This document shows, piece after piece, positions 1 through 64,000 of a stretch of DNA of 64,000 nucleotides. The stretch comes from Streptomyces harbinensis. Its GTDB lineage: Bacteria; Actinomycetota; Actinomycetes; Streptomycetales; Streptomycetaceae. The notes under the pieces are model-generated. The model worked only from the letters and a program-made list of their open reading frames with translations. It had not been told where the DNA came from and did no database searches. Position numbers and translations under genes: made by a program. Position 1 is the stretch's first letter; each line of letters opens with the position of its first letter. The DNA lies in the NCBI RefSeq assembly GCF_900116145.1, contig NZ_FPAB01000001.1, forward strand, positions 496,001-560,000. Direction: 5' to 3'.

Positions 1-422
1 CCAGGTACTTCGGCGAGGTCTTCGGCCGCCCTTCCCCGGAACCGCTGCCCCGGTGGCAGGACGCCGACGGCAGCGATCTGTGGGCGGCCGAGGACGAGAC
101 CCGCGATCGGATCACCGGGTTCTACCGGCGCACGTGGGAGCACGCGGACGCGACGATCACCGCGCTTCCCCTCGACGCCCCCGGCCATGTGCCGTGGTGG
201 CCGGAGCCCCACGCCGACACGAACCTGTTCGCCGTCATGGTCCATGTCCTGGGCGAGTCCGTCCGGCACGCCGGGCACGCCGACATCCTGCGCGAAGGAC
301 TCGACGGCCGGACCGGGCTGCGCCCCGAATACGAGCAGCGGATCGACGAGAAAGCCCGTGCCGCCCACCGCGCGAGGATCGAGCGAGCCGCCGGGCGGGC
401 CGCGTCCGTCGAGGCTCGGTGA
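1..422 (+). CDS. DinB/DUF664 family protein (5' end outside window)
   Basis: The reading frame is open from the window edge (third base onward) to a TGA at 420-422, giving about 139 residues. It reads as a DinB-like four-helix protein of the DUF664 type: a W-rich segment (HVPWWPEP), then HVLGESVRHAGHADILRE, the family's H..E..RH.GH.D..RE metal-site signature. Such proteins bind a divalent metal and many act as mycothiol-dependent transferases, but the substrate cannot be read here. The N-terminus lies upstream of the window. The next gene is convergent, ending 29 bp away. Confidence 0.8.
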   Translation, partial: RYFGEVFGRPSPEPLPRWQDADGSDLWAAEDETRDRITGFYRRTWEHADATITALPLDAPGHVPWWPEPHADTNLFAVMVHVLGESVRHAGHADILREGLDGRTGLRPEYEQRIDEKARAAHRARIERAAGRAASVEAR

Positions 423-450
423 CCGAGCCCGTACATCCTTCGGGGGTTGA

Positions 451-1095
451 TCACGTTGCCGGGGCGGCGGAGGATCCTTCCGGGTGATCGGCGGCGCGAG
501 GCCAAACGGCTGTGGCTGTGGCTGTGACCGGCCATGCCCCGCGGCCCAGCAGGTCGAGGACGAGTGCGGCGATGTTCCACGCATCGTCCTCTCCGCGGTG
601 ATGGCGTCCTTCGAGCGGCAGTCCGGCCATCTGCAGAGCGTGGCCCATGCCGGGTTTCCTGCGCAGCCCGTAGGCCGCGGTGAATACGGCCTTGGCGTTG
701 GTGTGGGTACGCTCCGTCGGATAGCCGAACGGGTAGGCCACCCCGTCAGCCCGGCTCTGCCGGGCGAATTGCCGACGGTCGTACTCGCCCCAACTCGCCC
801 AGGGGCGCTCCCCCGCCTCGTGCTCCTCGACGAGGATCCGGCACGCCTCGGCGAAGGAGACGCCCCGTTCCACCTCGGATTGCGTCAGTCCGGTCAGTTC
901 AGTGCAGAAGTCGCTCACCTGCGACCGGACAGGGCGGACCAGGACACGATGCCGGGATACGCGGCGCCCTGCCGACATGTCCACGACGGTGAGACCGATC
1001 TCGATGATCTCGTTCACCGAGCCGGGCGGCGGCTGCCCGTCCCAGCAGGTGGCTTCCACATCAATGACGTTCAGCAGAGCGGACGCGTGGCGCAT
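451..1095 (-). CDS. DEDDh 3'-5' exonuclease family protein
   Basis: 214 residues. The N-terminal NVIDVEATCWDG is the ExoI motif of DEDD exonucleases (catalytic D and E). The helical ExoII region (FCTELTGLTQ) and a C-terminal H.GEDDAWN (ExoIII, H and D) complete the set. The domain fills the whole protein, as in the RNase T/KapD-like stand-alone exonucleases. The ATG at 1095 was chosen because the exonuclease motif begins about 10 residues later; the frame stays open upstream but codes nothing recognisable. Substrate (RNA or DNA) cannot be told. Confidence 0.8.
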   Translation of the reverse strand: MRHASALLNVIDVEATCWDGQPPPGSVNEIIEIGLTVVDMSAGRRVSRHRVLVRPVRSQVSDFCTELTGLTQSEVERGVSFAEACRILVEEHEAGERPWASWGEYDRRQFARQSRADGVAYPFGYPTERTHTNAKAVFTAAYGLRRKPGMGHALQMAGLPLEGRHHRGEDDAWNIAALVLDLLGRGAWPVTATATAVWPRAADHPEGSSAAPAT

Positions 1096-1274
1096 GGGGC
1101 CGAGGGTAGGGATGCTCGCCCGGCCCGGGCACCTCAATTTCCACGTGTCCGCGCCGTCACCACCCACACTGACTTCTCGACGCGAATCCCACACCGCGAT
1201 CCGAACCGGGTCCCACCCCGCGTCGATCCCGAAGGATTGACGCGCTCGTGGGCACGTCCGGAAGGATGACCGCC

Positions 1275-2123
1275 ATGCCCACCCCTTCGGAATCCACCCG
1301 GCTCTCGCTGGAGCAGCGCCTTGGCGCACACGCTCGTACCGCCTGGCCGCAGCTGGCACGGCTGCACGTCCGCCACCGCGGGGCCTTCGCCTACGTGGCA
1401 GCCGAACCGGTAGGCGGCGAACGGGTCGAGCTGATGCGCCTGCGCTACGGTGGCACCGCCGACAGATGGGGCTTCGCCCTCCGCAGCGCCGGCAGCGGCC
1501 GCTACGAACGCTCGCTGCTCCCCACCGGCGGCTTCGCCGGCACCCCCGAGGACGCCTTCGACTGCGCCTGCCGGCTCCACCTCACCACCCCGGCCGCGCG
1601 TGGGGCGGGACCAAGCGAACCGATCGACTGGCAGGCACTGGCCGACAGTATCGGCGCTCGTCCGGAATCCAGCGGTGACCGCATCGCCCGGCAGGCCATC
1701 GCCGCTCTGCTGGGTGATGAGGCGATACGTGGGGCGGTGGACTGGTACGTGGAAGGTCGCCCGGCCTCCGAACACGCGCGTTCGGTCCTGTCGCTGCTGC
1801 GGCCCGAGGCTGCCCGGTCCCGCTGCCTGGAGATGTACCGCACCGAACCGGATCCGGAACGCCGGCGCCACGCGGTCGAGTTGCTGCGCGTCGTCGCCAC
1901 GGCTGACGACCTCCCACTGGTCGGTGAGTTTCTCGCCGACGCCGATCCGGCCATCCAGCTCTGGGGCATCGGCGTCCTCGACCAGCTTCTGTACCGCGGC
2001 CTTGCCGACGCCGACGACGCGGAGCCCCATCTCCGGGCCGCAGAGCATCACCCGAACCCTCAGGTCCGCGAAAAGCACACCCACCTACGCGACTTTCTGG
2101 CTTCCCAGGAGTGTCGCGGCTGA
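1275..2123 (+). CDS. HEAT-repeat-like protein with a fused N-terminal domain
   Basis: 282 residues from an ATG preceded by GGAAGG at 1259-1264. The first ~100 residues (LARLHVRHRGAFAYV, then LMRLRYGGTADRWGFAL) resemble small stand-alone Streptomyces proteins of unknown function that end near a DCAC motif. After a short linker, residues ~115-282 are alpha-helical with repeated leucine-rich segments such as RRHAVELLRVVATADD and IQLWGIGVLDQLL, typical of HEAT/armadillo repeats used for protein binding. The two halves look like separate families joined in one frame. No function is assigned. Confidence 0.7.
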   Translation: MPTPSESTRLSLEQRLGAHARTAWPQLARLHVRHRGAFAYVAAEPVGGERVELMRLRYGGTADRWGFALRSAGSGRYERSLLPTGGFAGTPEDAFDCACRLHLTTPAARGAGPSEPIDWQALADSIGARPESSGDRIARQAIAALLGDEAIRGAVDWYVEGRPASEHARSVLSLLRPEAARSRCLEMYRTEPDPERRRHAVELLRVVATADDLPLVGEFLADADPAIQLWGIGVLDQLLYRGLADADDAEPHLRAAEHHPNPQVREKHTHLRDFLASQECRG

Positions 2124-2236
2124 ATGCCGGCGCGGTTCTGCCGGGTTCTCCGGATGTTCGGCGATGTGCCGGTCGAACCTCCCTGCACGGCCTCGACCGG
2201 GGCCGCCCTCCCCCGCGGCTCCGCTGCGACCGGTGA

Positions 2237-2263
2237 GTTCACGGCATCGGAGCCGTTGTGAAC
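2237..2263. terminator. Imperfect hairpin between convergent genes
   Basis: GTTCACGGC and GCCGTTGTGAAC can pair with a two-to-three-base bulge around a short loop. It lies between the stop at 2123 (+) and the stop at 2280 (-), the right place for a bidirectional terminator. No T-tract is present, which is usual in high-GC actinobacteria. Confidence 0.4.
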
Positions 2264-2279
2264 GGGCCCGCGGAGCCGG

Positions 2280-2894
2280 CTACTCGATGGTGGCGACCCA
2301 CTCGGGGTCGTCGCCCAGGAAGTCGGTGCCCTCGTCACCCCAGTAGTACGCGGTGATGACGACCTCCCGGCCGTAGGCCTCGGTGTCCATGCTGCGGCTG
2401 ATCCGCTTGGTGACGGTCTGGCCGGGGGCCAGGCGGCCGGTCAGTTCCTCGTCGTCGTCGTGGTACTCGAAGTACACCTCGCCGCCGACCGTGGCGCCCT
2501 GGAAATCGAACGACACGCTGTCGAGGTCGGCCGGCCGGTCGCCGTCGTTGGTGAGGCTGATCGTGACCGCGAACAGCGTGTCCCCCTCGGGCTGGGACCA
2601 CTCGTCCAGGCCCGCCGTGTCCACCTCGGTGAGCGCGTCGATCGTGAGGCTGAGGCCGCCGGGCCAGGTGTAGGACTCGCCCGGGGCCAGATCGCCGGGA
2701 GCCTGGGTGTCCGGTCCGGCGGACGCGTCGTCCTGGCTGTCGTCGCCGACGGGCTCCGCATCGTCCTCGGCGGGGGCGTCGCGCTGGCTCAGGGGCGGCC
2801 GGTCGCTGTCGCCGCCGCTGCTGCTGCACCCGGTGACGGACAGGGTGAGACCGGCGGCCACCGCTATGGCGGCACGGCGCAGACGCACGTTCAT
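2280..2894 (-). CDS. Secreted lipoprotein with DUF4352-like Ig-fold domain
   Basis: 204 residues. The N-terminus has basic residues, a hydrophobic stretch and a lipobox ending SVTGC (Cys23), so it should be exported and lipid-anchored. A D/E/S-rich linker (residues ~24-70) is followed by a beta-rich domain with VTISLTNDGDRPADL and a C-terminal ITAYYWGD, the layout of DUF4352/MPT63-like immunoglobulin-fold surface proteins. The ATG at 2894 follows a G-rich stretch and gives the signal peptide directly. Ligand unknown. Confidence 0.75.
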   Translation of the reverse strand: MNVRLRRAAIAVAAGLTLSVTGCSSSGGDSDRPPLSQRDAPAEDDAEPVGDDSQDDASAGPDTQAPGDLAPGESYTWPGGLSLTIDALTEVDTAGLDEWSQPEGDTLFAVTISLTNDGDRPADLDSVSFDFQGATVGGEVYFEYHDDDEELTGRLAPGQTVTKRISRSMDTEAYGREVVITAYYWGDEGTDFLGDDPEWVATIE

Positions 2895-3084
2895 GATTCC
2901 CCCCAGGGATATGAAGGTTGTGTGTGGTGGCCGTGCAGCGTACCCGCTGTGTGGCCGGGCGCGCACCCCCCGTGGCCGGGAGGGGAAACGGGCGCCCGGC
3001 CGGTCGCGTTGCCGTTCCCCGCCGACCGGAGCCGTACAGTGCCGGTGCCGGTGCCGGTGCCGCCGGGAGGGAACGCCCGGCGGG

Positions 3085-3930
3085 CTACACGTAGCTTCCG
3101 GCCGGTTCCGCCGCCGTCCAGTCGATGATCTGGACGGCCGCCCCCGCCGCTTCCAGGCCCCGGCAGTGCGCGTGGTGCCTGCGGTGGATCTCCTCCAGCC
3201 GCAGGTTGCCGTGGAAGGCGGGCAGCGCCAGCAGCCGGCGCGCGTACGTCCACAGCCAGGGGTGGTCCGCGATCCGCTGCACCGTGTCCGCGCCCAGGTG
3301 CCAGCGGTGCACCGTGTCCAGTTGCACCAGGGTGACCCACAGCCGGACATCGGCCGCCGTGATCCGTGCGCCCAGCAGGTACGGGCCGCCCGGCTCCGCC
3401 AGCCGTTCCTCCACCGCGTCCAGCGCCGCCAGCAGTTCGGCGGTGGCGCCCGTGTCCGCCTCCCGCCGGCCAGCCCGCTGCGCGGCGGCGTCGATCCCGT
3501 TCTCGCACAGCTCGCCCAGCGCCGCGATCTCCGCCTCGGCCGCGGCCGGGTACAGCTCGGGGGCGTCCGGCCCGCGGAAGCGGGTGGCCAGGTCCCGCAG
3601 GATGTGCGGGGCGTGGTTGCTGACGATCCGTCCCGTCCAGCGGTCGCGCAGGACGGGCGCGACGGCCGGGCCGGTGAAGCCGTGCCGGGTGGCGGCGTAC
3701 GCGCCGTGCAGCGCGCTGTAGCCGCCCTCGGCGCGGTCGGGGACGGCGGGCAGCGGGGTGAGCGGCACGCTGTCCGCAAGGCCCAGCAGCGCGTGGGTGA
3801 TGGCGATCCGCAGACAGCCCGGACAGGACAGGGAGAGGGACAGGTCGTAGCGGTGCGGGGCGGAGTGGAAGCCACTGCGGGCGTCGGCGAAGATCCGGCC
3901 CCGGAACTGCGGCGCGGCGGTGTGGGACAT
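3085..3930 (-). CDS. Glutathionyl-hydroquinone reductase-like (Xi-class GST-like) protein
   Basis: 281 residues, ATG at 3930 preceded by AAGGAGAG. The order RYDLSLSLSCPGCLR (thioredoxin-fold N-terminal half), GRIVSNHAPHILRDL and a helical half with ITAADVRLWVTLVQLD matches the ECM4/YqjG family, which reduces glutathionyl- or mycothiol-conjugated hydroquinones. The family active site is normally CPWAHR; here it is CPGCLR, so the cysteine is kept, the W-A-H is lost and a second cysteine is gained. A small leader-like ORF (4011-4127) lies 80 bp upstream on the same strand, suggesting sulfur-linked control. Streptomycetes use mycothiol, so the co-substrate is probably not glutathione. Confidence 0.75.
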   Translation of the reverse strand: MSHTAAPQFRGRIFADARSGFHSAPHRYDLSLSLSCPGCLRIAITHALLGLADSVPLTPLPAVPDRAEGGYSALHGAYAATRHGFTGPAVAPVLRDRWTGRIVSNHAPHILRDLATRFRGPDAPELYPAAAEAEIAALGELCENGIDAAAQRAGRREADTGATAELLAALDAVEERLAEPGGPYLLGARITAADVRLWVTLVQLDTVHRWHLGADTVQRIADHPWLWTYARRLLALPAFHGNLRLEEIHRRHHAHCRGLEAAGAAVQIIDWTAAEPAGSYV

Positions 3931-4010
3931 GACTCTCCTTGGGGCGCACGGGGTGAGAGGGCATGCGAAACGGCGGCCTCTCACGGGGAGGGGCCGCCGG
4001 CGGGTGGAGG

Positions 4011-4127
4011 CTACGCCGCGCTGGAGGTGCGCAGCAGATCGATGTGACGGCGGGAGGTGAGCAGGGGCAGCGGGCGTCGCCGGACGGTGGTGTCCGGACA
4101 ACCGGGCTCCGTGCCACCACCGTTCAT
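4011..4127 (-). CDS. Putative leader peptide (SRRHIDLLRTSSAA type)
   Basis: A 38-codon ORF ending LLTSRRHIDLLRTSSAA and then stop, 80 bp upstream of the GST-like gene on the same strand. The core R-H-I-D-L-L-R-x-x-S-A matches short Streptomyces leader peptides that I recall being annotated before sulfur-assimilation genes. The start ATG at 4127 follows a GGGTGGGG stretch. A second ORF of the same type precedes the neighbouring sulfonate-monooxygenase gene. Role as a translated attenuator is inferred, not shown. Confidence 0.6.
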   Translation of the reverse strand: MNGGGTEPGCPDTTVRRRPLPLLTSRRHIDLLRTSSAA

Positions 4128-4215
4128 GAAGTGCCCCACCCGTCCCGCTCGTCCACCGGTGCGGGATCCTGCGCCGGGACCAGCCCGGCACAGGACCATG
4201 ACCTCGGATCGCCCG

Positions 4216-5298
4216 TCAGAGGGCGGCCTCGGCGAGCTGTGCGTCGCGCTTGGCCACTTCTTCCCGGACGATCGGGATGACATGGCGGCCGAAGTCGATC
4301 GCGTCGCCGAGCAGGTCGTAACCCCGCGCCGAGATGATGTCCACTCCGAGGTCGTAGTAATCCAGGAGCGCCTGGGCAACTGTCTCCGGAGTGCCGACGA
4401 GCGCGTTGGAGTTGCCGGCCCCGCCGGTGGCGGCTGCGGTCGGGGTCCACAGGGCGCGGTCGAAGCGTTCGCCGCGCTCGGCGAGGGCGATCAGCCGCTG
4501 CGAGCCGGTGTTCTCCGGGTCGCGCTGCGGGCCGCGGGCGGCGCGGATGGCGCCGACGGTGCGGTGTGCCTTCTCCCAGGCGAGTTCCTCGGTGGGCGCG
4601 ATGATCGGCCGGAACGCCACCTGGATGCGCGGTACTTCCTTGCGGCCGGCGGCTGCCGCGGCCTGCCGTACGGACTCGATCTGCTCGGCGGTCTCGGCGA
4701 GCGGTTCGCCCCACAGGCAGTAGATGTCGGCCTCGGCGCCGCCGGCGGCGTACGCGGCGGGCGAGGAGCCGCCGAACGACACGCCGGGGCGGGGCTGCTG
4801 GACCGGGAAGACGTCGCTCACATAGTCCCGGAACCGGTAGAAGTCGCCTTCGTGGTCGAAGGGTTCGCGGCTGGTCCAGATCTTCTTGACGACGCGGATG
4901 TACTCGCGAGTGCGGGCGTACCGCTCGTCCTTGGTGAGGGTGTCGCCCTCCCGCTGCTGTTCGTGGTCGCTGCCGCCGGTGATGAAGTGGACGGTGAGCC
5001 GGCCGCCGCTGAGCTGATCGAGGGAGGCGAACACCCGGGCGGCGTAGGTGGGGTAGGAGATGTTGGGCCGGTGGGCGAGGAGGATCTGGAGCCGGTCGAG
5101 CCGGCTCGCGAGCAGCGCGGCCCCGGTGGCGGGGTCGGGCGAGCCGGAGCTGTAGGCGAACAGCACCCGGTCCCAGCCGTGATCCTCATGGGCACGGGCC
5201 AGCCGGAGGGTGTACTCGGGGTCGAACGCGCCGCCGGAGCGCGGCGATGTCTCGGAGCCGTCGTTGGTCGCGGCGATGCCAAGGAATTCCACGGGCAT
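4216..5298 (-). CDS. LLM-class FMNH2-dependent monooxygenase, SsuD-like
   Basis: 360 residues. The N-terminal FDPEYTLRLARAHEDHGWDRVLFAYSS-type segment, LLAHRPNISYPTYAARVFAS and RLTVHFITGG are the beta-barrel blocks of alkanesulfonate monooxygenases (SsuD/MsuD), which use reduced flavin and O2 to release sulfite from organosulfonates. Length fits the family. No flavin reductase or sulfonate ABC transporter is adjacent. The ATG at 5298 gives the usual MxVEFLG start. A 27-codon leader-like ORF (5358-5441) lies 59 bp upstream. Sulfonate use is likely; the exact substrate is not readable. Confidence 0.85.
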   Translation of the reverse strand: MPVEFLGIAATNDGSETSPRSGGAFDPEYTLRLARAHEDHGWDRVLFAYSSGSPDPATGAALLASRLDRLQILLAHRPNISYPTYAARVFASLDQLSGGRLTVHFITGGSDHEQQREGDTLTKDERYARTREYIRVVKKIWTSREPFDHEGDFYRFRDYVSDVFPVQQPRPGVSFGGSSPAAYAAGGAEADIYCLWGEPLAETAEQIESVRQAAAAAGRKEVPRIQVAFRPIIAPTEELAWEKAHRTVGAIRAARGPQRDPENTGSQRLIALAERGERFDRALWTPTAAATGGAGNSNALVGTPETVAQALLDYYDLGVDIISARGYDLLGDAIDFGRHVIPIVREEVAKRDAQLAEAAL

Positions 5299-5357
5299 GG
5301 CGGAAGAGGCCTCTCGGGCGAAAAGGAAGCGGAACGGAAGGGGATGTGAGCCGGGGT

Positions 5358-5441
5358 TCACCCACGGCGCCAACAGGCCGCGGACCACACCCGACCGAAG
5401 TCGATATGCCCACGAATCACCAACCGCCGCTGGGGCCTCAT
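5358..5441 (-). CDS. Putative leader peptide (RGHIDFGRVWSAAC type)
   Basis: A 27-codon ORF with G-rich sequence just before its ATG at 5441. The peptide ends VIRGHIDFGRVWSAACWRRG; the core H-I-D-x-x-R-x-x-S-A-x-C is the same pattern as the ORF at 4011-4127. It sits 59 bp upstream of the SsuD-like monooxygenase on the same strand. A cysteine codon near its end would suit a ribosome-stalling sensor of cysteine supply; that is inference. Confidence 0.6.
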   Translation of the reverse strand: MRPQRRLVIRGHIDFGRVWSAACWRRG

Positions 5442-5596
5442 CCCCCCAGTGCACCAGCACCGCACGCCGCCGTCAACGGTCCCCCGGCCGGCCGACGCGC
5501 GCCGGGGGCGCGGGAGACCGGTGTCCTGCCGGCCCGGGGCCGCCACCTCGGACCAGATCGCGCGGCAGCGGCAACCCCGTGCGGATCAGCGTGCGG

Positions 5597-5797
5597 TCAT
5601 GGCCGGCGCAGCAGGTGGTCGGCCTTCCCGGCCTTGATGTCACGGATCATGGTGGCCAGCGCCTCCCGGGAATCCGTGAGATACACATCCTCCCGGCCGG
5701 CCACCGCGATGTAGGCATTCCCCTCCGCGTCGGTGCCCAACCGGAAGCAGCTGGAGCTCTCGGCGCAGAAGGGTTCCTCCCAGAGAATCTTGCCCAT
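5597..5797 (-). CDS. DUF397 protein, copy A
   Basis: 66 residues, nearly identical to the two genes upstream. It carries SSSCFRLGTDAEGNAYIAV followed by VYLTDSREALATMIRDIKAG, the DUF397 pattern in which F-R-D/S-x-x-x-P/A precedes an L/F...I/K helix. DUF397 proteins accompany XRE/DUF5753 regulators in streptomycetes and are thought to be small partner or antitoxin-like proteins. Copy A has lost the stop used in copies B and C and runs three residues longer (RRP). Confidence 0.85.
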   Translation of the reverse strand: MGKILWEEPFCAESSSCFRLGTDAEGNAYIAVAGREDVYLTDSREALATMIRDIKAGKADHLLRRP

Positions 5798-5821
5798 GGT
5801 GGGTTCCTCCGCCCCTTCCGT

Positions 5822-6013
5822 CTACAGCAGGTGGTCGGCCTTCCCGGCCTTGATGTCACGGATCATGGTGGCCAGCGCCTCCCGGGAATCCGTGAGATAC
5901 ACGCCCTCCCGGCCGGCCACCGCGATGTAGGCATTCCCCTCCGCGTCGGTGCCCAGCCGGAAGCAGTTGGAGCTCTCGGCGCAGAAGGGTTCCTCCCAGA
6001 GGATTTTGCTCAT
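5822..6013 (-). CDS. DUF397 protein, copy B
   Basis: 63 residues, differing from copy A at only a few positions (SSN for SSS, REG for RED). The almost unchanged DNA sequence indicates recent tandem duplication rather than ancient paralogy. It lies 24 bp upstream of copy A with its own ATG at 6013 and a purine-rich GGAGGAGCC ahead of it, so the copies are probably co-transcribed but individually translated. Confidence 0.85.
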   Translation of the reverse strand: MSKILWEEPFCAESSNCFRLGTDAEGNAYIAVAGREGVYLTDSREALATMIRDIKAGKADHLL

Positions 6014-6066
6014 GAGGGCTCCTCCGCTCGTGGTAGCAGGATGTCGGCGGTTGCCGCCTCATCCGT

Positions 6067-6258
6067 CTACAGCAGGTGGTCGGCCTTTCCGGCCTTGATG
6101 TCACGGATCATGGTGGCCAGCGCCTCGCGGGAGTCCGTGAGGTACACATCCTCCCGGCCGGCCACCGCGATGTAGGCATTGCCCTCCGCGTCGGTGCCCA
6201 GCCGGAAGCAGTTGTTGCCCTCTCCGCAGAACGCCTCTTCCCATGTGATGCCCTTCAA
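6067..6258 (-). CDS. DUF397 protein, copy C
   Basis: 63 residues. The last ~45 match copies A and B almost exactly, while the first ~15 (KGITWEEAFCGEGNN) diverge. It begins 9 bp after the stop of the truncated XRE gene at 6268, the usual XRE-DUF397 gene order, so it is probably the parent copy from which A and B arose. Confidence 0.85.
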   Translation of the reverse strand: MKGITWEEAFCGEGNNCFRLGTDAEGNAYIAVAGREDVYLTDSREALATMIRDIKAGKADHLL

Positions 6259-6267
6259 AGCGCCTCC

Positions 6268-6540
6268 CTATAGTTCGCTGATGATGGCGTGGATGAGATC
6301 GCGCGAGGCCTTGGCCGACAGCGTCTCCGAGTCCATCCACTCCACGTGGGCCCGATACTTCGCGAGTTGCGCCTCACTGTGCAAGAACTCGGGTCCATGT
6401 GCCGAGTCCAGCTGGGCGGTATCGAGCTGAGGAACCGCCCCTTCCGAGTAGAGCAGTGCGTGTCCGGCACCGGGAAAGCTGCCGCGCTCCACCGGGATGA
6501 TCCGGACCGTGATGTGGTCGCGCTCGCTCACCGCCAATAG
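6268..6540 (-). pseudogene. XRE-family regulator remnant (C-terminal DUF5753 only)
   Basis: About 90 codons ending IISEL-stop match the C-terminal end of the DUF5753 sensor domain of Streptomyces XRE regulators (SERDHITVRIIPVERGSFPG, then VPQLDTAQLDSAHGPEFL). Full-length relatives have ~280 residues with an N-terminal helix-turn-helix; here similarity stops abruptly at about 6540 and the upstream frame contains no HTH. The gene is therefore 5'-truncated, probably by a deletion that brought the ATP-binding gene at 6592 next to it. Confidence 0.75.
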
Positions 6541-6591
6541 GGCTCCCCCGTCCCGCCCACCGGCTTCTGCCCGCCGGTCGGGGCGGGTGGG

Positions 6592-7008
6592 GTGGAGCCG
6601 CGGGAAGGGGAACTGGCCTACGGGTTCAGCCTGCCCGCCACCGCCGCCGCGCCGGTGGTCGCGCACGAGACCGCCGAACTTCTCTTCGACATCCACCGCG
6701 TCTACGCGCTCGCCGAGCCCGGTCTCGCCCTGGCCCGGGAACTCACCGCCTACGCCTGCCGCTTCGCCCGGGAAGGGCAGGACGTGCACCTCACCCTCCA
6801 TCAGCGTGCCGGGACGCTGCGGCTGGACGTCTACGACCCGCACGCCTGCTCCGGCTGTGCCGGGCAGCGGCACGACGGCCTCCGGCAGGCCCGTACGCTG
6901 GTCCGCCCCTACGGGGGCACGTGCGGTTTCGGGGCCGCCGAGCGGTGCGGGGCCGGGACCCGGACCTGGGCCACCCTCACCGACACCCCGCGCCGCTGGG
7001 CCGCCTGA
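6592..7008 (+). CDS. ATP-binding protein (anti-sigma-like HATPase fold)
   Basis: 138 residues from a GTG at 6592, the only start codon after the in-frame stop at 6538-6540. The opening LAYGFSLPATAAAPVVAHETAE resembles the small ATP-binding proteins encoded beside XRE/DUF397 pairs in Streptomyces. The C-terminal GGTCGFG corresponds to the G-box of the GHKL ATPase fold, and a CSGC motif precedes it. The expected N-box asparagine helix is weak (TAYACRFAREG). Because the gene begins only 51 bp from the deletion point, part of its promoter or N-terminus may be gone. Confidence 0.6.
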   Translation: MEPREGELAYGFSLPATAAAPVVAHETAELLFDIHRVYALAEPGLALARELTAYACRFAREGQDVHLTLHQRAGTLRLDVYDPHACSGCAGQRHDGLRQARTLVRPYGGTCGFGAAERCGAGTRTWATLTDTPRRWAA

Positions 7009-7022
7009 CCGGTCGGCGCGGG

Positions 7023-10000
7023 TCAGCGCAGGCGCAGGCTCTCCGGGGGGCCGAGGTAGCTGGGGCGGAGGCCGCCGGTGTCCGTCACCAGTTTCTGGAC
7101 GATCACCGTGGGGTCGACCATCCACACCTTCAGGGTGTGCCGGCCGGGGACCGGCAGGTCGTGGTGGGTGGTGATCACGATGACGTTGTCGGAGGTCTGC
7201 TGTTCCCACGCGCCGTTCATCGCGGTGGCGTCCGCGCCCGTCGTACCGGTGATGTGCACCCGTTGCGGCGGCTGGTCGTCGAAGGAGACCGCGAACTCCG
7301 GGCCGCCGGTGGGCAGGACGTCGTTGCGCGGCGACAGATACGTCAGCAGGCGGACGCGGCCCGCCGTGAACAGCGTCAGGTCGTACTCCAGGCAGGGGCC
7401 CGTGCCCGGGGCGAAGCGCGGGGCCGTGACCGGGAACGGGGCCATCGCGGCGCCGGTGCGGCCCGCGTCGGGGAGGCGGCGCCAGCGGACGCCGAACGCA
7501 CCGACCGAGCGCGTCCAGTGGCCGGCCTCGATGGAGACGTAGCCGTCCGCCTCGATGAAGCCCCTCAGCTCGCGGCGGCGCGCCCGTGGGTGATGGACCG
7601 GCACCACGACGCGGGCCGCCGCACCGTCCGGGCCGCGCACGGTGAGGACGGCGCTGCTCCGGCCCCTGGGGGCCCGGGACCAGTCGGCCGTGACGGTGAT
7701 CCGGAGCTGGTCGCCGGTCAGCCCGGCGTGCTGGGACGGGGCCAGCCAGGGCTCCGAGGAGGTGATCGTCCAGGAGAGCGGGGCGCGGCCCCGGTTGAAG
7801 ACCTCCAGGTACGGTGCGGGGTCCGCCCGGTACGGCGAGAGTTCGGGAAGGGTCAGCGGCTCCCGGGTGCCGGGCCACCACGCCGTCGAGCCGTCCACCG
7901 CCACGCCCAGCGCGGCCCGTTCCGGGAGTTCGATGCGGCGCACCGGGGGGTGGAGGGCGTCCGGGCCGGCGGCGTCCGGGTCGCCGTGGCCGGTCTCGGG
8001 CCGGGTCCGGAAGCCGCGCCAGGTGCCGCCCGCCAGCGTGGTGTTCCAGTAGTCCGTCATCGCCAGGTCGTCCGCACACCGCGCCTCGGCCGCGTCGGCC
8101 AGGGTGTTGGTGGCGGCCCGGCCCTCGCGGGCGTAGCGCAGGTTCGTGAACTGGGCGGCGCGCAGCGCGTACAGGTTGGCGGTGGCCTCCACCTGGTACT
8201 GCACCAGCTGGTAGTAGGCGTCCCGCAGGTCGGCGGGGAGGGTGTGGGCGATCCGTTCCGCCCGGTCGTCCAGTTGCTCCCAGGCGTCGGTGACGCGTTC
8301 CAGCTCGCGGTAGTTCTCCAGGGAGTAGGGGATCGCCGCGTCGTCGCAGCGCGCTTCCCCGGTGTCCGGGTCGCGGGTGGTCCGGCGGGTCGGCGGTTCC
8401 GGCTCGCGGCGCGACTGGAGCAGGCCGTAGGTGTGCAGCACCTCGGCGATACCGGGCGCGTGCCGGGGGCCGAAGTGCGTGGCAGCGTACGCGCGTTCCC
8501 ACTCCCCCAGCCGTTCCAGCGGCAGACCGCCCGGGTCCCAGGCGTAGTCCAGGAAGAACTGGAGCGGCAGTTCCCGCCCCTTCAGACCGCCGCCGTCGGC
8601 GATCCACAGCCGGCCGATGCCGTACCGGTGGGCCAGATGCAGTTGCTCCCAGGCGGCGGCGAGGCTGGTGGTATCGGCCCCGGTGGTGGTGCCCGCGGCG
8701 CCGGTGTGGCCGAGGTGGTGGTACAGGCCGTAGCCGCCGGGGCGTTCGGGCAGGTCGGGGTCGGGGAGCGTGCGCAGGTTGCCCCGGGTGTCGTCGCAGA
8801 GGACGACGGTGACGTCGTCGGGTGGGCGCAGGCCCCGCTCCCAGGAGCGCTGCGCCCCGTCGCCGAGGATGTGGACCTGTGGGGTGCCGAGCGTGCCCGC
8901 GGCCCGCAGGATGTCGCGCTGGGCGGCGATGATCGCTTCCATGAGGCGGATGCGCTCGCCGTCCGGCAGGCCGGTGTCCTCGTCGCCGCGCATGCCGAGG
9001 GTGACGATGCCCTCGATGTGCTGTTCCGTCATGCGGCGGATGCCCTCCGCCCAGTGGCGGCGGACGGCCGGGCCGTTGCGGTGGAAGCTCCAGGCGCCGT
9101 TGCCGCCGTACGGGTCGGTGCCGTCACCGGCGTGCCGGTGCCACTCCCCGGCGGCGCGCATCATGGGGCTCTCGGGCGAGGTGCCCAGCACCACGCCGTA
9201 CGCGGTGGCGGTGGCGTGGTTGGCGGCGTCGTCCTCGGCGAAGGCGCGGCCCCGTGCGGCCGGCCACAGGCAGTTGGCCTTCAGCCGCAGCATCAGTTCG
9301 AAGACGCGGGCGTAGAAGGCGCTGGTGAAGCCGCCGGGGTGGCCGGGCGCGTGGCCGGGGCCGAAGTGGGCGGGGGCCCAGATGCCGAGCCCCGGGTGTC
9401 CGTTGTCGAGGGAGAAGCCGCGGTACTTGACGGCCGGGGTGCCCTGGGTGTGCCGGCCGGGGAGGACGTGGACGCGGGGGCGGCGGCGGGCGGGGATGTC
9501 GTTCCACCAGTACCAGGGGGAGACACCGAGTTGCCGGGACAGCTCGTACACGCCGTAGATGGTGCCGCGCTGGTCGCTTCCGGTGATGACCAGGGCGCGG
9601 GGGACGCCGGGGGCGGGGTCGGTGACGATCTGCTGGAGGCTGGTCTCCCAGCGGCCCTCGATGCCGCGGACGTCGAGCCGGCCGGTGGCGATCAGCCGGT
9701 CGATCAGGGGGCTGCGGCCGATGGTGCCGATGAGGACGGGGGCGCCCTCGGCCGGGTCGGGGAGCCGGTCCCGGTGGTGGACGGCGGGGGCGGTGCCGGT
9801 GACGCGCTCGATGTCGTCGCGCAGGTCGGCGGTGACGCGCAGGACGCCGGGGTGGTCGGCGGTGCTGACCACCAGGGGCGCGGTCCGGCCCCGGTCGGCG
9901 AGGGTGAGGGCGCCGGGTTGCCAGGTGGTGGCGACGAAGGAGGTGGGGCGGCGTCCGGTGGTGGGGGGCGAGGGGGTGGCGGCGGGCACGGCGGCGGTCG

Positions 10001-10037
10001 GCGGAAGCGGGCTCGGGTACGCGCGGCGGCTCGTCAT
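7023..10037 (-). CDS. Glycosyl hydrolase 115 family protein
   Basis: 1004 residues. A proline-rich N-terminus without a clear signal peptide is followed by GH115 blocks: IVTGSDQRGTIYGVYELSRQ-type segment, GVSPWYWWNDIPA, FYARVFELMLRLKANCLWPA, LGMRGDEDTG, LCDDTRGNLRTLP and GLYHHLGH. GH115 enzymes remove 4-O-methyl-glucuronic acid from xylan. The C-terminal ~200 residues form the usual beta-sandwich ending GRHTLKVWMVDPTVIVQKLV. The conserved FxNDE.P motif after KYRG is altered (FSLDNGHPGLGIW), so activity or substrate may differ. It ends 14 bp from the convergent ATP-binding gene. Confidence 0.85.
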   Translation of the reverse strand: MTSRRAYPSPLPPTAAVPAATPSPPTTGRRPTSFVATTWQPGALTLADRGRTAPLVVSTADHPGVLRVTADLRDDIERVTGTAPAVHHRDRLPDPAEGAPVLIGTIGRSPLIDRLIATGRLDVRGIEGRWETSLQQIVTDPAPGVPRALVITGSDQRGTIYGVYELSRQLGVSPWYWWNDIPARRRPRVHVLPGRHTQGTPAVKYRGFSLDNGHPGLGIWAPAHFGPGHAPGHPGGFTSAFYARVFELMLRLKANCLWPAARGRAFAEDDAANHATATAYGVVLGTSPESPMMRAAGEWHRHAGDGTDPYGGNGAWSFHRNGPAVRRHWAEGIRRMTEQHIEGIVTLGMRGDEDTGLPDGERIRLMEAIIAAQRDILRAAGTLGTPQVHILGDGAQRSWERGLRPPDDVTVVLCDDTRGNLRTLPDPDLPERPGGYGLYHHLGHTGAAGTTTGADTTSLAAAWEQLHLAHRYGIGRLWIADGGGLKGRELPLQFFLDYAWDPGGLPLERLGEWERAYAATHFGPRHAPGIAEVLHTYGLLQSRREPEPPTRRTTRDPDTGEARCDDAAIPYSLENYRELERVTDAWEQLDDRAERIAHTLPADLRDAYYQLVQYQVEATANLYALRAAQFTNLRYAREGRAATNTLADAAEARCADDLAMTDYWNTTLAGGTWRGFRTRPETGHGDPDAAGPDALHPPVRRIELPERAALGVAVDGSTAWWPGTREPLTLPELSPYRADPAPYLEVFNRGRAPLSWTITSSEPWLAPSQHAGLTGDQLRITVTADWSRAPRGRSSAVLTVRGPDGAAARVVVPVHHPRARRRELRGFIEADGYVSIEAGHWTRSVGAFGVRWRRLPDAGRTGAAMAPFPVTAPRFAPGTGPCLEYDLTLFTAGRVRLLTYLSPRNDVLPTGGPEFAVSFDDQPPQRVHITGTTGADATAMNGAWEQQTSDNVIVITTHHDLPVPGRHTLKVWMVDPTVIVQKLVTDTGGLRPSYLGPPESLRLR

Positions 10038-10132
10038 GAACGCGATAATTTCCGGGATTTTTCCGGAAGGTAAGAGGGCGGGAATCCGAAAGTTTTCCGG
10101 CGCTCCCGCCCCCTGGCCCTGGTCATACGGAC

Positions 10133-10735
10133 CTACCGGCTCGGCGCCCGGAAGGAGTCGAGCAGATAGCCGGCCAGCCGGCGGGACGCGGCGGCCGGGT
10201 CGCCGGAGGAGCTCTCGACGATGCCGCAGTTGGCCCGGAGCGCCAGCAGCAGATCGGCGGGCCGGAAGTCGGCGCGCAGCCGGCCGGCCGCCTGGGCGCG
10301 GCGGACGAGTTCGGCGAGGTCGCGTCCGGCGCGGGCCCGCTGCCGGGCCAGCTCAGGGTGGTGCGGGAAGCGGGAGACGACGGCCGCCGTGAAGCCCCGC
10401 TCGGCGACCTGGAGGGCGAACAGCCGCTCGACCAGTGTCCGGAACCCGTCCCACGGGTCCGGGTCGGCCAGTGCCTCGTCCAGCACCCCCACGCAGGTGG
10501 CCAGTTGTCCGGAGAACACCTCCGCCACCAGCGCGTCGCGGGTGGGGAACCGGCGGTACAGGGTGGCGACGCCGACGCCCGCGCGGCGCGCGACGGTGGT
10601 CATCGGGACGTCGATGCCGCGTTCGGCGAACACCGCCCCGGCGGCGGCCAGGATGCGTTCGCGGTTGTGCCGGGCGTCCGCCCGCAGCGCCTCCGGCGGC
10701 GGGACCGGCGGGTTCTGAGAGGGCTGACCTGGCAT
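10133..10735 (-). CDS. TetR/AcrR family regulator
   Basis: 200 residues. The N-terminal HTH (RERILAAAGAVFAERGIDV, then TTVARRAGVGVATLYRRFP) is a typical TetR DNA-binding domain; the rest is an alpha-helical ligand-binding half. The ATG at 10735 places the HTH ~20 residues in; a longer open frame upstream codes nothing recognisable. It is divergent from the oxidoreductase at 10795, and a 30-bp palindrome lies between them, so this protein probably represses that gene and itself. Confidence 0.85.
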   Translation of the reverse strand: MPGQPSQNPPVPPPEALRADARHNRERILAAAGAVFAERGIDVPMTTVARRAGVGVATLYRRFPTRDALVAEVFSGQLATCVGVLDEALADPDPWDGFRTLVERLFALQVAERGFTAAVVSRFPHHPELARQRARAGRDLAELVRRAQAAGRLRADFRPADLLLALRANCGIVESSSGDPAAASRRLAGYLLDSFRAPSR

Positions 10736-10749
10736 GTCTCTCACTTTAC

Positions 10750-10779
10750 GGCCAAGTGGAGGGCCCCTTCCGGTTGGCC
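10750..10779. promoter_or_regulatory. Palindromic operator between TetR and oxidoreductase genes
   Basis: The arms GGCCAAGTGGAGGG (10750-10763) and CCTTCCGGTTGGCC (10766-10779) match as an inverted repeat at 11 of 14 positions, with GGCCAA/TTGGCC at the outer ends. It occupies the centre of the 59-bp divergent spacer, ideal for one dimer-pair to control both genes. Confidence 0.6.
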
Positions 10780-10794
10780 TCCTAGCGTGAGCGC

Positions 10795-11739
10795 ATGAAC
10801 GAGATGCGCGCCGCGCTGTACGACCGCTACGGACCGCCCGAGGTGCTGTACGAGGGCACCGTCCCGACACCCGTGCCCCGGCCCGGCGAGGTGCTGGTAC
10901 GGGTGCACGCCGCCGGCGTCAACGGCGGTGACCTGCACACCAGGGCAGGCCGGGTGAAGGTGGTGACCGGCCGCCGGTTCCCGCAGCGCACCGGGATCGA
11001 CTTCACCGGGGAGATCGTGGGCCCGGGGCCCGCGTCCGGGGCCCGGGTGTGGGGGCTGCTGCCGCGCGGGGGATTCGGCAGCGCGGCCGAGTACGTGACC
11101 GTGCGGCCCCGGCAGCTCTCGCTCGCCCCGGCCGGTCTCTCCCCGGCCGAGGCCGCCGCGCTGCCCGGCACCGGCACCACCGCGCTGCGCGCCCTGCGGG
11201 ACGAGGCACGGCTGCGCCCCGGTGAGCGGCTGCTGGTACGCGGCGCGGCCGGCGGTGTCGGCTCGATGGCGGTGCAGTTCGGCAAGGTGTTCGGGGCGCA
11301 TGTCACGGCGCTGGCCGGCGGCCGGAACCTGGATCTGGTACGGGAGCTGGGCGCGGACGAGGCGTACGACTACGCGAGGACCAGCCCCGCCGAGCTGGGG
11401 CGCTTCGATGTCGTCCTGGACGCCGTGGGCAGCGAACCGGAGGTGTGGCGGGGGCTGCTGGCCCGGGACGGCGGGCGGATGGTGGCCGTCGCCTTCGACA
11501 CCGGGCGTCCGCTGCGGTCGGTGGCGTATCTGCTGTTCACCCGGCGGGTGCGGTTCTTCAGCGGCAACCCGCGGCATCCACAGCTCGCCGAGCTGGCCGG
11601 GTTCGCCGAACGCGGGGAGATCCGGCCGGTGGTGGACACCGTGTTCCCGCTGGAGCGGATCGCGGACGCGCACCGGGCGCTGGAGGCGGGCGGGGTGCGC
11701 GGCAAGCACATCGTCGAGGTGGTGGCCGATGCGGCATGA
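10795..11739 (+). CDS. Zinc-independent quinone-oxidoreductase-type MDR protein
   Basis: 314 residues, medium-chain dehydrogenase/reductase of the NADPH:quinone reductase class. The N-terminal GroES-like half ([22 protein letters not shown]) leads to a Rossmann half with [23 protein letters not shown], an NAD(P)H-binding AAxGGVG loop. The zinc-ligand cysteines of alcohol dehydrogenases are absent. The stop overlaps the fdhD start (ATGA at 11736), so the two are co-transcribed. Control is probably by the divergent TetR protein. The substrate is not readable. Confidence 0.85.
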
Positions 11740-12608
11740 TGGCCGGCATGGGACGGGTCACCGAACGCCGGCGGGTGGTACGGATCAGGGACGGGGCGGT
11801 CACCGAACGCGCCGACACCCTGGTGGGTGAGGAGCCGCTGGAGATCCGGGTCGGCGGCCGGCCGCTGGCCGTCACGATGCGCACCCCGGGCGACGACTTC
11901 GCGCTGGCGACCGGCTTCCTGGTCAGCGAGGGGGTGGTGGCGCGGGCGGACGAGGTGGCCCGGGTCATGTACTGCGCGGGCGCGACGGCGGACGGCTCGA
12001 ACACGTACAACGTCGTGGACGTCCGGCTGGCGGACGGGGTGGCCCCGCCGGACGCCTCCCTCCAGCGCAACGTCTACACCACCTCCTCCTGCGGGCTGTG
12101 CGGCAAGGCGTCGCTGGACGCGGTACGGACCACCGCCCGCTGGCCGCTGCCGCTGACCGGCGGTCCTGCCCTCACCCCGCGGCTGCTGGCCGCGCTGCCG
12201 GAGCGGCTGCGCGCGCACCAGCGGGTGTTCGCGCGCACCGGCGGGCTGCACGCGGCGGCGCTGTTCGACGGCGGCGGGGAGTTGCTGGACGTCCGGGAGG
12301 ACGTGGGGCGGCACAACGCCGTCGACAAGGTGGTGGGCCGGGCGCTGGGCGCGGGGCTGCTGCCGCTGGCGGACACGGTGCTGCTGGTGTCGGGGCGGGC
12401 CTCCTTCGAGCTGGTGCAGAAGGCGGTGATGGCCGGGATCCCGGCGCTGGCGGCGGTGTCGGCGCCGTCCTCGCTGGCCGTGGAGCTGGCGGCCGAGGCC
12501 GGTCTGACGCTGGTCGGCTTTCTGCGCGGGACGTCGATGAACGTCTACGCCGGGGCGGAGCGGCTGGAACTGCCGCCGGAGGCGTCCGGGCCGCCCGGGC
12601 CGTCCTGA
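11736..12608 (+). CDS. fdhD: Formate dehydrogenase accessory sulfurtransferase FdhD
   Basis: 290 residues. FdhD moves sulfur from a cysteine desulfurase to the molybdenum cofactor of formate dehydrogenase. The sequence shows the family motif [13 protein letters not shown] with the CxxC pair, [34 protein letters not shown] and the C-terminal [12 protein letters not shown]. It overlaps the preceding reductase by 4 bp; ATGs at 11736, 11739 and 11748 are all possible starts, with the first having GAGGTGG about 11 bp upstream. No formate dehydrogenase gene is in the window. The 3' end overlaps the opposing transporter gene by 64 bp. Confidence 0.93.
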
Positions 12609-13648
12609 CCTTCCGGGCCGCCGGATCCACCCGGGCCGGACGGACCGCCCGGTCCGCCCCGGTCGCCCGGGCCGTCCGGTTCCCCCGGCGCCTCCGCCGA
12701 CCAGCGGCGGGCCAGGAAGGCGCAGACCAGCAGTTGCAGCTGGTGGAAGAGCATGAGCGGCAGCACGGCGAGCGCCGTCTGTTCGGGGAAGATCACCCCG
12801 GCCATCGGCAGTCCTGCCGCCAGGGACTTCTTCGACCCGGCGAAGGTGATGGCGATCCGGTCGCCGCGCCCGAAGCCAAGCCGCCCGGCGCCCCGGGTGG
12901 TCAGCACCAGCATCACGGTGAGCAGCACGCCTTCCACCGCGAGGAGCGCCAGCAGCCGCCCCCAGCTGGCCTCGGACCAGATGTTCTCGTTCATGCCCTC
13001 GCTGAACGCGGCATAGACGACCACCAGGATCGAGCCGCGGTCCACGGTCATCACCAGCAGCCGGTGCCGGGTGATGAACCCGCCGATCCAGCGGCGCAGC
13101 AGCTGCCCGGCGAGGAACGGGAGCAGCAGCTGGCCGCCGATGGACAGCAGCGAGTCCGCGCTGATCCCCGCGCTCGCGCCGATGAACGCGGCGGCCAGCA
13201 GCGGGGTGAGGACGATGCCCGCTATCGAGGAGAACGACCCGGCCGCGATGGCCCCGGCCACGTTGCCGCGGGCGATGGAGGTGAAGGCGATCGAGGACTG
13301 CACGGTGGAGGGCACCAGGCACAGGAACAGCAGCCCGGTGTACAGGTCGTCGGTGATCAGCCAGGGCACCAGGCCGCGGGCGGCCAGGCCCAGCAGCGGG
13401 AAGACGAGGAACGTGCAGCCCAGGATGGTGAGGTGCAGCCGCCAGTGCCGCACCCCGTCCAGGGCGTCGCGGGTGGAGAGCCGGGCGCCGTAGAGGAAGA
13501 ACAGCAGGCCGATGAAGACCTTGGTGGCCCCGTCCACCACCTCCTGGGCGCCGCCGCCGACCGGGAACAGCGCCGCCAGTCCGACGGTTGTCATCAGGAG
13601 CAACAGGAAAGGGTCGATGAACCGGGTCAATGCACGCACTCGCGCCAT
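12545..13648 (-). CDS. BASS-family transporter (bile acid:sodium symporter fold) with G/P/D-rich tail
   Basis: 367 residues with about nine to ten hydrophobic helices, starting [20 protein letters not shown]. Features of the YfeH-like SBF group include [19 protein letters not shown] and [18 protein letters not shown], the two unwound cross-over regions. These carriers move organic anions with sodium; the substrate is unknown. The last ~50 residues are a low-complexity G/P/D tail with collagen-like GGPxGP steps, and its codons run antisense through the end of fdhD. Core length is normal, so the tail is an addition. Confidence 0.85.
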
Positions 13649-13717
13649 TGTGCCCCCCGCCCTGGTCAGGTGCGCCGCCGGGCCGGATCATGGACGATAA
13701 GCACCGCACTACAAAGC

Positions 13718-13732
13718 GATCGGATTCCGATC
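13718..13732. promoter_or_regulatory. 15-bp palindrome upstream of aldo/keto reductase
   Basis: GATCGG-ATT-CCGATC is a perfect 6-bp inverted repeat with a 3-bp centre, 22 bp before the GTG start at 13754 and inside the divergent spacer shared with the transporter gene. It looks like a repressor site; no cognate regulator is adjacent. Confidence 0.35.
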
Positions 13733-13753
13733 AGAAGAAGGACTGATTCGTAC

Positions 13754-14587
13754 GTGAGCAGCGTTCCCCATGTCACTCTGAACAACGGCGAAGAGATCCC
13801 GCAGCTGGGCTTCGGCGTGTGGCAGGTCCCCGACGACCAGGCCACCGACGCCGTGAACCACGCCCTGGAGGCGGGCTACCGCCACATCGACACCGCGGCG
13901 ATCTACCGCAACGAGGTCGGCACCGGCAAGGCGCTGGCCGCCTCGGGGCTGCCGCGTGAGGAGCTGTTCGTCACCACCAAGCTGTGGAACTCCGACCACG
14001 GCCGCGACGACGCCCTGCGCGCCATCGACGTGTCGCTGGAGAAGCTGGGTCTGGAGTACGTCGACCTGTACCTGATCCACTGGCCGACCCCGATGTACGA
14101 CCAGTACGTCGAGGCATGGCAGGCGCTGGAGCAGATCTACGCGGACGGCAAGGCCAAGGCGATCGGCGTCTCCAACTTCCGCCCCGCGCACCTGCGCCGG
14201 GTGCTGGACGAGACGAACATCGTCCCCGCCATCAACCAGATCGAGCTGCACCCCAACTTCGTGCAGGCCGAGTCCCGCGGCGTGCACGCCGAACTGGGCA
14301 TCGCCACCGAGGCGTACTCCCCGCTCGGCTCGGGCAAGGGCCTGCTGGACGACCCGCAGCTCGCCGAGATCGGCGCCAAGTACGGCAAGACCCCGGCCCA
14401 GGTGGTGCTGCGCTGGCACCTCCAGCTCGGGAACGTCGTGATCCCCAAGTCGGTGACCCCGGCCCGGATCAAGGAGAACTTCGACGTCTTCGGCTTCGAG
14501 CTGGCGCCCGAAGACCTGGCGGCGGTCACCGCCCTGGACACCGGGACCCGGGTCGGCGCCGACCCGGAGACGGCCGCGTTCCGGTAA
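13754..14587 (+). CDS. Aldo/keto reductase (2,5-diketo-D-gluconate reductase type)
   Basis: 277 residues from GTG 13754, with GAAGGA about 12 bp upstream. Visible AKR signatures: the GYRHIDTAAIYRNE block (catalytic D and Y), TTKLWN (catalytic K), LYLIHWP (catalytic H), GKAKAIGVSNF and the cofactor motif VIPKSVTPARIKEN. It reduces aldehydes or ketones with NADPH in the cytosol. The gene is monocistronic; a strong hairpin follows at 14631-14668. Confidence 0.92.
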   Translation: MSSVPHVTLNNGEEIPQLGFGVWQVPDDQATDAVNHALEAGYRHIDTAAIYRNEVGTGKALAASGLPREELFVTTKLWNSDHGRDDALRAIDVSLEKLGLEYVDLYLIHWPTPMYDQYVEAWQALEQIYADGKAKAIGVSNFRPAHLRRVLDETNIVPAINQIELHPNFVQAESRGVHAELGIATEAYSPLGSGKGLLDDPQLAEIGAKYGKTPAQVVLRWHLQLGNVVIPKSVTPARIKENFDVFGFELAPEDLAAVTALDTGTRVGADPETAAFR

Positions 14588-14602
14588 ATCCGGAATCCGG
14601 AC

Positions 14603-14629
14603 CCATCCGGGCCGCCAGCGGCTACGAAT
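14603..14629 (+). promoter_or_regulatory. SigK-type promoter of sigK (autoregulatory)
   Basis: CCATCC (14603-14608), a 15-bp spacer, then ACGAAT (14624-14629), followed by G. The same two elements at the same spacing precede the FAD-oxidase operon and the molybdopterin gene. As I recall, mycobacterial SigK promoters carry CCATCC and CCGAAT elements, so this is probably the autoregulated promoter of the sigma gene. Confidence 0.65.
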
Positions 14630-14630
14630 G

Positions 14631-14668
14631 ACGGGTGGCACCCACGCCGGGGCGCGGGTGCCACCCGT
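14631..14668 (+). terminator. Perfect 13-bp stem hairpin after the aldo/keto reductase
   Basis: ACGGGTGGCACCC (14631-14643) and GGGTGCCACCCGT (14656-14668) pair perfectly around a 12-nt loop. It fits an intrinsic terminator for the reductase gene, yet it lies immediately downstream of the putative sigK -10 element, so it may overlap the sigK transcription start and leader. Confidence 0.6.
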
Positions 14669-14697
14669 TCCGTACGCCGACCACCGGAGACCCCTCC

Positions 14698-15285
14698 ATG
14701 GAGCCAGTGCCCACCGATCTGCCCGCTCCGGGCCCGCCCGCGCCCGAGCTGGGCGCCCTGCTGGCGCTGGTCGCGCAGGGCGACCAGGACGCGTTCGGCG
14801 CCGTGTACGACCGGGTCGCGGGACCCGTACTCGGCCTGGTGCGCAGCGTGCTGCGCGACCCCGCGCAGTCGGAGGAGGTCGCCCAGGAGGTCCTGGTCGA
14901 GGTCTGGCGCCGCGCCGCCGCCTACTCCCCCGACCGCGGCACCCCGATGGCCTGGATCATGACGCTGGCGCACCGCAGGGCGGTGGACCGGGTGCGCTCC
15001 GCGCAGGCGGCCAGCGACCGCGAGCACCGGGCGGCGCTGCTGGACCACACCCCCGCCTACGACGAGGTCACCGAACGGGTGGAGGCCCGGCTGGAACGGG
15101 AGCAGGTACGCCGCTGCATGGGCGGGCTCACCGAACGGCAGCGGCAGTCGGTGACCCTCGCCTACTACCGGGGGCTGACCTATCGCGAGGTGGCCGAGGT
15201 GCTGGCGCTGCCGCTGGGCACGGTGAAGACCCGGCTGCGCGACGGGCTGATCCGGCTGCGTGACTGCCTGGGAGTGACGGCATGA
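14698..15285 (+). CDS. sigK: ECF sigma factor, SigK-like
   Basis: 195 residues, ATG preceded by GGAGAC. Region 2 (QDAFGAVYDRVAGPVLGLV, EEVAQEVLVEVWRRAA, GTPMAWIMTLAHRRAVDRVR) and region 4 (LTERQRQSVTLAYYRGLTYREVAEVLALPLGTVKTRLRDGL) are complete. It overlaps the anti-sigma gene by 4 bp. Two cysteines, Cys140 and Cys190, flank region 4 with a spacing of 50, the same spacing as the redox-active pair I recall in M. tuberculosis SigK (133 and 183). The gene neighbourhood (RskA, DUF1295, methyltransferase, DUF1365, FAD oxidase) mirrors Rv0444c-Rv0449c. Confidence 0.88.
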   Translation: MEPVPTDLPAPGPPAPELGALLALVAQGDQDAFGAVYDRVAGPVLGLVRSVLRDPAQSEEVAQEVLVEVWRRAAAYSPDRGTPMAWIMTLAHRRAVDRVRSAQAASDREHRAALLDHTPAYDEVTERVEARLEREQVRRCMGGLTERQRQSVTLAYYRGLTYREVAEVLALPLGTVKTRLRDGLIRLRDCLGVTA

Positions 15286-16025
15286 GTGTCGAGGACGTGC
15301 ACACCCTCAGCGGGGCCTACGCGCTGGACGCGCTGCCCGCCCCGGAGCGCGAGGAGTTCGAGCGGCACCTGGAGCGCTGCGAGGCGTGCGCCCGGGAGGT
15401 GCGGGAGCTGTCCGAGACCGCGGCCCGGCTGGCCGGCGCGGTGGCCCTCGCCCCGCCGACCGCGCTGCGCGACCGGGTGATGGGGCGGATCGGCACCGTA
15501 CGGCAGGACCCGCCGCCCGGCGCGTTCGGCGGGCTGCGCCGCCGCACCCGGCGGATGCTGCCCGGCCTGGCGCTGGCCGCCGCGCTGGCGGCGGCGGCGC
15601 TGGGCGGCACCACCGTGTGGCAGTGGCAGTCGGCGCGCGACGCGCAGCGCGAGGTGCAGCAGGCGCAGGAACACGCCGCGCTGCTGGCGCAGGTGCTCGC
15701 CGCGCCGGACGCCGTGGTGAGCAGCGGTGCGCTGCCGGGCGGCGGCACCGGCACCGTGGTGGTCTCCGCCGGGACGAATCGCGCGGCGTTCATGACCTCC
15801 GGAATGCCGGCTCCGCCGGACGGCATGGTGTACCAGTTGTGGTTCGACGATCACGGTGCGATGCGGCCCGCCGGGCTGCTCGACCCCGCGGCGCCGGACG
15901 AGGCCGTGCTGATGGACGGCGCGCTGGACGGCGCGGACGGCATGGGCATCACGCTGGAGCCCGCGGGCGGTTCTCCGCAGCCGACATCCGATCCGCTGGC
16001 CGTCATGGAGTTCCCCAGCGCCTAG
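15282..16025 (+). CDS. rskA: Anti-sigma K factor, RskA-like
   Basis: 247 residues, translationally coupled to sigK (ATGA). The cytoplasmic N-terminus has the zinc-binding anti-sigma signature H29-x3-C33-x2-C36 within RHLERCEACAREV; one transmembrane helix lies at about residues 88-108 (LPGLALAAALAAAALGG); the extracytoplasmic RskA domain contains VVVSAGTNRAAFMTSGMPAPP and MVYQLWF. It should hold SigK at the membrane until cleaved or released. Length and order match the RskA family. Confidence 0.88.
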   Translation: MSVEDVHTLSGAYALDALPAPEREEFERHLERCEACAREVRELSETAARLAGAVALAPPTALRDRVMGRIGTVRQDPPPGAFGGLRRRTRRMLPGLALAAALAAAALGGTTVWQWQSARDAQREVQQAQEHAALLAQVLAAPDAVVSSGALPGGGTGTVVVSAGTNRAAFMTSGMPAPPDGMVYQLWFDDHGAMRPAGLLDPAAPDEAVLMDGALDGADGMGITLEPAGGSPQPTSDPLAVMEFPSA

Positions 16026-16035
16026 GAGCACCGAG

Positions 16036-17397
16036 ATGGATGTCGCCGTCGTCCTGTTCACCAGCGATCTGCGGCTGCGCGACCAGCCCGCGCTGCACGC
16101 AGCCCAGCGCGCCGCCGACGCGGTCGTGCCGCTGTTCGTCCGCGACCCGGCCGTGGACCGCGCCGGGTTCGCGGCGCCCAACCGACTGGCGTTCCTCGCC
16201 GACGCGCTCGCCGACCTGGACGGCGCGCTGCGGGAGCGCGGCGGGCACCTGGTGCTGCGCGAGGGGGACGTGGTGGAGGAGGTGTGCGCGGTGGTGTCGC
16301 GGACCGGCGCCGGCGAGGTGCATCTGTCGGGCGGGGTGAGCGGCTTCGCGCGGCACCGCGAGGAGCGGCTGCGCCGGGAGCTGGAGCGGCTGCGCTGCCG
16401 GCTGCGGGTGCACGACGGGGTGGTGACGGTGGTGCCGCCGGGCGCGGTGGTGCCGGACCAGCGGGACCACTTCGCGGTGTTCACCCCGTACTTCCGCCGG
16501 TGGCGGGAGAGCGCGCGGCGCGATCCGCTGCCCGCGCCGCGCCGGGTGCGGGTGCCGGACGGGGTGGGCGGGCCGGCGCTGCCGCAGCGGCGGCGACTGT
16601 CCGGGGTCTCCCCCGGCGTACCGGCCGGCGGTGAGCGCGAGGGGCGGCGCCGGATGGCGGCCTGGCTGCGCTCGGGCGTGGACGCGTACGCGGAGCGGCA
16701 CGACGACCTGGCCGGGGACGCCACGTCCCGGCTGTCGCCGTATCTGCACTTCGGCTGTCTGTCGGCGGCCGAACTGACCCGGAAGGCGCGGGAGCACGGC
16801 GGGGCGGGCGCCGAGGCGTTCGAACGGCAGCTGGCCTGGCGGGACTTCCACCACCAGGTGCTGGCGGCCCGCCCGGACGCCGCGTGGAGCGACTACCGGG
16901 CCCGGGGCGATCGCTGGCGGCGCGCGGGCCGGGACGCGGACGCCTGGCGCGCGGGCCGCACCGGCTACCCGATCGTGGACGCGGCGATGCGGCAGCTGGC
17001 GCACGAGGGCTGGATGCACAACCGGGGGCGGCTGCTGGTGGGCAGCTTCCTGACCAAGACGCTGTACACCGACTGGCGGGTGGGCGCCGAGCACTTCCTG
17101 GGACTGCTGGTGGACGGCGATCTGGCGAACAACCAGCTGAACTGGCAGTGGGTGGCGGGCACCGGCACCGACACCCGGCCCAACCGGGTGCTCAATCCGG
17201 CGGCCCAGGGCCGGCGTTACGACCCGGACGGCGGATACGTACGGCGCTGGGTGCCGGAGCTGGACGGGGTGCCGGTGCGGGCGCTGCACGAGCCGTGGCG
17301 GCTGGAGCCCGCGACGCTGCGGGAGCGCGGCTATCCGGAGCCCATCGTGGAACTGGACGCCGGCCGCGACCGGTTCCTGGCGGCCCGGGGACGGTGA
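16036..17397 (+). CDS. phr: Deoxyribodipyrimidine photolyase
   Basis: 453 residues, 10 bp after rskA and so in the same operon. N-terminal antenna domain (VVLFTSDLRLRDQPALHAA) and C-terminal FAD domain with LSPYLHFGCLSAAEL, GYPIVDAAMRQLAHEGWMHNR, LANNQLNWQWVAGTGTDTRP and NRVLNPAAQGRRYDPDG. These are the class I CPD photolyase blocks, including the tryptophan-bearing electron-transfer segments. It splits pyrimidine dimers using blue light. Co-transcription with a sigma/anti-sigma pair ties DNA photorepair to that signal. Confidence 0.93.
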   Translation: MDVAVVLFTSDLRLRDQPALHAAQRAADAVVPLFVRDPAVDRAGFAAPNRLAFLADALADLDGALRERGGHLVLREGDVVEEVCAVVSRTGAGEVHLSGGVSGFARHREERLRRELERLRCRLRVHDGVVTVVPPGAVVPDQRDHFAVFTPYFRRWRESARRDPLPAPRRVRVPDGVGGPALPQRRRLSGVSPGVPAGGEREGRRRMAAWLRSGVDAYAERHDDLAGDATSRLSPYLHFGCLSAAELTRKAREHGGAGAEAFERQLAWRDFHHQVLAARPDAAWSDYRARGDRWRRAGRDADAWRAGRTGYPIVDAAMRQLAHEGWMHNRGRLLVGSFLTKTLYTDWRVGAEHFLGLLVDGDLANNQLNWQWVAGTGTDTRPNRVLNPAAQGRRYDPDGGYVRRWVPELDGVPVRALHEPWRLEPATLRERGYPEPIVELDAGRDRFLAARGR

Positions 17398-17493
17398 CGG
17401 GCCGCCGGCGGTGACGGGCCGCCGATCGTGACGGTCCGTCAGGCCCCGGGGCCCGGGGGCGGCGGTTCCGCGCCCGCCGCCCCCTGGCCCGGG

Positions 17494-18303
17494 TCAGCCG
17501 GTGCGGCGCGGCGGGCGCGGGAAGAAGCCGCTGGTGCGGGCGGCGTACGCGTCCCAGCCCGGCCGGCCGGCCATCCGCCGCTCCAGCAGGGCCTTGCCGC
17601 TGCCGAAGATCAGCAGAGCGCTCATCACCAGCGGCGCCGGGACGCTGATCAGCGCCGCCTGCCAGCCGGAGACCGCCAGCAGGAACAGCCCCCACCACAC
17701 CGCGAAGTCACCGAAGTAGTTCGGGTGCCGGGTCCAGCTCCACAGACCGCGGTCCATCAGCCGGCCCCGGTTGGCCGGGTCCGCCCGGAACCGGGCCAGC
17801 TGATGGTCGCCGACCGCCTCGAAGAACATCCCCACCGTCCACAGCACGACAGCGGCGACGGTCAGCGGCAGCGGCGGGGCGCCCGCGTACAGCGCGGTCT
17901 GCACCGGCAGCGACACCAGCAGGATGAGCACGCCCTGGAGCAGGTACACCTTGCGCAGCGCGTACAGGGCGCGGCTGCCGGGGGCGGCGTCCAGCATCCG
18001 CGCGTACCGGGGGTCCTCGCCGTGGCCCCGGCCGCGCCGGGCGATGTGCACCGCCAGCCGCAGCCCCCACACCACCGTCAGCAGCGCCACCAGCAGCCGG
18101 TGTCCGTCGTCGCCGCGCCCGCCGGAGGCGATCCAGCCGGTGACGGCGACGGCGGCGAAGCCGAGCCCCCAGGCGCTGTCCACCACCCGGTGCACCCCGC
18201 CCTTGGCCAGCGCCACGGCGAACGTCGCCGCCATGAGCAGGGTGAGCACGGCGGCCGACAGGGCGATGTTCAGGCCGAGGGCGGCCCACGGGATTCCGTT
18301 CAC
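17494..18303 (-). CDS. DUF1295 membrane protein (steroid-reductase-like)
   Basis: 269 residues with six to seven membrane helices. The C-terminal GLWSWTRHPNYFGDFAVWWGLFL is the DUF1295/ICMT-like signature that binds NAD(P)H or SAM in related reductases and methyltransferases. Start GTG at 18303 overlaps the preceding methyltransferase stop (GTGA), making it the last gene of the four-gene lipid operon. It corresponds in position and family to Rv0446c of the mycobacterial SigK locus. A role in modifying methylated fatty acids is inferred from context. Confidence 0.85.
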   Translation of the reverse strand: MNGIPWAALGLNIALSAAVLTLLMAATFAVALAKGGVHRVVDSAWGLGFAAVAVTGWIASGGRGDDGHRLLVALLTVVWGLRLAVHIARRGRGHGEDPRYARMLDAAPGSRALYALRKVYLLQGVLILLVSLPVQTALYAGAPPLPLTVAAVVLWTVGMFFEAVGDHQLARFRADPANRGRLMDRGLWSWTRHPNYFGDFAVWWGLFLLAVSGWQAALISVPAPLVMSALLIFGSGKALLERRMAGRPGWDAYAARTSGFFPRPPRRTG

Positions 18304-19757
18304 CGCACGCTCCCCCGGTACCAGGCGGCGGGGGTGGGCTCCATGCCGCTGCCGCCGCCGTCACTGGGGCGGACCGCGAGGATCTGGTCCACGCCCATCC
18401 GGCGCTGTTCGAACGCCAGCGCGGCTCCGGTCAGATAGAGCCGCCACACCCGGCAGGTCTCCTCCCCCACCAGTCCGGTGAAGTCCGGCCAGCCGGATTC
18501 CAGCCTGTCCAGCCAGGCTCGCACCGTACGGACGTAGTGCTCGCGCAGCGACTCCACCGACCGCACCTCCAGCCCCGCCTCCTCCAGAAGTCCCACGGTG
18601 CCGCCCACCGGCCGCATGTGCATGTCGGGGGCGATGTACGTCTCGATGAACGGTCCGCCGCCGGGCGCGTGCGCGCCGCGCGACATCTGCTGGAGCAGCA
18701 GCCGCCCGTGCGGGCGCAGCATCCGCGTGAGCAGCTGCGCGAAGCCGGGGTACTCCGCGTCGCCCACGTGCTCGCCCATCTCGATCGACGCCACCGCCTC
18801 GTACCAGCCGCCCCGGATGTCCCGGTAGTGGCACAACTGCACGTCCACCCACTCGCCCAGCCCGCGCCGCTCGGCCTCCGCGCGCACGTGGCGGGCCTGT
18901 TCGGCGGAGAGGGTGACGGCGGTGACCTGCGCTTTGTGCTCGGCCGCGGCGTACAGGCTCAGCGCACCCCAGCCGCAGCCGACGTCGAGCAGCCGCATGC
19001 CCGGGCGCAGCGCCAGCTTGCGGCAGATCAGCGCGAGCTTGTCGCGCTGGGCGTCGGCGACCCCGTACGCCGGGTCGTCCGGGTCGGCGGTCCAGTAGCC
19101 GCAGGAGTAGGCCAGGGAGGGGTCCAGGAGCCGGGCGTAGAAGGCGTTGGAGAGGTCGTAGTGGTGGGCGATCGCGGCCCGGTCGCGGGCTCGGCTGTGC
19201 CGTACGCCGCGCAGCCGGGCGGCGCCGGCGGGCGCGGGCGGGCGGGGGCCGAGCACGCCGAGGCCGGCGAGGGAGGCGACTAGGCCGTGTCTTTCGGATC
19301 TTCGTGGATCTGGCCGCGGCGTCAGATGCGGTGCATCGCAAGGCGGAGGATCTCGCTCGTACCGGGTCGTACTCGCGAGATGCGACAACGCAGCGAGGTG
19401 CCGTAGCTGGCGGCGCGGCCCCGCGAAGATCCGAAAGACACGGCCTAGGCGGGCCCGGTCGGCGGCGGTCGGCCGCGGCGGCTCGATCCGCTGTTCGCGG
19501 ACGGCGGTCCACAGGGTGCGCAGGGCGGTGCCGAGGTCGCCCGCGACGTCGAGGTCGCCGGTGATGTACGCCTCGGCCAGGCCGAGTTCCCCGGGCTGCC
19601 ACAGGAGTCTGCGCAGCGCCCGGCGGTTGCGGAGCACCACGGTGGGCGCGTGCGCGGGTCCGGTCTCGCTGCCGTCCCAGGCCCGGACGCGGAGGGGCGG
19701 GGGTCCGTCGAAGAGCCGGTGCAGCAGGGGGGCGAGGCGGGTGGCGGCGTCGGTCAT
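18300..19757 (-). CDS. Cyclopropane-fatty-acyl-phospholipid synthase-like methyltransferase, interrupted in frame by a MITE
   Basis: 485 residues. The N-terminal part (LRNRRALRRLLWQPGELGLAEAYITGD-type) and the SAM domain (HHYDLSNAFYARLLDPSLAYS, LLDVGCGWGALSLYAA, SIEMGEHVG) define a mycolic-acid/CFA synthase family methyltransferase acting on unsaturated lipid acyl chains. Residues ~104-158 are encoded by a 161-bp MITE plus duplicated CTAG, exactly 55 codons with no stop, placed in the linker before the SAM domain. Without it the protein would have 430 residues, normal for the family. It overlaps both neighbours by 4 bp. The product may still fold, but this must be counted as a disrupted gene. 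Confidence 0.85.
   Translation of the reverse strand: MTDAATRLAPLLHRLFDGPPPLRVRAWDGSETGPAHAPTVVLRNRRALRRLLWQPGELGLAEAYITGDLDVAGDLGTALRTLWTAVREQRIEPPRPTAADRARLGRVFRIFAGPRRQLRHLAALSHLASTTRYERDPPPCDAPHLTPRPDPRRSERHGLVASLAGLGVLGPRPPAPAGAARLRGVRHSRARDRAAIAHHYDLSNAFYARLLDPSLAYSCGYWTADPDDPAYGVADAQRDKLALICRKLALRPGMRLLDVGCGWGALSLYAAAEHKAQVTAVTLSAEQARHVRAEAERRGLGEWVDVQLCHYRDIRGGWYEAVASIEMGEHVGDAEYPGFAQLLTRMLRPHGRLLLQQMSRGAHAPGGGPFIETYIAPDMHMRPVGGTVGLLEEAGLEVRSVESLREHYVRTVRAWLDRLESGWPDFTGLVGEETCRVWRLYLTGAALAFEQRRMGVDQILAVRPSDGGGSGMEPTPAAWYRGSVR
19284..19444. mobile_element. 161-bp MITE with IS5-like ends and CTAG target duplication
   Basis: The ends read GCCGTGTCTTTCGGATCTTC and, at the right, the reverse complement of the same sequence; the terminal inverted repeats match over about 24 bp with one mismatch. 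CTAG flanks both sides (19280-19283 and 19445-19448), the target duplication expected of IS5-group transposases. It holds no transposase gene, so it is non-autonomous. The interior has GC-rich inverted segments. Confidence 0.9.
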
Positions 19758-21826
19758 GCGGGGGTGCCCTTCGTGAGCAGGAGCTGCTGGACGTCGAGAT
19801 AGCCGGAGCGGAACCCGGCCTCGCAGTAGGCGAGGTAGAAGGTCCACATGCGGCGGAAGGTGGCGTCGAACCCGAGGCCGGTGACGGCGGCGGCCTGCTC
19901 GGTGAAGCGTTCGCGCCACAGCCGCAGCGTCTCGGCGTAGTGCGGGCCGTACGGTTCGCGGCGGGTGACGCGCAGGGAGGTGTGCCGGGCGACGGCTTCG
20001 GCGATGGCCCGGGTGGAGGGCAGCTGGCCGCCGGGGAAGACGTACTTCTGGATCCAGGTGTGGGTGGTGTGGGAGGCCAGCATCCGCTCGTGCGGCATGG
20101 TGATGGCCTGGAGGGCGATCCGGCCGCCGGGGGCGAGCACCCGGTCCAGGGTGCGGAAGTAGCCGGGCCAGCCGCGGACGCCGACGGCCTCGATCATCTC
20201 GACGCTGACCACCGCGTCGTACCGTCCGGCGGGCCCGTCCGCCAGCTCACGGTAGTCCTGGAGCCGCACCGTGACCCGGTCCGCGGCGCCGGCCTCGCGG
20301 ATCCGCTGCTCGGCGAGGTCGCGCTGGGCGGCGGAGAGGGTGAGGGTGTCGACGCGGGCGCCGCGCCGGGCGGCGCGCAGGGCGAGTTCGCCCCAGCCGG
20401 TGCCGATCTCCAGCAGCCGGGTGCCGGGGCCGACGTCCGCCAGGTCGAGGAGCCGGTCGATCTTGCGGTGCTGGGCGTCCGCGAGGTGTTCGCGGCGGGC
20501 GGGCAGGGAGCGGAAGAGCGCGGCGGAGTAGGTGAGGGTGTCGTCCAGGAAGAGCGCGAACAGATCGTTGGAGAGGTCGTAGTGGCGGCGGATGTTCTCG
20601 CGGGCGGCGTCGGGCGCGTTGTGCTGGGTGGCGGGCTGGCGCGGTGCCCACAGCCGGCGCAGCCGTTGCAGCGGTGCGGGGACGAGGGTGCCGGTGTGGC
20701 CGGCGAGCACGGTGAGGGCGGCGACCAGGTCGGGGGCGTCCCACTCGCCGGCCAGGTAGGACTCGCCGAAGCCGATGGTGCCGCCGGTGCCCAGCCGCCG
20801 GTAGAAGGCGTCCGGGTCGTGCAGGTCGATCCGGGGCCCGCCGGGGCCGGGCAGCGGCCCGGCCGGGGTGACGACGCGCAGCGGCATCCGGGCCACGGCG
20901 CGGCGCACCAGCCGTTCGGTGAGCGCGGTGCGCGGGCGGGAGGCGGCGGGGACGGTGGCGACACCCTCCCAGCGTGCGGGGTCGGCGGGCAGCGGGCGGG
21001 GTGGGGTGATCTGACGCATGGTCCTCTGCTTCGCGGGGCTCTGGGCGGATGACGGGAGGGGTGCGGTGGCGGCGGCGGGTGGCGGGGCGGCGGGCGGCTC
21101 GTGCCGGCGGACCGGCAGGCCGCGCAGGTACAGCGCGATGCCGTGGGCGCGGATCGCGGCCGAGACGGCCAGGGTGGACAGCGGGTGCCGGGCGGCGGCG
21201 CGCAGCAGCGGGAGCGGCCCGGCGGTTGAGCGGGTGCCGGTGACGGCGGCGGTGAACGGCCGCTGTCCCGGCTGCTCCAGGGTGACGGTGAGCCGCAGCC
21301 GTTCGCCGGGGAGCGGGAGCCGCATCCGGTAGCCGCCGGCGACCGGGAAGAACGGCGAGACGGGGAAGTCCTTGGCGGTGTGTGCCGCCCCGGTGGCGTC
21401 GGGTTGCAGCAGATACAGATGCCGCTTCCCGTAGGTGTTGTGCACCTCGGCGACGACGCAGCCGGGCGAGCCGTCGCGGTGGTGGCACCAGTAGAGGGTC
21501 AGCGGGTTGAAGACGTACCCGAGAACCCGGGCGTGGGTGAGCATCAGCACCGGCCCGTCCGGCGGGGACTCCAGCCGGGACCGCAGAAAGCGCTCCAGTC
21601 CGGCGGCGAGCGTCGGCGCCGTGCCGTCGAAGTGGTCGCGCGGGTCGAACCGGGCCAGCGGGCGCAGAGCGCGCGGCAGCCGGGGCGGGGCGGCCGGGTC
21701 GATGAGCCACAGATAGGTGCGGTGACGTACCCGGTGCCGCAGCGGTGAGCGGCGCAGATGGGTGATCTCGCAGCGGTAGAGGGCGGGTACGGCCCGGGGG
21801 GCGGTGGGCTGCCCGGACCGGCTCAC
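19754..21826 (-). CDS. DUF1365 - cyclopropane synthase-like methyltransferase fusion
   Basis: 690 residues in one open frame. Residues 1-~235 are DUF1365 (ALYRCEITHLRRSPLRHRVRHRTYLWL, GYVFNPLTLYWCHH, HNTYGKRHLYL, KDFPVSPFFPV). A proline/alanine linker leads to a complete CFA-type methyltransferase from residue 270 (FGESYLAGEWD, ENIRRHYDLSND, LLEIGTGWGELAL, SVEMIEAVG, YVFPGGQLPS). In relatives the two are usually separate genes; no stop separates them here. An internal ATG at 21019 has AGAGGA upstream and could still start the methyltransferase alone. GTG 21826 overlaps the FAD-oxidase stop (GTGA). Counterparts: Rv0448c and ufaA1/Rv0447c. Confidence 0.85.
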   Translation of the reverse strand: MSRSGQPTAPRAVPALYRCEITHLRRSPLRHRVRHRTYLWLIDPAAPPRLPRALRPLARFDPRDHFDGTAPTLAAGLERFLRSRLESPPDGPVLMLTHARVLGYVFNPLTLYWCHHRDGSPGCVVAEVHNTYGKRHLYLLQPDATGAAHTAKDFPVSPFFPVAGGYRMRLPLPGERLRLTVTLEQPGQRPFTAAVTGTRSTAGPLPLLRAAARHPLSTLAVSAAIRAHGIALYLRGLPVRRHEPPAAPPPAAATAPLPSSAQSPAKQRTMRQITPPRPLPADPARWEGVATVPAASRPRTALTERLVRRAVARMPLRVVTPAGPLPGPGGPRIDLHDPDAFYRRLGTGGTIGFGESYLAGEWDAPDLVAALTVLAGHTGTLVPAPLQRLRRLWAPRQPATQHNAPDAARENIRRHYDLSNDLFALFLDDTLTYSAALFRSLPARREHLADAQHRKIDRLLDLADVGPGTRLLEIGTGWGELALRAARRGARVDTLTLSAAQRDLAEQRIREAGAADRVTVRLQDYRELADGPAGRYDAVVSVEMIEAVGVRGWPGYFRTLDRVLAPGGRIALQAITMPHERMLASHTTHTWIQKYVFPGGQLPSTRAIAEAVARHTSLRVTRREPYGPHYAETLRLWRERFTEQAAAVTGLGFDATFRRMWTFYLAYCEAGFRSGYLDVQQLLLTKGTPA

Positions 21827-23097
21827 CAGTCCACCCCCAGCGCGGCGGCGGCCCGCACGCCGGAGCGGCAGCCGTCCTCGTGGAAGCCCCAGCCGTGGTA
21901 GGCGCCGGCGTACGCGGTGACGGGGCCGCTGAGCGCGGGCAGCCGCAGCTGGGCGGCGACGGACTCGGTGGTGTGGACGGGGTGTTCGTACACCATCGCG
22001 GCGATGACCCGGTCGGGGTCGACGCGGTCCGCGGCGTTCAGCGAGACCAGGTAGCGGCCCTCGCCGGGGCGGCGGGGCAGCCGCTGGAGCCGGGTCATGT
22101 CGTAACTGACGTGGACCTGGCCGGGCTGGGCGTGGCAGGACGGCAGCCAGTAGTTCCAGGAGGCGGCGGCGGCCCCGGCGCGGGGGAGCAGCGAGTCGTC
22201 GGTGTGCAGCACCGTGGCGTTGCGGGAGTAGCGGAAGGCACCCAGCACCGCGCGTTCGGCGTCGCTGGGGTCGGCCAGCAGCCGCAGCGCCTGGTCGGCG
22301 TGGGTGGCGATGACGACGGAGTCGAAGGAGTGGGCGGTGCCGTCGTCGGTGACGATCTCCACGCCGTCCGCGGTGCGGCGGACGGCCCGGACGGGGGTGT
22401 CGGTGCGGACGGCGGGGAGGTGTTTCGCCAGCCGTTCCACGTAGCTGCGCGATCCGCCGCGGACGGTGCGCCACACGGGCGAGCCGGTGACGGACAGCAG
22501 CCCGTGGTGGTCGAGGAACTGGAAGAGGTACCGCGCGGGGTAGCGCAGCGCGGTGGCGGGGGCGCAGGACCACACGGCGGACACCAGGGGCGTCATGAAG
22601 TGGGCGGTGAAGTAGCGGGAGAACCGTCCTTCGGCGAGGAAGGCGCCGAGCGTCTGCCGGTCGCCGCCGGTGGAGCGCAGGACGGCGCGCGCCCTGCGGT
22701 GGAACCGGGGCACCTCGGCGAACATCCGCAGGGCGGCGGGGCGCAGCGCGGTGGCCGGGCGGGCGAACAGCCCGCGCGGTCCGCGCGCCCCCGCGTACTC
22801 CAGGCCGCAGCCGTCGCACCGCACGGACAGGCTCATCTCGGCGTCCTGGGTGCTGACGCCCAGGTCGCGGAAGAGCCGCAGCAGATGGGGATAGGTGCGG
22901 TCGTTGTGGACGATGAATCCGGAGTCCACGGCGTGGGTGCGGCCGGCTCCGGCGACGTCGTGGGTGTGGGCGTGTCCGCCGAGCCTCCTGTCCGCCTCGA
23001 AGAGCGTCACCTCGTCCCGTCTGGCGAGGATGTGGGCGGCGGTGAGGCCGGAGATCCCCGCTCCCACCACCGCCGTGCGGCGTGCCGTACCCGTCAT
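21823..23097 (-). CDS. FAD-dependent oxidoreductase (amine-oxidase fold), Rv0449c-like
   Basis: 424 residues from ATG 23097, preceded by GAGGAGG. The Rossmann motif VVGAGISGLTAAHILARRDEVTLFEA binds FAD; GGHAHTHDV, DSGFIVHNDRTYPHLL and the C-terminal YAGAYHGWGFHEDGCRSG are characteristic of the NAD(P)/FAD amine-oxidase group next to DUF1365 and CFA synthases. It is the first gene of the tightly overlapped four-gene operon read from the SigK-type promoter at 23141-23168. A role in desaturating or reducing the lipid methylation product is inferred from the operon. Confidence 0.87.
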   Translation of the reverse strand: MTGTARRTAVVGAGISGLTAAHILARRDEVTLFEADRRLGGHAHTHDVAGAGRTHAVDSGFIVHNDRTYPHLLRLFRDLGVSTQDAEMSLSVRCDGCGLEYAGARGPRGLFARPATALRPAALRMFAEVPRFHRRARAVLRSTGGDRQTLGAFLAEGRFSRYFTAHFMTPLVSAVWSCAPATALRYPARYLFQFLDHHGLLSVTGSPVWRTVRGGSRSYVERLAKHLPAVRTDTPVRAVRRTADGVEIVTDDGTAHSFDSVVIATHADQALRLLADPSDAERAVLGAFRYSRNATVLHTDDSLLPRAGAAAASWNYWLPSCHAQPGQVHVSYDMTRLQRLPRRPGEGRYLVSLNAADRVDPDRVIAAMVYEHPVHTTESVAAQLRLPALSGPVTAYAGAYHGWGFHEDGCRSGVRAAAALGVDW

Positions 23098-23140
23098 GTG
23101 ACTGCCTCCTCGGGTCGGTTCAGACACAGTTTTCGGGACG

Positions 23141-23168
23141 TATTCGGAGCCGCGGCCGACCTGGATGG
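23141..23168 (-). promoter_or_regulatory. SigK-type promoter of the lipid operon
   Basis: On the minus strand: CCATCC (23168-23163), 15-bp spacer, CCGAAT (23147-23142), followed by A. The start site would fall ~45 bp downstream-to-upstream range of the ATG at 23097, leaving room for the GAGGAGG ribosome site. It is the best match of the three to the remembered mycobacterial SigK consensus. Confidence 0.7.
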
Positions 23169-23226
23169 GTCGTCGGCACGGGATTCACCCGGAGGAGGGA
23201 GATCTGCACATTCCCGGGGTGTGGAC

Positions 23227-23253
23227 CCATCCGCCGGGCGTGCGGCCGCGAAT
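23227..23253 (+). promoter_or_regulatory. SigK-type promoter of the molybdopterin oxidoreductase gene
   Basis: CCATCC (23227-23232), 15-bp spacer, GCGAAT (23248-23253), followed by G. It is divergent from the lipid-operon promoter 60 bp away. A start about 7 bp after the -10 element falls on the GTG at 23261, implying a leaderless message. Confidence 0.6.
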
Positions 23254-23260
23254 GCGGGAT

Positions 23261-24925
23261 GTGAGCGACGAACGGACGGCGAAGAGGACGACGGGCCCGG
23301 CCCGGCTGCGGGAGTTCTTCCCGGTGGCCGCGGCCGGCGCCGTGGCGGGGCTGCTGGCGGCGTTCACCTCGCTGACGGTGGCCGAACTGACCGCCGCCGG
23401 CGTCCGGGAGGAGGCCCGGCCGGTGAACGCGGTGGGCGGGGCGGTCATCGACCGGACCCCGGCTCCTGTGAAGGACTGGGCGATCGCGACCTTCGGCACC
23501 CACGACAAGCTGGTGCTCCAGCTCGGGATCCTGGCGCTGCTGGGGCTGTTCGCGATCGTGGTGGGTGTCTCGGCGATGCGGTTCCGCCGTGCCGGGGCGC
23601 TCGCGGTGCTGGGCTTCGGACTGTTCGGCGCCCTGGTGGCGGCCGGGCGGCCCGAGGGCGCCGGGGCGGACGCGGTGCCCTCCCTGACGGGAGCGGTCGC
23701 GGGCGCCGCGGTGCTGTACGTCCTGGCCGGTACGGGACTGCGGATGTTCCCGGACCGGCCGGGGCCGGGTGAGCGGGCGGGCCGCCGGGGCCGCGCGGAG
23801 CCGCCGGGCAGCGGCGCCGCGCGGACGCTGGGCGGTATGGAACGGCGGCGGTTCGTCGTGGCGGCGACCACGGTGACCGCGGCCTCCGCCGGGGCCGGAC
23901 TCCTCGGGCACCGGCTGAACGCGGCGGGGCGTGCGCGGGCGGCGGCCTCGCGCGCCGCGCTCGGCCTGCCCGCTCCCTCCTCACCGGCCGGCGCGATCCC
24001 GGCCGGCGCAGGCCTCGATGTGCCGGGGCTGGAACCGCTGATCACCCCGAACCGCGATTTCTACCGGATCGACACCGCGCTGAGCGTTCCGCGCGTCGAC
24101 GTGGACGACTGGCGGCTGACGGTGCGCGGTCTGGGGGTCACCCGGCCGCTGGAGCTGAGCTTCGCCGAGTTGCTGGAGCGCGAGCTGATCGAGCGGCGCA
24201 TCACTCTCACCTGTGTCTCCAATCCGGTCGGCGGTCGCTACACGGGCAACGCCCACTGGATCGGGGTCCGGCTGGCCGATCTGCTGGCCGAGGCCGGGGT
24301 CCGGCCGCCGTCGCGCGGCGGCCCGGCCGACCAGCTGATCGCCCGCTCGGTGGAGGGCATGACGCTGGGCTCCCCGGTGGAGACCGTGCTGGATGGCCGG
24401 GACGCGCTGCTGGCGGTCGGCATGAACGGCGAACCGCTGCCGTTCGCCCACGGCTTCCCGGTCCGGATGGTCGTGCCCGGCCTGTACGGCTACGTGTCCG
24501 CCTGCAAGTGGCTGACGGAGCTGGAGCTGACCACCTTCGACGGCTACGACGCGTACTGGGTGGAGCGCGGCTGGGCGGCGCGGGCACCGATCAAGACGCA
24601 GTCGCGCATCGACACCCCGCGCGGCCTGGCCGAGCTGAGCGCCGGGCCGGTGGCGGTCGCGGGCGTCGCCTGGGCGCAGCACACCGGGATCGACCGGGTG
24701 GAGGTGCGGGTGGACGACGGGCCGTGGACGCCGGCCGAACTGGCCGAGGAGGACAGCGTGGACGTGTGGCGGCAGTGGGTGTGGACGTGGGACGCCACAC
24801 CGGGCCGGCACACCCTCCAGGTGCGGGCCACCGACCGCTCGGGCGAGACGCAGACCGCCGACCGGGTGGGCACGGTGCCGGACGGCGCGACCGGACGGCA
24901 TGCGGTGGTGGTCACCGTGAGCTGA
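23261..24925 (+). CDS. Membrane-anchored molybdopterin oxidoreductase (sulfite-oxidase family)
   Basis: 554 residues from GTG 23261 (ATG 23252 is also in frame but overlaps the putative -10). Four transmembrane helices lie at about 20-42, 85-104, 111-128 and 141-160, then a twin-arginine-like RRRFVVAATT (195-204) and a SUOX-type catalytic domain in which TLTCVSNPVGG supplies the molybdenum-ligand Cys318; a C-terminal Mo-co dimerisation-type domain follows. It should act outside the membrane on an S- or N-oxide or similar substrate. It is divergent from the lipid operon under a SigK-type promoter and followed by a fasciclin lipoprotein. Confidence 0.87.
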   Translation: MSDERTAKRTTGPARLREFFPVAAAGAVAGLLAAFTSLTVAELTAAGVREEARPVNAVGGAVIDRTPAPVKDWAIATFGTHDKLVLQLGILALLGLFAIVVGVSAMRFRRAGALAVLGFGLFGALVAAGRPEGAGADAVPSLTGAVAGAAVLYVLAGTGLRMFPDRPGPGERAGRRGRAEPPGSGAARTLGGMERRRFVVAATTVTAASAGAGLLGHRLNAAGRARAAASRAALGLPAPSSPAGAIPAGAGLDVPGLEPLITPNRDFYRIDTALSVPRVDVDDWRLTVRGLGVTRPLELSFAELLERELIERRITLTCVSNPVGGRYTGNAHWIGVRLADLLAEAGVRPPSRGGPADQLIARSVEGMTLGSPVETVLDGRDALLAVGMNGEPLPFAHGFPVRMVVPGLYGYVSACKWLTELELTTFDGYDAYWVERGWAARAPIKTQSRIDTPRGLAELSAGPVAVAGVAWAQHTGIDRVEVRVDDGPWTPAELAEEDSVDVWRQWVWTWDATPGRHTLQVRATDRSGETQTADRVGTVPDGATGRHAVVVTVS

Positions 24926-25044
24926 CCGCGGCGCCGCCGAGCCGGCGCCCCGCCCTCCCCTCCGCCGGTCCGCGAGCACCGGCACCGGACCGACCGTCAC
25001 CCGGCGGTCGGCAACCGACAACCCATGGACATCAGGAGTACCTC

Positions 25045-25719
25045 ATGCGTATCAACCGAATCCGCCGCGCCGCCGTCGCCGTTTCCGCCGCCGCCGTGCT
25101 GCCGCTGAGCCTGGCCGCCTGCTCCTCCGACGACAACGGCGGCAACGACGCCGCGGAGAACACCGAGTCGTCCACCGGTGGCGGCGCGGAGGAGGGCGCC
25201 GGGGGCGACGCCGGCTCCGACGCCCCCGAGGGCGGCATGGACAACGCGGCGCAGCCGTTCGGCCCGGCCTGTGCGGCCACCCCGGCCGAGGGGCCCGGCA
25301 GCTTCGACGGCATGGCGCTGGACCCGGTGGCCACCGCCGCGAGCAACAACGAGGCGCTGACCACGCTGGTCGGCGCGGTGGACGCGGCCGGTCTGGTGGA
25401 CACCCTGAACGACGCCCAGGACATCACGGTCTTCGCGCCGGTCAACGACGCCTTCGCCGCCATCCCGGAGGAGGACCTGAACGCGGTGCTGGCGGACGAG
25501 GAGCTGCTGACCGGCGTCCTCACCTACCACGTGGTCGGCGAGCGGATCGCCCCCGAGCAGCTGGCGGACGGCACGTTCGACACGCTCCAGGGCGGCACCG
25601 TCACCACCGCCGGGTCGGGCGAGTCCTTCACCGTCAACGACGAGGCCGCCGTGGTCTGCGGCAATGTGCAGACCGCCAACGCCACCGTCTACCTCATCGA
25701 CACCGTGCTGATGCCGTGA
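25045..25719 (+). CDS. Fasciclin (FAS1) domain lipoprotein, MPT83/MPT70-like
   Basis: 224 residues, ATG preceded by CAGGAG. A basic N-terminus and lipobox SLAAC (Cys26) target it to the outer membrane face; a Ser/Gly/Glu/Asp-rich linker runs to ~residue 65. The FAS1 domain shows FGPACA, NNEALTTLVGAVDAAGLVDTL, ITVFAPVNDAFAAIP, LTGVLTYHVVGERI and TANATVYLIDTVLMP. Mycobacterial MPT70/MPT83 are fasciclin proteins and major SigK targets, so its position 119 bp after a SigK-type transcription unit fits. Ligand unknown. Confidence 0.9.
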   Translation: MRINRIRRAAVAVSAAAVLPLSLAACSSDDNGGNDAAENTESSTGGGAEEGAGGDAGSDAPEGGMDNAAQPFGPACAATPAEGPGSFDGMALDPVATAASNNEALTTLVGAVDAAGLVDTLNDAQDITVFAPVNDAFAAIPEEDLNAVLADEELLTGVLTYHVVGERIAPEQLADGTFDTLQGGTVTTAGSGESFTVNDEAAVVCGNVQTANATVYLIDTVLMP

Positions 25720-25725
25720 TCACCG

Positions 25726-26034
25726 TCAGCCGCTGACGCCGTGGCCCGCCGCGATCTCCTCGATCCGGCGGGCCAGTTGCGCGTCCAGCTCGGTGATCTT
25801 CCCGCCCACGGAGTGGGTGTTGAGGGCGATGCCGAGCCGGTTGTAGACGAGGGTCAGCTCGGCGTGGTGGTTCAGCTCCTCCTGCGCGACCGAGATGTGC
25901 ACCAGCAGCGCGACGGCCGCCGGATGTCCCGCCAGGGTGTACGAGCGCACCAGGTGGTCGTCCTCGGCCCGCCAGCCGGGCAGCCCGCTCAGGGTCTCGG
26001 CGATCTCCAGGTCGGTCAGCGGCTGCGGCGCCAT
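25726..26034 (-). CDS. Pterin-4a-carbinolamine dehydratase
   Basis: 102 residues, the full family length. NHHAELTLVYNRLGIALNTHSVGGKIT contains the conserved H-H...H set of the dehydratase active site. The enzyme recycles 4a-hydroxytetrahydropterin after aromatic amino-acid hydroxylation and has a second role in molybdopterin and folate metabolism in some bacteria. No hydroxylase gene is nearby. It converges on the fasciclin gene with 6 bp between stops. Confidence 0.9.
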   Translation of the reverse strand: MAPQPLTDLEIAETLSGLPGWRAEDDHLVRSYTLAGHPAAVALLVHISVAQEELNHHAELTLVYNRLGIALNTHSVGGKITELDAQLARRIEEIAAGHGVSG

Positions 26035-26166
26035 CGGCGCGCTCCCTTCACACGGTACGGAACCACGGCGCCGGCCACCCTATGCCTTCCCGTGCGGATC
26101 TCCACGGGGCCACGCCTCGGCTCCGCCGGCTGCCGCCGTGGCCGGGGACGCCGGGCCCCGGAACCG

Positions 26167-26634
26167 TCAGTCGGGCTGCCGCTCCATGTGCGCGAGGACC
26201 CGGTCCGAGATCCGGGCGAGCACGGCGAGTTCTTCCGGGGTGAGGGCGTCGGTGAACAGCCGGCGGACGTGTTCGACGTGCATGGGCGCGGCGTCCTCGA
26301 TCGCCCGGTGACCGGCCGGGGTGGCGACGATGAACGCGCCGCGCCCGTCGTCGGGGCATTCCTCCTTCGCCACCAGTCCGCGTTTCGCCATCCGCCGGAC
26401 CTGGTGGGACATGCGGCTCTTCTCCCACTCCACCAGCTTGGCCAGGTCCATGAAGCGCATCCGCCCGTCCTCGGTTTCGGTGAGCTTGGCCAGCACGATG
26501 TACTCCGATGCGGACATGCCGGAGTCGTCCTGGAGCCGGCGGGTGAGCTTGCCGATGAGCTTCTCCTGCATGCGGATGAAGCTGTCCCAGGCGGCCTTCT
26601 GCTCCGAGGTCAGCCAGCGAGGCGTTGCGTTCAT
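26167..26634 (-). CDS. MarR family regulator
   Basis: 155 residues. MSASEYIVLAKLTETEDGRMRFMDLAKL and EKSRMSHQVRRMAKRGLVAKEECPDDGRG form the winged-helix HTH of MarR proteins. No Shine-Dalgarno precedes the ATG at 26634; instead TACGCT lies 7 bp upstream, consistent with a leaderless transcript. It is divergent from the hydrolase gene at 26909, whose promoter carries two MarR-like palindromes. Confidence 0.85.
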   Translation of the reverse strand: MNATPRWLTSEQKAAWDSFIRMQEKLIGKLTRRLQDDSGMSASEYIVLAKLTETEDGRMRFMDLAKLVEWEKSRMSHQVRRMAKRGLVAKEECPDDGRGAFIVATPAGHRAIEDAAPMHVEHVRRLFTDALTPEELAVLARISDRVLAHMERQPD

Positions 26635-26784
26635 GGGGGGAGCGTAACGAGCGCGCCGAGCGCCCATCCATCCCGCTGACGGGGCCGGTTGCGACCGGCT
26701 CGCGGTGCGGTGGACGGACCGGGGCCGCGGCGGGACCTCGGTGACCGCGCACTGCCACCGGCAACCCGGCACCCCCGGCCGCTA

Positions 26785-26829
26785 GTTGACGCGTCAACCA
26801 GTGCGCCCTAATGTAGTTGACGCATCAAC
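26785..26829 (+). promoter_or_regulatory. Twin MarR operators overlapping a sigma-70-type promoter
   Basis: GTTGACGCGTCAAC (26785-26798) is a perfect palindrome; GTTGACGCATCAAC (26816-26829) repeats it with one mismatch, 31 bp centre to centre (three helical turns). TTGACG (26786-26791), a 17-bp spacer and TAATGT (26809-26814) form a -35/-10 pair inside and between the boxes, so a bound repressor would block polymerase at the hydrolase promoter. Confidence 0.8.
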
Positions 26830-26908
26830 CACATGGGGTGGGGGCCGGCGCCGGGAACCTCGGCACGCCCCCGGCCAACCGACGCGCAAGCACCGGAGAG
26901 GGAATCTG

Positions 26909-27565
26909 ATGAGCACCGGAAACAAGGCCGGACTCGACGCCCTGCTGACACCCGAGGAGAGCGTGCTGGTCCTGATCGACCACCAGCCGTTCCAGTTCGC
27001 GAACCTGAACAGCCACGAGCCGACGATGATCGTCAACAACGTCATCGGGCTCGCCAAGGCGGCCAGGGCGTACGACGTGCCGACCATCCTGACCACCGTC
27101 CTGGAGGAACGCGGCGGTCTGCTCCTCCAGGGGGTGCAGGACGTGTTCCCGGAGCAGCAGCCGATCAACAGGACGCTCATCAACACCTGGGAGGACGAGC
27201 TCGTCGTGGACGCCGTCAAGGCGACCGGGCGCAAGAAGCTGATCATCGCCGGTCTCTGGACGGAGATCTGCGTGGCGATGCCCGCCATCCAGGCGGCGGG
27301 CGAGGGCTTCGACGTCCACGTCGTGACCGACGCCTCCGGCGGCATCTCGCAGGAGGCCCACGACATGGCCGTGCGGCGCATGGTGCAGGCGGGCATCACC
27401 CCCATCACCTGGCTGGCGGTGCTGGCCGAGTGGCAGCGCGACTGGGCCCGGGAGAAGACCCTGCCGGGCGCCACCCGGATCATGCTGGAGCACGCCGGTG
27501 CCACCGGAGTCGCCTTCGCCTGGGAGACCCAGCTCCTCGCCGGGCAGAGCCGGACCGGCGCCTGA
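26909..27565 (+). CDS. Isochorismatase-like cysteine hydrolase
   Basis: 218 residues, ATG preceded by GAGAGGGAATCTG. The family signatures are VLVLIDHQPFQF (catalytic Asp), the KKLIIAGLWTEICVAMPA segment holding the nucleophile Cys, and a lysine in between. It belongs to the YcaC-like hydrolases found under MarR control in many bacteria; substrate not determined. The two MarR boxes upstream and a perfect hairpin after the stop make it a single-gene unit induced by whatever ligand releases the MarR protein. Confidence 0.88.
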   Translation: MSTGNKAGLDALLTPEESVLVLIDHQPFQFANLNSHEPTMIVNNVIGLAKAARAYDVPTILTTVLEERGGLLLQGVQDVFPEQQPINRTLINTWEDELVVDAVKATGRKKLIIAGLWTEICVAMPAIQAAGEGFDVHVVTDASGGISQEAHDMAVRRMVQAGITPITWLAVLAEWQRDWAREKTLPGATRIMLEHAGATGVAFAWETQLLAGQSRTGA

Positions 27566-27577
27566 CCCGACCACCGC

Positions 27578-27605
27578 GCCGGCACCCGTCCGGACGGGTG
27601 CCGGC
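27578..27605 (+). terminator. Perfect 28-bp palindromic terminator
   Basis: A perfect self-complementary run of 14 bp per arm, centred at 27591/27592 on CCGG, starts 12 bp after the hydrolase stop codon. Its stability and place support an intrinsic terminator. Confidence 0.75.
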
Positions 27606-27712
27606 CGGCGGCTCGCCCAGCGGCGTCGCGCGTGTGCCGCACCGGCCGGGCGACGCTTTGACTGAATCGGACCGGCGGGGAAAAGCCCTGGCCGCAGACC
27701 TGTGGAGGACAC

Positions 27713-28021
27713 ATGGCAGTGGACGTGCGGGACGTTCCCGAAGCCCAGCGGTACGAGGCCAGGATCGAGGGGGAATCCAGGGTCGCGGGCGTCGCGGAGT
27801 ACCTCCGCACGCAGGAACTCATCGCCTTCGTGCACACCGAGGTGCCGCCGCAGTTCGAGGGCAGGGGCATCGGGTCGGCGCTGGCCCGCACCGCGCTCGA
27901 CGAGGCACGCGCCGCGAATCTGCGGGTCCTGGCCACCTGCCCGTTCTTCGCGGGGTGGATCGCCCGGCACCCCGCGTACCAGGACCTGCTGTACCAGTCC
28001 CGCAGCGACGTCAGCGACTGA
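27713..28021 (+). CDS. YjdJ-like GNAT acetyltransferase
   Basis: 102 residues, ATG preceded by GGAGGAC. The short GNAT core is visible: FVHTEVPPQFEGRGIGSALARTALDEA contains the acetyl-CoA loop (Q/R-x-x-G-x-G/A), then LRVLATCPFFAGWIARHPAYQDLL. This is the compact YjdJ type, normally encoded beside a Fer4_19 protein, as here (next gene 29 bp downstream). Target unknown. Confidence 0.85.
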   Translation: MAVDVRDVPEAQRYEARIEGESRVAGVAEYLRTQELIAFVHTEVPPQFEGRGIGSALARTALDEARAANLRVLATCPFFAGWIARHPAYQDLLYQSRSDVSD

Positions 28022-28049
28022 ACCGGGCACGATCACGACGGAGGCCGAC

Positions 28050-28304
28050 ATGAGTACCGGAACCGGGAAGAAGACCTACCAGGGCCGGTCGATCACCGTG
28101 ACCTTCGAGGCCGGGCGCTGCCGGCACGCCGCCGCCTGCGTCCACGGCCTGCCGGAGGTCTTCGACACCGCCCGGCGCCCCTGGATCCGTCCCGACGGCG
28201 CCGAGGCCGAGCGGCTGGCCGAGGTGGTACGGCGCTGCCCCTCGGGCGCGTTGCAGTACGAACTCACCGGCAGCGGGACCCGGGATCCGGAGCACCGGCC
28301 GTAA
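28050..28304 (+). CDS. Divergent 4Fe-4S mono-cluster protein (Fer4_19, YjdI-like)
   Basis: 84 residues, ATG 28050 preceded by GGAGGCCGAC. The sequence GRCRHAAACVHGLPEVFD, then RPWIRP and a C-terminal VVRRCPSGALQYEL is the Fer4_19 pattern: three cysteines and a histidine as candidate cluster ligands. Small proteins of this type are probable electron carriers. Pairing with a YjdJ-like GNAT gene is conserved as far as Enterobacteria. Confidence 0.85.
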   Translation: MSTGTGKKTYQGRSITVTFEAGRCRHAAACVHGLPEVFDTARRPWIRPDGAEAERLAEVVRRCPSGALQYELTGSGTRDPEHRP

Positions 28305-28340
28305 CCGCGCCCCCGGCGCCCGGCGGCCCGGACGCCCCGG

Positions 28341-30440
28341 TCAGGGTACCGACGGAGCGTCCGTGCGCCCGCCCACCCGGGCCGACTCCGCCAGCCAGCG
28401 GCGCAGCACGCGGTGCACCTCCTCCGCGCCCACCGGCTCGCCGCCGCCGGGCACCGGCTCGGACAGGGCGTGCGGGGAGAGCAGGAACGCCTGGCTCTGC
28501 TCGCCGCCCAGGCCGCCGTGCGAGCCGATCTGGTCCTCGAAGGCGTGGATGGCGCCGGTGTCCGGGTGCACCGCCGAGTTGATCATCAGATCGGCGGTGT
28601 GCGGGAACCGGTCGGTGCGCCGCACCGCCTCCGCCGCGCCCGGCCCGAACGGCGCCAGCGGGTCGGGGCCGATGACCTCGCCGCCGGCCAGCCGGTGTTC
28701 GCCGCCGCCCGAGCCCAGCACCACCGGCCCGTACCGCTGGTCGCGCACCAGCACGAAGCCGACGCCCGGGTGCTCGGCCAGGGTGGACAGCAGCGCCGGA
28801 TAGCGCGCGGCGATGTCCGCGCGGGTCGCCCGGCCGGTGATCTCCGGGAACGACACCAGGCCGAGGTTGCCCGAGGCCAGCACCACCGGTGCCCGCCGCC
28901 GCGCGTCCGGGTCCAGCGGCGGCTCGGCCGGCTCCTCCGGGCGGTGCAGCGCCGAGCGGGCCACCGCCCGCGCCTCCGCGCCGGTCTCCGCCCGCTTCTC
29001 GCGCCGTTTGCGCCGGGCCCGGCGCGGCTCACCGGCCAGCGGCCGGCCGCAGCCGATCCGGACCAGTTCCTCCAGCGAGTGCCCGTACGCGCTCTCGAAC
29101 GGCTCCCCGTGGCTCTGCCCGTGGTCGGACAGCAGCACCAGGTGGTACGGACGCGGCGCGTACGCGATGGCCTGCCGGATCGTGGCCACGCAGCCGTCGA
29201 GCCGGCGCAGCACCTGCCGCACGTCCGGCGAACGCGGCCCCGAGTGGTGCGCCACCTCGTCGTAGGCGACCAGGTCGGCGTACACGGCGGTGCGCCCGGT
29301 GAGGATGTCGCCCACCACGGAGGCGGTGACCACGTCCCGCTCCACCACGGTGGCGAACGCGCGGATCAGCGGGTAGAGCCCGCCCCGCCCCACCCGGGGC
29401 CCGGCCGGGCGCAGCCGGGCGCGGACCGACTGGCCGATCTCGCGCACCAGTTCGGCGGCGAAGGACAGTACGGTGCGGGCGGCGTGCGCCGGGTCGGAGA
29501 AGTACGCGAAGTATCCGGCGCGGGAGCGCTCGCCCTTGCCGCGCCGGACGGCGATGGAGACCACCAGCGCGGCCTGCCCGGCGCCGCCGGTGAACAGATT
29601 GCCCCGGCTGGCGCCGTCCACCGCCAGCAGCCCCGGATCGCCGGTCCTGGCGACGGCGCGGCGCTGGAGTTCGGCGGCGGAGGAGGGGCGGTTGCTGACG
29701 ACGACCACGCCGCGTTCCTTCTCGTACCAGCGGAAGGCGGGCACGTCCTCGTTGCTGCCGTGCAGGATCGCCAGCTGGGAGGCGCCGGTCTGGCTCGACC
29801 AGTCGGTGCGCCAGCGGGTGAGCCGGTGGCTGGTGCCGCACAGCGCGGCAACCGTCGGCATCAGCGGGCGCTCGCCGGCGATCGCCTCGCGCAGCAGCGG
29901 ATACCCGATGCCGTCCAGCTGGAGGAAGACGGTGCCGGCGGGCCGTGGCCCGGCCGCCGCCGCTCCGTCGCCGGGCTCCCGGCGCCGGTCGGCCCACGGC
30001 GCCATCCGGCGCAGCCGGCGGCGCTGGGCGCCCTGGTCGCGGACAGCGAGCCAGGTGCTGGTGGCGGAGGAGGTCAGCGACATGGCGGCGGCCACGATGA
30101 CGGCGGTCTGCGGGCTGGCCTCGCCCCGTCCGTACGGGATGAGGCTGAGCGCGAACAGCAGCAGCGAGCCGTTCAGCAGGAACACCAGGCTGGCGAGGGC
30201 GAGGGCGGGCACCAGCAGCAGGGCGCGCACCAGCCACGGCCACACCAGGGCGGACAGCAGGCCGAAGGCCCCGGCGGCGAGGAAGGCGGTGGCGCCGACC
30301 CGGGTGAAGCTGTCGCCGTGCGCGGACTGGAGCCGGAAATCGGGCAGCACCAGGGCGAGCACCACCATGGTGGCGGCGCTCACGGCCCACACCGCGAGCA
30401 CGCGCAGCAGCGCCGCGCCCCCGCTCCGCACCCCTGCCAC
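28341..30440 (-). CDS. Membrane phosphodiesterase with N-terminal holin-like domain
   Basis: 699 residues. The first ~115 residues contain four hydrophobic segments of the phage-holin-superfamily type (LLRVLAVWAVSAATMVVLAL, FLAAGAFGLLSALVWPWLV and on). The remainder is an alkaline-phosphatase-fold hydrolase: VFLQLDGIGYPLLREA (metal Asp), a TDWSSQTGASQ nucleophile region, YDEVAHHSGP and LLSDHGQSHG (metal D and H). Such proteins hydrolyse phosphodiester or phosphoester bonds at the membrane. Monocistronic, divergent from the MBL-fold gene. Substrate not readable. Confidence 0.85.
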   Translation of the reverse strand: MAGVRSGGAALLRVLAVWAVSAATMVVLALVLPDFRLQSAHGDSFTRVGATAFLAAGAFGLLSALVWPWLVRALLLVPALALASLVFLLNGSLLLFALSLIPYGRGEASPQTAVIVAAAMSLTSSATSTWLAVRDQGAQRRRLRRMAPWADRRREPGDGAAAAGPRPAGTVFLQLDGIGYPLLREAIAGERPLMPTVAALCGTSHRLTRWRTDWSSQTGASQLAILHGSNEDVPAFRWYEKERGVVVVSNRPSSAAELQRRAVARTGDPGLLAVDGASRGNLFTGGAGQAALVVSIAVRRGKGERSRAGYFAYFSDPAHAARTVLSFAAELVREIGQSVRARLRPAGPRVGRGGLYPLIRAFATVVERDVVTASVVGDILTGRTAVYADLVAYDEVAHHSGPRSPDVRQVLRRLDGCVATIRQAIAYAPRPYHLVLLSDHGQSHGEPFESAYGHSLEELVRIGCGRPLAGEPRRARRKRREKRAETGAEARAVARSALHRPEEPAEPPLDPDARRRAPVVLASGNLGLVSFPEITGRATRADIAARYPALLSTLAEHPGVGFVLVRDQRYGPVVLGSGGGEHRLAGGEVIGPDPLAPFGPGAAEAVRRTDRFPHTADLMINSAVHPDTGAIHAFEDQIGSHGGLGGEQSQAFLLSPHALSEPVPGGGEPVGAEEVHRVLRRWLAESARVGGRTDAPSVP

Positions 30441-30594
30441 CGCCCGGCCCTCCCTGTCACTCGTGCCGCCCGTGCCGCTTGCGTCCCGTCCATCCTGCCC
30501 GGATCGTGCGTGCGGAGCGGGCGGACGTCACCGGGCAAACACACGTAGGCTTCCGGTATCGGAACGACGTACGGGCGGGTGGGAGGAGTTCCTG

Positions 30595-31383
30595 GTGCCG
30601 GTGGACATCACCTGGTGGGGCCATGCCACCGCCACCGTCCGGGATTCGGGGGTCGCGGTGCTGACCGATCCGCTGCTCACCCGGCGCTGCGCCCATCTGT
30701 GGCGGCGGCGCGGGGCGGTGCCGCCACCGGCGGTGCTGGGCGCGGACGTGGTGGTGGTGTCGCATCTGCACGCCGATCATCTGCATCTGCGGTCGCTGGC
30801 GCGGCTCGCGCCCGGCACCCCGCTGGTGCTGCCGCGCGGCGCGGTGCGGGCGGTGCCGGGGCTGCGGCGGCTGGCGGCGCGGCTGCCGGTGTACGAGCTG
30901 ACGCCGGGGGAAGCGCTGCCCTTCGGCCCGGTGACGATCCGGGCGGTGCCGGCGGCGCACGACGGGCGGCGGCTGCCGGTGGGGCCGCGCCGGGTGTCGG
31001 CGCTCGGCTATGTGATCGAGGGCGCGTCGCGGACGTACTACGCGGGTGACACCGGCCTGTTCGACGGCATGGCGCGGGAGACGGGCCCGGTGGACACCGT
31101 GCTGCTGCCGGTGGGCGGCTGGGGGCCGGGGCTGGGGCACGGCCATCTGAACGCGGAGCGGGCGGCCCGGGCGCTGACCCGGCTGCGGCCGGCGCACGCG
31201 GTGCCGGTGCACTACGGGACGTACTGGCCGTTGGGGTTCGCGGCGGTGCGTCCGCACGAGTTCCACGCGCCGGGGGACGAGTTCGTCCGGCACGCGGCGC
31301 GGCTGGCGCCGGGGGTGCGGGTGCACCGGCTGGGGCACGGGGAACGGGTGCGGGTACCGGTGGGGCCGGCGGTCCGGGAGTGA
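30595..31383 (+). CDS. MBL-fold metal-dependent hydrolase (UlaG-like)
   Basis: 262 residues from GTG 30595 with GGGAGGAG six bases upstream. ITWWGHATATVRD, the metal-binding SHLHADHLHL, YYAGDTG and the distal H (VPVHYGTYWP) mark the beta-lactamase_2/UlaG-like group of single-domain hydrolases. Normal length. Its stop overlaps the DedA gene start (GTGA), so the two are coupled. Substrate unknown; a second, more distant MBL-fold gene lies at 33199-34236. Confidence 0.85.
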   Translation: MPVDITWWGHATATVRDSGVAVLTDPLLTRRCAHLWRRRGAVPPPAVLGADVVVVSHLHADHLHLRSLARLAPGTPLVLPRGAVRAVPGLRRLAARLPVYELTPGEALPFGPVTIRAVPAAHDGRRLPVGPRRVSALGYVIEGASRTYYAGDTGLFDGMARETGPVDTVLLPVGGWGPGLGHGHLNAERAARALTRLRPAHAVPVHYGTYWPLGFAAVRPHEFHAPGDEFVRHAARLAPGVRVHRLGHGERVRVPVGPAVRE

Positions 31384-32012
31384 CGCCCGGGATACTGCGG
31401 TCGCTGCCGCAGGTGTCGCCCGTGGTGCCACTGGCGGCGGAGGAGGCCGAGCAGGCGTCGGTCGGGCTGCCGTCGCTGTTCCTGCTGGTGCTGGTGGGGT
31501 CGCTGGTGCCGGTGATACCGACGGGCGCGCTGGTCAGTTCGGCGGGTGTGGTGGCGTTCCACCACAGTGATCCGGTGGTGTTCACGGCGCTGGTGTTCGC
31601 GGCGGCGTCCCTGGCGGCGTTCTGCGGGGATCTGCTGCTGTTCGCGCTGGGCCGGGGCGGCACGCGCTGGCTGCGGCGGCTGCGCGAGCAGGCCGCGCCG
31701 GGCGCGGTGCGGCGCGCCCAGCGGCAGCTGGCGGAGCGGGGGACGGTGGTGCTGGTGGTGTCCCGGCTGGTGCCCGGGGGCCGGATCCCGGTGATGCTGG
31801 CGGCGCTGCTGACCCGGATGCCGGTGGCGGCGTACGCGCGCGGCTGCTTCCCGGCGGCGCTGGCGTGGGCGGCGACGTACCAGCTGATCGGACTGCTGGG
31901 CGGGGCGCTGTTCCCGCACCCGTGGCAGGGGGTGCTGGCGGCGGTGGCGCTGGCCCTGCTCTTCGCGGCGGCCCCGCACCTGTGGCGGCGGGGCACGGCG
32001 GGGGCCGGCTGA
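31380..32012 (+). CDS. DedA/SNARE-associated (VTT-domain) membrane protein
   Basis: 210 residues, four to five membrane helices. SLVPVIPTGALVSSAGVVAF and the re-entrant-loop segment VVLVVSRLVPGGRIPVMLAALLTRMP correspond to the two VTT-domain signatures with the conserved Arg of the F/Y-x-x-R and P-G-x-R motifs. DedA proteins act in envelope homeostasis and lipid-carrier flipping. Translationally coupled to the MBL-fold gene. Confidence 0.85.
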   Translation: MTPGILRSLPQVSPVVPLAAEEAEQASVGLPSLFLLVLVGSLVPVIPTGALVSSAGVVAFHHSDPVVFTALVFAAASLAAFCGDLLLFALGRGGTRWLRRLREQAAPGAVRRAQRQLAERGTVVLVVSRLVPGGRIPVMLAALLTRMPVAAYARGCFPAALAWAATYQLIGLLGGALFPHPWQGVLAAVALALLFAAAPHLWRRGTAGAG

Positions 32013-32050
32013 CACCGGTCCGGAGCGGCCGGGACGCGGGGCCGGGCGCC

Positions 32051-32359
32051 TCAGGACGGGACGCCGGTGCGGACGCCCTCGGCGAACACGATGCGCAGCC
32101 GCATGGCGCCCTCCCGGATCTCCCGGGCGCGGGTGTACTCGGGCGAGTCGTACCACTCCCGGATCCGCGCCATGCCGGGGAACTCGATGACGATCAGCCG
32201 GGCCGAGTCCCAGTTCCCCTCGACCGGCCCCGGTGTCGGTCCGCCCACCAGGTACCGGCCGCCGTAGCGGGCGATGGACGGGATCGCCACCTCGCTGTAG
32301 GCGACGGCGGCCTCCTCGTCGTCCAGGCTCTCGACATCGACGATCACATAGGCGGGCAT
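32051..32359 (-). CDS. DUF1330 family protein
   Basis: 102 residues, complete. MPAYVIVDVESLDDEEAAVAYSEVAIPSI-type opening, YGGRYLVGG and RLIVIEFPGMARIREWYDSPEY are the DUF1330 (ferredoxin-like, dimeric alpha/beta barrel) signature. Function unknown. It is divergent from a TetR gene across an 85-bp spacer with a palindromic operator, so the TetR protein probably controls it. Confidence 0.9.
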   Translation of the reverse strand: MPAYVIVDVESLDDEEAAVAYSEVAIPSIARYGGRYLVGGPTPGPVEGNWDSARLIVIEFPGMARIREWYDSPEYTRAREIREGAMRLRIVFAEGVRTGVPS

Positions 32360-32387
32360 GCGCGCTCCCTCTCCACCAGAGACTTAC

Positions 32388-32400
32388 TACACGGCGTGTA
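32388..32400. promoter_or_regulatory. TetR operator between DUF1330 and TetR genes
   Basis: TACACG-G-CGTGTA is a perfect 6-bp inverted repeat with one central base, extended outwards by AC/CT-type imperfect symmetry. It lies 29 bp from the DUF1330 start and 45 bp from the TetR start. Confidence 0.65.
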
Positions 32401-32444
32401 CTTTTACCTCACTGAGGATGAACGCAACGCTGTAACCTGTCAAG

Positions 32445-33164
32445 GTGAGCGAGCAGACCACGACCATGACCCGCAGGGAGCGGCTGCGGGCCGAGACCAC
32501 CCGGGAGATCACGGCGATCGCCCTGGCGCAGCTGGCCGAGGACGGCCCCGGGGCGATCTCGCTGCGCGGCATCGCCCGGGAGATGGGCATGACGCCCCGG
32601 GCCATCTACAGCTACTTCGCCACCCGCGACGAGCTGATCACCGCGCTGACCGGCGGCATCGCGACCGACCTGGCCGACACCCTGGAGGCCGCCCGGGACG
32701 CGGTGCCCACCGCCGACACCGGCGGCCGGCTGCTGGCCTGGGCGCTGGCCACCCGCGCGTGGGCCCTGGCCAACCCCCAGGGTTTCCGGCTCTTCTTCGG
32801 CGACCCGGTGCCCGGCTACCAGCCGCCGGAGGACGGCCCGGTGGAGCGCGCCTCGCGCCGGATCTGCGGCGGCCTCACCCGCCTGGTCGCCGACGCCTGG
32901 CCACTGGCCGGCCGCCATCAGCCGGCCGACGTCAGCTGGTCGGACTTCCCCCCGGCGTTCTTCGCCAGGCTCCAGGACGAGGACGGCGCCGAGATCCCGC
33001 CCGCCGCAGCCGCGCTCGCGCTGCGGGTGTGGGGCCGGATGCACGGCCTGGTCGCCCTGGAGATCCACGGCCACATCGGCGCGGTCGTCCACGACCCAGC
33101 CGCCCTGTACCGCACGGACATGCTCGACCTGATCGGCTCGCTGGGCCTGACCCCACCGGACTGA
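32445..33164 (+). CDS. TetR family regulator with WHG domain
   Basis: 239 residues. HTH: REITAIALAQLAEDGPGAISLRGIAREMGMTPRAIYSYF (read in two parts). The C-terminal half, from AWALANPQGFRLFFGDPVPGY to the WGRMHGLVALEIHGH motif, is the WHG domain typical of one TetR subgroup. GTG 32445 or ATG 32466 may be the start; the former follows TCAAGG. Probable repressor of DUF1330 and itself through the palindrome at 32388. Confidence 0.87.
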   Translation: MSEQTTTMTRRERLRAETTREITAIALAQLAEDGPGAISLRGIAREMGMTPRAIYSYFATRDELITALTGGIATDLADTLEAARDAVPTADTGGRLLAWALATRAWALANPQGFRLFFGDPVPGYQPPEDGPVERASRRICGGLTRLVADAWPLAGRHQPADVSWSDFPPAFFARLQDEDGAEIPPAAAALALRVWGRMHGLVALEIHGHIGAVVHDPAALYRTDMLDLIGSLGLTPPD

Positions 33165-33198
33165 CGCCCCGCCACCGGCCGTACCCGGTACCGCCCCC

Positions 33199-34236
33199 CT
33201 AGAACCCGCGCGCCTCGCGGGCTCCCTCCTCCAGGACCCGGGACGCGCCCACCGGCAGGTCCCACAGGTCCTGGCGGGGCAGCCCCGCCGCGCCCCAGGC
33301 GGCCCGTACCCGGTCCAGCGGTTCCAGCGGCGGTTCGGAGGAGAGCAGGAACGTGCCCCAGTGCATCGGTGCCATCCGGGTGGCGCCCACGTCCTGGAAG
33401 GCGGCGACCGCCTCCTCCGGGTCGGTGTGCACCGGCTGCTGGAGCCGGCGCGGCGCGTACGCCCCGATCGGCAGCAGCGCCAGGTCGATCCCCGGGTAGC
33501 GGGCGCCGATCTCGGTGAACCAGTGCCCGTAGCCGGTGTCCCCGGCGAAGTACACCCGGCGCCCGGAGCGCGCGGTGAGCACCCAGCCGCCCCACAGCGT
33601 GCGGCAGGTGTCGTACAGGCCGCGCCGCGACCAGTGGTGGGCGGGCACGAAGTCGAACCGGACGGCGGCGGCCCGGCCGCCCGGCGCGGGCAGTTCTGCG
33701 GCCTCCCACCAGTCGAGTTCGGTGACCCGGATGAAGCCGCGCCGGCGGCACCACGGGGCAAGGCCGGCCGGTACGAACAGCGGGGTGGCGCGCGGCAGCC
33801 GTTTGAGGGTCGGCGCGTCCAGATGGTCGTAGTGGTTGTGCGAGATGACGACCGCGTCGACCGGCGGCAGAGCGTCCCAGGCCACCCCCGGCGGGGTGAC
33901 CCGGGCCGGGGTGCCGAGGATCTTGCGCGACCACACCGGGTCGGTGAGCACGGTGAGGCCGCCGATGCGGATCACCCAGCTGGCGTGCCCGGCCCAGGTG
34001 ACGGCCAGGACGCCGGGCTCGGCCTCGGGCAGCGGGGCGGGCGCGTACGGCAGTTCGCCGCCGCGCCGCAGCGCCTCCTGTTCCGGCCGCAGCCCGCCCA
34101 TCTCCCGGGCGGCGAGCACCAGGGCGGTCAGCCCGGGGCGGGGGCTGGTCAGCCGGTCCGCGAAGCTGCGCGGCCAGGTGCGGCGCTCGCCCAGCGGGCG
34201 CGGCGGGCGCTGGACGGGGGCGTGCGGTTCGGTCAT
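33199..34236 (-). CDS. MBL-fold hydrolase, NAPE-PLD/RomA-like
   Basis: 345 residues, ATG 34236. VTWAGHASWVIRIGGLTVLTDPVWS, the metal motif VVISHNHYDHLD, RRVYFAGDTGYGHWF and the distal histidine in MHWGTFLLSSEPPLEP define the N-acyl-phosphatidylethanolamine-phospholipase-D-like group. Family length is usual. Lipid phosphodiesterase activity is known for some members; the bacterial substrate is open. Divergent from the methyltransferase gene at 34386. Confidence 0.88.
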   Translation of the reverse strand: MTEPHAPVQRPPRPLGERRTWPRSFADRLTSPRPGLTALVLAAREMGGLRPEQEALRRGGELPYAPAPLPEAEPGVLAVTWAGHASWVIRIGGLTVLTDPVWSRKILGTPARVTPPGVAWDALPPVDAVVISHNHYDHLDAPTLKRLPRATPLFVPAGLAPWCRRRGFIRVTELDWWEAAELPAPGGRAAAVRFDFVPAHHWSRRGLYDTCRTLWGGWVLTARSGRRVYFAGDTGYGHWFTEIGARYPGIDLALLPIGAYAPRRLQQPVHTDPEEAVAAFQDVGATRMAPMHWGTFLLSSEPPLEPLDRVRAAWGAAGLPRQDLWDLPVGASRVLEEGAREARGF

Positions 34237-34385
34237 ACGGGGCCTCCCGGGTGCTGTCTCCCATCCACGGTGAGGTGGCGCGGCACGGCAATCCCGGTGG
34301 TCCGTCACGGTGACACCCGAAGCGGTGCGTCCACGATACGGAATGCTCTTGCTCACCATCCGAGACGCCCGGCAGGCTGGGCGGC

Positions 34386-35198
34386 ATGCCGAACGACGCG
34401 ACGTACACCCATGGCCACCACGACTCGGTGCTGCGCTCGCACCGCTGGCGCACCGCCGAGAATTCCGCCGGGCATCTGCTCCCGGAACTGCGCCCGGGGC
34501 AGCGGCTGCTGGACGTGGGCTGCGGTCCCGGCACCATCAGCGCCGATCTGGCGGAGCGGGTGGCCGGGGACGGCGGCGAGGTGGTCGCGCTGGACGCGGC
34601 GCCCGGCGTACTGGAGCAGGCGCGCGCCGCCGCGAGCGCGCGCGGGGTGACCAACATCCGGTTCACCACGGGTGACGCGCTGGCGCTGGACTTCCCGGAC
34701 GGCGCCTTCGACGTCACCCACGCCCACCAGGTGCTCCAGCATCTCGCCGACCCGGTCGCGGCCCTGCGCGAGATGCGCCGGGTGACCCGGCCGGGCGGGG
34801 TGGTGGCGGTCCGGGACGCGGACTACGCGGCGATGACCTGGTACCCGGAGGTGCCGGGTCTCACGGAGTGGGCGGCGCTCTACCGCGCGGTGGCCCGGGC
34901 CAACGGCGGCGAACCGGACGCCGGACGCCGGCTGCTGTCCTGGGCGCGGCAGGCGGGTTTCACGGATGTCCGCTCCTCGGCCGGTGTCTGGACCTTCGCC
35001 ACCGAGGCGGAGCGCGCCTGGTGGAGCGATCTGTGGGCGGAACGCACCACCGCCTCCGCGTACGCCGACCGCGCGGTCTCCGGCGGGTACGCCACCCGCG
35101 CCGATCTGGAGCGCGTCGCGGCGTCCTGGCGGGAGTGGGGCCGCGCGGCGGACGGCTGGTTCGCGGTGCTGAACGGCGAGGCACTGTGCCGGGTGTGA
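34386..35198 (+). CDS. Class I SAM-dependent methyltransferase
   Basis: 270 residues. SAM motif I is LLDVGCGPGTISADLAERV, motif II VVALDAAPGVLEQAR, and FDVTHAHQVLQHLADPVAALREMRRVTRPGG follows, as in UbiE/methyltransf_11 proteins. The C-terminal third (EAERAWWSDLWAERTTAS) matches a common Streptomyces subgroup of unknown substrate. Monocistronic. Confidence 0.88.
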   Translation: MPNDATYTHGHHDSVLRSHRWRTAENSAGHLLPELRPGQRLLDVGCGPGTISADLAERVAGDGGEVVALDAAPGVLEQARAAASARGVTNIRFTTGDALALDFPDGAFDVTHAHQVLQHLADPVAALREMRRVTRPGGVVAVRDADYAAMTWYPEVPGLTEWAALYRAVARANGGEPDAGRRLLSWARQAGFTDVRSSAGVWTFATEAERAWWSDLWAERTTASAYADRAVSGGYATRADLERVAASWREWGRAADGWFAVLNGEALCRV

Positions 35199-35337
35199 CC
35201 CGCCGTCGTCCGGATTCCGGGGACCCGGCACGCGGGCCCGGCGCGGCCGGGCGGTCCTGACCGGCGTCCGCGTTCCGCCGTAGGGTCGGCTTGCGCCGGT
35301 GCGGAGGCCCGCCGGTGTGCGGCGGAGGAGGACCGGG

Positions 35338-35985
35338 ATGATCACGGACCGGGTGCGGGCGGACGCCCGCCGGCTGTGGACCTATCACCGCATGGGGCAC
35401 ACCCCGCGGCCGTGCGATGTGCTGATCGGACTGGGCAGCCACGACATCGGCGTCGCGGAGACCGCCGCCGCGCTGTATCTGCGGGGGCTGGCTCCCCTGG
35501 TGCTGTTCACCGGCGGGAACAGCCCGACCACCCGGCAGCGGATGCCGCGCGGCGAGGCCGTGCACTACCGCGAGCGTGCCCGGGAACTCGGGGTCCCCGA
35601 GGAGGCGATCCTCACCGAGCGGCGGGCGTCCCACACCGGGGAGAACATCGACTTCTCCCGGTCGCTGCTGCGCGAAGCCGGCCTCGCCGTCTCCTCCGTC
35701 CTGCTGGTCAGCAAGCCCTACGAGGAGCGCCGCGCGTACGCCACGGTGGGCAGGCGCTGGCCGGAGGTGACGGTCGTCAGCGCCTCGGCGCCGGTGACGT
35801 ACGAGGGGTACGCGGCGTCCCTCGGTGACGAGCGGCTGGTCATCGACATGCTGGTCGGCACCCTGCACCGGCTGCTGGTCTACCCGGCCAAGGGGTTCGT
35901 GGTCGCGATGCCCGTGCCGGAGGAGGTCCTGGCGGCGTTCGAGCGGCTGCGCGCGGCGGGGTTCACCAGCCGGATCACCGGATGA
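35338..35985 (+). CDS. YdcF/ElyC-type DUF218 protein
   Basis: 215 residues, ATG 35338 preceded by GGAGGAGGACCGGG. DVLIGLGSHDIGVAETAAALY, VLFTGGNSPTTRQR, HYRERARELGVPEEAILTE and SHTGENIDFSRSLL are the conserved DUF218 blocks (SanA/ElyC/YdcF). No signal peptide, so this is the cytoplasmic YdcF type, which binds SAM in E. coli. Role unknown. Confidence 0.88.
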   Translation: MITDRVRADARRLWTYHRMGHTPRPCDVLIGLGSHDIGVAETAAALYLRGLAPLVLFTGGNSPTTRQRMPRGEAVHYRERARELGVPEEAILTERRASHTGENIDFSRSLLREAGLAVSSVLLVSKPYEERRAYATVGRRWPEVTVVSASAPVTYEGYAASLGDERLVIDMLVGTLHRLLVYPAKGFVVAMPVPEEVLAAFERLRAAGFTSRITG

Positions 35986-36051
35986 CGCGCACGGCGGCAC
36001 CCGCCGCCTCCGGCCCCCGCCGCCCGTCGCGGGCGCTCAGCGCCGGGCCCG

Positions 36052-37974
36052 TCACAGATAGCCGGTGACCGGCCCCAGCGTGAGCAGTCCGCTGCCCGCG
36101 CCGGCCAGTTCCCCGGCGGCCGGGGCCAGCGCCGTCCGGGCCCGGTGCAGCGTCTCCAGGTCGCCGACGGCCGCCGCCGCCTTCGCCGTCAGGCACCACA
36201 TCGCCTCGTACAGCAGGTCCCGGGGTGGCGGCGGCAGGGCGCGCAGCGCGGCGGCGGCCTCGGTGTCCGCGCCCCGGGCGAGCAGCAGCAGCGGGCGGGT
36301 CCACGGGGCGTACGGCCCCCAGTCCGGCTCCTCCCCCGCTGCCGCCGGGTCCTCCCACGGCAGCCCGTGCCGGATCCGCAGACAGAGCAGGGCCAGCGGG
36401 AGCAGACCCCGTTCCAGACCGGGCATCCCGGCGCCGCTCAGCCGTTCCGCCGCCGCCCGGTACGCCGCCTCCGCCTCGGCCACCGGGCCGCGCTCCGCGC
36501 GTCTCAGCGCCGCGTACCACTGGGTGAACACCGCCACCAGCGGCCGGTCGTGCCGCTCCGCCAGCCGGTCGGCCGCCGCCGCGTGCCGGTCGGCACCGGG
36601 GAAGTCGCCGCGCGCGGCGTGCGCCTGCATCCGGATCAGATGGCCGAGGATCTCGTAGGCGGGCAGCCCGTGCCGGGCGGCGAGCGCGACCAGTTCGGCG
36701 CCGATCCCGTCCCGCCGCCCGGCCAGCCCGGCCCGGTCGAAGGTCTGCATGAACAGGCCGTTCAGCGCGAACGCCAGCAGCCGCGCGTCGCCCAGCTCGC
36801 GGGCGAGCGCCACCGCCTCCCGGGCGGCCACCCCGGCGCGTTCCGTGGGCGCGCCGCGCACCTCCACGGCGATGGTGGCCAGCAGCCGGGCCCGCGCGGC
36901 CGGGGCGGCGTCCGGCGGCAGCGCGGCCAGCGTCCGCTCGGCCGCCGCCACCACCCGGGCGGCCTGCTCCGGGTCGTCCACCCGGGTCCAGATCGCCGGT
37001 ACGTCGTACGCGCCGATCACCCGTGCCGTCAGTTCCGGGTCGCCCAGTTCCTCCGCCGCCGCGACGGCCGACGGCCGGTGGCCGCGCGCGGCCAGCAGCC
37101 CCGCGCCGCCGGTGAGCGCCAGCTCCCGCAGCAGGCCGACCGTCGACTCCAGCCGGGCCCGGGAGCCGCCGGCCACCGTACGGTCGTACGCGGCGGCCGT
37201 CTCCTCCCACACCCGCTCCACCGTGCCGCCGCCCGCCAGCGAGCCGGCCTGGGCCAGGATGTCCGCCTCCAGCCGGCGCAGCGCCGGGCCCGGGTCCACG
37301 CCCAGCTGCTCCACCAGCAGCGTGCGGGCCCGGCGCAGCACGGCCAGCGCGTCGCCCTGCCGTCCGCTGCGGTACAGGGCCAGGGCCAGCAGCCGCCAGC
37401 CGTCCTCCCGCCAGGGGTGCTCGGTGACGTGCGCGTCCAGGTCGGGGACGGCCTCGGCCGCGCTGCCCCGGTCCAGCAGCAGCGCGGCGCGGCGTTCGAC
37501 GGCGTGCAGCCGCAGCTCGCCCAGCCGGGTGCGCTCGGCGCGGGCCCACGGGGCGTCGGCGACATCCGCGTAAGCCGGTCCGCGCCACAGGGCCAGGGCC
37601 GCGGCCAGCGCGTCCGGGGTGGTGGCGGCGGCGACCGCCGAGGAGAACCGCTCGGCGTCCACCGTCCCCGGGTCGGCGCGCAGCGCGTACCCGGGGCCCT
37701 CGGTCACCAGCAGCCGGGCGGGGGTGCGGGGCGGGCGGTCCGGCTCCAGCGCGCGGCGCAGTGCGGCGACGAAGGTGCGCAGGGCCGGTACGGCGCCGGC
37801 TGGCGGCTCGTCCTCCCACAGGTCGGCGACCAGCCGGGGAACGGGGACGACGCGGCGGCGGGCGACGAGCAGCCGGGCGAGAACGGCACGGTGCCGGGGC
37901 CCCTTGAGCGGGATCGGGCGCCCGGCGGCGTCCCGCGCCGTGACCGGCCCCAGCACCTCGAACTCGACCCGCAC
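36052..37974 (-). CDS. BTAD domain transcriptional regulator (SARP-like N-terminus)
   Basis: 640 residues. MRVEFEVLGPV and LKGPRHRAVLARLLVARRRVVPVPRLVADLW form the OmpR-type winged HTH (residues 1-95); the BTAD follows to ~245 (RGPAYADVADAPWARAER, WREDGWRLLALALYRSGRQGDALAVLRRAR, LGVDPGPALRRLEADIL). The C-terminal ~390 residues are helical, TPR-like, with no NTPase motifs. It is divergent from the hydrolase gene at 38074, which it may control. SARPs often govern antibiotic clusters, but none is in the window. Confidence 0.87.
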   Translation of the reverse strand: MRVEFEVLGPVTARDAAGRPIPLKGPRHRAVLARLLVARRRVVPVPRLVADLWEDEPPAGAVPALRTFVAALRRALEPDRPPRTPARLLVTEGPGYALRADPGTVDAERFSSAVAAATTPDALAAALALWRGPAYADVADAPWARAERTRLGELRLHAVERRAALLLDRGSAAEAVPDLDAHVTEHPWREDGWRLLALALYRSGRQGDALAVLRRARTLLVEQLGVDPGPALRRLEADILAQAGSLAGGGTVERVWEETAAAYDRTVAGGSRARLESTVGLLRELALTGGAGLLAARGHRPSAVAAAEELGDPELTARVIGAYDVPAIWTRVDDPEQAARVVAAAERTLAALPPDAAPAARARLLATIAVEVRGAPTERAGVAAREAVALARELGDARLLAFALNGLFMQTFDRAGLAGRRDGIGAELVALAARHGLPAYEILGHLIRMQAHAARGDFPGADRHAAAADRLAERHDRPLVAVFTQWYAALRRAERGPVAEAEAAYRAAAERLSGAGMPGLERGLLPLALLCLRIRHGLPWEDPAAAGEEPDWGPYAPWTRPLLLLARGADTEAAAALRALPPPPRDLLYEAMWCLTAKAAAAVGDLETLHRARTALAPAAGELAGAGSGLLTLGPVTGYL

Positions 37975-38073
37975 CCGTTCACCGTACTCATCGGCTGCTC
38001 ATTCGCGCCGTGGAGGGTCGAAGACGTCGGGTCCCGCGGGACACCAGCGCAGCACGGATGGGAAGTGAGTGAC

Positions 38074-38946
38074 ATGACGGAGACCGTCATCGAGGGGTTC
38101 GGGTACCGGCGGGTCCGGGTCGCGGAGGGGGTGGAGCTGAACACGGCGGTCGGCGGCTCGGGGCCGCCCCTCGTGCTGCTGCACGGGTTTCCGCAGACGC
38201 ATCTGATGTGGCGGCACGTGGCCGCCGAGCTGGCGGCGGACCACACGGTCATCTGCCCCGACCTGCGCGGGTACGGGGACAGCGACAAGCCGGTGGGCGG
38301 GGACTACTCCAAGCGCGCCATGGCCGCCGACACGGTGGCGCTGGCCAGGGCGCTGGGGCACGAGAGGTTCGCGCTGGCCGGGCACGACCGGGGCGCGCTG
38401 GTCGCCTTCCGGGCCGGGCTCGACCACCCGGGGGCGATCAGCCATCTGGCGGTGCTGGATGTGCTGCCGACCCTGGACATGTGGGAGGCGATGCACGGGG
38501 TGAGCGCGGCGGTCGGCTTCCATCTGTATCTGATGGCGCAGCCGCCGGGGCTGCCCGAGCAGCTGATCAAGGGCGCCCCCGACGCGTTCTTCGGGTACTT
38601 CCTCGACGGCTGGGCGGGCGACGCGTCGGCGATCCCGGGGCCGGTGCGGGCCGCCTACCTGGACGCGTGCCGGGCGTCCGTCGATTCCATCGTGGCGGAC
38701 TACCGGGCGTCGGCCGGGGCCGATCTCGACCACGACCGGGCCGACCGGGCGGCGGGCAACCGGCTGCGGATGCCGGTGACCGTGCTCCAGCAGGACTGGG
38801 GCGCGGCCCTGGGCTACGACGCGGCGGCGCTGTGGGGGGCGTGGGCGGCGGATCTGCGGCACGAGACGGTGGGCTGGGGCCACTTCATGGCGGAGGAGGC
38901 GCCGGCCGGGGTGGCGGCCCGGCTGCGGGAACTGCTCGCCCGCTGA
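38074..38946 (+). CDS. Alpha/beta hydrolase, haloacetate-dehalogenase-like
   Basis: 290 residues, ATG 38074 preceded by GGAAGTGAG. LVLLHGFPQTHLMWRHVA (oxyanion loop), PDLRGYGDSDKP, the nucleophile elbow GHDRGALVAF with Asp in place of Ser, and GWGHFMAEEAP (catalytic His). The HDRG elbow and the E-E-A-P ending are typical of fluoroacetate/haloacetate dehalogenases, closely related to epoxide hydrolases. Divergent from the BTAD regulator. Confidence 0.85.
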   Translation: MTETVIEGFGYRRVRVAEGVELNTAVGGSGPPLVLLHGFPQTHLMWRHVAAELAADHTVICPDLRGYGDSDKPVGGDYSKRAMAADTVALARALGHERFALAGHDRGALVAFRAGLDHPGAISHLAVLDVLPTLDMWEAMHGVSAAVGFHLYLMAQPPGLPEQLIKGAPDAFFGYFLDGWAGDASAIPGPVRAAYLDACRASVDSIVADYRASAGADLDHDRADRAAGNRLRMPVTVLQQDWGAALGYDAAALWGAWAADLRHETVGWGHFMAEEAPAGVAARLRELLAR

Positions 38947-38965
38947 ACGCGGCCCGTGGCGGGCC

Positions 38966-39574
38966 TCAGCCCGGGTCCTTGCGCAGGCACCAGGTGCGGG
39001 GGCCGTCGTCGGGGAGGGGGACGTCGGCGGTGACGCGGAAGCCGAGCCGCTCGTAGAACCTGAGGTTCCGCTCGTCCGAGGTCTCCAGGAACGCCGGCAG
39101 GCCCGCCGCCCCGGCCTCCTGGAGCCCGGGGAGCAGTACGGCGCGGCCCAGGCCCCGGCCCTGTGCCTCGGGGGCGGTGGCCACCGTCTCCAGGAACCAG
39201 CCGGGTTCCTGCGGCCGGTGGGGGGCGAGGGCCGCTTCCGCCGAGGCGTAGGCGGCGGCCCGGTCGCCGCTCAGTTCGGCGAAGACCGGCGCGAGCGCGG
39301 CGAAGGCGGGCGTGGGGTCCTGGCCGGGGACGGCCCAGACGGCCACGGCGCGGCCCTCCTCGGCGACCCACACCCGGCCGTACTCCCGGCCGATGCGGGT
39401 CAGGCAGAGCTCCTGGAATCGCCGGATCCGCTCCCGGTGGCCGTCCGCGGCGATGACGTGCCGGGTGAAGGGGTAGTCGGCGAAGGCCCGGGCGAGGGTG
39501 TCGACGGCGGTGGGGACGTCGGCGTCCGTGAGGGGGCGTACGGCGGGGGTGCGGGGGTCGTGCGGTGTGCTCAC
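38966..39574 (-). CDS. GNAT family N-acetyltransferase
   Basis: 202 residues from GTG 39574. FLETVATAPEAQGRGLGRAVLLPGLQEA is the acetyl-CoA-binding region (Q-G-R-G-L-G), followed by LETSDERNLRFYERLGFRVTADVPLPD. The domain fills the protein and resembles Streptomyces GNATs of unknown substrate. It converges on the dehalogenase-like gene with 19 bp between stops. Confidence 0.87.
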   Translation of the reverse strand: MSTPHDPRTPAVRPLTDADVPTAVDTLARAFADYPFTRHVIAADGHRERIRRFQELCLTRIGREYGRVWVAEEGRAVAVWAVPGQDPTPAFAALAPVFAELSGDRAAAYASAEAALAPHRPQEPGWFLETVATAPEAQGRGLGRAVLLPGLQEAGAAGLPAFLETSDERNLRFYERLGFRVTADVPLPDDGPRTWCLRKDPG

Positions 39575-39694
39575 CCGGCCATCCTCGCCACGGACCGGCC
39601 CGGCGGCAAACACTTTTGCCTGAGCCCGCAGCGCACCGGCCCGCCCGGGGTTCACGCCGCCCGCAGCACGGTGAGCGCGGTGCGGCGAACGCGC

Positions 39695-39730
39695 GGAGCC
39701 GCGCCCTCCATGGCCGGAAGGCGCGGCTCC
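39695..39730 (-). terminator. Terminator hairpin of the polyol operon
   Basis: GGAGCCGCGCC (39695-39705) and GGCGCGGCTCC (39720-39730) form a perfect 11-bp stem with a 14-nt loop, 20 bp beyond the dehydrogenase stop on the minus strand. Confidence 0.75.
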
Positions 39731-39750
39731 ATACGTGAGCGTCCCGCGGG

Positions 39751-40740
39751 TTACGGGGTCACCACGGTCTTGCGGCCCACGCCCTTGGCGAACTGGTCCA
39801 GCGCCTGCGGGTACTGGTCCAGCGGCAGCCGGTCGCTGATGAAGACCTGCGGGTCCAGGATGCCGGTGGCGAACAGGTCGGCGGCCCGCTCGTAGCTGTG
39901 CAGCACGGCCATCGAGCCGGTGATGGTGATCTCCTGGTTGTAGATCTTGTACGGCTCGATGGTGGCGGTGGTCGCGTAGTCCGCGACACCGAACTGGAGG
40001 AAGGTGCCGGCCTTCGCGACCCGGCCGAGCCCGTCCTGGATGGCGGCGGCGTTGCCGGTGGCGTCGATGACGATCTCCCAGCCCTGCGGCCGGTCCAGTT
40101 CGTCCGCCGAGACGGCCGCCGCGCTGACGCCGAGCGTGCGGGCGGTGGCCAGCCGCTCGGGGTTGATGTCGACGATGTCCACGCCGCTGGCGCCGGTGCG
40201 CTTGGCCAGCTCCAGCATCATCAGGCCCATGGTGCCCGAGCCGTAGATCAGCACCCGGGCGCCGAGCACCGAGTTCATCACGTCGTAGCCGCGCACCGCG
40301 CAGGACAGCGGCTCGATCAGCGCCGCGTCCTGGGTGCTGACGTGCTCGGGCAGCTTGACGCAGTTGGCGACCGGCGCGACCGCGTACTCGGCGGCGCCGC
40401 CGGGGACCGAGACGCCGATGGCGCCCCAGCGCTCGCACATGTTGGCGTGGCCGTTGCGGCAGTAGCGGCACTCGTAGCAGTACAGCGACGGGTCGACGGC
40501 CACCCGGTCGCCGATGGCGACCTCGGTGACGTCCTTGCCGATGCCGACGACCTCACCCGCGAACTCGTGGCCCGGGATGATCGGCAGGGTCGGGGCGAAC
40601 TCGCCCTGAAGGATGTGCAGATCGGTGCCGCACAGCCCGCAGGCCGCCACCTCCACCACCACGTCGCGCGGCCCCGGGGTGGGGTCGGGAACGGTGGTCA
40701 GGGAGACCTTGCCCACGGACTCGATGAGTGCGGCTTTCAC
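39751..40740 (-). CDS. Zinc-dependent sorbitol/alcohol dehydrogenase
   Basis: 329 residues from GTG 40740, overlapping the permease stop. Catalytic-zinc CGLCGTDLHIL and GHEFAGEVV, structural-zinc CYECRYCRNGHANMC with four cysteines, and the Rossmann YGSGTMGLMMLELAKRTGA define a polyol-type MDR dehydrogenase (sorbitol/threonine/galactitol group). It ends the operon with the binding protein and permeases, so it probably oxidises the imported polyol or sugar with NAD+. Confidence 0.9.
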   Translation of the reverse strand: MKAALIESVGKVSLTTVPDPTPGPRDVVVEVAACGLCGTDLHILQGEFAPTLPIIPGHEFAGEVVGIGKDVTEVAIGDRVAVDPSLYCYECRYCRNGHANMCERWGAIGVSVPGGAAEYAVAPVANCVKLPEHVSTQDAALIEPLSCAVRGYDVMNSVLGARVLIYGSGTMGLMMLELAKRTGASGVDIVDINPERLATARTLGVSAAAVSADELDRPQGWEIVIDATGNAAAIQDGLGRVAKAGTFLQFGVADYATTATIEPYKIYNQEITITGSMAVLHSYERAADLFATGILDPQVFISDRLPLDQYPQALDQFAKGVGRKTVVTP

Positions 40741-41648
40741 TTGACTGCTCCTAGCGACAGGCCCTGGACCAGCTTGTCCTGGGCGGCGAAGCCGGCGGCG
40801 AGCACCGGCAGGGAGATGGCGAGGGACGCGGCGGACACCTGGGCCAGGAACAGGCCCTGGCTGGTGATGAAGCTGGTCAGGAACACCGGGGCGGTCTCGG
40901 CGGTGACGCCGGTGAGCACCCGGGCGAACAGCATCTCGTTCCAGCTGAAGATGAAGCAGATCAGCGAGGTGGCCGCGATGCCGGGCAGCACCACGGGACC
41001 CACCACCCGGAACAGGATGGCCGGCAGCTTCGCGCCGTCGATCTGGGCCGCCTCGATGAGCGAGGGCGGCACCTCGGCCAGGAAGGACTGGAGCATCCAC
41101 ACCGCGATGGGGAGGTTCATCGAGGTGTACAGGAGGACCAGCAGCCAGATGTTGTCCAGGAAGCCGATGTTCTTGGCGAACAGGAACAGCGGCAGCAGAC
41201 CGGCGATGGCCGGCAGCATCTTCGTGGACAGGAAGAAGAACAGCGCGTCCCGCCAGGCCTTCACCGGGCGGATGGACAGCGCGTACGCGGCGGGCAGCGC
41301 CAGCAGCAGCACCAGCAGGGTGGAGGCCACCGACGCGGTCATCGAGTTGATCAGCGGCGGCCACGGGCTGGCGCCGTCGGAGCTGAAGAACTGCCGGTAG
41401 CTGTCCAGGGTGAGCGGCGCGGTGAGCGCCGGCGGGTTGCTGGCGGCGTCCGACTCCGAGTGGAAGGAGGTGAGCACCATCCAGGCCACGGGGAGGAAGA
41501 AGACCAGGCCGGCGAACCAGGCGAGGAACCCCGGGATGAAGGACGTGAAGCGCTTGGGCCGGCGGGCGGTGCCGGTGGCCGGGGTGCGGCCGGGCGGCGG
41601 CGTCTTGGCCGGGGGCGACACGGCGGTCTCGGTCGTGGTCGTGCTCAT
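40737..41648 (-). CDS. Carbohydrate ABC transporter permease (MalG type)
   Basis: 303 residues, six membrane helices after a Pro/Thr-rich N-terminal tail. PAAYALSIRPVKAWRDALFFFLSTKMLP-type region and the EAA loop SLIEAAQIDGAKLPAILFRVVGPVVLPGI, which docks with the ATPase, identify it. Overlaps both neighbours by 4 bp. Confidence 0.92.
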   Translation of the reverse strand: MSTTTTETAVSPPAKTPPPGRTPATGTARRPKRFTSFIPGFLAWFAGLVFFLPVAWMVLTSFHSESDAASNPPALTAPLTLDSYRQFFSSDGASPWPPLINSMTASVASTLLVLLLALPAAYALSIRPVKAWRDALFFFLSTKMLPAIAGLLPLFLFAKNIGFLDNIWLLVLLYTSMNLPIAVWMLQSFLAEVPPSLIEAAQIDGAKLPAILFRVVGPVVLPGIAATSLICFIFSWNEMLFARVLTGVTAETAPVFLTSFITSQGLFLAQVSAASLAISLPVLAAGFAAQDKLVQGLSLGAVK

Positions 41649-42583
41649 GCTCGGCTTCCCTCCTCGCGGAAGAGCGAGGACACCACGCGCAGCGCGAACA
41701 TGGCGATGATCAGCGAACCGATGACCACCAGCACACCGGCCGCCGAGGCCACCCCGTAGTCCTGCGCCTGGTAGAACTCCTCGTAGATCGCGTACGGCAG
41801 GTTCGCCGTGCCCAGGCCGCCCCGGGTGATGGTGAACACCGCGTCGAAGTTCTGGACGATGTAGATGGAGCCGAGCAGCGCGCCCAGTTCCAGGTAGCGC
41901 CGCAGGTGCGGCAGCGTCAGATGGCGGAAGATCTGCCAGTTGTCGGCGCCGTCCAGCCGGGCCGCCTCGTACTGCTCCAGCGGGCGGCTCTGGAGGCCGG
42001 CCAGCAGGATCAGCGTCATGAACGGGGTCCACTGCCAGATCAGCGAGAGCGCCACGGCCGGCAGCGGCATCTCGGAGATCCAGTCGGGCTGCGGCGGGGT
42101 GAAGCCCAGCAGGTCGCCGAGCCACACGAGCATGCCGTTGAGCAGCCCGTACTCCGGGTTGTACAGAACGTGCTTCCACATCAGCGCGGCGGCCACCGGC
42201 ACCAGCAGGAAGGGGGTGATCATCATGGTGCGCACCAGGCCCCGGCCGCGGAACTTGCGGTCCAGCAGCAGGGCGATGGCGAGGCCGAGCACGAGGCTGA
42301 TCAGCACGACGGACGCGGTCAGCAGCACCGTGGTGGTGACCGAGGACCGCAGCGCGGAGTCGGACAGCACGGTGGAGAAGTTGCCGAGGCCGTTGAACGA
42401 ACGGTCGTCGGGGTAGAGCGCGTTCCAGTCGAAGAGCGAGATCACCAGGGTCGCCACGAACGGCAGCTGGGTGACCACGATCATGAAGATCAGGGCGGGG
42501 AGCAGCGGGGCGCGGGTGGCCCAGGCCTTCGCCCGGGACCGGGTCCCGGGCGAAGTCGCTGCCGGAACAGCGGGTGCGGTCAT
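41645..42583 (-). CDS. Carbohydrate ABC transporter permease (MalF type)
   Basis: 312 residues, six membrane helices (PLLPALIFMIVVTQLPFVATLVISLFDW at the start of the first). The EAA loop is EQYEAARLDGADNWQIFRHLTLPHL. It pairs with the MalG-type permease downstream; start ATG 42583 overlaps the binding-protein stop. Confidence 0.92.
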   Translation of the reverse strand: MTAPAVPAATSPGTRSRAKAWATRAPLLPALIFMIVVTQLPFVATLVISLFDWNALYPDDRSFNGLGNFSTVLSDSALRSSVTTTVLLTASVVLISLVLGLAIALLLDRKFRGRGLVRTMMITPFLLVPVAAALMWKHVLYNPEYGLLNGMLVWLGDLLGFTPPQPDWISEMPLPAVALSLIWQWTPFMTLILLAGLQSRPLEQYEAARLDGADNWQIFRHLTLPHLRRYLELGALLGSIYIVQNFDAVFTITRGGLGTANLPYAIYEEFYQAQDYGVASAAGVLVVIGSLIIAMFALRVVSSLFREEGSRA

Positions 42584-43944
42584 CGGTTGCGGTACTCCTC
42601 GGCCACGGCGTCGGCCAGGCTCTGGGACTTGGCGAGGGCGTCCTCGACGGACTGCCGGCCGGCGATGGCGGAGCTGATCTCCTGGGAGACCTTGGTGCCG
42701 AGGTCGGCGAACTCGGGGATGGTCACGAACTGGATGCCGGGCACCGGGCGGGGCTGGACACCGGGGTTGACCGGGTCGGCGGCGGCGATGGCGTCGTGGG
42801 TCACCTGGTAGAAGGCGGCGGCCTCCTCCTGGTAGTCCGGGTTCTCGTAGGTGGAGGTGCGCTTGCCGGCCGGGACGTTGGACCAGCCGAGGGTCTCACC
42901 GACCAGTTCCTCGTACTCCTTGCTGGAGGCCCAGGAGATGAACTCCCAGGCGGTGTCGGCCTTGTTGGAGGACGCCTGGATGCCCCACGCCCAGGTGTAG
43001 AGCCAGCCGGAGGAGGCGGTCTGCTCGACGGGGGCGGGCACGTAGCCGATGTTGCCGGCGACCGGGGAGTCGTCGGCCTCCAGGGAGCCGGCGCCGGCGG
43101 TGGCGTCGTACCACATGGCGGTGTTGCCCTGGACCATGTTGTTCAGGCACTCGGCGTAGCCGGACTGGGCCGCGCCGGACTGGCCGTGCTCGCGGACGAG
43201 ATCGACGTAGAACTGGGTGGCCTCGGTGAACTCGGGCGAGTCCAGCTGGGCTTCCCAGTCCTCGGTGAACCAGGTGCCGCCGAAGGTGTTGACCACGGAG
43301 GTGAGCGGGGCGATGACCTCGCCCCAGCCGGGCAGGCCGCGCAGGCAGATGCCCTTCATGCCGTCCTCGGCCGCGTCGACCTCGGCGGCGAGTTCGGCGA
43401 CCTCGGTCCAGGTGGGCTGCTCGGGCATGGTGAGCCCGTGCTCCTCGAAGACGTCGGTGCGGTACATCAGGAAGGACGACTCGCCGTAGAACGGCTGGGC
43501 GTAGAGCTTGCCGTCCTCACCGGTCAGCGACAGCTGGATGGGGGTGAGGATGTCCTGGACGTCGTAGTCCGCGTCGTCGCGCAGGTACGGGTCGAGTTCG
43601 TGGAGCCAGCCGTTGCGGGCGTAGATGGACGTCTCGTAGTTGCTGATGGTGGCGACGTCGTACTGGCCGGCCTGGTTGGCGAAGTCCTGGCTGATCTTGT
43701 CGCGGACCTCGTTCTCCGGGAGCACGGTGAAGTTCACCTTGATGCCGGTGTCCTTGGTGAAGTGGTCCGCGGTGAGCCGCTGCAGCTGGGTCATCTGCGG
43801 GTTGTTCACCATCAGGACGTTGATGCTGTCGCCGCCGGACGAGCCGGATCCACCTCCGGCTCCGGAACAGGCGGCGAGGAGGGCACCGGCCGCCGTGACG
43901 GCGGCGGCGGTGCGGAGGGCGCGTCGGCTCGGACTGCGGCGCAT
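42580..43944 (-). CDS. Sugar/polyol ABC substrate-binding lipoprotein
   Basis: 454 residues, ATG 43944 with CAGGAG upstream. Signal peptide and lipobox LLAAC (Cys26). The mature part (INVLMVNNPQMTQLQRL, YDVATISNYETSIYARNGW, LPGWGEVIAPLTSVVNTFGG, GNTAMWYDATAGAGSLE) matches the SmoE/mannitol-sorbitol cluster of family 1 binding proteins. No ATPase gene is in the operon, so energy presumably comes from a shared MsiK-type ATPase elsewhere. Confidence 0.9.
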   Translation of the reverse strand: MRRSPSRRALRTAAAVTAAGALLAACSGAGGGSGSSGGDSINVLMVNNPQMTQLQRLTADHFTKDTGIKVNFTVLPENEVRDKISQDFANQAGQYDVATISNYETSIYARNGWLHELDPYLRDDADYDVQDILTPIQLSLTGEDGKLYAQPFYGESSFLMYRTDVFEEHGLTMPEQPTWTEVAELAAEVDAAEDGMKGICLRGLPGWGEVIAPLTSVVNTFGGTWFTEDWEAQLDSPEFTEATQFYVDLVREHGQSGAAQSGYAECLNNMVQGNTAMWYDATAGAGSLEADDSPVAGNIGYVPAPVEQTASSGWLYTWAWGIQASSNKADTAWEFISWASSKEYEELVGETLGWSNVPAGKRTSTYENPDYQEEAAAFYQVTHDAIAAADPVNPGVQPRPVPGIQFVTIPEFADLGTKVSQEISSAIAGRQSVEDALAKSQSLADAVAEEYRNR

Positions 43945-44030
43945 GGTCGGTACTCCTGGTGTTTCGGGCGTGCGGCGTTGCACCGCCCGCTGGGGGGTCG
44001 GGGAGACGGACGGGGGGACGTTCGGGGGTG

Positions 44031-44792
44031 TCAGACGCGGATGACCTGCGGGCCCTGAAGGCTGTAGCGATGGGCCTCCGCGGTGGACAGGCTGGTGCTG
44101 GTGACGATCACATCCAGATCGGTGACGGAGGCGAAGCGGCAGAAGCTGGCGGCACCGAACTTGGTGTGCACGCCGGCGAACACCCGGCGCCGGGAGGCGC
44201 GTACGGCCTGCTGCTTGACCTCGCTGACGGCCGGGTCGGGGGTGGTGAGGCCGTGTTCGCGGGAGATGCCGTTGGCGCCGATGAAGGCCAGGTCGATCAC
44301 GAAGCCGGACAGCATCCGGGTGGTCCAGTGGTCGACGGTGGCCAGGGTGCCGCCGCGTACCCGGCCGCCGAGCAGCAGGACGTTGAAGCCGGGGACGGTG
44401 GCGAGGTGGCCGGCGATGGCCAGGGAGGCGGTGACGATGGTCAGGCTGCGGTCCCTGGGCAGGGATTCGGCGATGAGCTGGGGGGTGTAGCCCTCGTCGA
44501 TGAAGAGTGTTTCGGCCTCGCCGGTCAGTTCGGCGGCGGCTGCGGCGATGCGCCGTTTCTCGGGGACGTGCATGGTGGAGCGGAAGGCGAGCGTGGTCTC
44601 GAAACCGGCGCTCTCGACCGGGTAGGCGCCGCCGTGGGTGCGGCGCAGCAATCCGTGGGCCTCCAGGGCGCGCAGGTCGCGGCGTACGGTCTCCTTGGCG
44701 ACGCCCAGTTCTTCCGCGAGGGCGCCCACTTCGACCGAGCCGGCGCGGCGTGCCGCGCCGACGATGGCGCGCTGGCGCTCTTCAGCGGTCAT
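44031..44792 (-). CDS. DeoR family regulator of the polyol operon
   Basis: 253 residues from ATG 44792, preceded by AAGGAG. The N-terminal winged HTH (SVEVGALAEELGVAKETVRRDLRALEAHGLLRRTHGGA) is followed by the DeoR sugar-phosphate sensor domain with FIDEGYTPQLIAE, DLAFIGANGISREHGLTTPDPAVSEVKQ and a KFG segment. It lies 86 bp upstream of the binding-protein gene in the same direction, as a local repressor. The repeat cluster at 44834-45052 is the probable binding region. Confidence 0.9.
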   Translation of the reverse strand: MTAEERQRAIVGAARRAGSVEVGALAEELGVAKETVRRDLRALEAHGLLRRTHGGAYPVESAGFETTLAFRSTMHVPEKRRIAAAAAELTGEAETLFIDEGYTPQLIAESLPRDRSLTIVTASLAIAGHLATVPGFNVLLLGGRVRGGTLATVDHWTTRMLSGFVIDLAFIGANGISREHGLTTPDPAVSEVKQQAVRASRRRVFAGVHTKFGAASFCRFASVTDLDVIVTSTSLSTAEAHRYSLQGPQVIRV

Positions 44793-44833
44793 TGCGTCCA
44801 CGCTCCTTACCCGCACAGCTGCGTTGCTGTCGC

Positions 44834-45052
44834 TGCCCGTTCGGGCCGCTTGCAGAGTTCTACCGTTGGGAACGGGGCGTCGAACAGGCCAGGTGTTCGA
44901 TGAATCCTGCCCGATTGTGCCCGTTCGGAGCTGTGGGGGGCTGCTTCGGGCAGCACGCGGACAGCGCTTTCCATGGCAGGAGCGGGCGCCCGTACGGTCA
45001 CAGGCGATGCCCGTTTCGGGCCCGTTCGGTCGGGCGGAGCGTGCCCGTACGG
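44834..45052. promoter_or_regulatory. Six copies of an 11-12-bp TGCCCGTTCGG-type direct repeat
   Basis: Copies begin at 44834, 44918, 44987, 45008, 45019 and 45042. The core is (T/C/G)GCCCGT(T/A)CGG, with one copy carrying an extra T. All face the same way and fill the 264-bp space upstream of the DeoR gene. Clustered direct repeats are a usual arrangement for DeoR-family operators. Nothing else is visible in this spacer. Confidence 0.55.
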
Positions 45053-45056
45053 TCGT

Positions 45057-47081
45057 TCAGGCGGGTTCCGGGCCGTCCTCGGGCCGCATCCGGAAGTCGT
45101 AGTGGGCGGGCAGCGGCTCGTCGGTGAGGGCGGCCCAGGTGGTGTGCAGCGACTCCTCGCCCTCGCGCAGATCGGGGATCTCGAAGGGCTCGTCGAAGAG
45201 GGCGCGGGCCGCCTCCCGCTGTCCGAGGGCGAGTTCGGTGCGGGCGGCCAGCAGCCGCAGCCGGCCCCGGGCGCGTACGGAGGCGGGCAGCCGGTCCAGG
45301 AGGGCGCGGGCGGCTTCCGGGCGGGAGGCGGTCAGCAGGGCGGTGACCGCTTCGGTGGCGAGCGCGGTCAGCGCGGGCTCGGTGGTGGCGGGTTCGGCCA
45401 GGGCCAGCTCGGTGGCGGTCAGCGCCCGTTCGGCGGCCCGGGTGGGATGCCCGGCACGGGCGTCGGCGACGGCGAGGGCGCGCAGCGGCCAGGGGCTCGG
45501 TCCGCCGGCCAGGGCGCGTTCCCAGCTGCGGACGGCCTGGGCGAGATCGCCCGCGTGCCACTGGGCGATCCCCAGGTGGTAGTCGGTCAGCGGGCCGCCG
45601 GGGGTGGCGCACTCCAGCTTCTCGCGCCAGGCGCGGGCGACCAGGGTGGGCCCGGGCGGGGCGGCGGGCAGGGCGTGGCCGGGGAGCCGGCCGGTGTCCA
45701 GGAGGGCCAGCCAGGGCCGCTGGGCCGGGCCGAGGGCGGCGGGGTCGAACGGGGTGCCGGGCAGTTCGTAGCCGCCCCGGGCGACTTCGAGGGCGCCCCA
45801 GCCGCTGCCGGTGTGCAGCGGCTCGCCGGGGTCGAGGTCGGCGTGCGGGCGCCAGGCGGCCAGCGCGGCGTCCAGGGTGGCGGCGGGGAGGGCGGCCTCC
45901 AGCGCGCGGCCGGTGTGGGTACGGGCCTCGGCCCAGTCCGCGCCGTGGCTGCGCGCGGGGTCGGCGGTGAGCGGGCCGTACGCCTCCAGCCAGCTGAGTT
46001 CTTCGCCGGCCGGCAGCGGGAGGTGTTCGAGCTGGGTGCGGGCGAGTCCCGCCTGGATCTCGACGTAGCCGGGGGTGCCGGGCTCGGTGAGCCAGCGCTG
46101 CCAGCGGCGCCCGCCGGGGCCGGTGCCCCACACGAAGAGCTTGCGGCCGGCCAGGGCGGCGGTGGAGGTCTGCACCAGGCCGTACCCGTCCGCGCCCAGG
46201 GCGGCGATCCACTTACGGGCGCCGGCGGGCACGTCGTAGAAGTAGTCGGCGGGGTGGTGGTCGCCGTGCCAAGGGCGGGTGCGGTCGGGCCCTTCGGGCG
46301 TGCCGGGGACGGGGACGCGGCGCAGCCGGCGCCGGTAGCCGAAGTGCCAGGCGGAGTCGGCGGGGACCAGGACGCGGGTGCCGGAGTGCTCGGGGACGGC
46401 GGTGTTGGACCACCAGTAGACGGGCGCGGTGGTGTCCTGGGGGTTGCGGATGCGAACGCCGGCGTAGAGGAAGTCGGAGCCGGCCGGCAGCCACAGGTCG
46501 ACCTGGAAGGGGGTGTCGCGCAGCCGCTCCCACTCCCACAGCCGCAGCAGCTGCCCGCCGTCGGGGGCGGGGACGGCGGCGGCGTGCAGCGGGGCGCAGG
46601 AGAGGGTGGTGTGTCCGGTGGCGCCGATGTTCCATTCGATGCCGCCGGAGAACCAGGCGCCGTTGAGCGCGAAGTTGGCGGGTTGCAGCACCGGGTTGGA
46701 GTAGAGGAGTTCGCGCCCGGTGGGCTTGTGGAACAGCGAGTGGATCCGGCCGCCCCAGCCGGGCAGCACGGTGGCGCGCAGCCGGTCGTTCTCCAGGACG
46801 AGGGTGGCGATCCCGGTGGCCTCGCGGGCGCGGCCGTAGCCGTCGTTGAGCCGGGTGGGCAGGACGGAGGTGAGCGGCGCGTACGTGGCCTGCCGGGCGG
46901 CGTCGGGCGGCAGCACGGCGAGTTCGGCGGGGGCGAGGCGGTGCGCCTCGTCCAGCGGATGCAGCGGCGGCAGCGGGTTCTCGGGCCCCAGGGGCGCGAC
47001 CGGCAGGGTGAGCGTGCCGCGGCGCACGGTGGCCGGGGTGGCTCCGGTGGTGGTTCCGGCCGCGCTTGTGGTTCCCGTCAT
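45057..47081 (-). CDS. DUF5107 / TPR domain protein (carbohydrate-mutarotase-like fold)
   Basis: 674 residues from ATG 47081, preceded by GCGAGGG. The N-terminal half shows LENDRLRATVLPGWGGRIHSLFHKPTGRELLYSNPVLQ and NGAWFSGGIEWNIGATGHT, the DUF5107 pattern related to galactose-mutarotase folds. The C-terminal ~250 residues hold TPR-like helices (YHLGIAQWHAGDLAQAVRSWERAL). Similar proteins occur beside sugar ABC operons, as here. Reaction unknown. Confidence 0.85.
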   Translation of the reverse strand: MTGTTSAAGTTTGATPATVRRGTLTLPVAPLGPENPLPPLHPLDEAHRLAPAELAVLPPDAARQATYAPLTSVLPTRLNDGYGRAREATGIATLVLENDRLRATVLPGWGGRIHSLFHKPTGRELLYSNPVLQPANFALNGAWFSGGIEWNIGATGHTTLSCAPLHAAAVPAPDGGQLLRLWEWERLRDTPFQVDLWLPAGSDFLYAGVRIRNPQDTTAPVYWWSNTAVPEHSGTRVLVPADSAWHFGYRRRLRRVPVPGTPEGPDRTRPWHGDHHPADYFYDVPAGARKWIAALGADGYGLVQTSTAALAGRKLFVWGTGPGGRRWQRWLTEPGTPGYVEIQAGLARTQLEHLPLPAGEELSWLEAYGPLTADPARSHGADWAEARTHTGRALEAALPAATLDAALAAWRPHADLDPGEPLHTGSGWGALEVARGGYELPGTPFDPAALGPAQRPWLALLDTGRLPGHALPAAPPGPTLVARAWREKLECATPGGPLTDYHLGIAQWHAGDLAQAVRSWERALAGGPSPWPLRALAVADARAGHPTRAAERALTATELALAEPATTEPALTALATEAVTALLTASRPEAARALLDRLPASVRARGRLRLLAARTELALGQREAARALFDEPFEIPDLREGEESLHTTWAALTDEPLPAHYDFRMRPEDGPEPA

Positions 47082-47179
47082 GGACACCCTCGCTCCCCTT
47101 CACCTCCGGCCTGTGCGGCCGGCACCGTGATGACCATGGAACACGGTCACCCAGTCGGGTGAAAGAGGGCATCGGGGGT

Positions 47180-47425
47180 TTATCTTCTGCGGTGCGTCAG
47201 ATACATGCCGAGGAACAGCCCGATCAGGCCGGTGGCCAGCAGGGCCACCCACAGCGGCATGGTGACCTCGGGGATGAGCAGCCGGATGCGGGTCTTGCGG
47301 GTGTTCTCGAAGATGAAGATCAGGACGAGCACCGCGATCAGCAGGGCGGTGATGCGGCCCGGAGTGAAGAAGTCCCCGAGCGGGGTGCTCCCGCTCGCCT
47401 TCCTGGGGCGTGGGTTCGTAGCCAT
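47180..47425 (-). CDS. LapA-domain (DUF1049) small membrane protein
   Basis: 81 residues with two membrane helices, TALLIAVLVLIFIFENT and WVALLATGLIGLFLGMYL, separated by a short loop containing RIRLLIPEVTMP. The F-x-x-N-T motif after the first helix is typical of LapA/DUF1049 proteins. Role in envelope unknown. Confidence 0.85.
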   Translation of the reverse strand: MATNPRPRKASGSTPLGDFFTPGRITALLIAVLVLIFIFENTRKTRIRLLIPEVTMPLWVALLATGLIGLFLGMYLTHRRR

Positions 47426-47526
47426 GGCCCCAGCATGGCCGGACCCGGCGCCGCCCGCCCGCCGAGCGGCCCGCAGGCCGGGCGGGGCGGACGCGGCGGC
47501 TGGGCCGTCCGGGTGACGGCCGGCTC

Positions 47527-47949
47527 TCAGGAGCCGGCGTAGACCCGTTCGACGAACTCGGCCACCTGGTCGTCATCCAGCGTCCTGGCCACATCGGCCT
47601 CGCTGATCATGCCGACCAGATTCTTGTTGCCGTCGATGACCGGCAGCCGCCGTATCTGGTGCGTCTCCATCTCGCTCAGCACCTCTTCGGCGTCGGCGTC
47701 GGCGGAGATCCAGCGCGGCGTGCCCTCGCACAGGTCACCGCAGGTCACCCGGGCGGGGTCGTGGCCGGCGGCCACGCACTTCACGACGATGTCGCGGTCG
47801 GTGACGATCCCCTGCATGCGCTCGTCCGCGTCGCAGACCGGCAGCGCGCCCACCTTCAGCTCACGCATGAGCTGGGCGGCGCGGTCCAGGGTCTCGGTCA
47901 TGGGGATGCACTGCGCACCCTGGCTCATCATGTCCGCAGCGGTGGTCAT
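47527..47949 (-). CDS. Tandem CBS domain protein
   Basis: 140 residues, two CBS motifs: ADMMSQGAQCIPMTETLDRAAQLM with LPVCDADERMQGIVTDRDIV, and RWISADADAEEVLSEM with RLPVIDGNKNLVGMISEADVA. Stand-alone CBS pairs bind adenine nucleotides. ATG 47949 has AAAGGAG upstream. Common in Streptomyces stress regulons; no partner is adjacent. Confidence 0.92.
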   Translation of the reverse strand: MTTAADMMSQGAQCIPMTETLDRAAQLMRELKVGALPVCDADERMQGIVTDRDIVVKCVAAGHDPARVTCGDLCEGTPRWISADADAEEVLSEMETHQIRRLPVIDGNKNLVGMISEADVARTLDDDQVAEFVERVYAGS

Positions 47950-48055
47950 GGCGGGTACTCCTTTGCGTTCGCTTTCGCGTACCACCACGCGCGGGCCGCG
48001 CGATCGGAGCCCGTCGCGGCGTTCCCTCCACCGTAGTCCGGGTTGTCCGGGTTCG

Positions 48056-48595
48056 CTACTCTCCCCGCGTCCCGTCCGCCAGCTCGCGTACGACATCCAG
48101 GTGACCGGCGTGCCGGGCGTACTCCTGGAGCAGGTGGAACAGGATCCAGCCCAGCGTCGGCGCCTCCCCCTCCCCGGCGAACCGGCCGCCCCCCTCGGCC
48201 CGCGCCTCCAGCGCGACATCCGCGGTGATCGCCCGGGAGTCCGCGGCGTACCGGTGGAAGGTCTCCAGCACCTCGGCGGTGCTCACCCCGTCGGGCACCG
48301 CCCAGCGCTGCTTCTCCCCGCCCGGCCCGTGCAGCCAGTCCGCCCACGGCTCCTCGACCGCCTCCCCGAGGAAGCCCCAGCGCAGCCAGCGGCGTTCCAC
48401 GTGCGCGAGATGCCAGATCATCTCCAGCGGTGCCCACCCGGACGGCAGCCGCGAGGTGCGCAGCTCTTCCTCGGACAGCCCGTCCACCTTGGCGAGCACC
48501 ACGGCACGGTAGTAGTCGAGATACGCGAGCAGCAGCCCGTGCGCGTCCCCCACCTCGTGCCCGGGCTCGCGCGGCACCGCCGGGTTCTTCTCCAT
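48056..48595 (-). CDS. DinB/DUF664 family protein
   Basis: 179 residues. LLLAYLDYYRAVVLAKVDGLSEEELR, PLEMIWHLAHVERRWLRWGF and ILFHLLQEYARHAGHLDVVRELADG are the three helices with the metal-binding histidines of DUF664/MST-type DinB proteins. Complete, unlike the fragment at the window's left edge. Probable mycothiol-dependent transferase; substrate unknown. Confidence 0.9.
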   Translation of the reverse strand: MEKNPAVPREPGHEVGDAHGLLLAYLDYYRAVVLAKVDGLSEEELRTSRLPSGWAPLEMIWHLAHVERRWLRWGFLGEAVEEPWADWLHGPGGEKQRWAVPDGVSTAEVLETFHRYAADSRAITADVALEARAEGGGRFAGEGEAPTLGWILFHLLQEYARHAGHLDVVRELADGTRGE

Positions 48596-48818
48596 CGTCC
48601 CTCTTCTCGACCCGAAGCTGCGGCCGGGTGGTTCTCCGGCCGGCGTGCGGGCGGCCCGTCCCCGCCGGGGTGGCCGCTCCCGCATCGCCGCAGCAGCATA
48701 CGGAGCCGGCACGCCGCCGCCCGTACGCACCCGGCCGCGTCCGGTGCGGTCCGGGCACGGGGTCACGACCGTCACCCGGGCGGGCGAGCGCCGGGGCCCG
48801 CTGGTCTACTGTGGCGCC

Positions 48819-49286
48819 GTGGACTGGGGGACTCTGGTGGGGACGGCCGTGGGTGGGGTCGTGGCTCTCGCGGCGACGATGATCGCGGAGCGGGCCCGGT
48901 CGCGGCGCGAGGAGGCGGTGCGGCGCCAGGAGTCGAAACGGCAGCTGTACGTCGCGTACTTGGCGGCGCTGACGCGGACCAGGAACGAGCTCAAGGACAT
49001 CGTCCGCTCCCCCGGCCTCGGCCAGCAGGAGCGCGCACGGCTGAGCGCCGAGGCGTACCGGGAGGGCGGCGCCTACGAACTGCGCCATCAGCTGGGGCTG
49101 TTCGCGCCGGCGCCGGTCATCTCGGCCTCCGACGAGGCGTTCCGCGCCATCCGTGACGTCAGGGACCTCGTGCGGGACGGCGCGCCGGGCCCGCTGCCCG
49201 AGGCGTTCGAGGCGTTCGAGGCGATGATCCACGCCATACGCGGCCTCCGGGACGCGATGCGGAAGGATCTGGGCACGGACGGCTGA
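48819..49286 (+). CDS. Hypothetical protein with N-terminal membrane anchor
   Basis: 155 residues from GTG 48819. One hydrophobic helix (LVGTAVGGVVALAATMIAE) leads straight into a basic, charged helical region (RARSRREEAVRRQESKRQL) and a helical body. TACTGT at 48807-48812 ends six bases before the GTG and there is no ribosome site, so the message is probably leaderless. Not assigned to a named family. Confidence 0.75.
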   Translation: MDWGTLVGTAVGGVVALAATMIAERARSRREEAVRRQESKRQLYVAYLAALTRTRNELKDIVRSPGLGQQERARLSAEAYREGGAYELRHQLGLFAPAPVISASDEAFRAIRDVRDLVRDGAPGPLPEAFEAFEAMIHAIRGLRDAMRKDLGTDG

Positions 49287-49348
49287 CTCCCGTGGCGGGC
49301 CGGCGGACGCTCCGCACGCCACCGGCGGGCCGGCCCGGTGGGGGGGGT

Positions 49349-50281
49349 TCAGCTGCCGCCGGTCCCGGACGACGAGGGCGTTCCCTCACAGCTCAGGGTG
49401 GCCCGGTCGGCGTCCAGGGTGGCCGGGACGCCGAGCGGGACGGTGTGGGGGTGAGGGCCGTGGCCGAAGGCGAGTTCTTCCGCCATCGGGACGCCGAGCG
49501 GGGCCAGCCGGTCCAGCAGGACGGCGCGGACCTCCTCGTAGGGGCCGCAGTCCCGCCAGGAGCCGAGCGCGATGCCGGCCACCCCGGCCAGCCGGCCGGA
49601 GCGCAGCAGTTGGGTGAGCACCCGGTCGATCCGGTACGGCTCCTCGCCGACGTCCTCCAGCAGCAGGATGCCGCCGGCCGCCGAGGGGCGGGTGTGCGCG
49701 GTGCCGGCCCCGGCCGCCAGCAGGCTCGCGCAGCCGCCCATCGTGATGCCGCGGGCCCGGCCGGGGACCAGGGTGCGGGCGGTGGGCGCGGTGATCACGG
49801 TGGGCTCGTGCGGGGCGAACAGCGCCCGCCGCAGCCGCTCCTGGGCCACCGCGTCGTCGGTGAACGCGGTGGTGCCCGGCATCGGACCGTGCCAGGTGGG
49901 CACGGCGAGACGGACCGCGAACGCCTCGTGCAGCGCGGTGATGTCGCTGAAGCCGAGCAGGGGTTTCGGCCGGGCCGCCGCCAGCGCGGGCCAGTCCAGC
50001 AGGTCGAGAATCCGCTGGCTGCCGTAGCCGCCCCGGGCGCAGATCACCGCCGCCACGCCCGGGTCGCACCAGGCGCGCTCCAGGTCGCGGGCCCGCTCGG
50101 CGTCCGGGGCGGCCAGATGCGGCAGCGGCGCCGGCGCCCCGGCCGAGACCGATGGGCCCACCTCCACCCGCAGGCCCCAGCCGCGCAGGATCTCGGTGCC
50201 CGCCTTGAGCACGTCCGGTTCCACCGGCCCGGCCGGGGCCACCACCGCCACCCGGTCGCCGGGGCGCGGCGCGCGGATCAC
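49349..50281 (-). CDS. LD-carboxypeptidase (peptidase S66)
   Basis: 310 residues. RPGDRVAVVAPAGPVEPDVLKAG, the nucleophile region CARGGYGSQRILDLLDW, LLGFSDITALHEAF and ITMGGCASLLAA plus the C-terminal GHGPHPHTVPLGVPATLDAD match LdcA/S66 enzymes, which cleave L,D-bonds of peptidoglycan tetrapeptides (MccF-like members cleave other amides). Its start overlaps the S9 peptidase stop (ATGA), so both are in one operon. Confidence 0.9.
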   Translation of the reverse strand: MIRAPRPGDRVAVVAPAGPVEPDVLKAGTEILRGWGLRVEVGPSVSAGAPAPLPHLAAPDAERARDLERAWCDPGVAAVICARGGYGSQRILDLLDWPALAAARPKPLLGFSDITALHEAFAVRLAVPTWHGPMPGTTAFTDDAVAQERLRRALFAPHEPTVITAPTARTLVPGRARGITMGGCASLLAAGAGTAHTRPSAAGGILLLEDVGEEPYRIDRVLTQLLRSGRLAGVAGIALGSWRDCGPYEEVRAVLLDRLAPLGVPMAEELAFGHGPHPHTVPLGVPATLDADRATLSCEGTPSSSGTGGS

Positions 50282-52287
50282 CGGCGCAGCTCCAGCGCCG
50301 GCGCGTCGGGCCGCTCCACGCCGAACACGGTCAGGTACAGGGCGAGTTCGGACTCGACGGCGGTCACGATGGTCTCGGCGCGGCGGAAGCCGTGGCCCTC
50401 GCCGGGGAAGGTGAGGTAGGCGTGCGGCACGCCCGGTCCCCCGCCCTCGGCGAGGGCGGCCAGCAGCCGGTCGGCCTGTTCCGGCGGGCAGATGGTGTCG
50501 TCAAGGCCCTGGAGCAGCAGGAAGGGCGCGGTGATGCGGTCGGCGTGGGTGACCGGGGAGCGGTCGCGGTAGCGCTCGGGGACCTCGGCCGGCGGTCCGA
50601 CGAGCGAGTCGAGGTAGCGGGATTCGAAGTCGTGGGTGCCGGGCCCCGTCCAGCTCGCCAGGTCCAGGATGGGGTAGCTGATGGTGCCGCAGCGGTAGAG
50701 GCCGGCGGTGTCCGCGCCGGTGAGCGAGGCGGCGGCGGTCCAGCCGCCCGCGCTGCCGCCCCGGATGGCCAGCCGGTCCGGGTCGGCGGTGCCCTCGTCC
50801 GCCAGTGCGCGGGCGACGGCGGCGCAGTCCGCCACGTCCACCACGCCCCACTGCTCGCGCAGCCGTTCCCGGTAGGCGCGGCCGAAGCCGGTGGAGCCGC
50901 CGTAGTTGACCTCGGCGACGCCGATGCCGCGCGAGGTGAAGTAGGCGATCTCCAGGTCGAGGACGACGGGGGCGCGGGAGGTGGGACCGCCGTGCGCCCA
51001 GATGACGTACGGGGGCCGTTCGTCCTCCGGTGCCGGGGCGGTGGCCAGCGGATGGGCCGGCGGGTAGACGGTGGCGTGCACCTCCCGGCCGTCCGGGCCG
51101 GTGACCGTGCGGGTCCGCGGCCGCGGGTAGTAGGCCGGGTCGACCGGGTCCCGGTGGTGCTCGGCCAGCACCCGGGTGTGCCCGGTGGTGGTGTCCAGCT
51201 GGACGATCTGCCAGCCGGTGTGCGGGCCGGCCGCGATGCCGGTGATCCGGCTGCCCTGCACGGCCAGGGACGGCGCCCATTCGCCGTACGGGCCGGGTGC
51301 GTCGGCCAGTTCGCCGGTCGCCGGGTCGAGGACGCCGAGGCGCATGCCGCCCGTGCCGTGCAGCACGGCGATCAGGCCGCTCTCCAGCGGGGCCGACCAG
51401 CGCCAGCCGATGCGCCACAGTCCCTCGGCGAACTCCTCCTCGCGCGGGCACAGGTTGACCGCCTCGCCGGTGTCGGGGTCGACGCGGTGCGGGTTCCACC
51501 AGCCGGTGCGGTCGGTGGTGGCCAGCAGGGTGCCGTCCGGGGCCCACTCGGCCTGGGCGATGGCCTCCTCGGGGCCGCCGGCCAGGGTGCGGACGCCGGT
51601 CAGCCGGCCGTCCGGGCCCAGGTCGGCGATCTTCAGCTCGGTGCCTTCCCAGGGCATCCGGGGGTGGTCCCAGGCCAGCCAGACCGCGCGCCTGCCGTCC
51701 GGGGAGAGCCGGGGGCAGGTGACGAACCGGGGCCCTTCCGGGGTGAGTTCGCGCAGGGCGGCCGGGGCGGTCGCGGCGGAGCCGTCCAGCGGTATCGCGA
51801 CCGGGACCCGGCGCACGGTGCCGCCCTCGCGGTGTTCCTCCAGCACCGCCCAGAGCTCGCCGCGCTCCGGGTGCGGGCGCAGGTCGCACCAGCGGAGCTG
51901 GCCGCCCGGGCCGGCCGGCGGGGTCAGCGGGCGCGGGGCCGCTCCGCCGGGGGCGTCCGGTTCCAGGGCGTGGACGCGCTGGTCGCCGTGGTCGGTGAAG
52001 GCGATCAGCGGGCCGCCCTCGGGGCGGGCGATGCCGGCCCACGGGTGGCCGCCGTAGCCGATGACCGCGTTGCGGGCGTTCCACGGGGCGGGCAGGACGG
52101 TTTCGGCGACGCCGCCGCCGTCCGGGCGCAGCCGCACCAGGGCGCGCCGGCCGCCCTCGGCGGGGCGGGGGGCGGTCCACCACAGTTCCTCGCCGACGGC
52201 GCCCAGGTACTCGGGTTTGCCGTCGTGGGCGGCGACCAGGGCGGCGTCGATGGGCGAGGGCCAGGTTCCGTAGCGGTCGTGCGCCAT
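50278..52287 (-). CDS. S9 family prolyl-oligopeptidase-type serine peptidase
   Basis: 669 residues, ATG 52287 preceded by CTGGAGGCAG. A beta-propeller N-terminal domain (to ~residue 410) precedes an alpha/beta-hydrolase domain with nucleophile elbow IRGGSAGGWTAAASL, acid region LLLQGLDDTICPPEQA and catalytic His in FPGEGHGFRRAE. These enzymes cut short peptides in the cytosol. Translationally coupled to the S66 carboxypeptidase. Confidence 0.92.
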   Translation of the reverse strand: MAHDRYGTWPSPIDAALVAAHDGKPEYLGAVGEELWWTAPRPAEGGRRALVRLRPDGGGVAETVLPAPWNARNAVIGYGGHPWAGIARPEGGPLIAFTDHGDQRVHALEPDAPGGAAPRPLTPPAGPGGQLRWCDLRPHPERGELWAVLEEHREGGTVRRVPVAIPLDGSAATAPAALRELTPEGPRFVTCPRLSPDGRRAVWLAWDHPRMPWEGTELKIADLGPDGRLTGVRTLAGGPEEAIAQAEWAPDGTLLATTDRTGWWNPHRVDPDTGEAVNLCPREEEFAEGLWRIGWRWSAPLESGLIAVLHGTGGMRLGVLDPATGELADAPGPYGEWAPSLAVQGSRITGIAAGPHTGWQIVQLDTTTGHTRVLAEHHRDPVDPAYYPRPRTRTVTGPDGREVHATVYPPAHPLATAPAPEDERPPYVIWAHGGPTSRAPVVLDLEIAYFTSRGIGVAEVNYGGSTGFGRAYRERLREQWGVVDVADCAAVARALADEGTADPDRLAIRGGSAGGWTAAASLTGADTAGLYRCGTISYPILDLASWTGPGTHDFESRYLDSLVGPPAEVPERYRDRSPVTHADRITAPFLLLQGLDDTICPPEQADRLLAALAEGGGPGVPHAYLTFPGEGHGFRRAETIVTAVESELALYLTVFGVERPDAPALELRR

Positions 52288-52452
52288 GAGCTGCCTCCAG
52301 GGCGGGGTCGGTCCGGGCGTCACCGGGTCACCCGGGGATCGTTCCACGACCTTGATCGGCGCTCCAGCCACCGGACCGGGTGTGTTCGGCGCGTGAGGGG
52401 GCGGCGGACGACTCGGCGTGGGCGCGGCGGAGTTGGGGGCGGCGCCGGGCGG

Positions 52453-52827
52453 CTACGTGAGGCGTTCGGCGGCTGCCTCGGCCAGTTGGTCGAAGGTGCG
52501 GTTCAGCACCGCGCGCCGTTCTTCCTTGAAGCCGGGTGCGGGCTCCAGTTCGTCGATCGTCCGCTCCCACACGGCCAGGTACCGCTGCTTCCAGTGCCGG
52601 ACCAGCTCCGGCCGCAGCGGGGTGTCGGAGGTGTGCCCGGCGCGGATGAGGACGTGGAGCAGTTCCAGCCGGCACGGTACGACGACGCCCTCGTACTCGT
52701 CGGCCTCGATGGCGACCGGATCACCGTCCATGGCCTCGGCGATCTCGGCGACGAGCCCGTCCAGGAAGGAGGACAGATACTCCCTGGCCGGGTCGCTCTC
52801 GAAGTTCCCACTGCCCCAGGTGCCCAC
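52453..52827 (-). CDS. DUF4259 domain protein
   Basis: 124 residues from GTG 52827, preceded by GGAGGAGAC. The start GTWGSGNFESDPAREYL and the alternating helices match DUF4259, a small family of unknown function found in actinobacteria; length is complete. Monocistronic. Confidence 0.85.
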   Translation of the reverse strand: MGTWGSGNFESDPAREYLSSFLDGLVAEIAEAMDGDPVAIEADEYEGVVVPCRLELLHVLIRAGHTSDTPLRPELVRHWKQRYLAVWERTIDELEPAPGFKEERRAVLNRTFDQLAEAAAERLT

Positions 52828-52918
52828 GGTGTCTCCTCCGCTCGGTGGTGTGCGCGTTCCCGCTGAGGCCATCGAAGCAGGGGGTACTGACAACGCGGCC
52901 CGGGGACGGCGTGCTCGC

Positions 52919-53467
52919 TCAGCCGGCGGGCCCGGCGGTGAGACCGGCGCGCAGCAGCTGAAGGTAGGCGTCGGTGGCGGCGGGGCGGCGGTCCTCGGGG
53001 TGCTCACTGATGGCGTGGATCAGTCCGCAGAACAGTTTCAGCAGGTTCTCGCCGGTCAGCGCCGGTGCGGGGTGCAGGCGGCCGAGGAACTGGGAGGCCC
53101 GGGTGACCAGTTCGGCCTTCGCCCGGCGCAGGGCGTCCGTCTCGTCGGTGACGGTGATCAGGACGTTGAACAGGCCCGGCTGCTCCAGGGCGGCGGCGAG
53201 CGCGGTGCGCAGGAACTCCTCCAGCGCGCGGTGCGGGTCGCTCTCCCGTTCCGCCGCGTCGGCCAGCCGGATGAGGTCGCGGGCGGAGTCCTCCAGGACG
53301 GCTTCGAGCATCGCCCGCTGGGTGGGGAAGACGCGGTAGACCGTGCCGACCCCCACCTCCGCGCGGCGGGCCAGCTCGTTGAGGGTGAGCGTGGTGTCGC
53401 CGGCGGCGATCGCCTGCCGCGCAACGTCGTGGATCCGCTGTCTGTTCCGTGCCGCGTCGGCCCGCAT
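52919..53467 (-). CDS. TetR family regulator
   Basis: 182 residues. HTH: RQRIHDVARQAIAAGD and TLNELARRAEVGVGTVYRVFPTQRAML. The helical C-terminal half resembles the SbtR-type TetR_C domain (ALEEFLRTALAAALEQPG, GLIHAIS). Divergent from the hydrolase gene at 53560; two TGGATA-centred palindromes lie between them. Confidence 0.88.
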   Translation of the reverse strand: MRADAARNRQRIHDVARQAIAAGDTTLTLNELARRAEVGVGTVYRVFPTQRAMLEAVLEDSARDLIRLADAAERESDPHRALEEFLRTALAAALEQPGLFNVLITVTDETDALRRAKAELVTRASQFLGRLHPAPALTGENLLKLFCGLIHAISEHPEDRRPAATDAYLQLLRAGLTAGPAG

Positions 53468-53490
53468 GTGTCTCCCTTCGGCACCTCAGA

Positions 53491-53539
53491 TGGATAGCTT
53501 ATCAACTTGGCTGCTACGGTGAAGTGGATACGTTATCCA
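53491..53539. promoter_or_regulatory. Twin TetR operators TGGATA-N3-TATCCA
   Basis: TGGATA-CGT-TATCCA at 53525-53539 is a perfect palindrome; TGGATA-GCT-TATCAA at 53491-53505 repeats it with one mismatch, 34 bp away centre to centre. The pair fills the divergent spacer and could silence both genes. Confidence 0.75.
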
Positions 53540-53559
53540 GTTCCGTCCGAGGAGCCGTC

Positions 53560-54336
53560 ATGACCGTTGTATTCGTCCACGGGGTGCCCGAGACCCCCGC
53601 CCTCTGGAACGCTCTCCGGGACCACCTCGACCGGCCCGGCGTCGCCCTGCGCCTGCCCGGTTTCGGCACCCCCCGCCCGGCCGGCCTCACCGGGAAGGAC
53701 CCGTACGCCGCCTGGCTGGCCGATGAACTGCGCGCCATCGGCGGCCCCGTCGACGTCGTCGGCCACGACTGGGGCGGGCACCTCACGATGCGCGTCGCCT
53801 CCGCCCGCACCGATGTGCCGCTGCGCAGCTGGGTCTCCGACGTCGCCCACGGCTGGCACCCCGACTACATCTGGCACGAGGCCGCCACCCTGTGGCAGCG
53901 CAGCCCGGAGGGCGAGGAGTCTCTGGCCGGGCTGCGGGAAGCGCCCTCCGGCAGCGGCCGTACCTTCGGCGATCTGCTGCGCGGCCGGGGCATGACCCCG
54001 GAGCTGGGCCGGGAGATCGACGCGATCCACGACGCCGGGATGAGCGCGGCCATCCTGGCGCTCTACCGCTCGGCCCGGCCGAACCTCGCCGCCGACTGGG
54101 GGAAGGAACTCGACGGCCCCACCGCCGCGCCCGGACTGGTCCTGGTGCCGACCGGGGACCCGATGGCGCGCCCGGACCTGGACACCGAGGTGGCCCGGCC
54201 CCTGGGCGCCCGGGTGGCCGAGCTGGACGGCCTGACCCACTACTGGATGCTCCAGGACCCGGCGCGCGGTGCCCGGGTGCTCACGGAGTTCTGGGACTCC
54301 CTCGGCGACTCGCCCGGCGACTCCCTCGGCCGCTGA
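53560..54336 (+). CDS. Alpha/beta hydrolase under TetR control
   Basis: 258 residues, ATG 53560 with GAGGAG upstream. MTVVFVHGVPETPALWNALR, LRLPGFGTPRP, the nucleophile elbow GHDWGGHLTMRVA (Asp at the nucleophile position) and a late THYWM histidine. The HDWGG elbow is typical of haloalkane-dehalogenase/epoxide-hydrolase-like members. Natural substrate unknown; twin operators imply induction by a ligand of the neighbouring TetR. Confidence 0.87.
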   Translation: MTVVFVHGVPETPALWNALRDHLDRPGVALRLPGFGTPRPAGLTGKDPYAAWLADELRAIGGPVDVVGHDWGGHLTMRVASARTDVPLRSWVSDVAHGWHPDYIWHEAATLWQRSPEGEESLAGLREAPSGSGRTFGDLLRGRGMTPELGREIDAIHDAGMSAAILALYRSARPNLAADWGKELDGPTAAPGLVLVPTGDPMARPDLDTEVARPLGARVAELDGLTHYWMLQDPARGARVLTEFWDSLGDSPGDSLGR

Positions 54337-54394
54337 CGGGCCGCCCGCTCCCCCGCCCTACCGGTGCGGCGGGAGGGCGGAGGCGGCGGCGCGG

Positions 54395-55741
54395 CTACAG
54401 GGCGAGCAGGGTGCGGTCGAGCACCCGGGTACCGAAGTGCAGCGCCTCGACGGGCACCCGCTCGTCCACGCCGTGGAACATCGCCTGATAGTCGAAGCCC
54501 TCCGGCAGCCGCAACGGCATGAAGCCGTACCCCTGGATGCCGAGCCGGGAGAACTGCTTGGCGTCCGTGCCGCCGTACATGCAGTACGGGATGACGTGCG
54601 CGCCCGGGTCGAAGTGCTGGAGCGCCTCCCGCATCACGGCGAACGCCGGGGTGTCCACCGGCGCCTGCAGCGGCGGCTCGTGGTGGTAGTAGTCCCAGGC
54701 CACGTCAGGGCCGGTCAGGGCGTCGAGGGTGGCGGCGAACTCCTCCTCGGTGCCGGGCAGCAGCCGCCCGTCGATGTGCGCGCCGGCCGTGCCGGGGATG
54801 ACGTTCACCTTGTACCCGGCGTCCAGCATGGTGGGGTTGGTGCTGTTGCGCAGCGCCCCGGCGACCAGGGTGCCGGCCCGGCCGAGGTCGGCGACCAGCC
54901 GCTCGACGGCCGCGTCGTCGTCCAGGTCGGGCAGCGGCAGACCGTACAGCGCGGCCAGTTCGGTGAGCGCGGCCCGCACCGTGGGGGTCAGCCGCAGCGG
55001 CCAGCGGTGCTCGCCGATCCGGGTGACGGCGGCGGTGAGCCGGGAAACGGCGTTCTCCCGGTTGATGCGCGACCCGTGCCCGGCGCGGCCGTGGGCGGTC
55101 AGCCGCAGCCAGCCGGTGCCGCGCTCGCCGGCCGCCACCGGGTAGATGCGGCGGCCGTCACCGGGGTGGAAGGTGTAGGCGCCGGACTCGCTGATGCCGA
55201 TGGTGCAGCCGTCGAAGAGTTCGGGGCGGTGGTCGGCGAGGAAGCCGGAGCCGACGTCGGCGGAGTCCTCCTCGTCGGCGGTGAAGGCGAGCACGATGTC
55301 ACGGCGCGGGCGGATCCCGGCCCGGGCCCAGGCCCGTACGGTCGCCAGCACCATCGCGTCGGCGTCCTTCATGTCGACGGCCCCGCGCCCCCACACCACG
55401 CCGTCCCTGATCTCCCCGGAGAACGGGTGGACGGACCACTCGGAGGCATCCGCCGGGACCACATCCAGATGGCCGTGCACCAGGACCGCGTCGGCGGACG
55501 GGTCGGTGCCCTCGATGCGCGCCACGACATTGGTGCGCTCGGGGGCCTTCTCCAGCAGTATCGGGTCCAGGCCCGCCTCGGTCAGCCGCTCGGCGACGTA
55601 CTCGGCCGCCTGCCGCTCGCGGCCGTCCCCCTGCCCCCGGTTGGTGGTGTCGATGCGGATGAGGTCACTGGTGAAGGTGACGGCCTCGTCCAGGGCCGTC
55701 CGGTCGATGTGGTGCGGTGCGTTCGGGTCGTGCTCAGCCAT
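54395..55741 (-). CDS. M20/M25/M40 metallopeptidase
   Basis: 448 residues. VLVHGHLDVVPAD (zinc His and Asp), VVWGRGAVDMKDADA, VLAFTADEEDSADVGSGF (catalytic and zinc Glu) and the C-terminal YCMYGGTDAKQFSRLGIQGYGFMP place it among M20 family exopeptidases/deacylases. It overlaps the M55 D-aminopeptidase by 8 bp, so the pair probably degrades the same peptide. Confidence 0.92.
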   Translation of the reverse strand: MAEHDPNAPHHIDRTALDEAVTFTSDLIRIDTTNRGQGDGRERQAAEYVAERLTEAGLDPILLEKAPERTNVVARIEGTDPSADAVLVHGHLDVVPADASEWSVHPFSGEIRDGVVWGRGAVDMKDADAMVLATVRAWARAGIRPRRDIVLAFTADEEDSADVGSGFLADHRPELFDGCTIGISESGAYTFHPGDGRRIYPVAAGERGTGWLRLTAHGRAGHGSRINRENAVSRLTAAVTRIGEHRWPLRLTPTVRAALTELAALYGLPLPDLDDDAAVERLVADLGRAGTLVAGALRNSTNPTMLDAGYKVNVIPGTAGAHIDGRLLPGTEEEFAATLDALTGPDVAWDYYHHEPPLQAPVDTPAFAVMREALQHFDPGAHVIPYCMYGGTDAKQFSRLGIQGYGFMPLRLPEGFDYQAMFHGVDERVPVEALHFGTRVLDRTLLAL

Positions 55742-56567
55742 ACCATTCCTCGACTGCGTTGGATACCAGCGTGGTCAGCGCCTTGAAGCAGCGGATGCCC
55801 TCGTACATGGTGGGCGCGGTGTAGGCGACCCGGCGCGGCCCGGTCTGCTCGACGCCGGGGACGAAGGTGGCGGCGCCGGCCAGCTGCTCGGCGTCGAACT
55901 CCACCTCGATCACCCGGTCCCGGGGCGGCGCGGGCTCGTGCCGGGCGGCCAGCACGGCGCCGCGCGCGGCGGCGGAGCGGATGTCCGCGGCGGTACGGGC
56001 GGGGGTGCGGCAGATCGCGGCGTGCCGGGAGACGTGGTCCTTGACGGCGACGGCGGGCGCCTGCGGCGCGTACTGGAGGGCGTCGACGCAGGTGAGGTCG
56101 TCGCCGGTGACCAGCACCACGGGGGTGCCGTACTCGGCGACGACCAGCGAGTTGAGCAGCCCTTCGCTGGCGCGGACACCGTCCACGAACACGCCGGTGA
56201 TGCAGCTGCCGAGGTAGGTGTGGGCGAGCACGCCCTCGGCGCCGGCGGCGCAGTGGTAGCCGACGAAGGCGATGCCGTCGATGTCGCCGCGCTGGACGCC
56301 CTCGACCATGCCGAGTTCCTTGTGGCGCCCCGTCAGCAGTTCGGCGCGGTCGTCCAGCTGCTCGATCAGGAGGTTGCGCATGGTCATGTGCGCCTCGTTG
56401 ACGATGACCTGATCGGCGCCGCCGTCGAAGAACCCGGCGATGGCGGCGTTCACATCCGAGGTGAAGACCGGCCGGAGCCGCTGCCACTCGGGCCGCCCGG
56501 GCAGACAGTCGGCGGGCCAGGTGACGCCGGTGGCCCCCTCCATGTCGGCGGAGATCAAGATCTTCAT
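55734..56567 (-). CDS. M55 family D-aminopeptidase (DppA-like)
   Basis: 277 residues. MKILISADMEGATGV (zinc Asp and Glu), VNEAHMTMRN, FVGYHCAAGAEGVLAHTY (zinc/catalytic His) and VVLVTGDD are the DppA motifs. DppA of Bacillus hydrolyses D-Ala-D-Ala and related D-peptides. Complete length. Translationally coupled to the M20 peptidase. Confidence 0.92.
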   Translation of the reverse strand: MKILISADMEGATGVTWPADCLPGRPEWQRLRPVFTSDVNAAIAGFFDGGADQVIVNEAHMTMRNLLIEQLDDRAELLTGRHKELGMVEGVQRGDIDGIAFVGYHCAAGAEGVLAHTYLGSCITGVFVDGVRASEGLLNSLVVAEYGTPVVLVTGDDLTCVDALQYAPQAPAVAVKDHVSRHAAICRTPARTAADIRSAAARGAVLAARHEPAPPRDRVIEVEFDAEQLAGAATFVPGVEQTGPRRVAYTAPTMYEGIRCFKALTTLVSNAVEEWYG

Positions 56568-56724
56568 GCCGCGTCAGGCTACGCGCTCGGTCCGGCGCGC
56601 GGAAGCCGCCGGTACGGGACGGGGCCGGGGCGGCCCCCGACCGGCCGCACGGCGGGCGGCCCGTGGGCGCGGCGGGCCGGGGCGCGTGCCGTACGGCCGG
56701 CCGCCGGTGCCCTCACCCCGCGCC

Positions 56725-59157
56725 TCATCGCCGGGCCGCGCCGCTGCGCCCCGGGCGCGGCAGCGGCAGCTCGCACCAGACCGCCTTGCCCCGGTCGGTG
56801 CGGCTGCTGCCCCAGCCGCTCGCCAGCCGGCTGACCACCGTCAGCCCCCGGCCCGCCTCGTCCGTCTCGCGGGCGTCGAGCAGCACGGGCAGGTCGTGCC
56901 CGTCGTCGGCGACCTCGCACAGCAGCGCGTCGGAGCGCACCAGGCGCAGCTCGACGGAGCCGGTGCGGGCGTGCCGTACGGCGTTGGTGACCAGTTCGCT
57001 CACCAGCAGTACCGCGGTGTCCGCGACGGCGGCCAGGCCCCAGCGGCGCAGCTGCTCGCGCACCAGGCGCCGGGCGCGTCCGGCCTCCTCGGGGGCGGCG
57101 GCCAGCCGCCACTGTGCGGCGTCCTCGGGCGCGATGCCGCTCAGCCGGGCCATCAGCAGCGCCACGTCGTCCCTGCGGTCACCGGGGGTGCCGGCGGCGG
57201 CCAGGGTGCGGATGATGCTGTCGCAGGCGTCGTCCATGGACGCGGCCGGGTGGGCGGCGGATTCGCACAGCGCGGCGAGCCCGGTGCCGATGTCCTGGCC
57301 GCGCACCTCGATCAGGCCGTCCGTGCACATGACGAGCCGGTCGCCGGGGCTGACCGGCACGGTCACGGAGGTGAACGCCACCCGGCCGACGCCGATCGGC
57401 GCGCCGGAGGGGAGGTCGAGCAGTTCGCTGCGGCCGTCTGCGGCGCGCACCAGGACGGGCGGGATGTGCCCGGCGTTGGCGATCCGCAGCTCGCCGCGGA
57501 CCGGGTCGTACACGGCGTACAGGCAGGTCGCCAGGTAGTGGTCGCCGAGCCGCTGGGCGAGGTCGTCCAGGGAGCGCAGCAGCTGGGCGGGCTCGGTGTC
57601 CAGGGCGGCCATGGTCTGTACGGCGGTGCGTAACTGGCCCATCATGGCTGCGGAGTTGAGGCCGTGGCCCATGACGTCGCCGACGACCAGGGCGGTGCGG
57701 CAGCCAGGCAGCCGGATGGTGTCGAACCAGTCGCCGCCGACCCGGCCGAGGCTGGTGCCGGGCAGGTAGCGGGTGGCGGTGTCGCAGCCGGCGGTGCGCG
57801 GGGCGCTGCGCGGCAGCATGCTGTCCTGGAGGGTGTCGGCGACGTTCTCCTGGTGGGTGTACATGCGGGCGTTGTCCAGGACGAGCCCGGCGCGGGCGGC
57901 GAGTTCGGCGCCGGTGACCCGGTCCATGTCGTGGAACTCGGCGCGCTCGCGGTGCCGCAGCAGGATCATGAAGCCGAGCACCACCTGCCGGGCCTTGAGC
58001 GGCACGACCAGCATGGAGCGGTGGTTGATCAGCGGGCGGATGTCACGCTTGTCGAACTGCGCGGCGATGGCGTTGCCCATCTCCTCGGTGACGCGCGGGA
58101 CGAGGACGGGTTCCCCGCTGGTCATGCACTGGAAGAACGGGGTGTGGGCCGGGAAGGTCATGGATTCGCCGACCGGGACGACGTCGTCCCAGCGGCCGGG
58201 CTCGTCGGTGTGCTCGACGGCGACCCGGTGCCACAGGGTGGCGGTGTCGGGCGGGCCGTCGGGGAAGCCCTCGCCGGCGACGACCTGCTCGCGCAGATAG
58301 GTGCCGGCGACATCGGTGAAGCGGGGGACGACGGCCTTGCTGACCTCCTCGATGGTGCGGCCGAGGTCGAGGGAGGAGCCGATGCGGGAGCTGACCTCGT
58401 TGAGGAATTCCAGGCGCTCGCGGACGGCGGCGTACTCCAGGTCGGTCTCCGGGCCGGACGGCGTACCGGCCTGTGGACCGGCTTCCGGGCCGGCTTCCGG
58501 GGCGGCCGCGGCTCCGGGGTGCGCCGGCCGCCCGGTCCGGCGGCCGGCGCGGCGCGGGGTGCCCCAGTCGGGGGTGACGGGGACCCGGGCGTGCCGGCTC
58601 AGCTCCAGGACGGGGTAGCCCAGGGCCAGCACGCGGGCGGCGACGATGCCGCTCTCCCCGGGGCTCATGCCGGGCATGATCTCCGGCAGTCCGCGGGCGA
58701 GCTCCTCGGCGTGGGCGAAGTCGGTGTGCCGGGCGAAGCCGGCGCCGATCGTATCGCCCGGCGCCCCGGCGGTGCCCTCCAAGGCGCGCAGCGGGGCGGC
58801 GTCGGTGGCCAGCACCAGGACGCCGCCGGGATCGGGCCCGGTCAGCGGGTAGGCCCACCAGAGGATGTCACTGCTGCCGCGGGGGCGGCCGTCCTCGCCG
58901 TGGGTACGGAACCGGCCGGCGGTGGGATAGCCGGGGGTGTCCAGCACGCCGGTGACCGGGACGATCTCGGCGGCGGCGCGGCCGAGGGCTTCCTCTCTGC
59001 GGAATCCGAACAGCCTGCCGGCTCCGCGGCTCCAGTGGGAAATACGGCCCGTGAGGTCGGCGACGGCCACGGCCAGCGGAACGCGCCCGGAGACCGTGCG
59101 TGTGCCGGGGAGTGCGGGGTCACGCTGCTGGGGGATTTCCGGCTCTGCGGCCACCAT
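56725..59157 (-). CDS. PAS-GAF-SpoIIE phosphatase-HATPase regulator; TTA codon
   Basis: 810 residues, ATG 59157 with TAGGAG upstream. Order: PAS (~25-125), a linker with P/A/G repeats (~200-230), GAF (~250-425, LEFLNEVSSRIGSSLDL), PP2C-type SpoIIE phosphatase (~450-650; VGGDWFDTIRLP, VGDVMGHGLNSAAMMGQL, LVMCTDGLIEVRG, DDVALLMARL) and a C-terminal anti-sigma-like HATPase (SELVTNAVRHARTGS). Such proteins dephosphorylate anti-anti-sigma factors. The Leu in MMGQLR is TTA (57631-57633), which would make translation depend on bldA. Single gene. Confidence 0.92.
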   Translation of the reverse strand: MVAAEPEIPQQRDPALPGTRTVSGRVPLAVAVADLTGRISHWSRGAGRLFGFRREEALGRAAAEIVPVTGVLDTPGYPTAGRFRTHGEDGRPRGSSDILWWAYPLTGPDPGGVLVLATDAAPLRALEGTAGAPGDTIGAGFARHTDFAHAEELARGLPEIMPGMSPGESGIVAARVLALGYPVLELSRHARVPVTPDWGTPRRAGRRTGRPAHPGAAAAPEAGPEAGPQAGTPSGPETDLEYAAVRERLEFLNEVSSRIGSSLDLGRTIEEVSKAVVPRFTDVAGTYLREQVVAGEGFPDGPPDTATLWHRVAVEHTDEPGRWDDVVPVGESMTFPAHTPFFQCMTSGEPVLVPRVTEEMGNAIAAQFDKRDIRPLINHRSMLVVPLKARQVVLGFMILLRHRERAEFHDMDRVTGAELAARAGLVLDNARMYTHQENVADTLQDSMLPRSAPRTAGCDTATRYLPGTSLGRVGGDWFDTIRLPGCRTALVVGDVMGHGLNSAAMMGQLRTAVQTMAALDTEPAQLLRSLDDLAQRLGDHYLATCLYAVYDPVRGELRIANAGHIPPVLVRAADGRSELLDLPSGAPIGVGRVAFTSVTVPVSPGDRLVMCTDGLIEVRGQDIGTGLAALCESAAHPAASMDDACDSIIRTLAAAGTPGDRRDDVALLMARLSGIAPEDAAQWRLAAAPEEAGRARRLVREQLRRWGLAAVADTAVLLVSELVTNAVRHARTGSVELRLVRSDALLCEVADDGHDLPVLLDARETDEAGRGLTVVSRLASGWGSSRTDRGKAVWCELPLPRPGRSGAARR

Positions 59158-59419
59158 CTCTCCTAACCCGGTGAGGGGAGCGCTTCCACGGTATCCCCGG
59201 GCGGGGTGGCGGCGGGAGGCAATGGCCAAGGTGGTGGTGCGCCCGGCGCTCGCGCACGCCGGGCGTGTGCGCCCCCTGCCCCGGCGCCCACGGCTGTACC
59301 GGCACGCGCGTTCGATTCATGGCCCGGTCACCGCGCACGATGCCCCACCGGTGGTTAGCGTGGAAGAAGAGGATTATCTGGATATTGCATGCCCATACTT
59401 CCTTGTGGAGGCGGTACCG

Positions 59420-60208
59420 ATGGCGGAATTCCCCGACGGAGCACCGATCTGGGCCGATTGTGTGGTCGCCGAACTGAACGCGGGCAAGACCTTCTACCGG
59501 GAGATGTTCGGCTGGGACTTCAGAAGCGCGGGCCCGGATTACGGCGGATACACGCTGGCCACCCTGGACGGGAAGCCGGTGAGCGCACTCATGCCCCCGA
59601 TGCCGGGCCAGGAGCTGACACCCACCTGGACCCTGTACTTCGCCACCTCCGACGTCCAGGCCACCGCCGGGCGCATCCGGGAGAACGGCGGCACGCTGCT
59701 GATGGAGCCGATGAGCGTCGGCGAGTTCGGCCGGATGCTGATCGCCCAGAGCCCGGACGGGCTGACCTTCGGCTGCTGGCAGCCCGGTACGCACGAGGGC
59801 TTCGGCCTGCTGGGCGAGCCCGGCGCGCTGTGCTGGAGCGAGATCGTCTCCCGCGACCCGGCGGCGTTCGACACCTTCTTCAGCGCGGTCTTCCCGGTGG
59901 AACTGCGCCGGATGGGCGATCCGGCCGAGTTCGACTACAAGACCGTGCAGGCCGGCGGCTCGCCGGTGGCGGGCCGGATGCCGATGCCGGCGGACACCCC
60001 GGCGGGCACCGGGACGTACGCGCGGCTGTACTTCGGCGTCGACCACTGCGACGACGCGGCGGCCACGGCGGAGAAGCTGGGCGGTCAGATCGTCAGCGAG
60101 CCGCAGGACAGCCCGTTCGGCCGCTGGGCGGAGTGCGCCGACGACAACGGCGCGCGTTTCACCGTGATCGACATGTCGACCACGAAGGGCGAGAAGCCGG
60201 CGATGTGA
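59420..60208 (+). CDS. VOC family protein, two glyoxalase-like domains
   Basis: 262 residues, ATG 59420. The start MAEFPDGAPIWADCVV and the paired beta-alpha-beta-beta-beta units (ELNAGKTFYREMFGWDF; ALCWSEIVSRDPAAFDTFF) match the two-domain Streptomyces VOC proteins related to Lsr/CFP-30B hydroxylases. Metal ligands are not obvious, so activity is open. The 262-bp space upstream to 59157 holds an AT-richer stretch (59370-59400) that may be the promoter, nothing else. Confidence 0.9.
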   Translation: MAEFPDGAPIWADCVVAELNAGKTFYREMFGWDFRSAGPDYGGYTLATLDGKPVSALMPPMPGQELTPTWTLYFATSDVQATAGRIRENGGTLLMEPMSVGEFGRMLIAQSPDGLTFGCWQPGTHEGFGLLGEPGALCWSEIVSRDPAAFDTFFSAVFPVELRRMGDPAEFDYKTVQAGGSPVAGRMPMPADTPAGTGTYARLYFGVDHCDDAAATAEKLGGQIVSEPQDSPFGRWAECADDNGARFTVIDMSTTKGEKPAM

Positions 60209-60278
60209 GCCGGGCCCGGGCCCGTACGGCACGGCGCGCGGCCCGGTACGTCCCGACCCGAGGGAAGGCGGTGGTGGG

Positions 60279-60524
60279 ATGACCAGAGCGAAACGTCCAC
60301 GCCCGCCGGAGCCGGAGTATCCGGTGTACGTGGGCTCCTTCGGCGACGATCACCGCTACCGGCTGGTCTGGCTGCGCGGGGTCGGCTGGGAGCCGCTGTC
60401 CGAGGAGGAGTTCGAACCGCGGATCCGCCAGCTCTTCCCCGACATCGATCTGGACGACCCGGAGCAGGTGCACTGGGCCGACCGCCCGCAGGAGTGGCCG
60501 GCCTGGCATCCGGGCGCCGCCTGA
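60279..60524 (+). CDS. Small hypothetical protein
   Basis: 81 residues, ATG preceded by GGGAAGGCGG. Proline-rich start, then YPVYVGSFGDDHRYRLVWLRGVGWEPLSEEEFEPRI and an acidic PDIDLDDPEQVHW segment; tryptophan-rich. Not recognised as a named domain. It lies 70 bp after the VOC gene and may share its transcript. Confidence 0.7.
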   Translation: MTRAKRPRPPEPEYPVYVGSFGDDHRYRLVWLRGVGWEPLSEEEFEPRIRQLFPDIDLDDPEQVHWADRPQEWPAWHPGAA

Positions 60525-60617
60525 CCGGCGCGGGGCCCCGCGCGGGCGCCACCGGCAGGGTCGCCGCCCGCCTGGTCGGGGCGGGCGGCGCGGTCGCGCG
60601 GGCGGCGCGACCACGTG

Positions 60618-61076
60618 CTACTGGGTACCGCCGGACTCCACTTCCCTGGCCAGATTGGCCAGGATCTGCTCGTAGAAGCCGTTCAGGCCACGCGGGGCGA
60701 AGATCCGCTCGAAGAAACCCCCGATCCCCGGCGCGCCCTCCCAGGTGCTGCGGATCGTCACGCTGGAGGTGTTCTTCACCGAGCCGGGCACGGCGGTGAA
60801 GGTGGTGACCAGCGAGGAGTTGCGGTCGGTCTCCACCAGGGTGTTGTCATCCGGCTCGGTGACCTCCATCAGGCATTCCCGGACGCGTTTGGCCGTGGCG
60901 TGCAGCCGGAAGAAGACGACCGTCCCCTCGCCGTCGCCGCCCTCCCGCACCTCGTAGTCGGTGAACTGCTCGGGGAGCAGCCTGGGGTGCACCTCCCGGT
61001 AGTCCGCGATGGCGTCCAGCACATCGTCCGGATCCGCATTGATTTCACGCTGAGTAACAACCTGTACCTGCGCCAT
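60618..61076 (-). CDS. SRPBCC (START-like) family protein
   Basis: 152 residues, ATG 61076 with CCAGGAGG upstream. VVTQREINADPDDVLDAIADY begins the START/Bet v1 fold; a beta-rich middle ends in the C-terminal helix GGFFERIFAPRGLNGFYEQILANLARE. These proteins bind hydrophobic ligands in a groove; ligand unknown. Divergent from the radical-SAM gene. Confidence 0.88.
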   Translation of the reverse strand: MAQVQVVTQREINADPDDVLDAIADYREVHPRLLPEQFTDYEVREGGDGEGTVVFFRLHATAKRVRECLMEVTEPDDNTLVETDRNSSLVTTFTAVPGSVKNTSSVTIRSTWEGAPGIGGFFERIFAPRGLNGFYEQILANLAREVESGGTQ

Positions 61077-61149
61077 TGCAATCCTCCTGGCGATCTTCGG
61101 ACTTGGCGGCAAGCCAACCATCTGGGCGGCCCTCCCCCAAAATCCGCGC

Positions 61150-61180
61150 TTGACAGAGCTGATTCGAACCGGTGTTCTAT
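61150..61180 (+). promoter_or_regulatory. Promoter with LexA-like SOS box before the radical-SAM gene
   Basis: TTGACA (61150-61155) is a perfect -35. CGAAC-CGGT-GTTCT (61165-61178) matches the actinobacterial LexA box pattern CGAAC-N4-GTTCG in 9 of 10 arm bases and overlaps the likely -10 (TTCTAT, 61175-61180). The ATG begins at 61185, so the transcript should be leaderless. Confidence 0.6.
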
Positions 61181-61184
61181 TTGC

Positions 61185-62246
61185 ATGCGCTGGAACAACC
61201 TGAGCGAGGACGGACGGGCCGCCAGCCCCGCCCTCTTCGGCTCCGAAGTCGTCACCAGGACGTTCGACACCCCGGAGTTCCGGGGGATCACCTTCCACGA
61301 GGTCCGGGCGCGCTCCATCCTGAACCGGGTGCCGGGCGCGTCCCGGATGCCGTTCGAATGGACGGTCAACCCCTATCGGGGCTGTTCACACGCCTGCGTC
61401 TACTGCTTCGCCCGCAAGACCCACAGCTACCTCGACCTCGACACCGGCATCGGCTTCGATTCACAGATCGTGGTCAAGGTCAACGCCCCGCAGCTGCTGC
61501 GCAAGGAACTGGGCGGACGCCGCTGGCAGGGCGAACACGTCGCGATGGGCACGAACGTCGACTGCTACCAGAGGGCGGAAGGGCGGTACCGGCTCATGCC
61601 CGGGATCATCGCGGCGCTGCGCGACTACGCCAACCCGTTCTCGATCCTCACCAAGGGCACACTGATTCTGCGCGATCTCCCCCTGCTGCGGGAGGCCGCC
61701 GCCGTCACCGACGTCGGGGTCTCGGTCTCCGTCGGCTTCACCGACCCCGACCTGTGGCGCACCGTGGAACCCGGCACCCCCGCCCCGCAGCGCCGGCTGG
61801 ACGTGGTGCGGACGCTCGCCGACCACGGCATCGGCTGCGCGGTGCTGATGGCCCCGGTGATCCCCTACCTCGCCGACTCCCCCGACCAGCTGCGCACCAC
61901 CGTCCGGGCCATCGCCGCCGCCGGGGCCACCTCCGTCACCCCGCTGGCGCTGCATCTGCGGCCGGGCGCGCGGGAGTGGTTCATGAGCTGGCTCGCCCGG
62001 CACCACCCCGGACTGGTACGGCGCTATGAGGTGCTGTACGCGGGCGGCGCGTACGCCCCCACCTGGTACCAGCGGCGGATCACCCGGCAGGTGCACGAGC
62101 TGGCCGCCGAGTACGGCATCGGCCCGGCCGCGCGCGGAGCGGCCCGCGCCATCAGGCCCGCTGCCGTCCGGGACGCGGACACCCCGGACGGGGCGGGGGC
62201 GGCAACCTCGCCGGAGCCGGCCGCCACCCAGCTGACCCTGCTGTAA
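61185..62246 (+). CDS. Rv2578c-like radical SAM protein
   Basis: 353 residues, ATG 61185 without a ribosome site. NPYRGCSHACVYCFARKTH carries the radical-SAM Cx3Cx2C cluster motif; GTNVDCYQRAEGRYRLMPG, FSILTKGTLILRD and MAPVIPYLADSP are hallmarks of the Rv2578c family, related to spore photoproduct lyase-like proteins. The C-terminal ~45 residues are low-complexity. The LexA-like box suggests DNA-damage induction. Reaction unknown. Confidence 0.9.
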   Translation: MRWNNLSEDGRAASPALFGSEVVTRTFDTPEFRGITFHEVRARSILNRVPGASRMPFEWTVNPYRGCSHACVYCFARKTHSYLDLDTGIGFDSQIVVKVNAPQLLRKELGGRRWQGEHVAMGTNVDCYQRAEGRYRLMPGIIAALRDYANPFSILTKGTLILRDLPLLREAAAVTDVGVSVSVGFTDPDLWRTVEPGTPAPQRRLDVVRTLADHGIGCAVLMAPVIPYLADSPDQLRTTVRAIAAAGATSVTPLALHLRPGAREWFMSWLARHHPGLVRRYEVLYAGGAYAPTWYQRRITRQVHELAAEYGIGPAARGAARAIRPAAVRDADTPDGAGAATSPEPAATQLTLL

Positions 62247-62250
62247 GCCC

Positions 62251-62345
62251 TCAGCCCCGCACCGGCGCCAGTCCCAGCCGGTCGACGGCGGGCGCGGGGC
62301 CGTCCGGACGGGCCAGGGTGAGGGTGTGGGTGCCCGCCGGCAGGC
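62251..62345 (-). pseudogene. 3' remnant of a secreted glycosidase-like gene
   Basis: About 31 codons before a TGA (62251-62253) read LPAGTHTLTLARPDGPAPAV and DRLGLAPVRG, the C-terminal strand pair of beta-sandwich carbohydrate-binding domains. Upstream of ~62345 the frame loses any likeness to such proteins, and no start or catalytic domain is present. It is a truncated tail next to another truncated gene. Confidence 0.5.
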
Positions 62346-62387
62346 CGCCCCGCCCCCGATCCCCCGCAGAAACGTGCCGTCGCTCGC

Positions 62388-62810
62388 GTGCGGGCTGCGC
62401 GCCGGCTCAGTGCTGCCCGCCGCACCGTGCTGGGCAGGGCGGCTGCGGAGTCGCTGTGGGCGCTGCTCGCGGACGCGGGCGGCCGTGCCGTCCTGGAGAG
62501 CTTCTGGCCGGCGCCGCTGCGCCCGGTGGTCGCGGCGAGTCTGGAGCGGGCCGGCGTGGCGGCGGCGCAGGAGGTGTGGTGCGAGGTGCCGGTGGCGGTG
62601 GCCCGGGCCCGGTTCGCGGCCCGCGCCCCGTACCGGCACCCGGGGCACCCGGTGCACCCGGTGGACGAGGGCGAGGCGCGGTGGCGGGAGTGGGAGCGGA
62701 CCGCCGTGCCGCTGGCGCTCGGGCCCGTGCACCGGGTCGGCACCACCGGGCCGGTGGACGTTCCGGCGCTGGCGGCGCGGCTCAGCGCCCGGCGGGGATC
62801 CGGGCGGTGA
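62388..62810 (+). pseudogene. 5'-truncated AAA/kinase-like ATPase
   Basis: 140 codons from GTG 62388. VLGRAAAESLWALLADAGGRAVLESFW, EVWCEVPVAVARARFAARAPYRHPGH and LALGPVHRVGTTGPVDVPALAARL match the middle and end of Streptomyces P-loop kinase-like ATPases (zeta-toxin/nucleotide kinase type). The Walker A (GxPGxGKS) that should lie ~50 residues earlier is missing; the gene is cut at about 62380-62410. The 3' end overlaps the opposing RidA-like gene by 29 bp. Confidence 0.6.
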
Positions 62811-63231
62811 ACCGTACCTCCACCAGCAGTTCGGGGAAGGCGAGCCGGGGAGTGCCGATCATGGTGCTGGCCACCTGGGGATCGGGCCGCCCGTACGCCT
62901 CCTTGCGCACCGGGCCGGCCGCGGCGTCGGCCGCCGGCACGTCGATCGCGTAGACGACCTCCTCGACCACGTCGTCGAGCGAGGCGCCGAAGCGGCGCAG
63001 CAGGGTGGCCGCGTTGGTGTAGCACTGGCGCAGCTGGGCGGCGGTGTTGCCGGTGTCGGTGGCCCGGCCGGCGGCGTCGACCGGTGCGGGGGCGACGAGT
63101 GCGGTGCCGTCGTGGGCCACCTGGCCGGAGAGGTAGACGGTGTCGCCGTGCCGTACCGCCTGGGCGTAGCCGTAGGTCTCCTCCCACGGGACGCCGAAGC
63201 GTTCGGTGCGGCGCTCTTCGGTTCTGGTCAT
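62782..63231 (-). CDS. RidA family protein
   Basis: 149 residues from ATG 63231 (another ATG at 63276 is possible). YGYAQAVRHGDTVYLSGQVAHDG, QLRQCYTNAATLLRRFGASLDDVVEEVVYAIDV and VASTMIGTPRLAFPELLVEVRFTARI are RidA/YjgF blocks. The arginine at the end of the enamine-deaminase signature (E-x-x-A-x-x) is replaced, so it belongs to a RidA-like subgroup rather than the archetype. Divergent from the GlxA-type gene. Confidence 0.87.
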   Translation of the reverse strand: MTRTEERRTERFGVPWEETYGYAQAVRHGDTVYLSGQVAHDGTALVAPAPVDAAGRATDTGNTAAQLRQCYTNAATLLRRFGASLDDVVEEVVYAIDVPAADAAAGPVRKEAYGRPDPQVASTMIGTPRLAFPELLVEVRFTARIPAGR

Positions 63232-63385
63232 GGTGTTCCGATCGTCCGGAGGGATCTGGGTTCCGTTCCCGGACAACGCTAGGAAGCGCGCGAGGGGGTG
63301 GGCCAGTGCCGTCCGTGCCAGGTTCGGCGGGGATCGTGCCAGGTCACGGGCCCGTAGGCTGGGGCAGCTGAGGAGAGGGGTGGTC

Positions 63386-64000
63386 GTGCGATCGACCGAG
63401 GGCGGGACCGTGGTCGCGGTGCTGGCGGTGCCCGGGGCGTACGCCCTGGACCTCGGCGTCGCGGTGCATGTCTTCAGCCGGTATCCGGGCTACCGGGTGG
63501 TGGTGTGCGCCGAGGACGCCGGTGCGGCGGCGCGCGGGGAGTCCGCGCCCGGGGAACTGCGTCCGACGCGGGGGCCGGAGGCCGTGGCCGGGGCCGATGT
63601 GGTGGTGGTTCCGGGGTACGAGGATCCGCTGTCGCCGCTGCCGGAGGGCTGCGCGGCGGCGCTGCGGGCGGCCGTCGGGCGGGGCGCGCGGGTGATCGCC
63701 ATCTGCACCGGGGTGTTCGCGCTGGCGGCGGAGGGCCTGCTGGACGGGCGCGCGGCCACGACGCACTGGCGGTACACCGCCGCGCTGCGCGAGCGCCATC
63801 CGCGCGTCGACGTCGTGGAGAACCGGCTGTTCGTGGTGGACGGGCCCTTGGTGACCACCGCGGGGGCGGGCGCGGGGATCGACGCGTGTCTGCACGTGGT
63901 GCGGGCGGAGTTCGGTGCGGTGGCCGCGGACGGGGTGGCGAAGGAGGTGGTCGTCTCCCCCGCCCGGGACGCGCGCGAGCCGCAGTTCGCCGAGTTGCCG
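63386..64000 (+). CDS. GlxA-type AraC family regulator (3' end outside window)
   Basis: 205 codons to the window edge, GTG 63386 with AGGAGAGG upstream. The N-terminal DJ-1/PfpI-like domain is visible: TVVAVLAVPGAYALDLGVAVHVF, VVVPGYEDPLSPLPEG, the elbow RVIAICTGVFALAAEGLLDGRAATTHW and TTAGAGAGIDACLHVV. In GlxA proteins an AraC HTH follows this domain; it would begin just beyond the edge. Probable ligand-sensing activator. Confidence 0.88.
   Translation, partial: MRSTEGGTVVAVLAVPGAYALDLGVAVHVFSRYPGYRVVVCAEDAGAAARGESAPGELRPTRGPEAVAGADVVVVPGYEDPLSPLPEGCAAALRAAVGRGARVIAICTGVFALAAEGLLDGRAATTHWRYTAALRERHPRVDVVENRLFVVDGPLVTTAGAGAGIDACLHVVRAEFGAVAADGVAKEVVVSPARDAREPQFAELP

Follow-up and report, generated by a model that had tools for sequence, protein, structure and literature searches.

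The window, as the whole stretch of 64,000 nucleotides of Streptomyces harbinensis DNA analysed here is called, contains a GST-like gene and an SsuD-like gene which are each preceded on the same strand by a very short ORF with a similar peptide sequence. This raises the question of whether the two ORFs are leader peptides that couple both genes to the cysteine or sulfur status of the cell, and by which route they would do so. An earlier note had described the pair as HID-type ORFs of 38 and 27 codons located 80 and 59 nt ahead of their genes, a description with which the ORFs, their translations and their coordinates agree. The features are as follows.

3085..3930, minus strand: GST-like gene (Pfam GST_C_2); among solved structures, YqjG / glutathionyl-hydroquinone reductase / Xi GSTs are the closest by sequence
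3931..4010, minus strand: spacer between leader 1 and the GST-like gene, 80 nt, C-skew 0.30, rut-like by composition only
4011..4127, minus strand: leader 1 ORF, 38 aa, MNGGGTEPGCPDTTVRRRPLPLLTSRRHIDLLRTSSAA, ATG at 4127 and stop at 4013-4011, precedes the GST-like gene
4014..4061, minus strand: leader 1 core, LTSRRHIDLLRTSSAA; the UGU Cys codon usual at this position is replaced by the stop at 4013-4011 (TAG)
4216..5298, minus strand: SsuD-like FMN-dependent monooxygenase gene (Pfam Bac_luciferase); the best NCBIfam match is TIGR03565 at 197 bits, below the equivalog cut-off of 518
5299..5357, minus strand: spacer between leader 2 and the SsuD-like gene, 59 nt, C-skew 0.49, rut-like by composition only
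5358..5441, minus strand: leader 2 ORF, 27 aa, MRPQRRLVIRGHIDFGRVWSAACWRRG, ATG at 5441 and stop at 5360-5358, precedes the SsuD-like gene
5373..5375, minus strand: UGU Cys codon closing the leader 2 core, putative sensor codon
5472..5476, minus strand: TTGAC, a -35-like box 35 nt 5' of the leader 2 ATG, compatible with a leaderless transcript

In the ORF translations leader 1 ends in TSRRHIDLLRTSSAA at its C-terminus and leader 2 contains the core RGHIDFGRVWSAAC. Elsewhere on the minus strand, three tandem and nearly identical ORFs of 63-66 aa (5597-5797, 5822-6013 and 6067-6258), which we take to be DUF397-like, adjoin the apparent C-terminus of a regulator, located at about 6268-6540.

The core shared by the two leaders is far above chance. 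A 17-column matrix built from nine other leaders of the same genome, with both window leaders excluded, ranks the core of leader 2 first and that of leader 1 second among the 109,173 six-frame positions of the window, with scores of 34.9 and 31.1 against 10.9 for the best remaining position (mean of the remaining positions -22.4, sd 5.8). Leader 1 matches the NCBIfam family NF042934 'putative leader peptide' (cis_reg_atten) at 31 bits, above the curated cut-off of 27. Leader 2 has no match to NF042934 at E<=1, nor is it among the 11 matches of that model in its own genome; it is matched only by NF042936, the Ms4527A family, at 23.9 bits, which is under the cut-off of 45, as are the 15.5 bits that leader 1 attains with the same model. 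Leader 2 is joined to the remaining leaders only via the genome-derived profile from which it was itself left out. Neither peptide is matched by Pfam at E<=1, and Rfam reports no family over the window at gathering scores. Judged from these matches, both ORFs belong to the actinobacterial 'putative leader peptide' family NF042934, which has Ms4527A as a mycobacterial relative, and are members or near-members of the mycobacterial cysteine-responsive short-ORF kind. The two ORFs had been called unrelated, a claim that does not hold, since their membership in one family means that the likeness reflects this common membership together with selection, not convergence of unrelated ORFs.

Matches to NF042934 that lie under its cut-off mean little alone, since the model also produces weak matches at E<=1, never above cut-off, in 6 of 14 control genomes. 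In the own genome, 5 of its 11 matches at E<=1 are above cut-off, and one (L011, 16 bits) is probably due to chance and was left out of the set of 11 leaders used below. That set comes from a profile built from all own leaders, which finds 11 in the genome including leader 2, these matches not being independent of the profile. The same profile detects leaders in 15/15 genomes of the genus at E<=1e-5, the own genome counted, and in 50/60 genomes of the class at E<=1e-4, a sample that includes the own genome and three congeners. The genes behind the 11 own leaders resemble, by annotation from sequence, a sulfur regulon. Seven have a likely sulfur role (sulfite reductase, rhodanese, cysteine dioxygenase, two FMN reductases, an LLM monooxygenase and the SsuD-like protein), and the others encode a family-5 solute-binding protein, an SDF symporter, a DUF1684 protein and the GST-like protein. 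The earlier note had suggested searching for the same peptide ahead of other sulfur genes; it occurs ahead of these genes with a likely sulfur role. At one locus (L191; G000:C16, 745.4-745.7 kb), two divergent HID leaders stand back to back ahead of an FMN reductase and a cysteine dioxygenase.

The proposed tie of the GST-like gene to sulfur metabolism is supported by the leader being kept in relatives and by its surroundings. In G007, the one relative annotated with Pfam, the GST-like gene lies inside an organosulfur cluster, where four HID leaders occur over a distance of about 23 kb. The cluster includes two further LLM monooxygenases, an FMN reductase, solute-binding proteins, an ABC permease and the SsuD-like gene, and a TauD-type dioxygenase is found further on. 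This gene neighbourhood grounds the probable link better than the leader alone could, and the findings would assign this GST-like enzyme to sulfur metabolism.

Orthologues of the GST-like gene were collected from 8 loci in named genomes, all Streptomyces, and from 30 loci in relatives, the window locus counted; the leader core is present ahead of the gene in 7/8 and 27/30 of these, respectively. The four loci left out of the resulting 34 GST leaders (L051, L056, L079 and L016) are coreless, with only 54 nt upstream available at L016 and a partial match at L079. For the SsuD-like gene the core is present in 13/14 close orthologous loci, again including that of the window; coreless L028 and the likewise coreless L034 and L035, which have 56-57% identity, are excluded, and the set of 13 LLM leaders comes from close orthologues. 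Over the core and its flank, pN/pS of the GST leaders is 0.20 in frame versus 2.86 and 2.62 in the other frames, and that of the LLM (SsuD-like) leaders is 0.29 in frame versus 1.43 and 2.23. Selection acts on the amino-acid sequence of the leaders, as had been argued from the sharing of the core, and this in-frame constraint implies that the leader ORFs are very probably translated. The conserved segment would read L-[TV]-x-R-x-[HAC]-[IV]-D-[LF]-x-R-V-x-S-A-x and would be followed by a single, rare UGU Cys codon.

This codon was examined in 137 leaders. They comprise every one of the 109 matches found in the genus outside the own genome (14 genomes), plus 28 loci from the class sample, two of which are of the genus. 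The core-end codon is TGT in 127, TGC in 3 and not a Cys codon in 7 (genus: 99, 3 and 7 of 109; class sample: TGT in 28 of 28), and at least six of the seven leaders without a core-end Cys are of the GST type. The other Cys codons in the same 137 leaders are TGC in 90 cases and TGT in 26. In the genes behind a 96-leader subset, TGC is used 142 times and TGT 11 times (11/153), a usage from which the core-end codon departs strongly (Fisher 1e-62). Within the window genes the counts are 90 TGC and 13 TGT, and at this rate (13/103) the probability that the core-end Cys is TGT in 10/10 of the own-genome leaders having it is 1e-9. Synonymous codon bias in the 96-leader subset amounts to 3.49 bits at the core-end Cys column, and each of the other 18 columns has 1.2 bits or less. 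In 46 of the 57 leaders of this subset with additional Cys residues, every additional Cys is encoded by TGC while the core-end one is TGT. The leader stop follows the core-end Cys after 0-4 codons in 81/95 leaders, and the codon directly after it starts with C in 86/95.

The leaders were chosen by an amino-acid profile, which should not favour one codon over its synonym. They are not phylogenetically independent, and the 95 leaders comprise 56 distinct cores, 54 of which are all TGT. TGT is also more frequent among the leaders' remaining Cys codons (26/116) than in the downstream genes (11/153). In two of the three leaders with a core-end TGC, L175 (G009:C1:5697532) and L227 (G002:C124:189062), an earlier Cys is encoded by TGT, as if the slow codon had moved; this does not apply to the third, L114.

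Both Cys codons would be read by a single tRNA-Cys with the anticodon GCA, which decodes UGU by wobble; the window itself contains no tRNA genes. From the codon pattern we infer that the core-end UGU is the sensing codon and that slow wobble reading is its point. A single, presumably wobble-read codon that is nearly fixed across leaders sampled class-wide ahead of a sulfur regulon would provide a clean natural test of whether codon choice tunes the sensitivity of an attenuator.

The position of promoter-like elements is informative for part of the leaders. TTGAC lies 35-38 nt 5' of an in-frame start codon (ATG or GTG) in 27/107 leaders versus 0 in a control window further upstream, a count for which the start codon closest to a distance of 37 nt was used per leader and any start was accepted in the control. 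A box at this distance would put the transcription start on the start codon itself, the arrangement reported for mycobacterial short ORFs, and part of the leaders would be leaderless. Leader 2 has the box at 35 nt and leader 1 has no clear TTGAC box. Many of the relatives' GST leaders (many of L052-L075) carry, by eye, TTGAC, about 17 nt, GACACT and then a conserved GGGAATCCTAGTGAA..GGTAGGGAA stretch before the ATG, which holds the inverted repeat TTCCTA-N9-TAGGGAA and is possibly an operator; TTGAC/GACACT and the conserved 5' stretch are both missing, by eye, from window leader 1.

How the state of the leader might be passed on to the gene behind it is suggested by the composition of the spacers. 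Codon bias, spacers and pairing were all analysed on the 96-leader subset, of which 86, 81 or 72 leaders are left after dropping unusable downstream genes or spacers outside the length limits. The spacers are C-rich and G-poor, with a mean C-skew of 0.27 and 77% above 0.2 (n=86), versus 0.01 directly upstream of the leaders (p 1.7e-15); the first 300 nt of the downstream genes have a C-skew of 0.10. Ahead of 38 ordinary genes the C-skew is 0.03 and differs from that of 72 leader spacers (p 7e-15), a comparison in which downstream and control genes were called by a custom GC-frame rule and some starts may be wrong, and in which 10 of 48 control upstream regions (mean skew 0.22) were set aside for a loose match to the HID pattern. 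The skew is stronger in the genus sample, where it averages 0.29 and exceeds 0.2 in 90% (n=62), and weaker in the class sample (0.21, 42%, n=24). A scan of positions 3900-5700 found neither an intrinsic terminator nor a sigma-70 promoter, and TTTTT is present in 5/86 spacers. C-rich, G-poor RNA is the composition used by Rho, and the trait of a Rho attenuator, a C-rich and G-poor stretch past the leader stop with no intrinsic terminator, is found here at the level of composition. A C-rich spacer could instead merely keep the RNA open for re-initiation. In seven leaders (L021, L024, L026, L027, L029, L030 and L031) a conserved block, in which a GGGCC...GGCCC-type inverted repeat precedes a pyrimidine run, is visible by eye about 70 nt past the leader stop; a block of this type was not seen, by eye, in the 59-nt spacer of the window.

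Family likeness, selection on the peptide, the near-fixed UGU, the rut-like composition of the spacers, the position of promoters at part of the leaders and the sulfur context can be combined in one model. On balance it is probable that the leaders are translated uORFs of the HID family in which the UGU gauges Cys-tRNA and Rho acts at the spacer, with leader 1 representing a sensor-less sub-class. We infer the following course of translation, stalling, Rho action and response. When Cys-tRNA is ample, the ribosome would pass the UGU and leave, the spacer would be naked, and Rho would load and end transcription before the sulfur gene is reached. When Cys-tRNA is scarce, the ribosome would linger at the UGU while the HID segment occupies the exit tunnel, and would cover the start of the spacer, allowing the gene to be expressed. 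UGU would have been chosen because, being wobble-read by the one tRNA-Cys, it would be the first codon to react when charging falls. Leader 2 would be of this UGU-gauge kind. A further-reaching form of the model, which we regard as a tentative possibility, is that HID is a true arrest peptide, the nascent segment in the tunnel being L-x-x-R-x-H-[IV]-D-[LF]-x-R-V-x-S-A, and that it renders the ribosome hypersensitive at the UGU. The leaders would then form a class-wide, codon-specific cysteine gauge acting via Rho in Actinomycetia, and the GST sub-class would arrest at the stop codon in response to another signal, perhaps thiol/quinone stress.

The strongest competitor of Rho-dependent control is translational attenuation without Rho, with the gene's RBS masked by the leader or spacer until it is released by a ribosome pausing at Cys. 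Attenuation of this type is reported, in the excerpts consulted, for relatives in M. smegmatis (PMC9031893, PMC13236596). Mean pairing between the SD region and the leader core (0.134) is indeed higher than all twelve means obtained after swapping leaders (0.095-0.132), and individual loci lie well above their own swap controls (L182, 0.55 vs 0.03; L178, 0.68 vs 0.12; L154, 0.50 vs 0.07). However, the mean excess rests on single loci with strong pairing (L132, L115, L178, L182 and L154), and a Wilcoxon test on the paired values of 81 loci does not reach significance (p 0.25). Orthologues of a single gene, moreover, have spacers of anything between 59 and 353 nt, which fits a lax site better than one fixed pairing. 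Masking may therefore apply at some loci, and as the general mechanism it is conceivable though doubtful.

For the favoured combination of a UGU gauge and Rho, leader 1 is the exception that needs a separate account. It contains no Cys codon within its core or after it. In its sub-class the core-end position is Cys in 0/34 GST leaders, Ser (AGC or AGT) in 18, a stop in 8 and something else in 8. A Cys occurs four codons earlier in 25/34, encoded by TGC in 24, and in 7/34 neither the core nor the codons up to the stop include a Cys. Plain Cys-tRNA sensing cannot, for this reason, be the mechanism of leader 1. The proposal of attenuation by cysteine or sulfur status thus has to be divided: it is well supported by the codon evidence for leader 2 and the family, where a near-invariant UGU lies near the stop, and fails in its simple cysteine form for leader 1. 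Leader 1 appears to represent a GST-specific sub-class in which the peptide is kept and the sensor codon is lost, and it probably acts via the nascent peptide at termination or through another signal. The sub-class would separate the role of the peptide from that of the codon. One leader from another genome (L229, G012:C1:5120066), LTRRLHIDLLRVCSATAPAL, also lacks a core-end Cys and is GST-type-like; in that genome the GST-like search found nothing at E<=1e-20.

Loss of the sensor from all 34 GST leaders, with a stop in its place in eight and no Cys from core to stop in seven, would also be expected if leader 1 were a decaying copy whose GST gene has lost cysteine control and whose ORF lingers by inertia, but this is improbable given the strong purifying selection on the core of the same leaders and its retention at 27/30 loci in relatives, that of the window included, and at 7/8 named loci. 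Similarly unlikely is that the conserved unit is an RNA structure with the peptide as a by-product: the core codons of the SsuD-like class fold into a UUCG-capped hairpin which in 10/13 LLM leaders (L021-L033, codons RDHIDFGRVWS) is within the most stable 2% of synonymous resamples, and the core Gly is GGT in 12/12 LLM leaders, a codon used for about 8% of the Gly residues of the downstream genes, but window leader 2 has no hairpin excess (fraction 0.5), two further leaders are at 0.065-0.07, GST leaders keep the same residues with free synonymous change, and codon bias across the 96 leaders is low in every column except that of the UGU. The structure-first reading was rejected on the grounds that its support is limited to the SsuD-like class and absent from window leader 2.

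The putative sensing at the UGU in leader 2 and a conserved peptide with a possible Rho site behind it recall TnaC, the leader of the tna operon of E. coli, which combines a conserved nascent peptide, arrest near the stop codon and a Rho site just behind. The ligand of TnaC is free tryptophan, and the likeness considered is functional. Within NCBIfam, NF042934 has the HIDLxR..SA core in common with leader 1, which differs in lacking the core-end Cys present in 130/137 of the relatives' leaders. The family is thus already named, and cysteine-responsive attenuation by short ORFs is, in the excerpts consulted, known from mycobacteria: polycysteine leaderless short ORFs have this role in M. smegmatis (Canestrari et al. 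2020; PMC9031893, PMC13236596, PMC9094748). These ORFs and Ms4527A (NF042936) likewise stand ahead of cysteine or sulfur operons with Cys near their end. As far as the excerpts go, they have a run of Cys where leader 2 has a single UGU and leader 1 has no Cys in or after the core. They are leaderless, which the promoter position fits in part of the leaders described here. For the mycobacterial relatives, translation attenuation with base-pairing over the SD is reported (PMC13236596), whereas masking is not significant here and the spacers are C-rich.

The leader peptides of cys operons in Mycobacterium spp. and P. acnes also have Cys codons near the stop and no terminator hairpin, and Rho was suggested for the mycobacterial ones via poorly conserved pyrimidine-rich motifs, a suggestion that its authors called weak (Seliverstov et al. 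2005; PMC1262725). They contain runs of Cys, and the excerpt of that paper mentions neither the HID core nor a fixed UGU. The uORFC-8-2 before cysS in Rhodobacterales is likewise an upstream ORF with Cys codons; according to the excerpt its two Cys codons are in tandem and mostly UGC, and an intrinsic terminator is present, unlike in the HID leaders (PMC8632094). For S. lividans, 8 leader peptides are given in the excerpt of PMC8079986, none of them for cysteine. Among open-licence papers, as represented by their listing and the start of their abstracts, no treatment of the HID core or of the fixed UGU was recognised. Neither the fixed UGU nor the GST sub-class without Cys nor the rut-like spacers were met in the open-licence literature searched, and within that scope all three appear to be new. 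In comparison with these systems, the findings suggest that a type of control described up to now from mycobacteria also has a variant linked to Rho.
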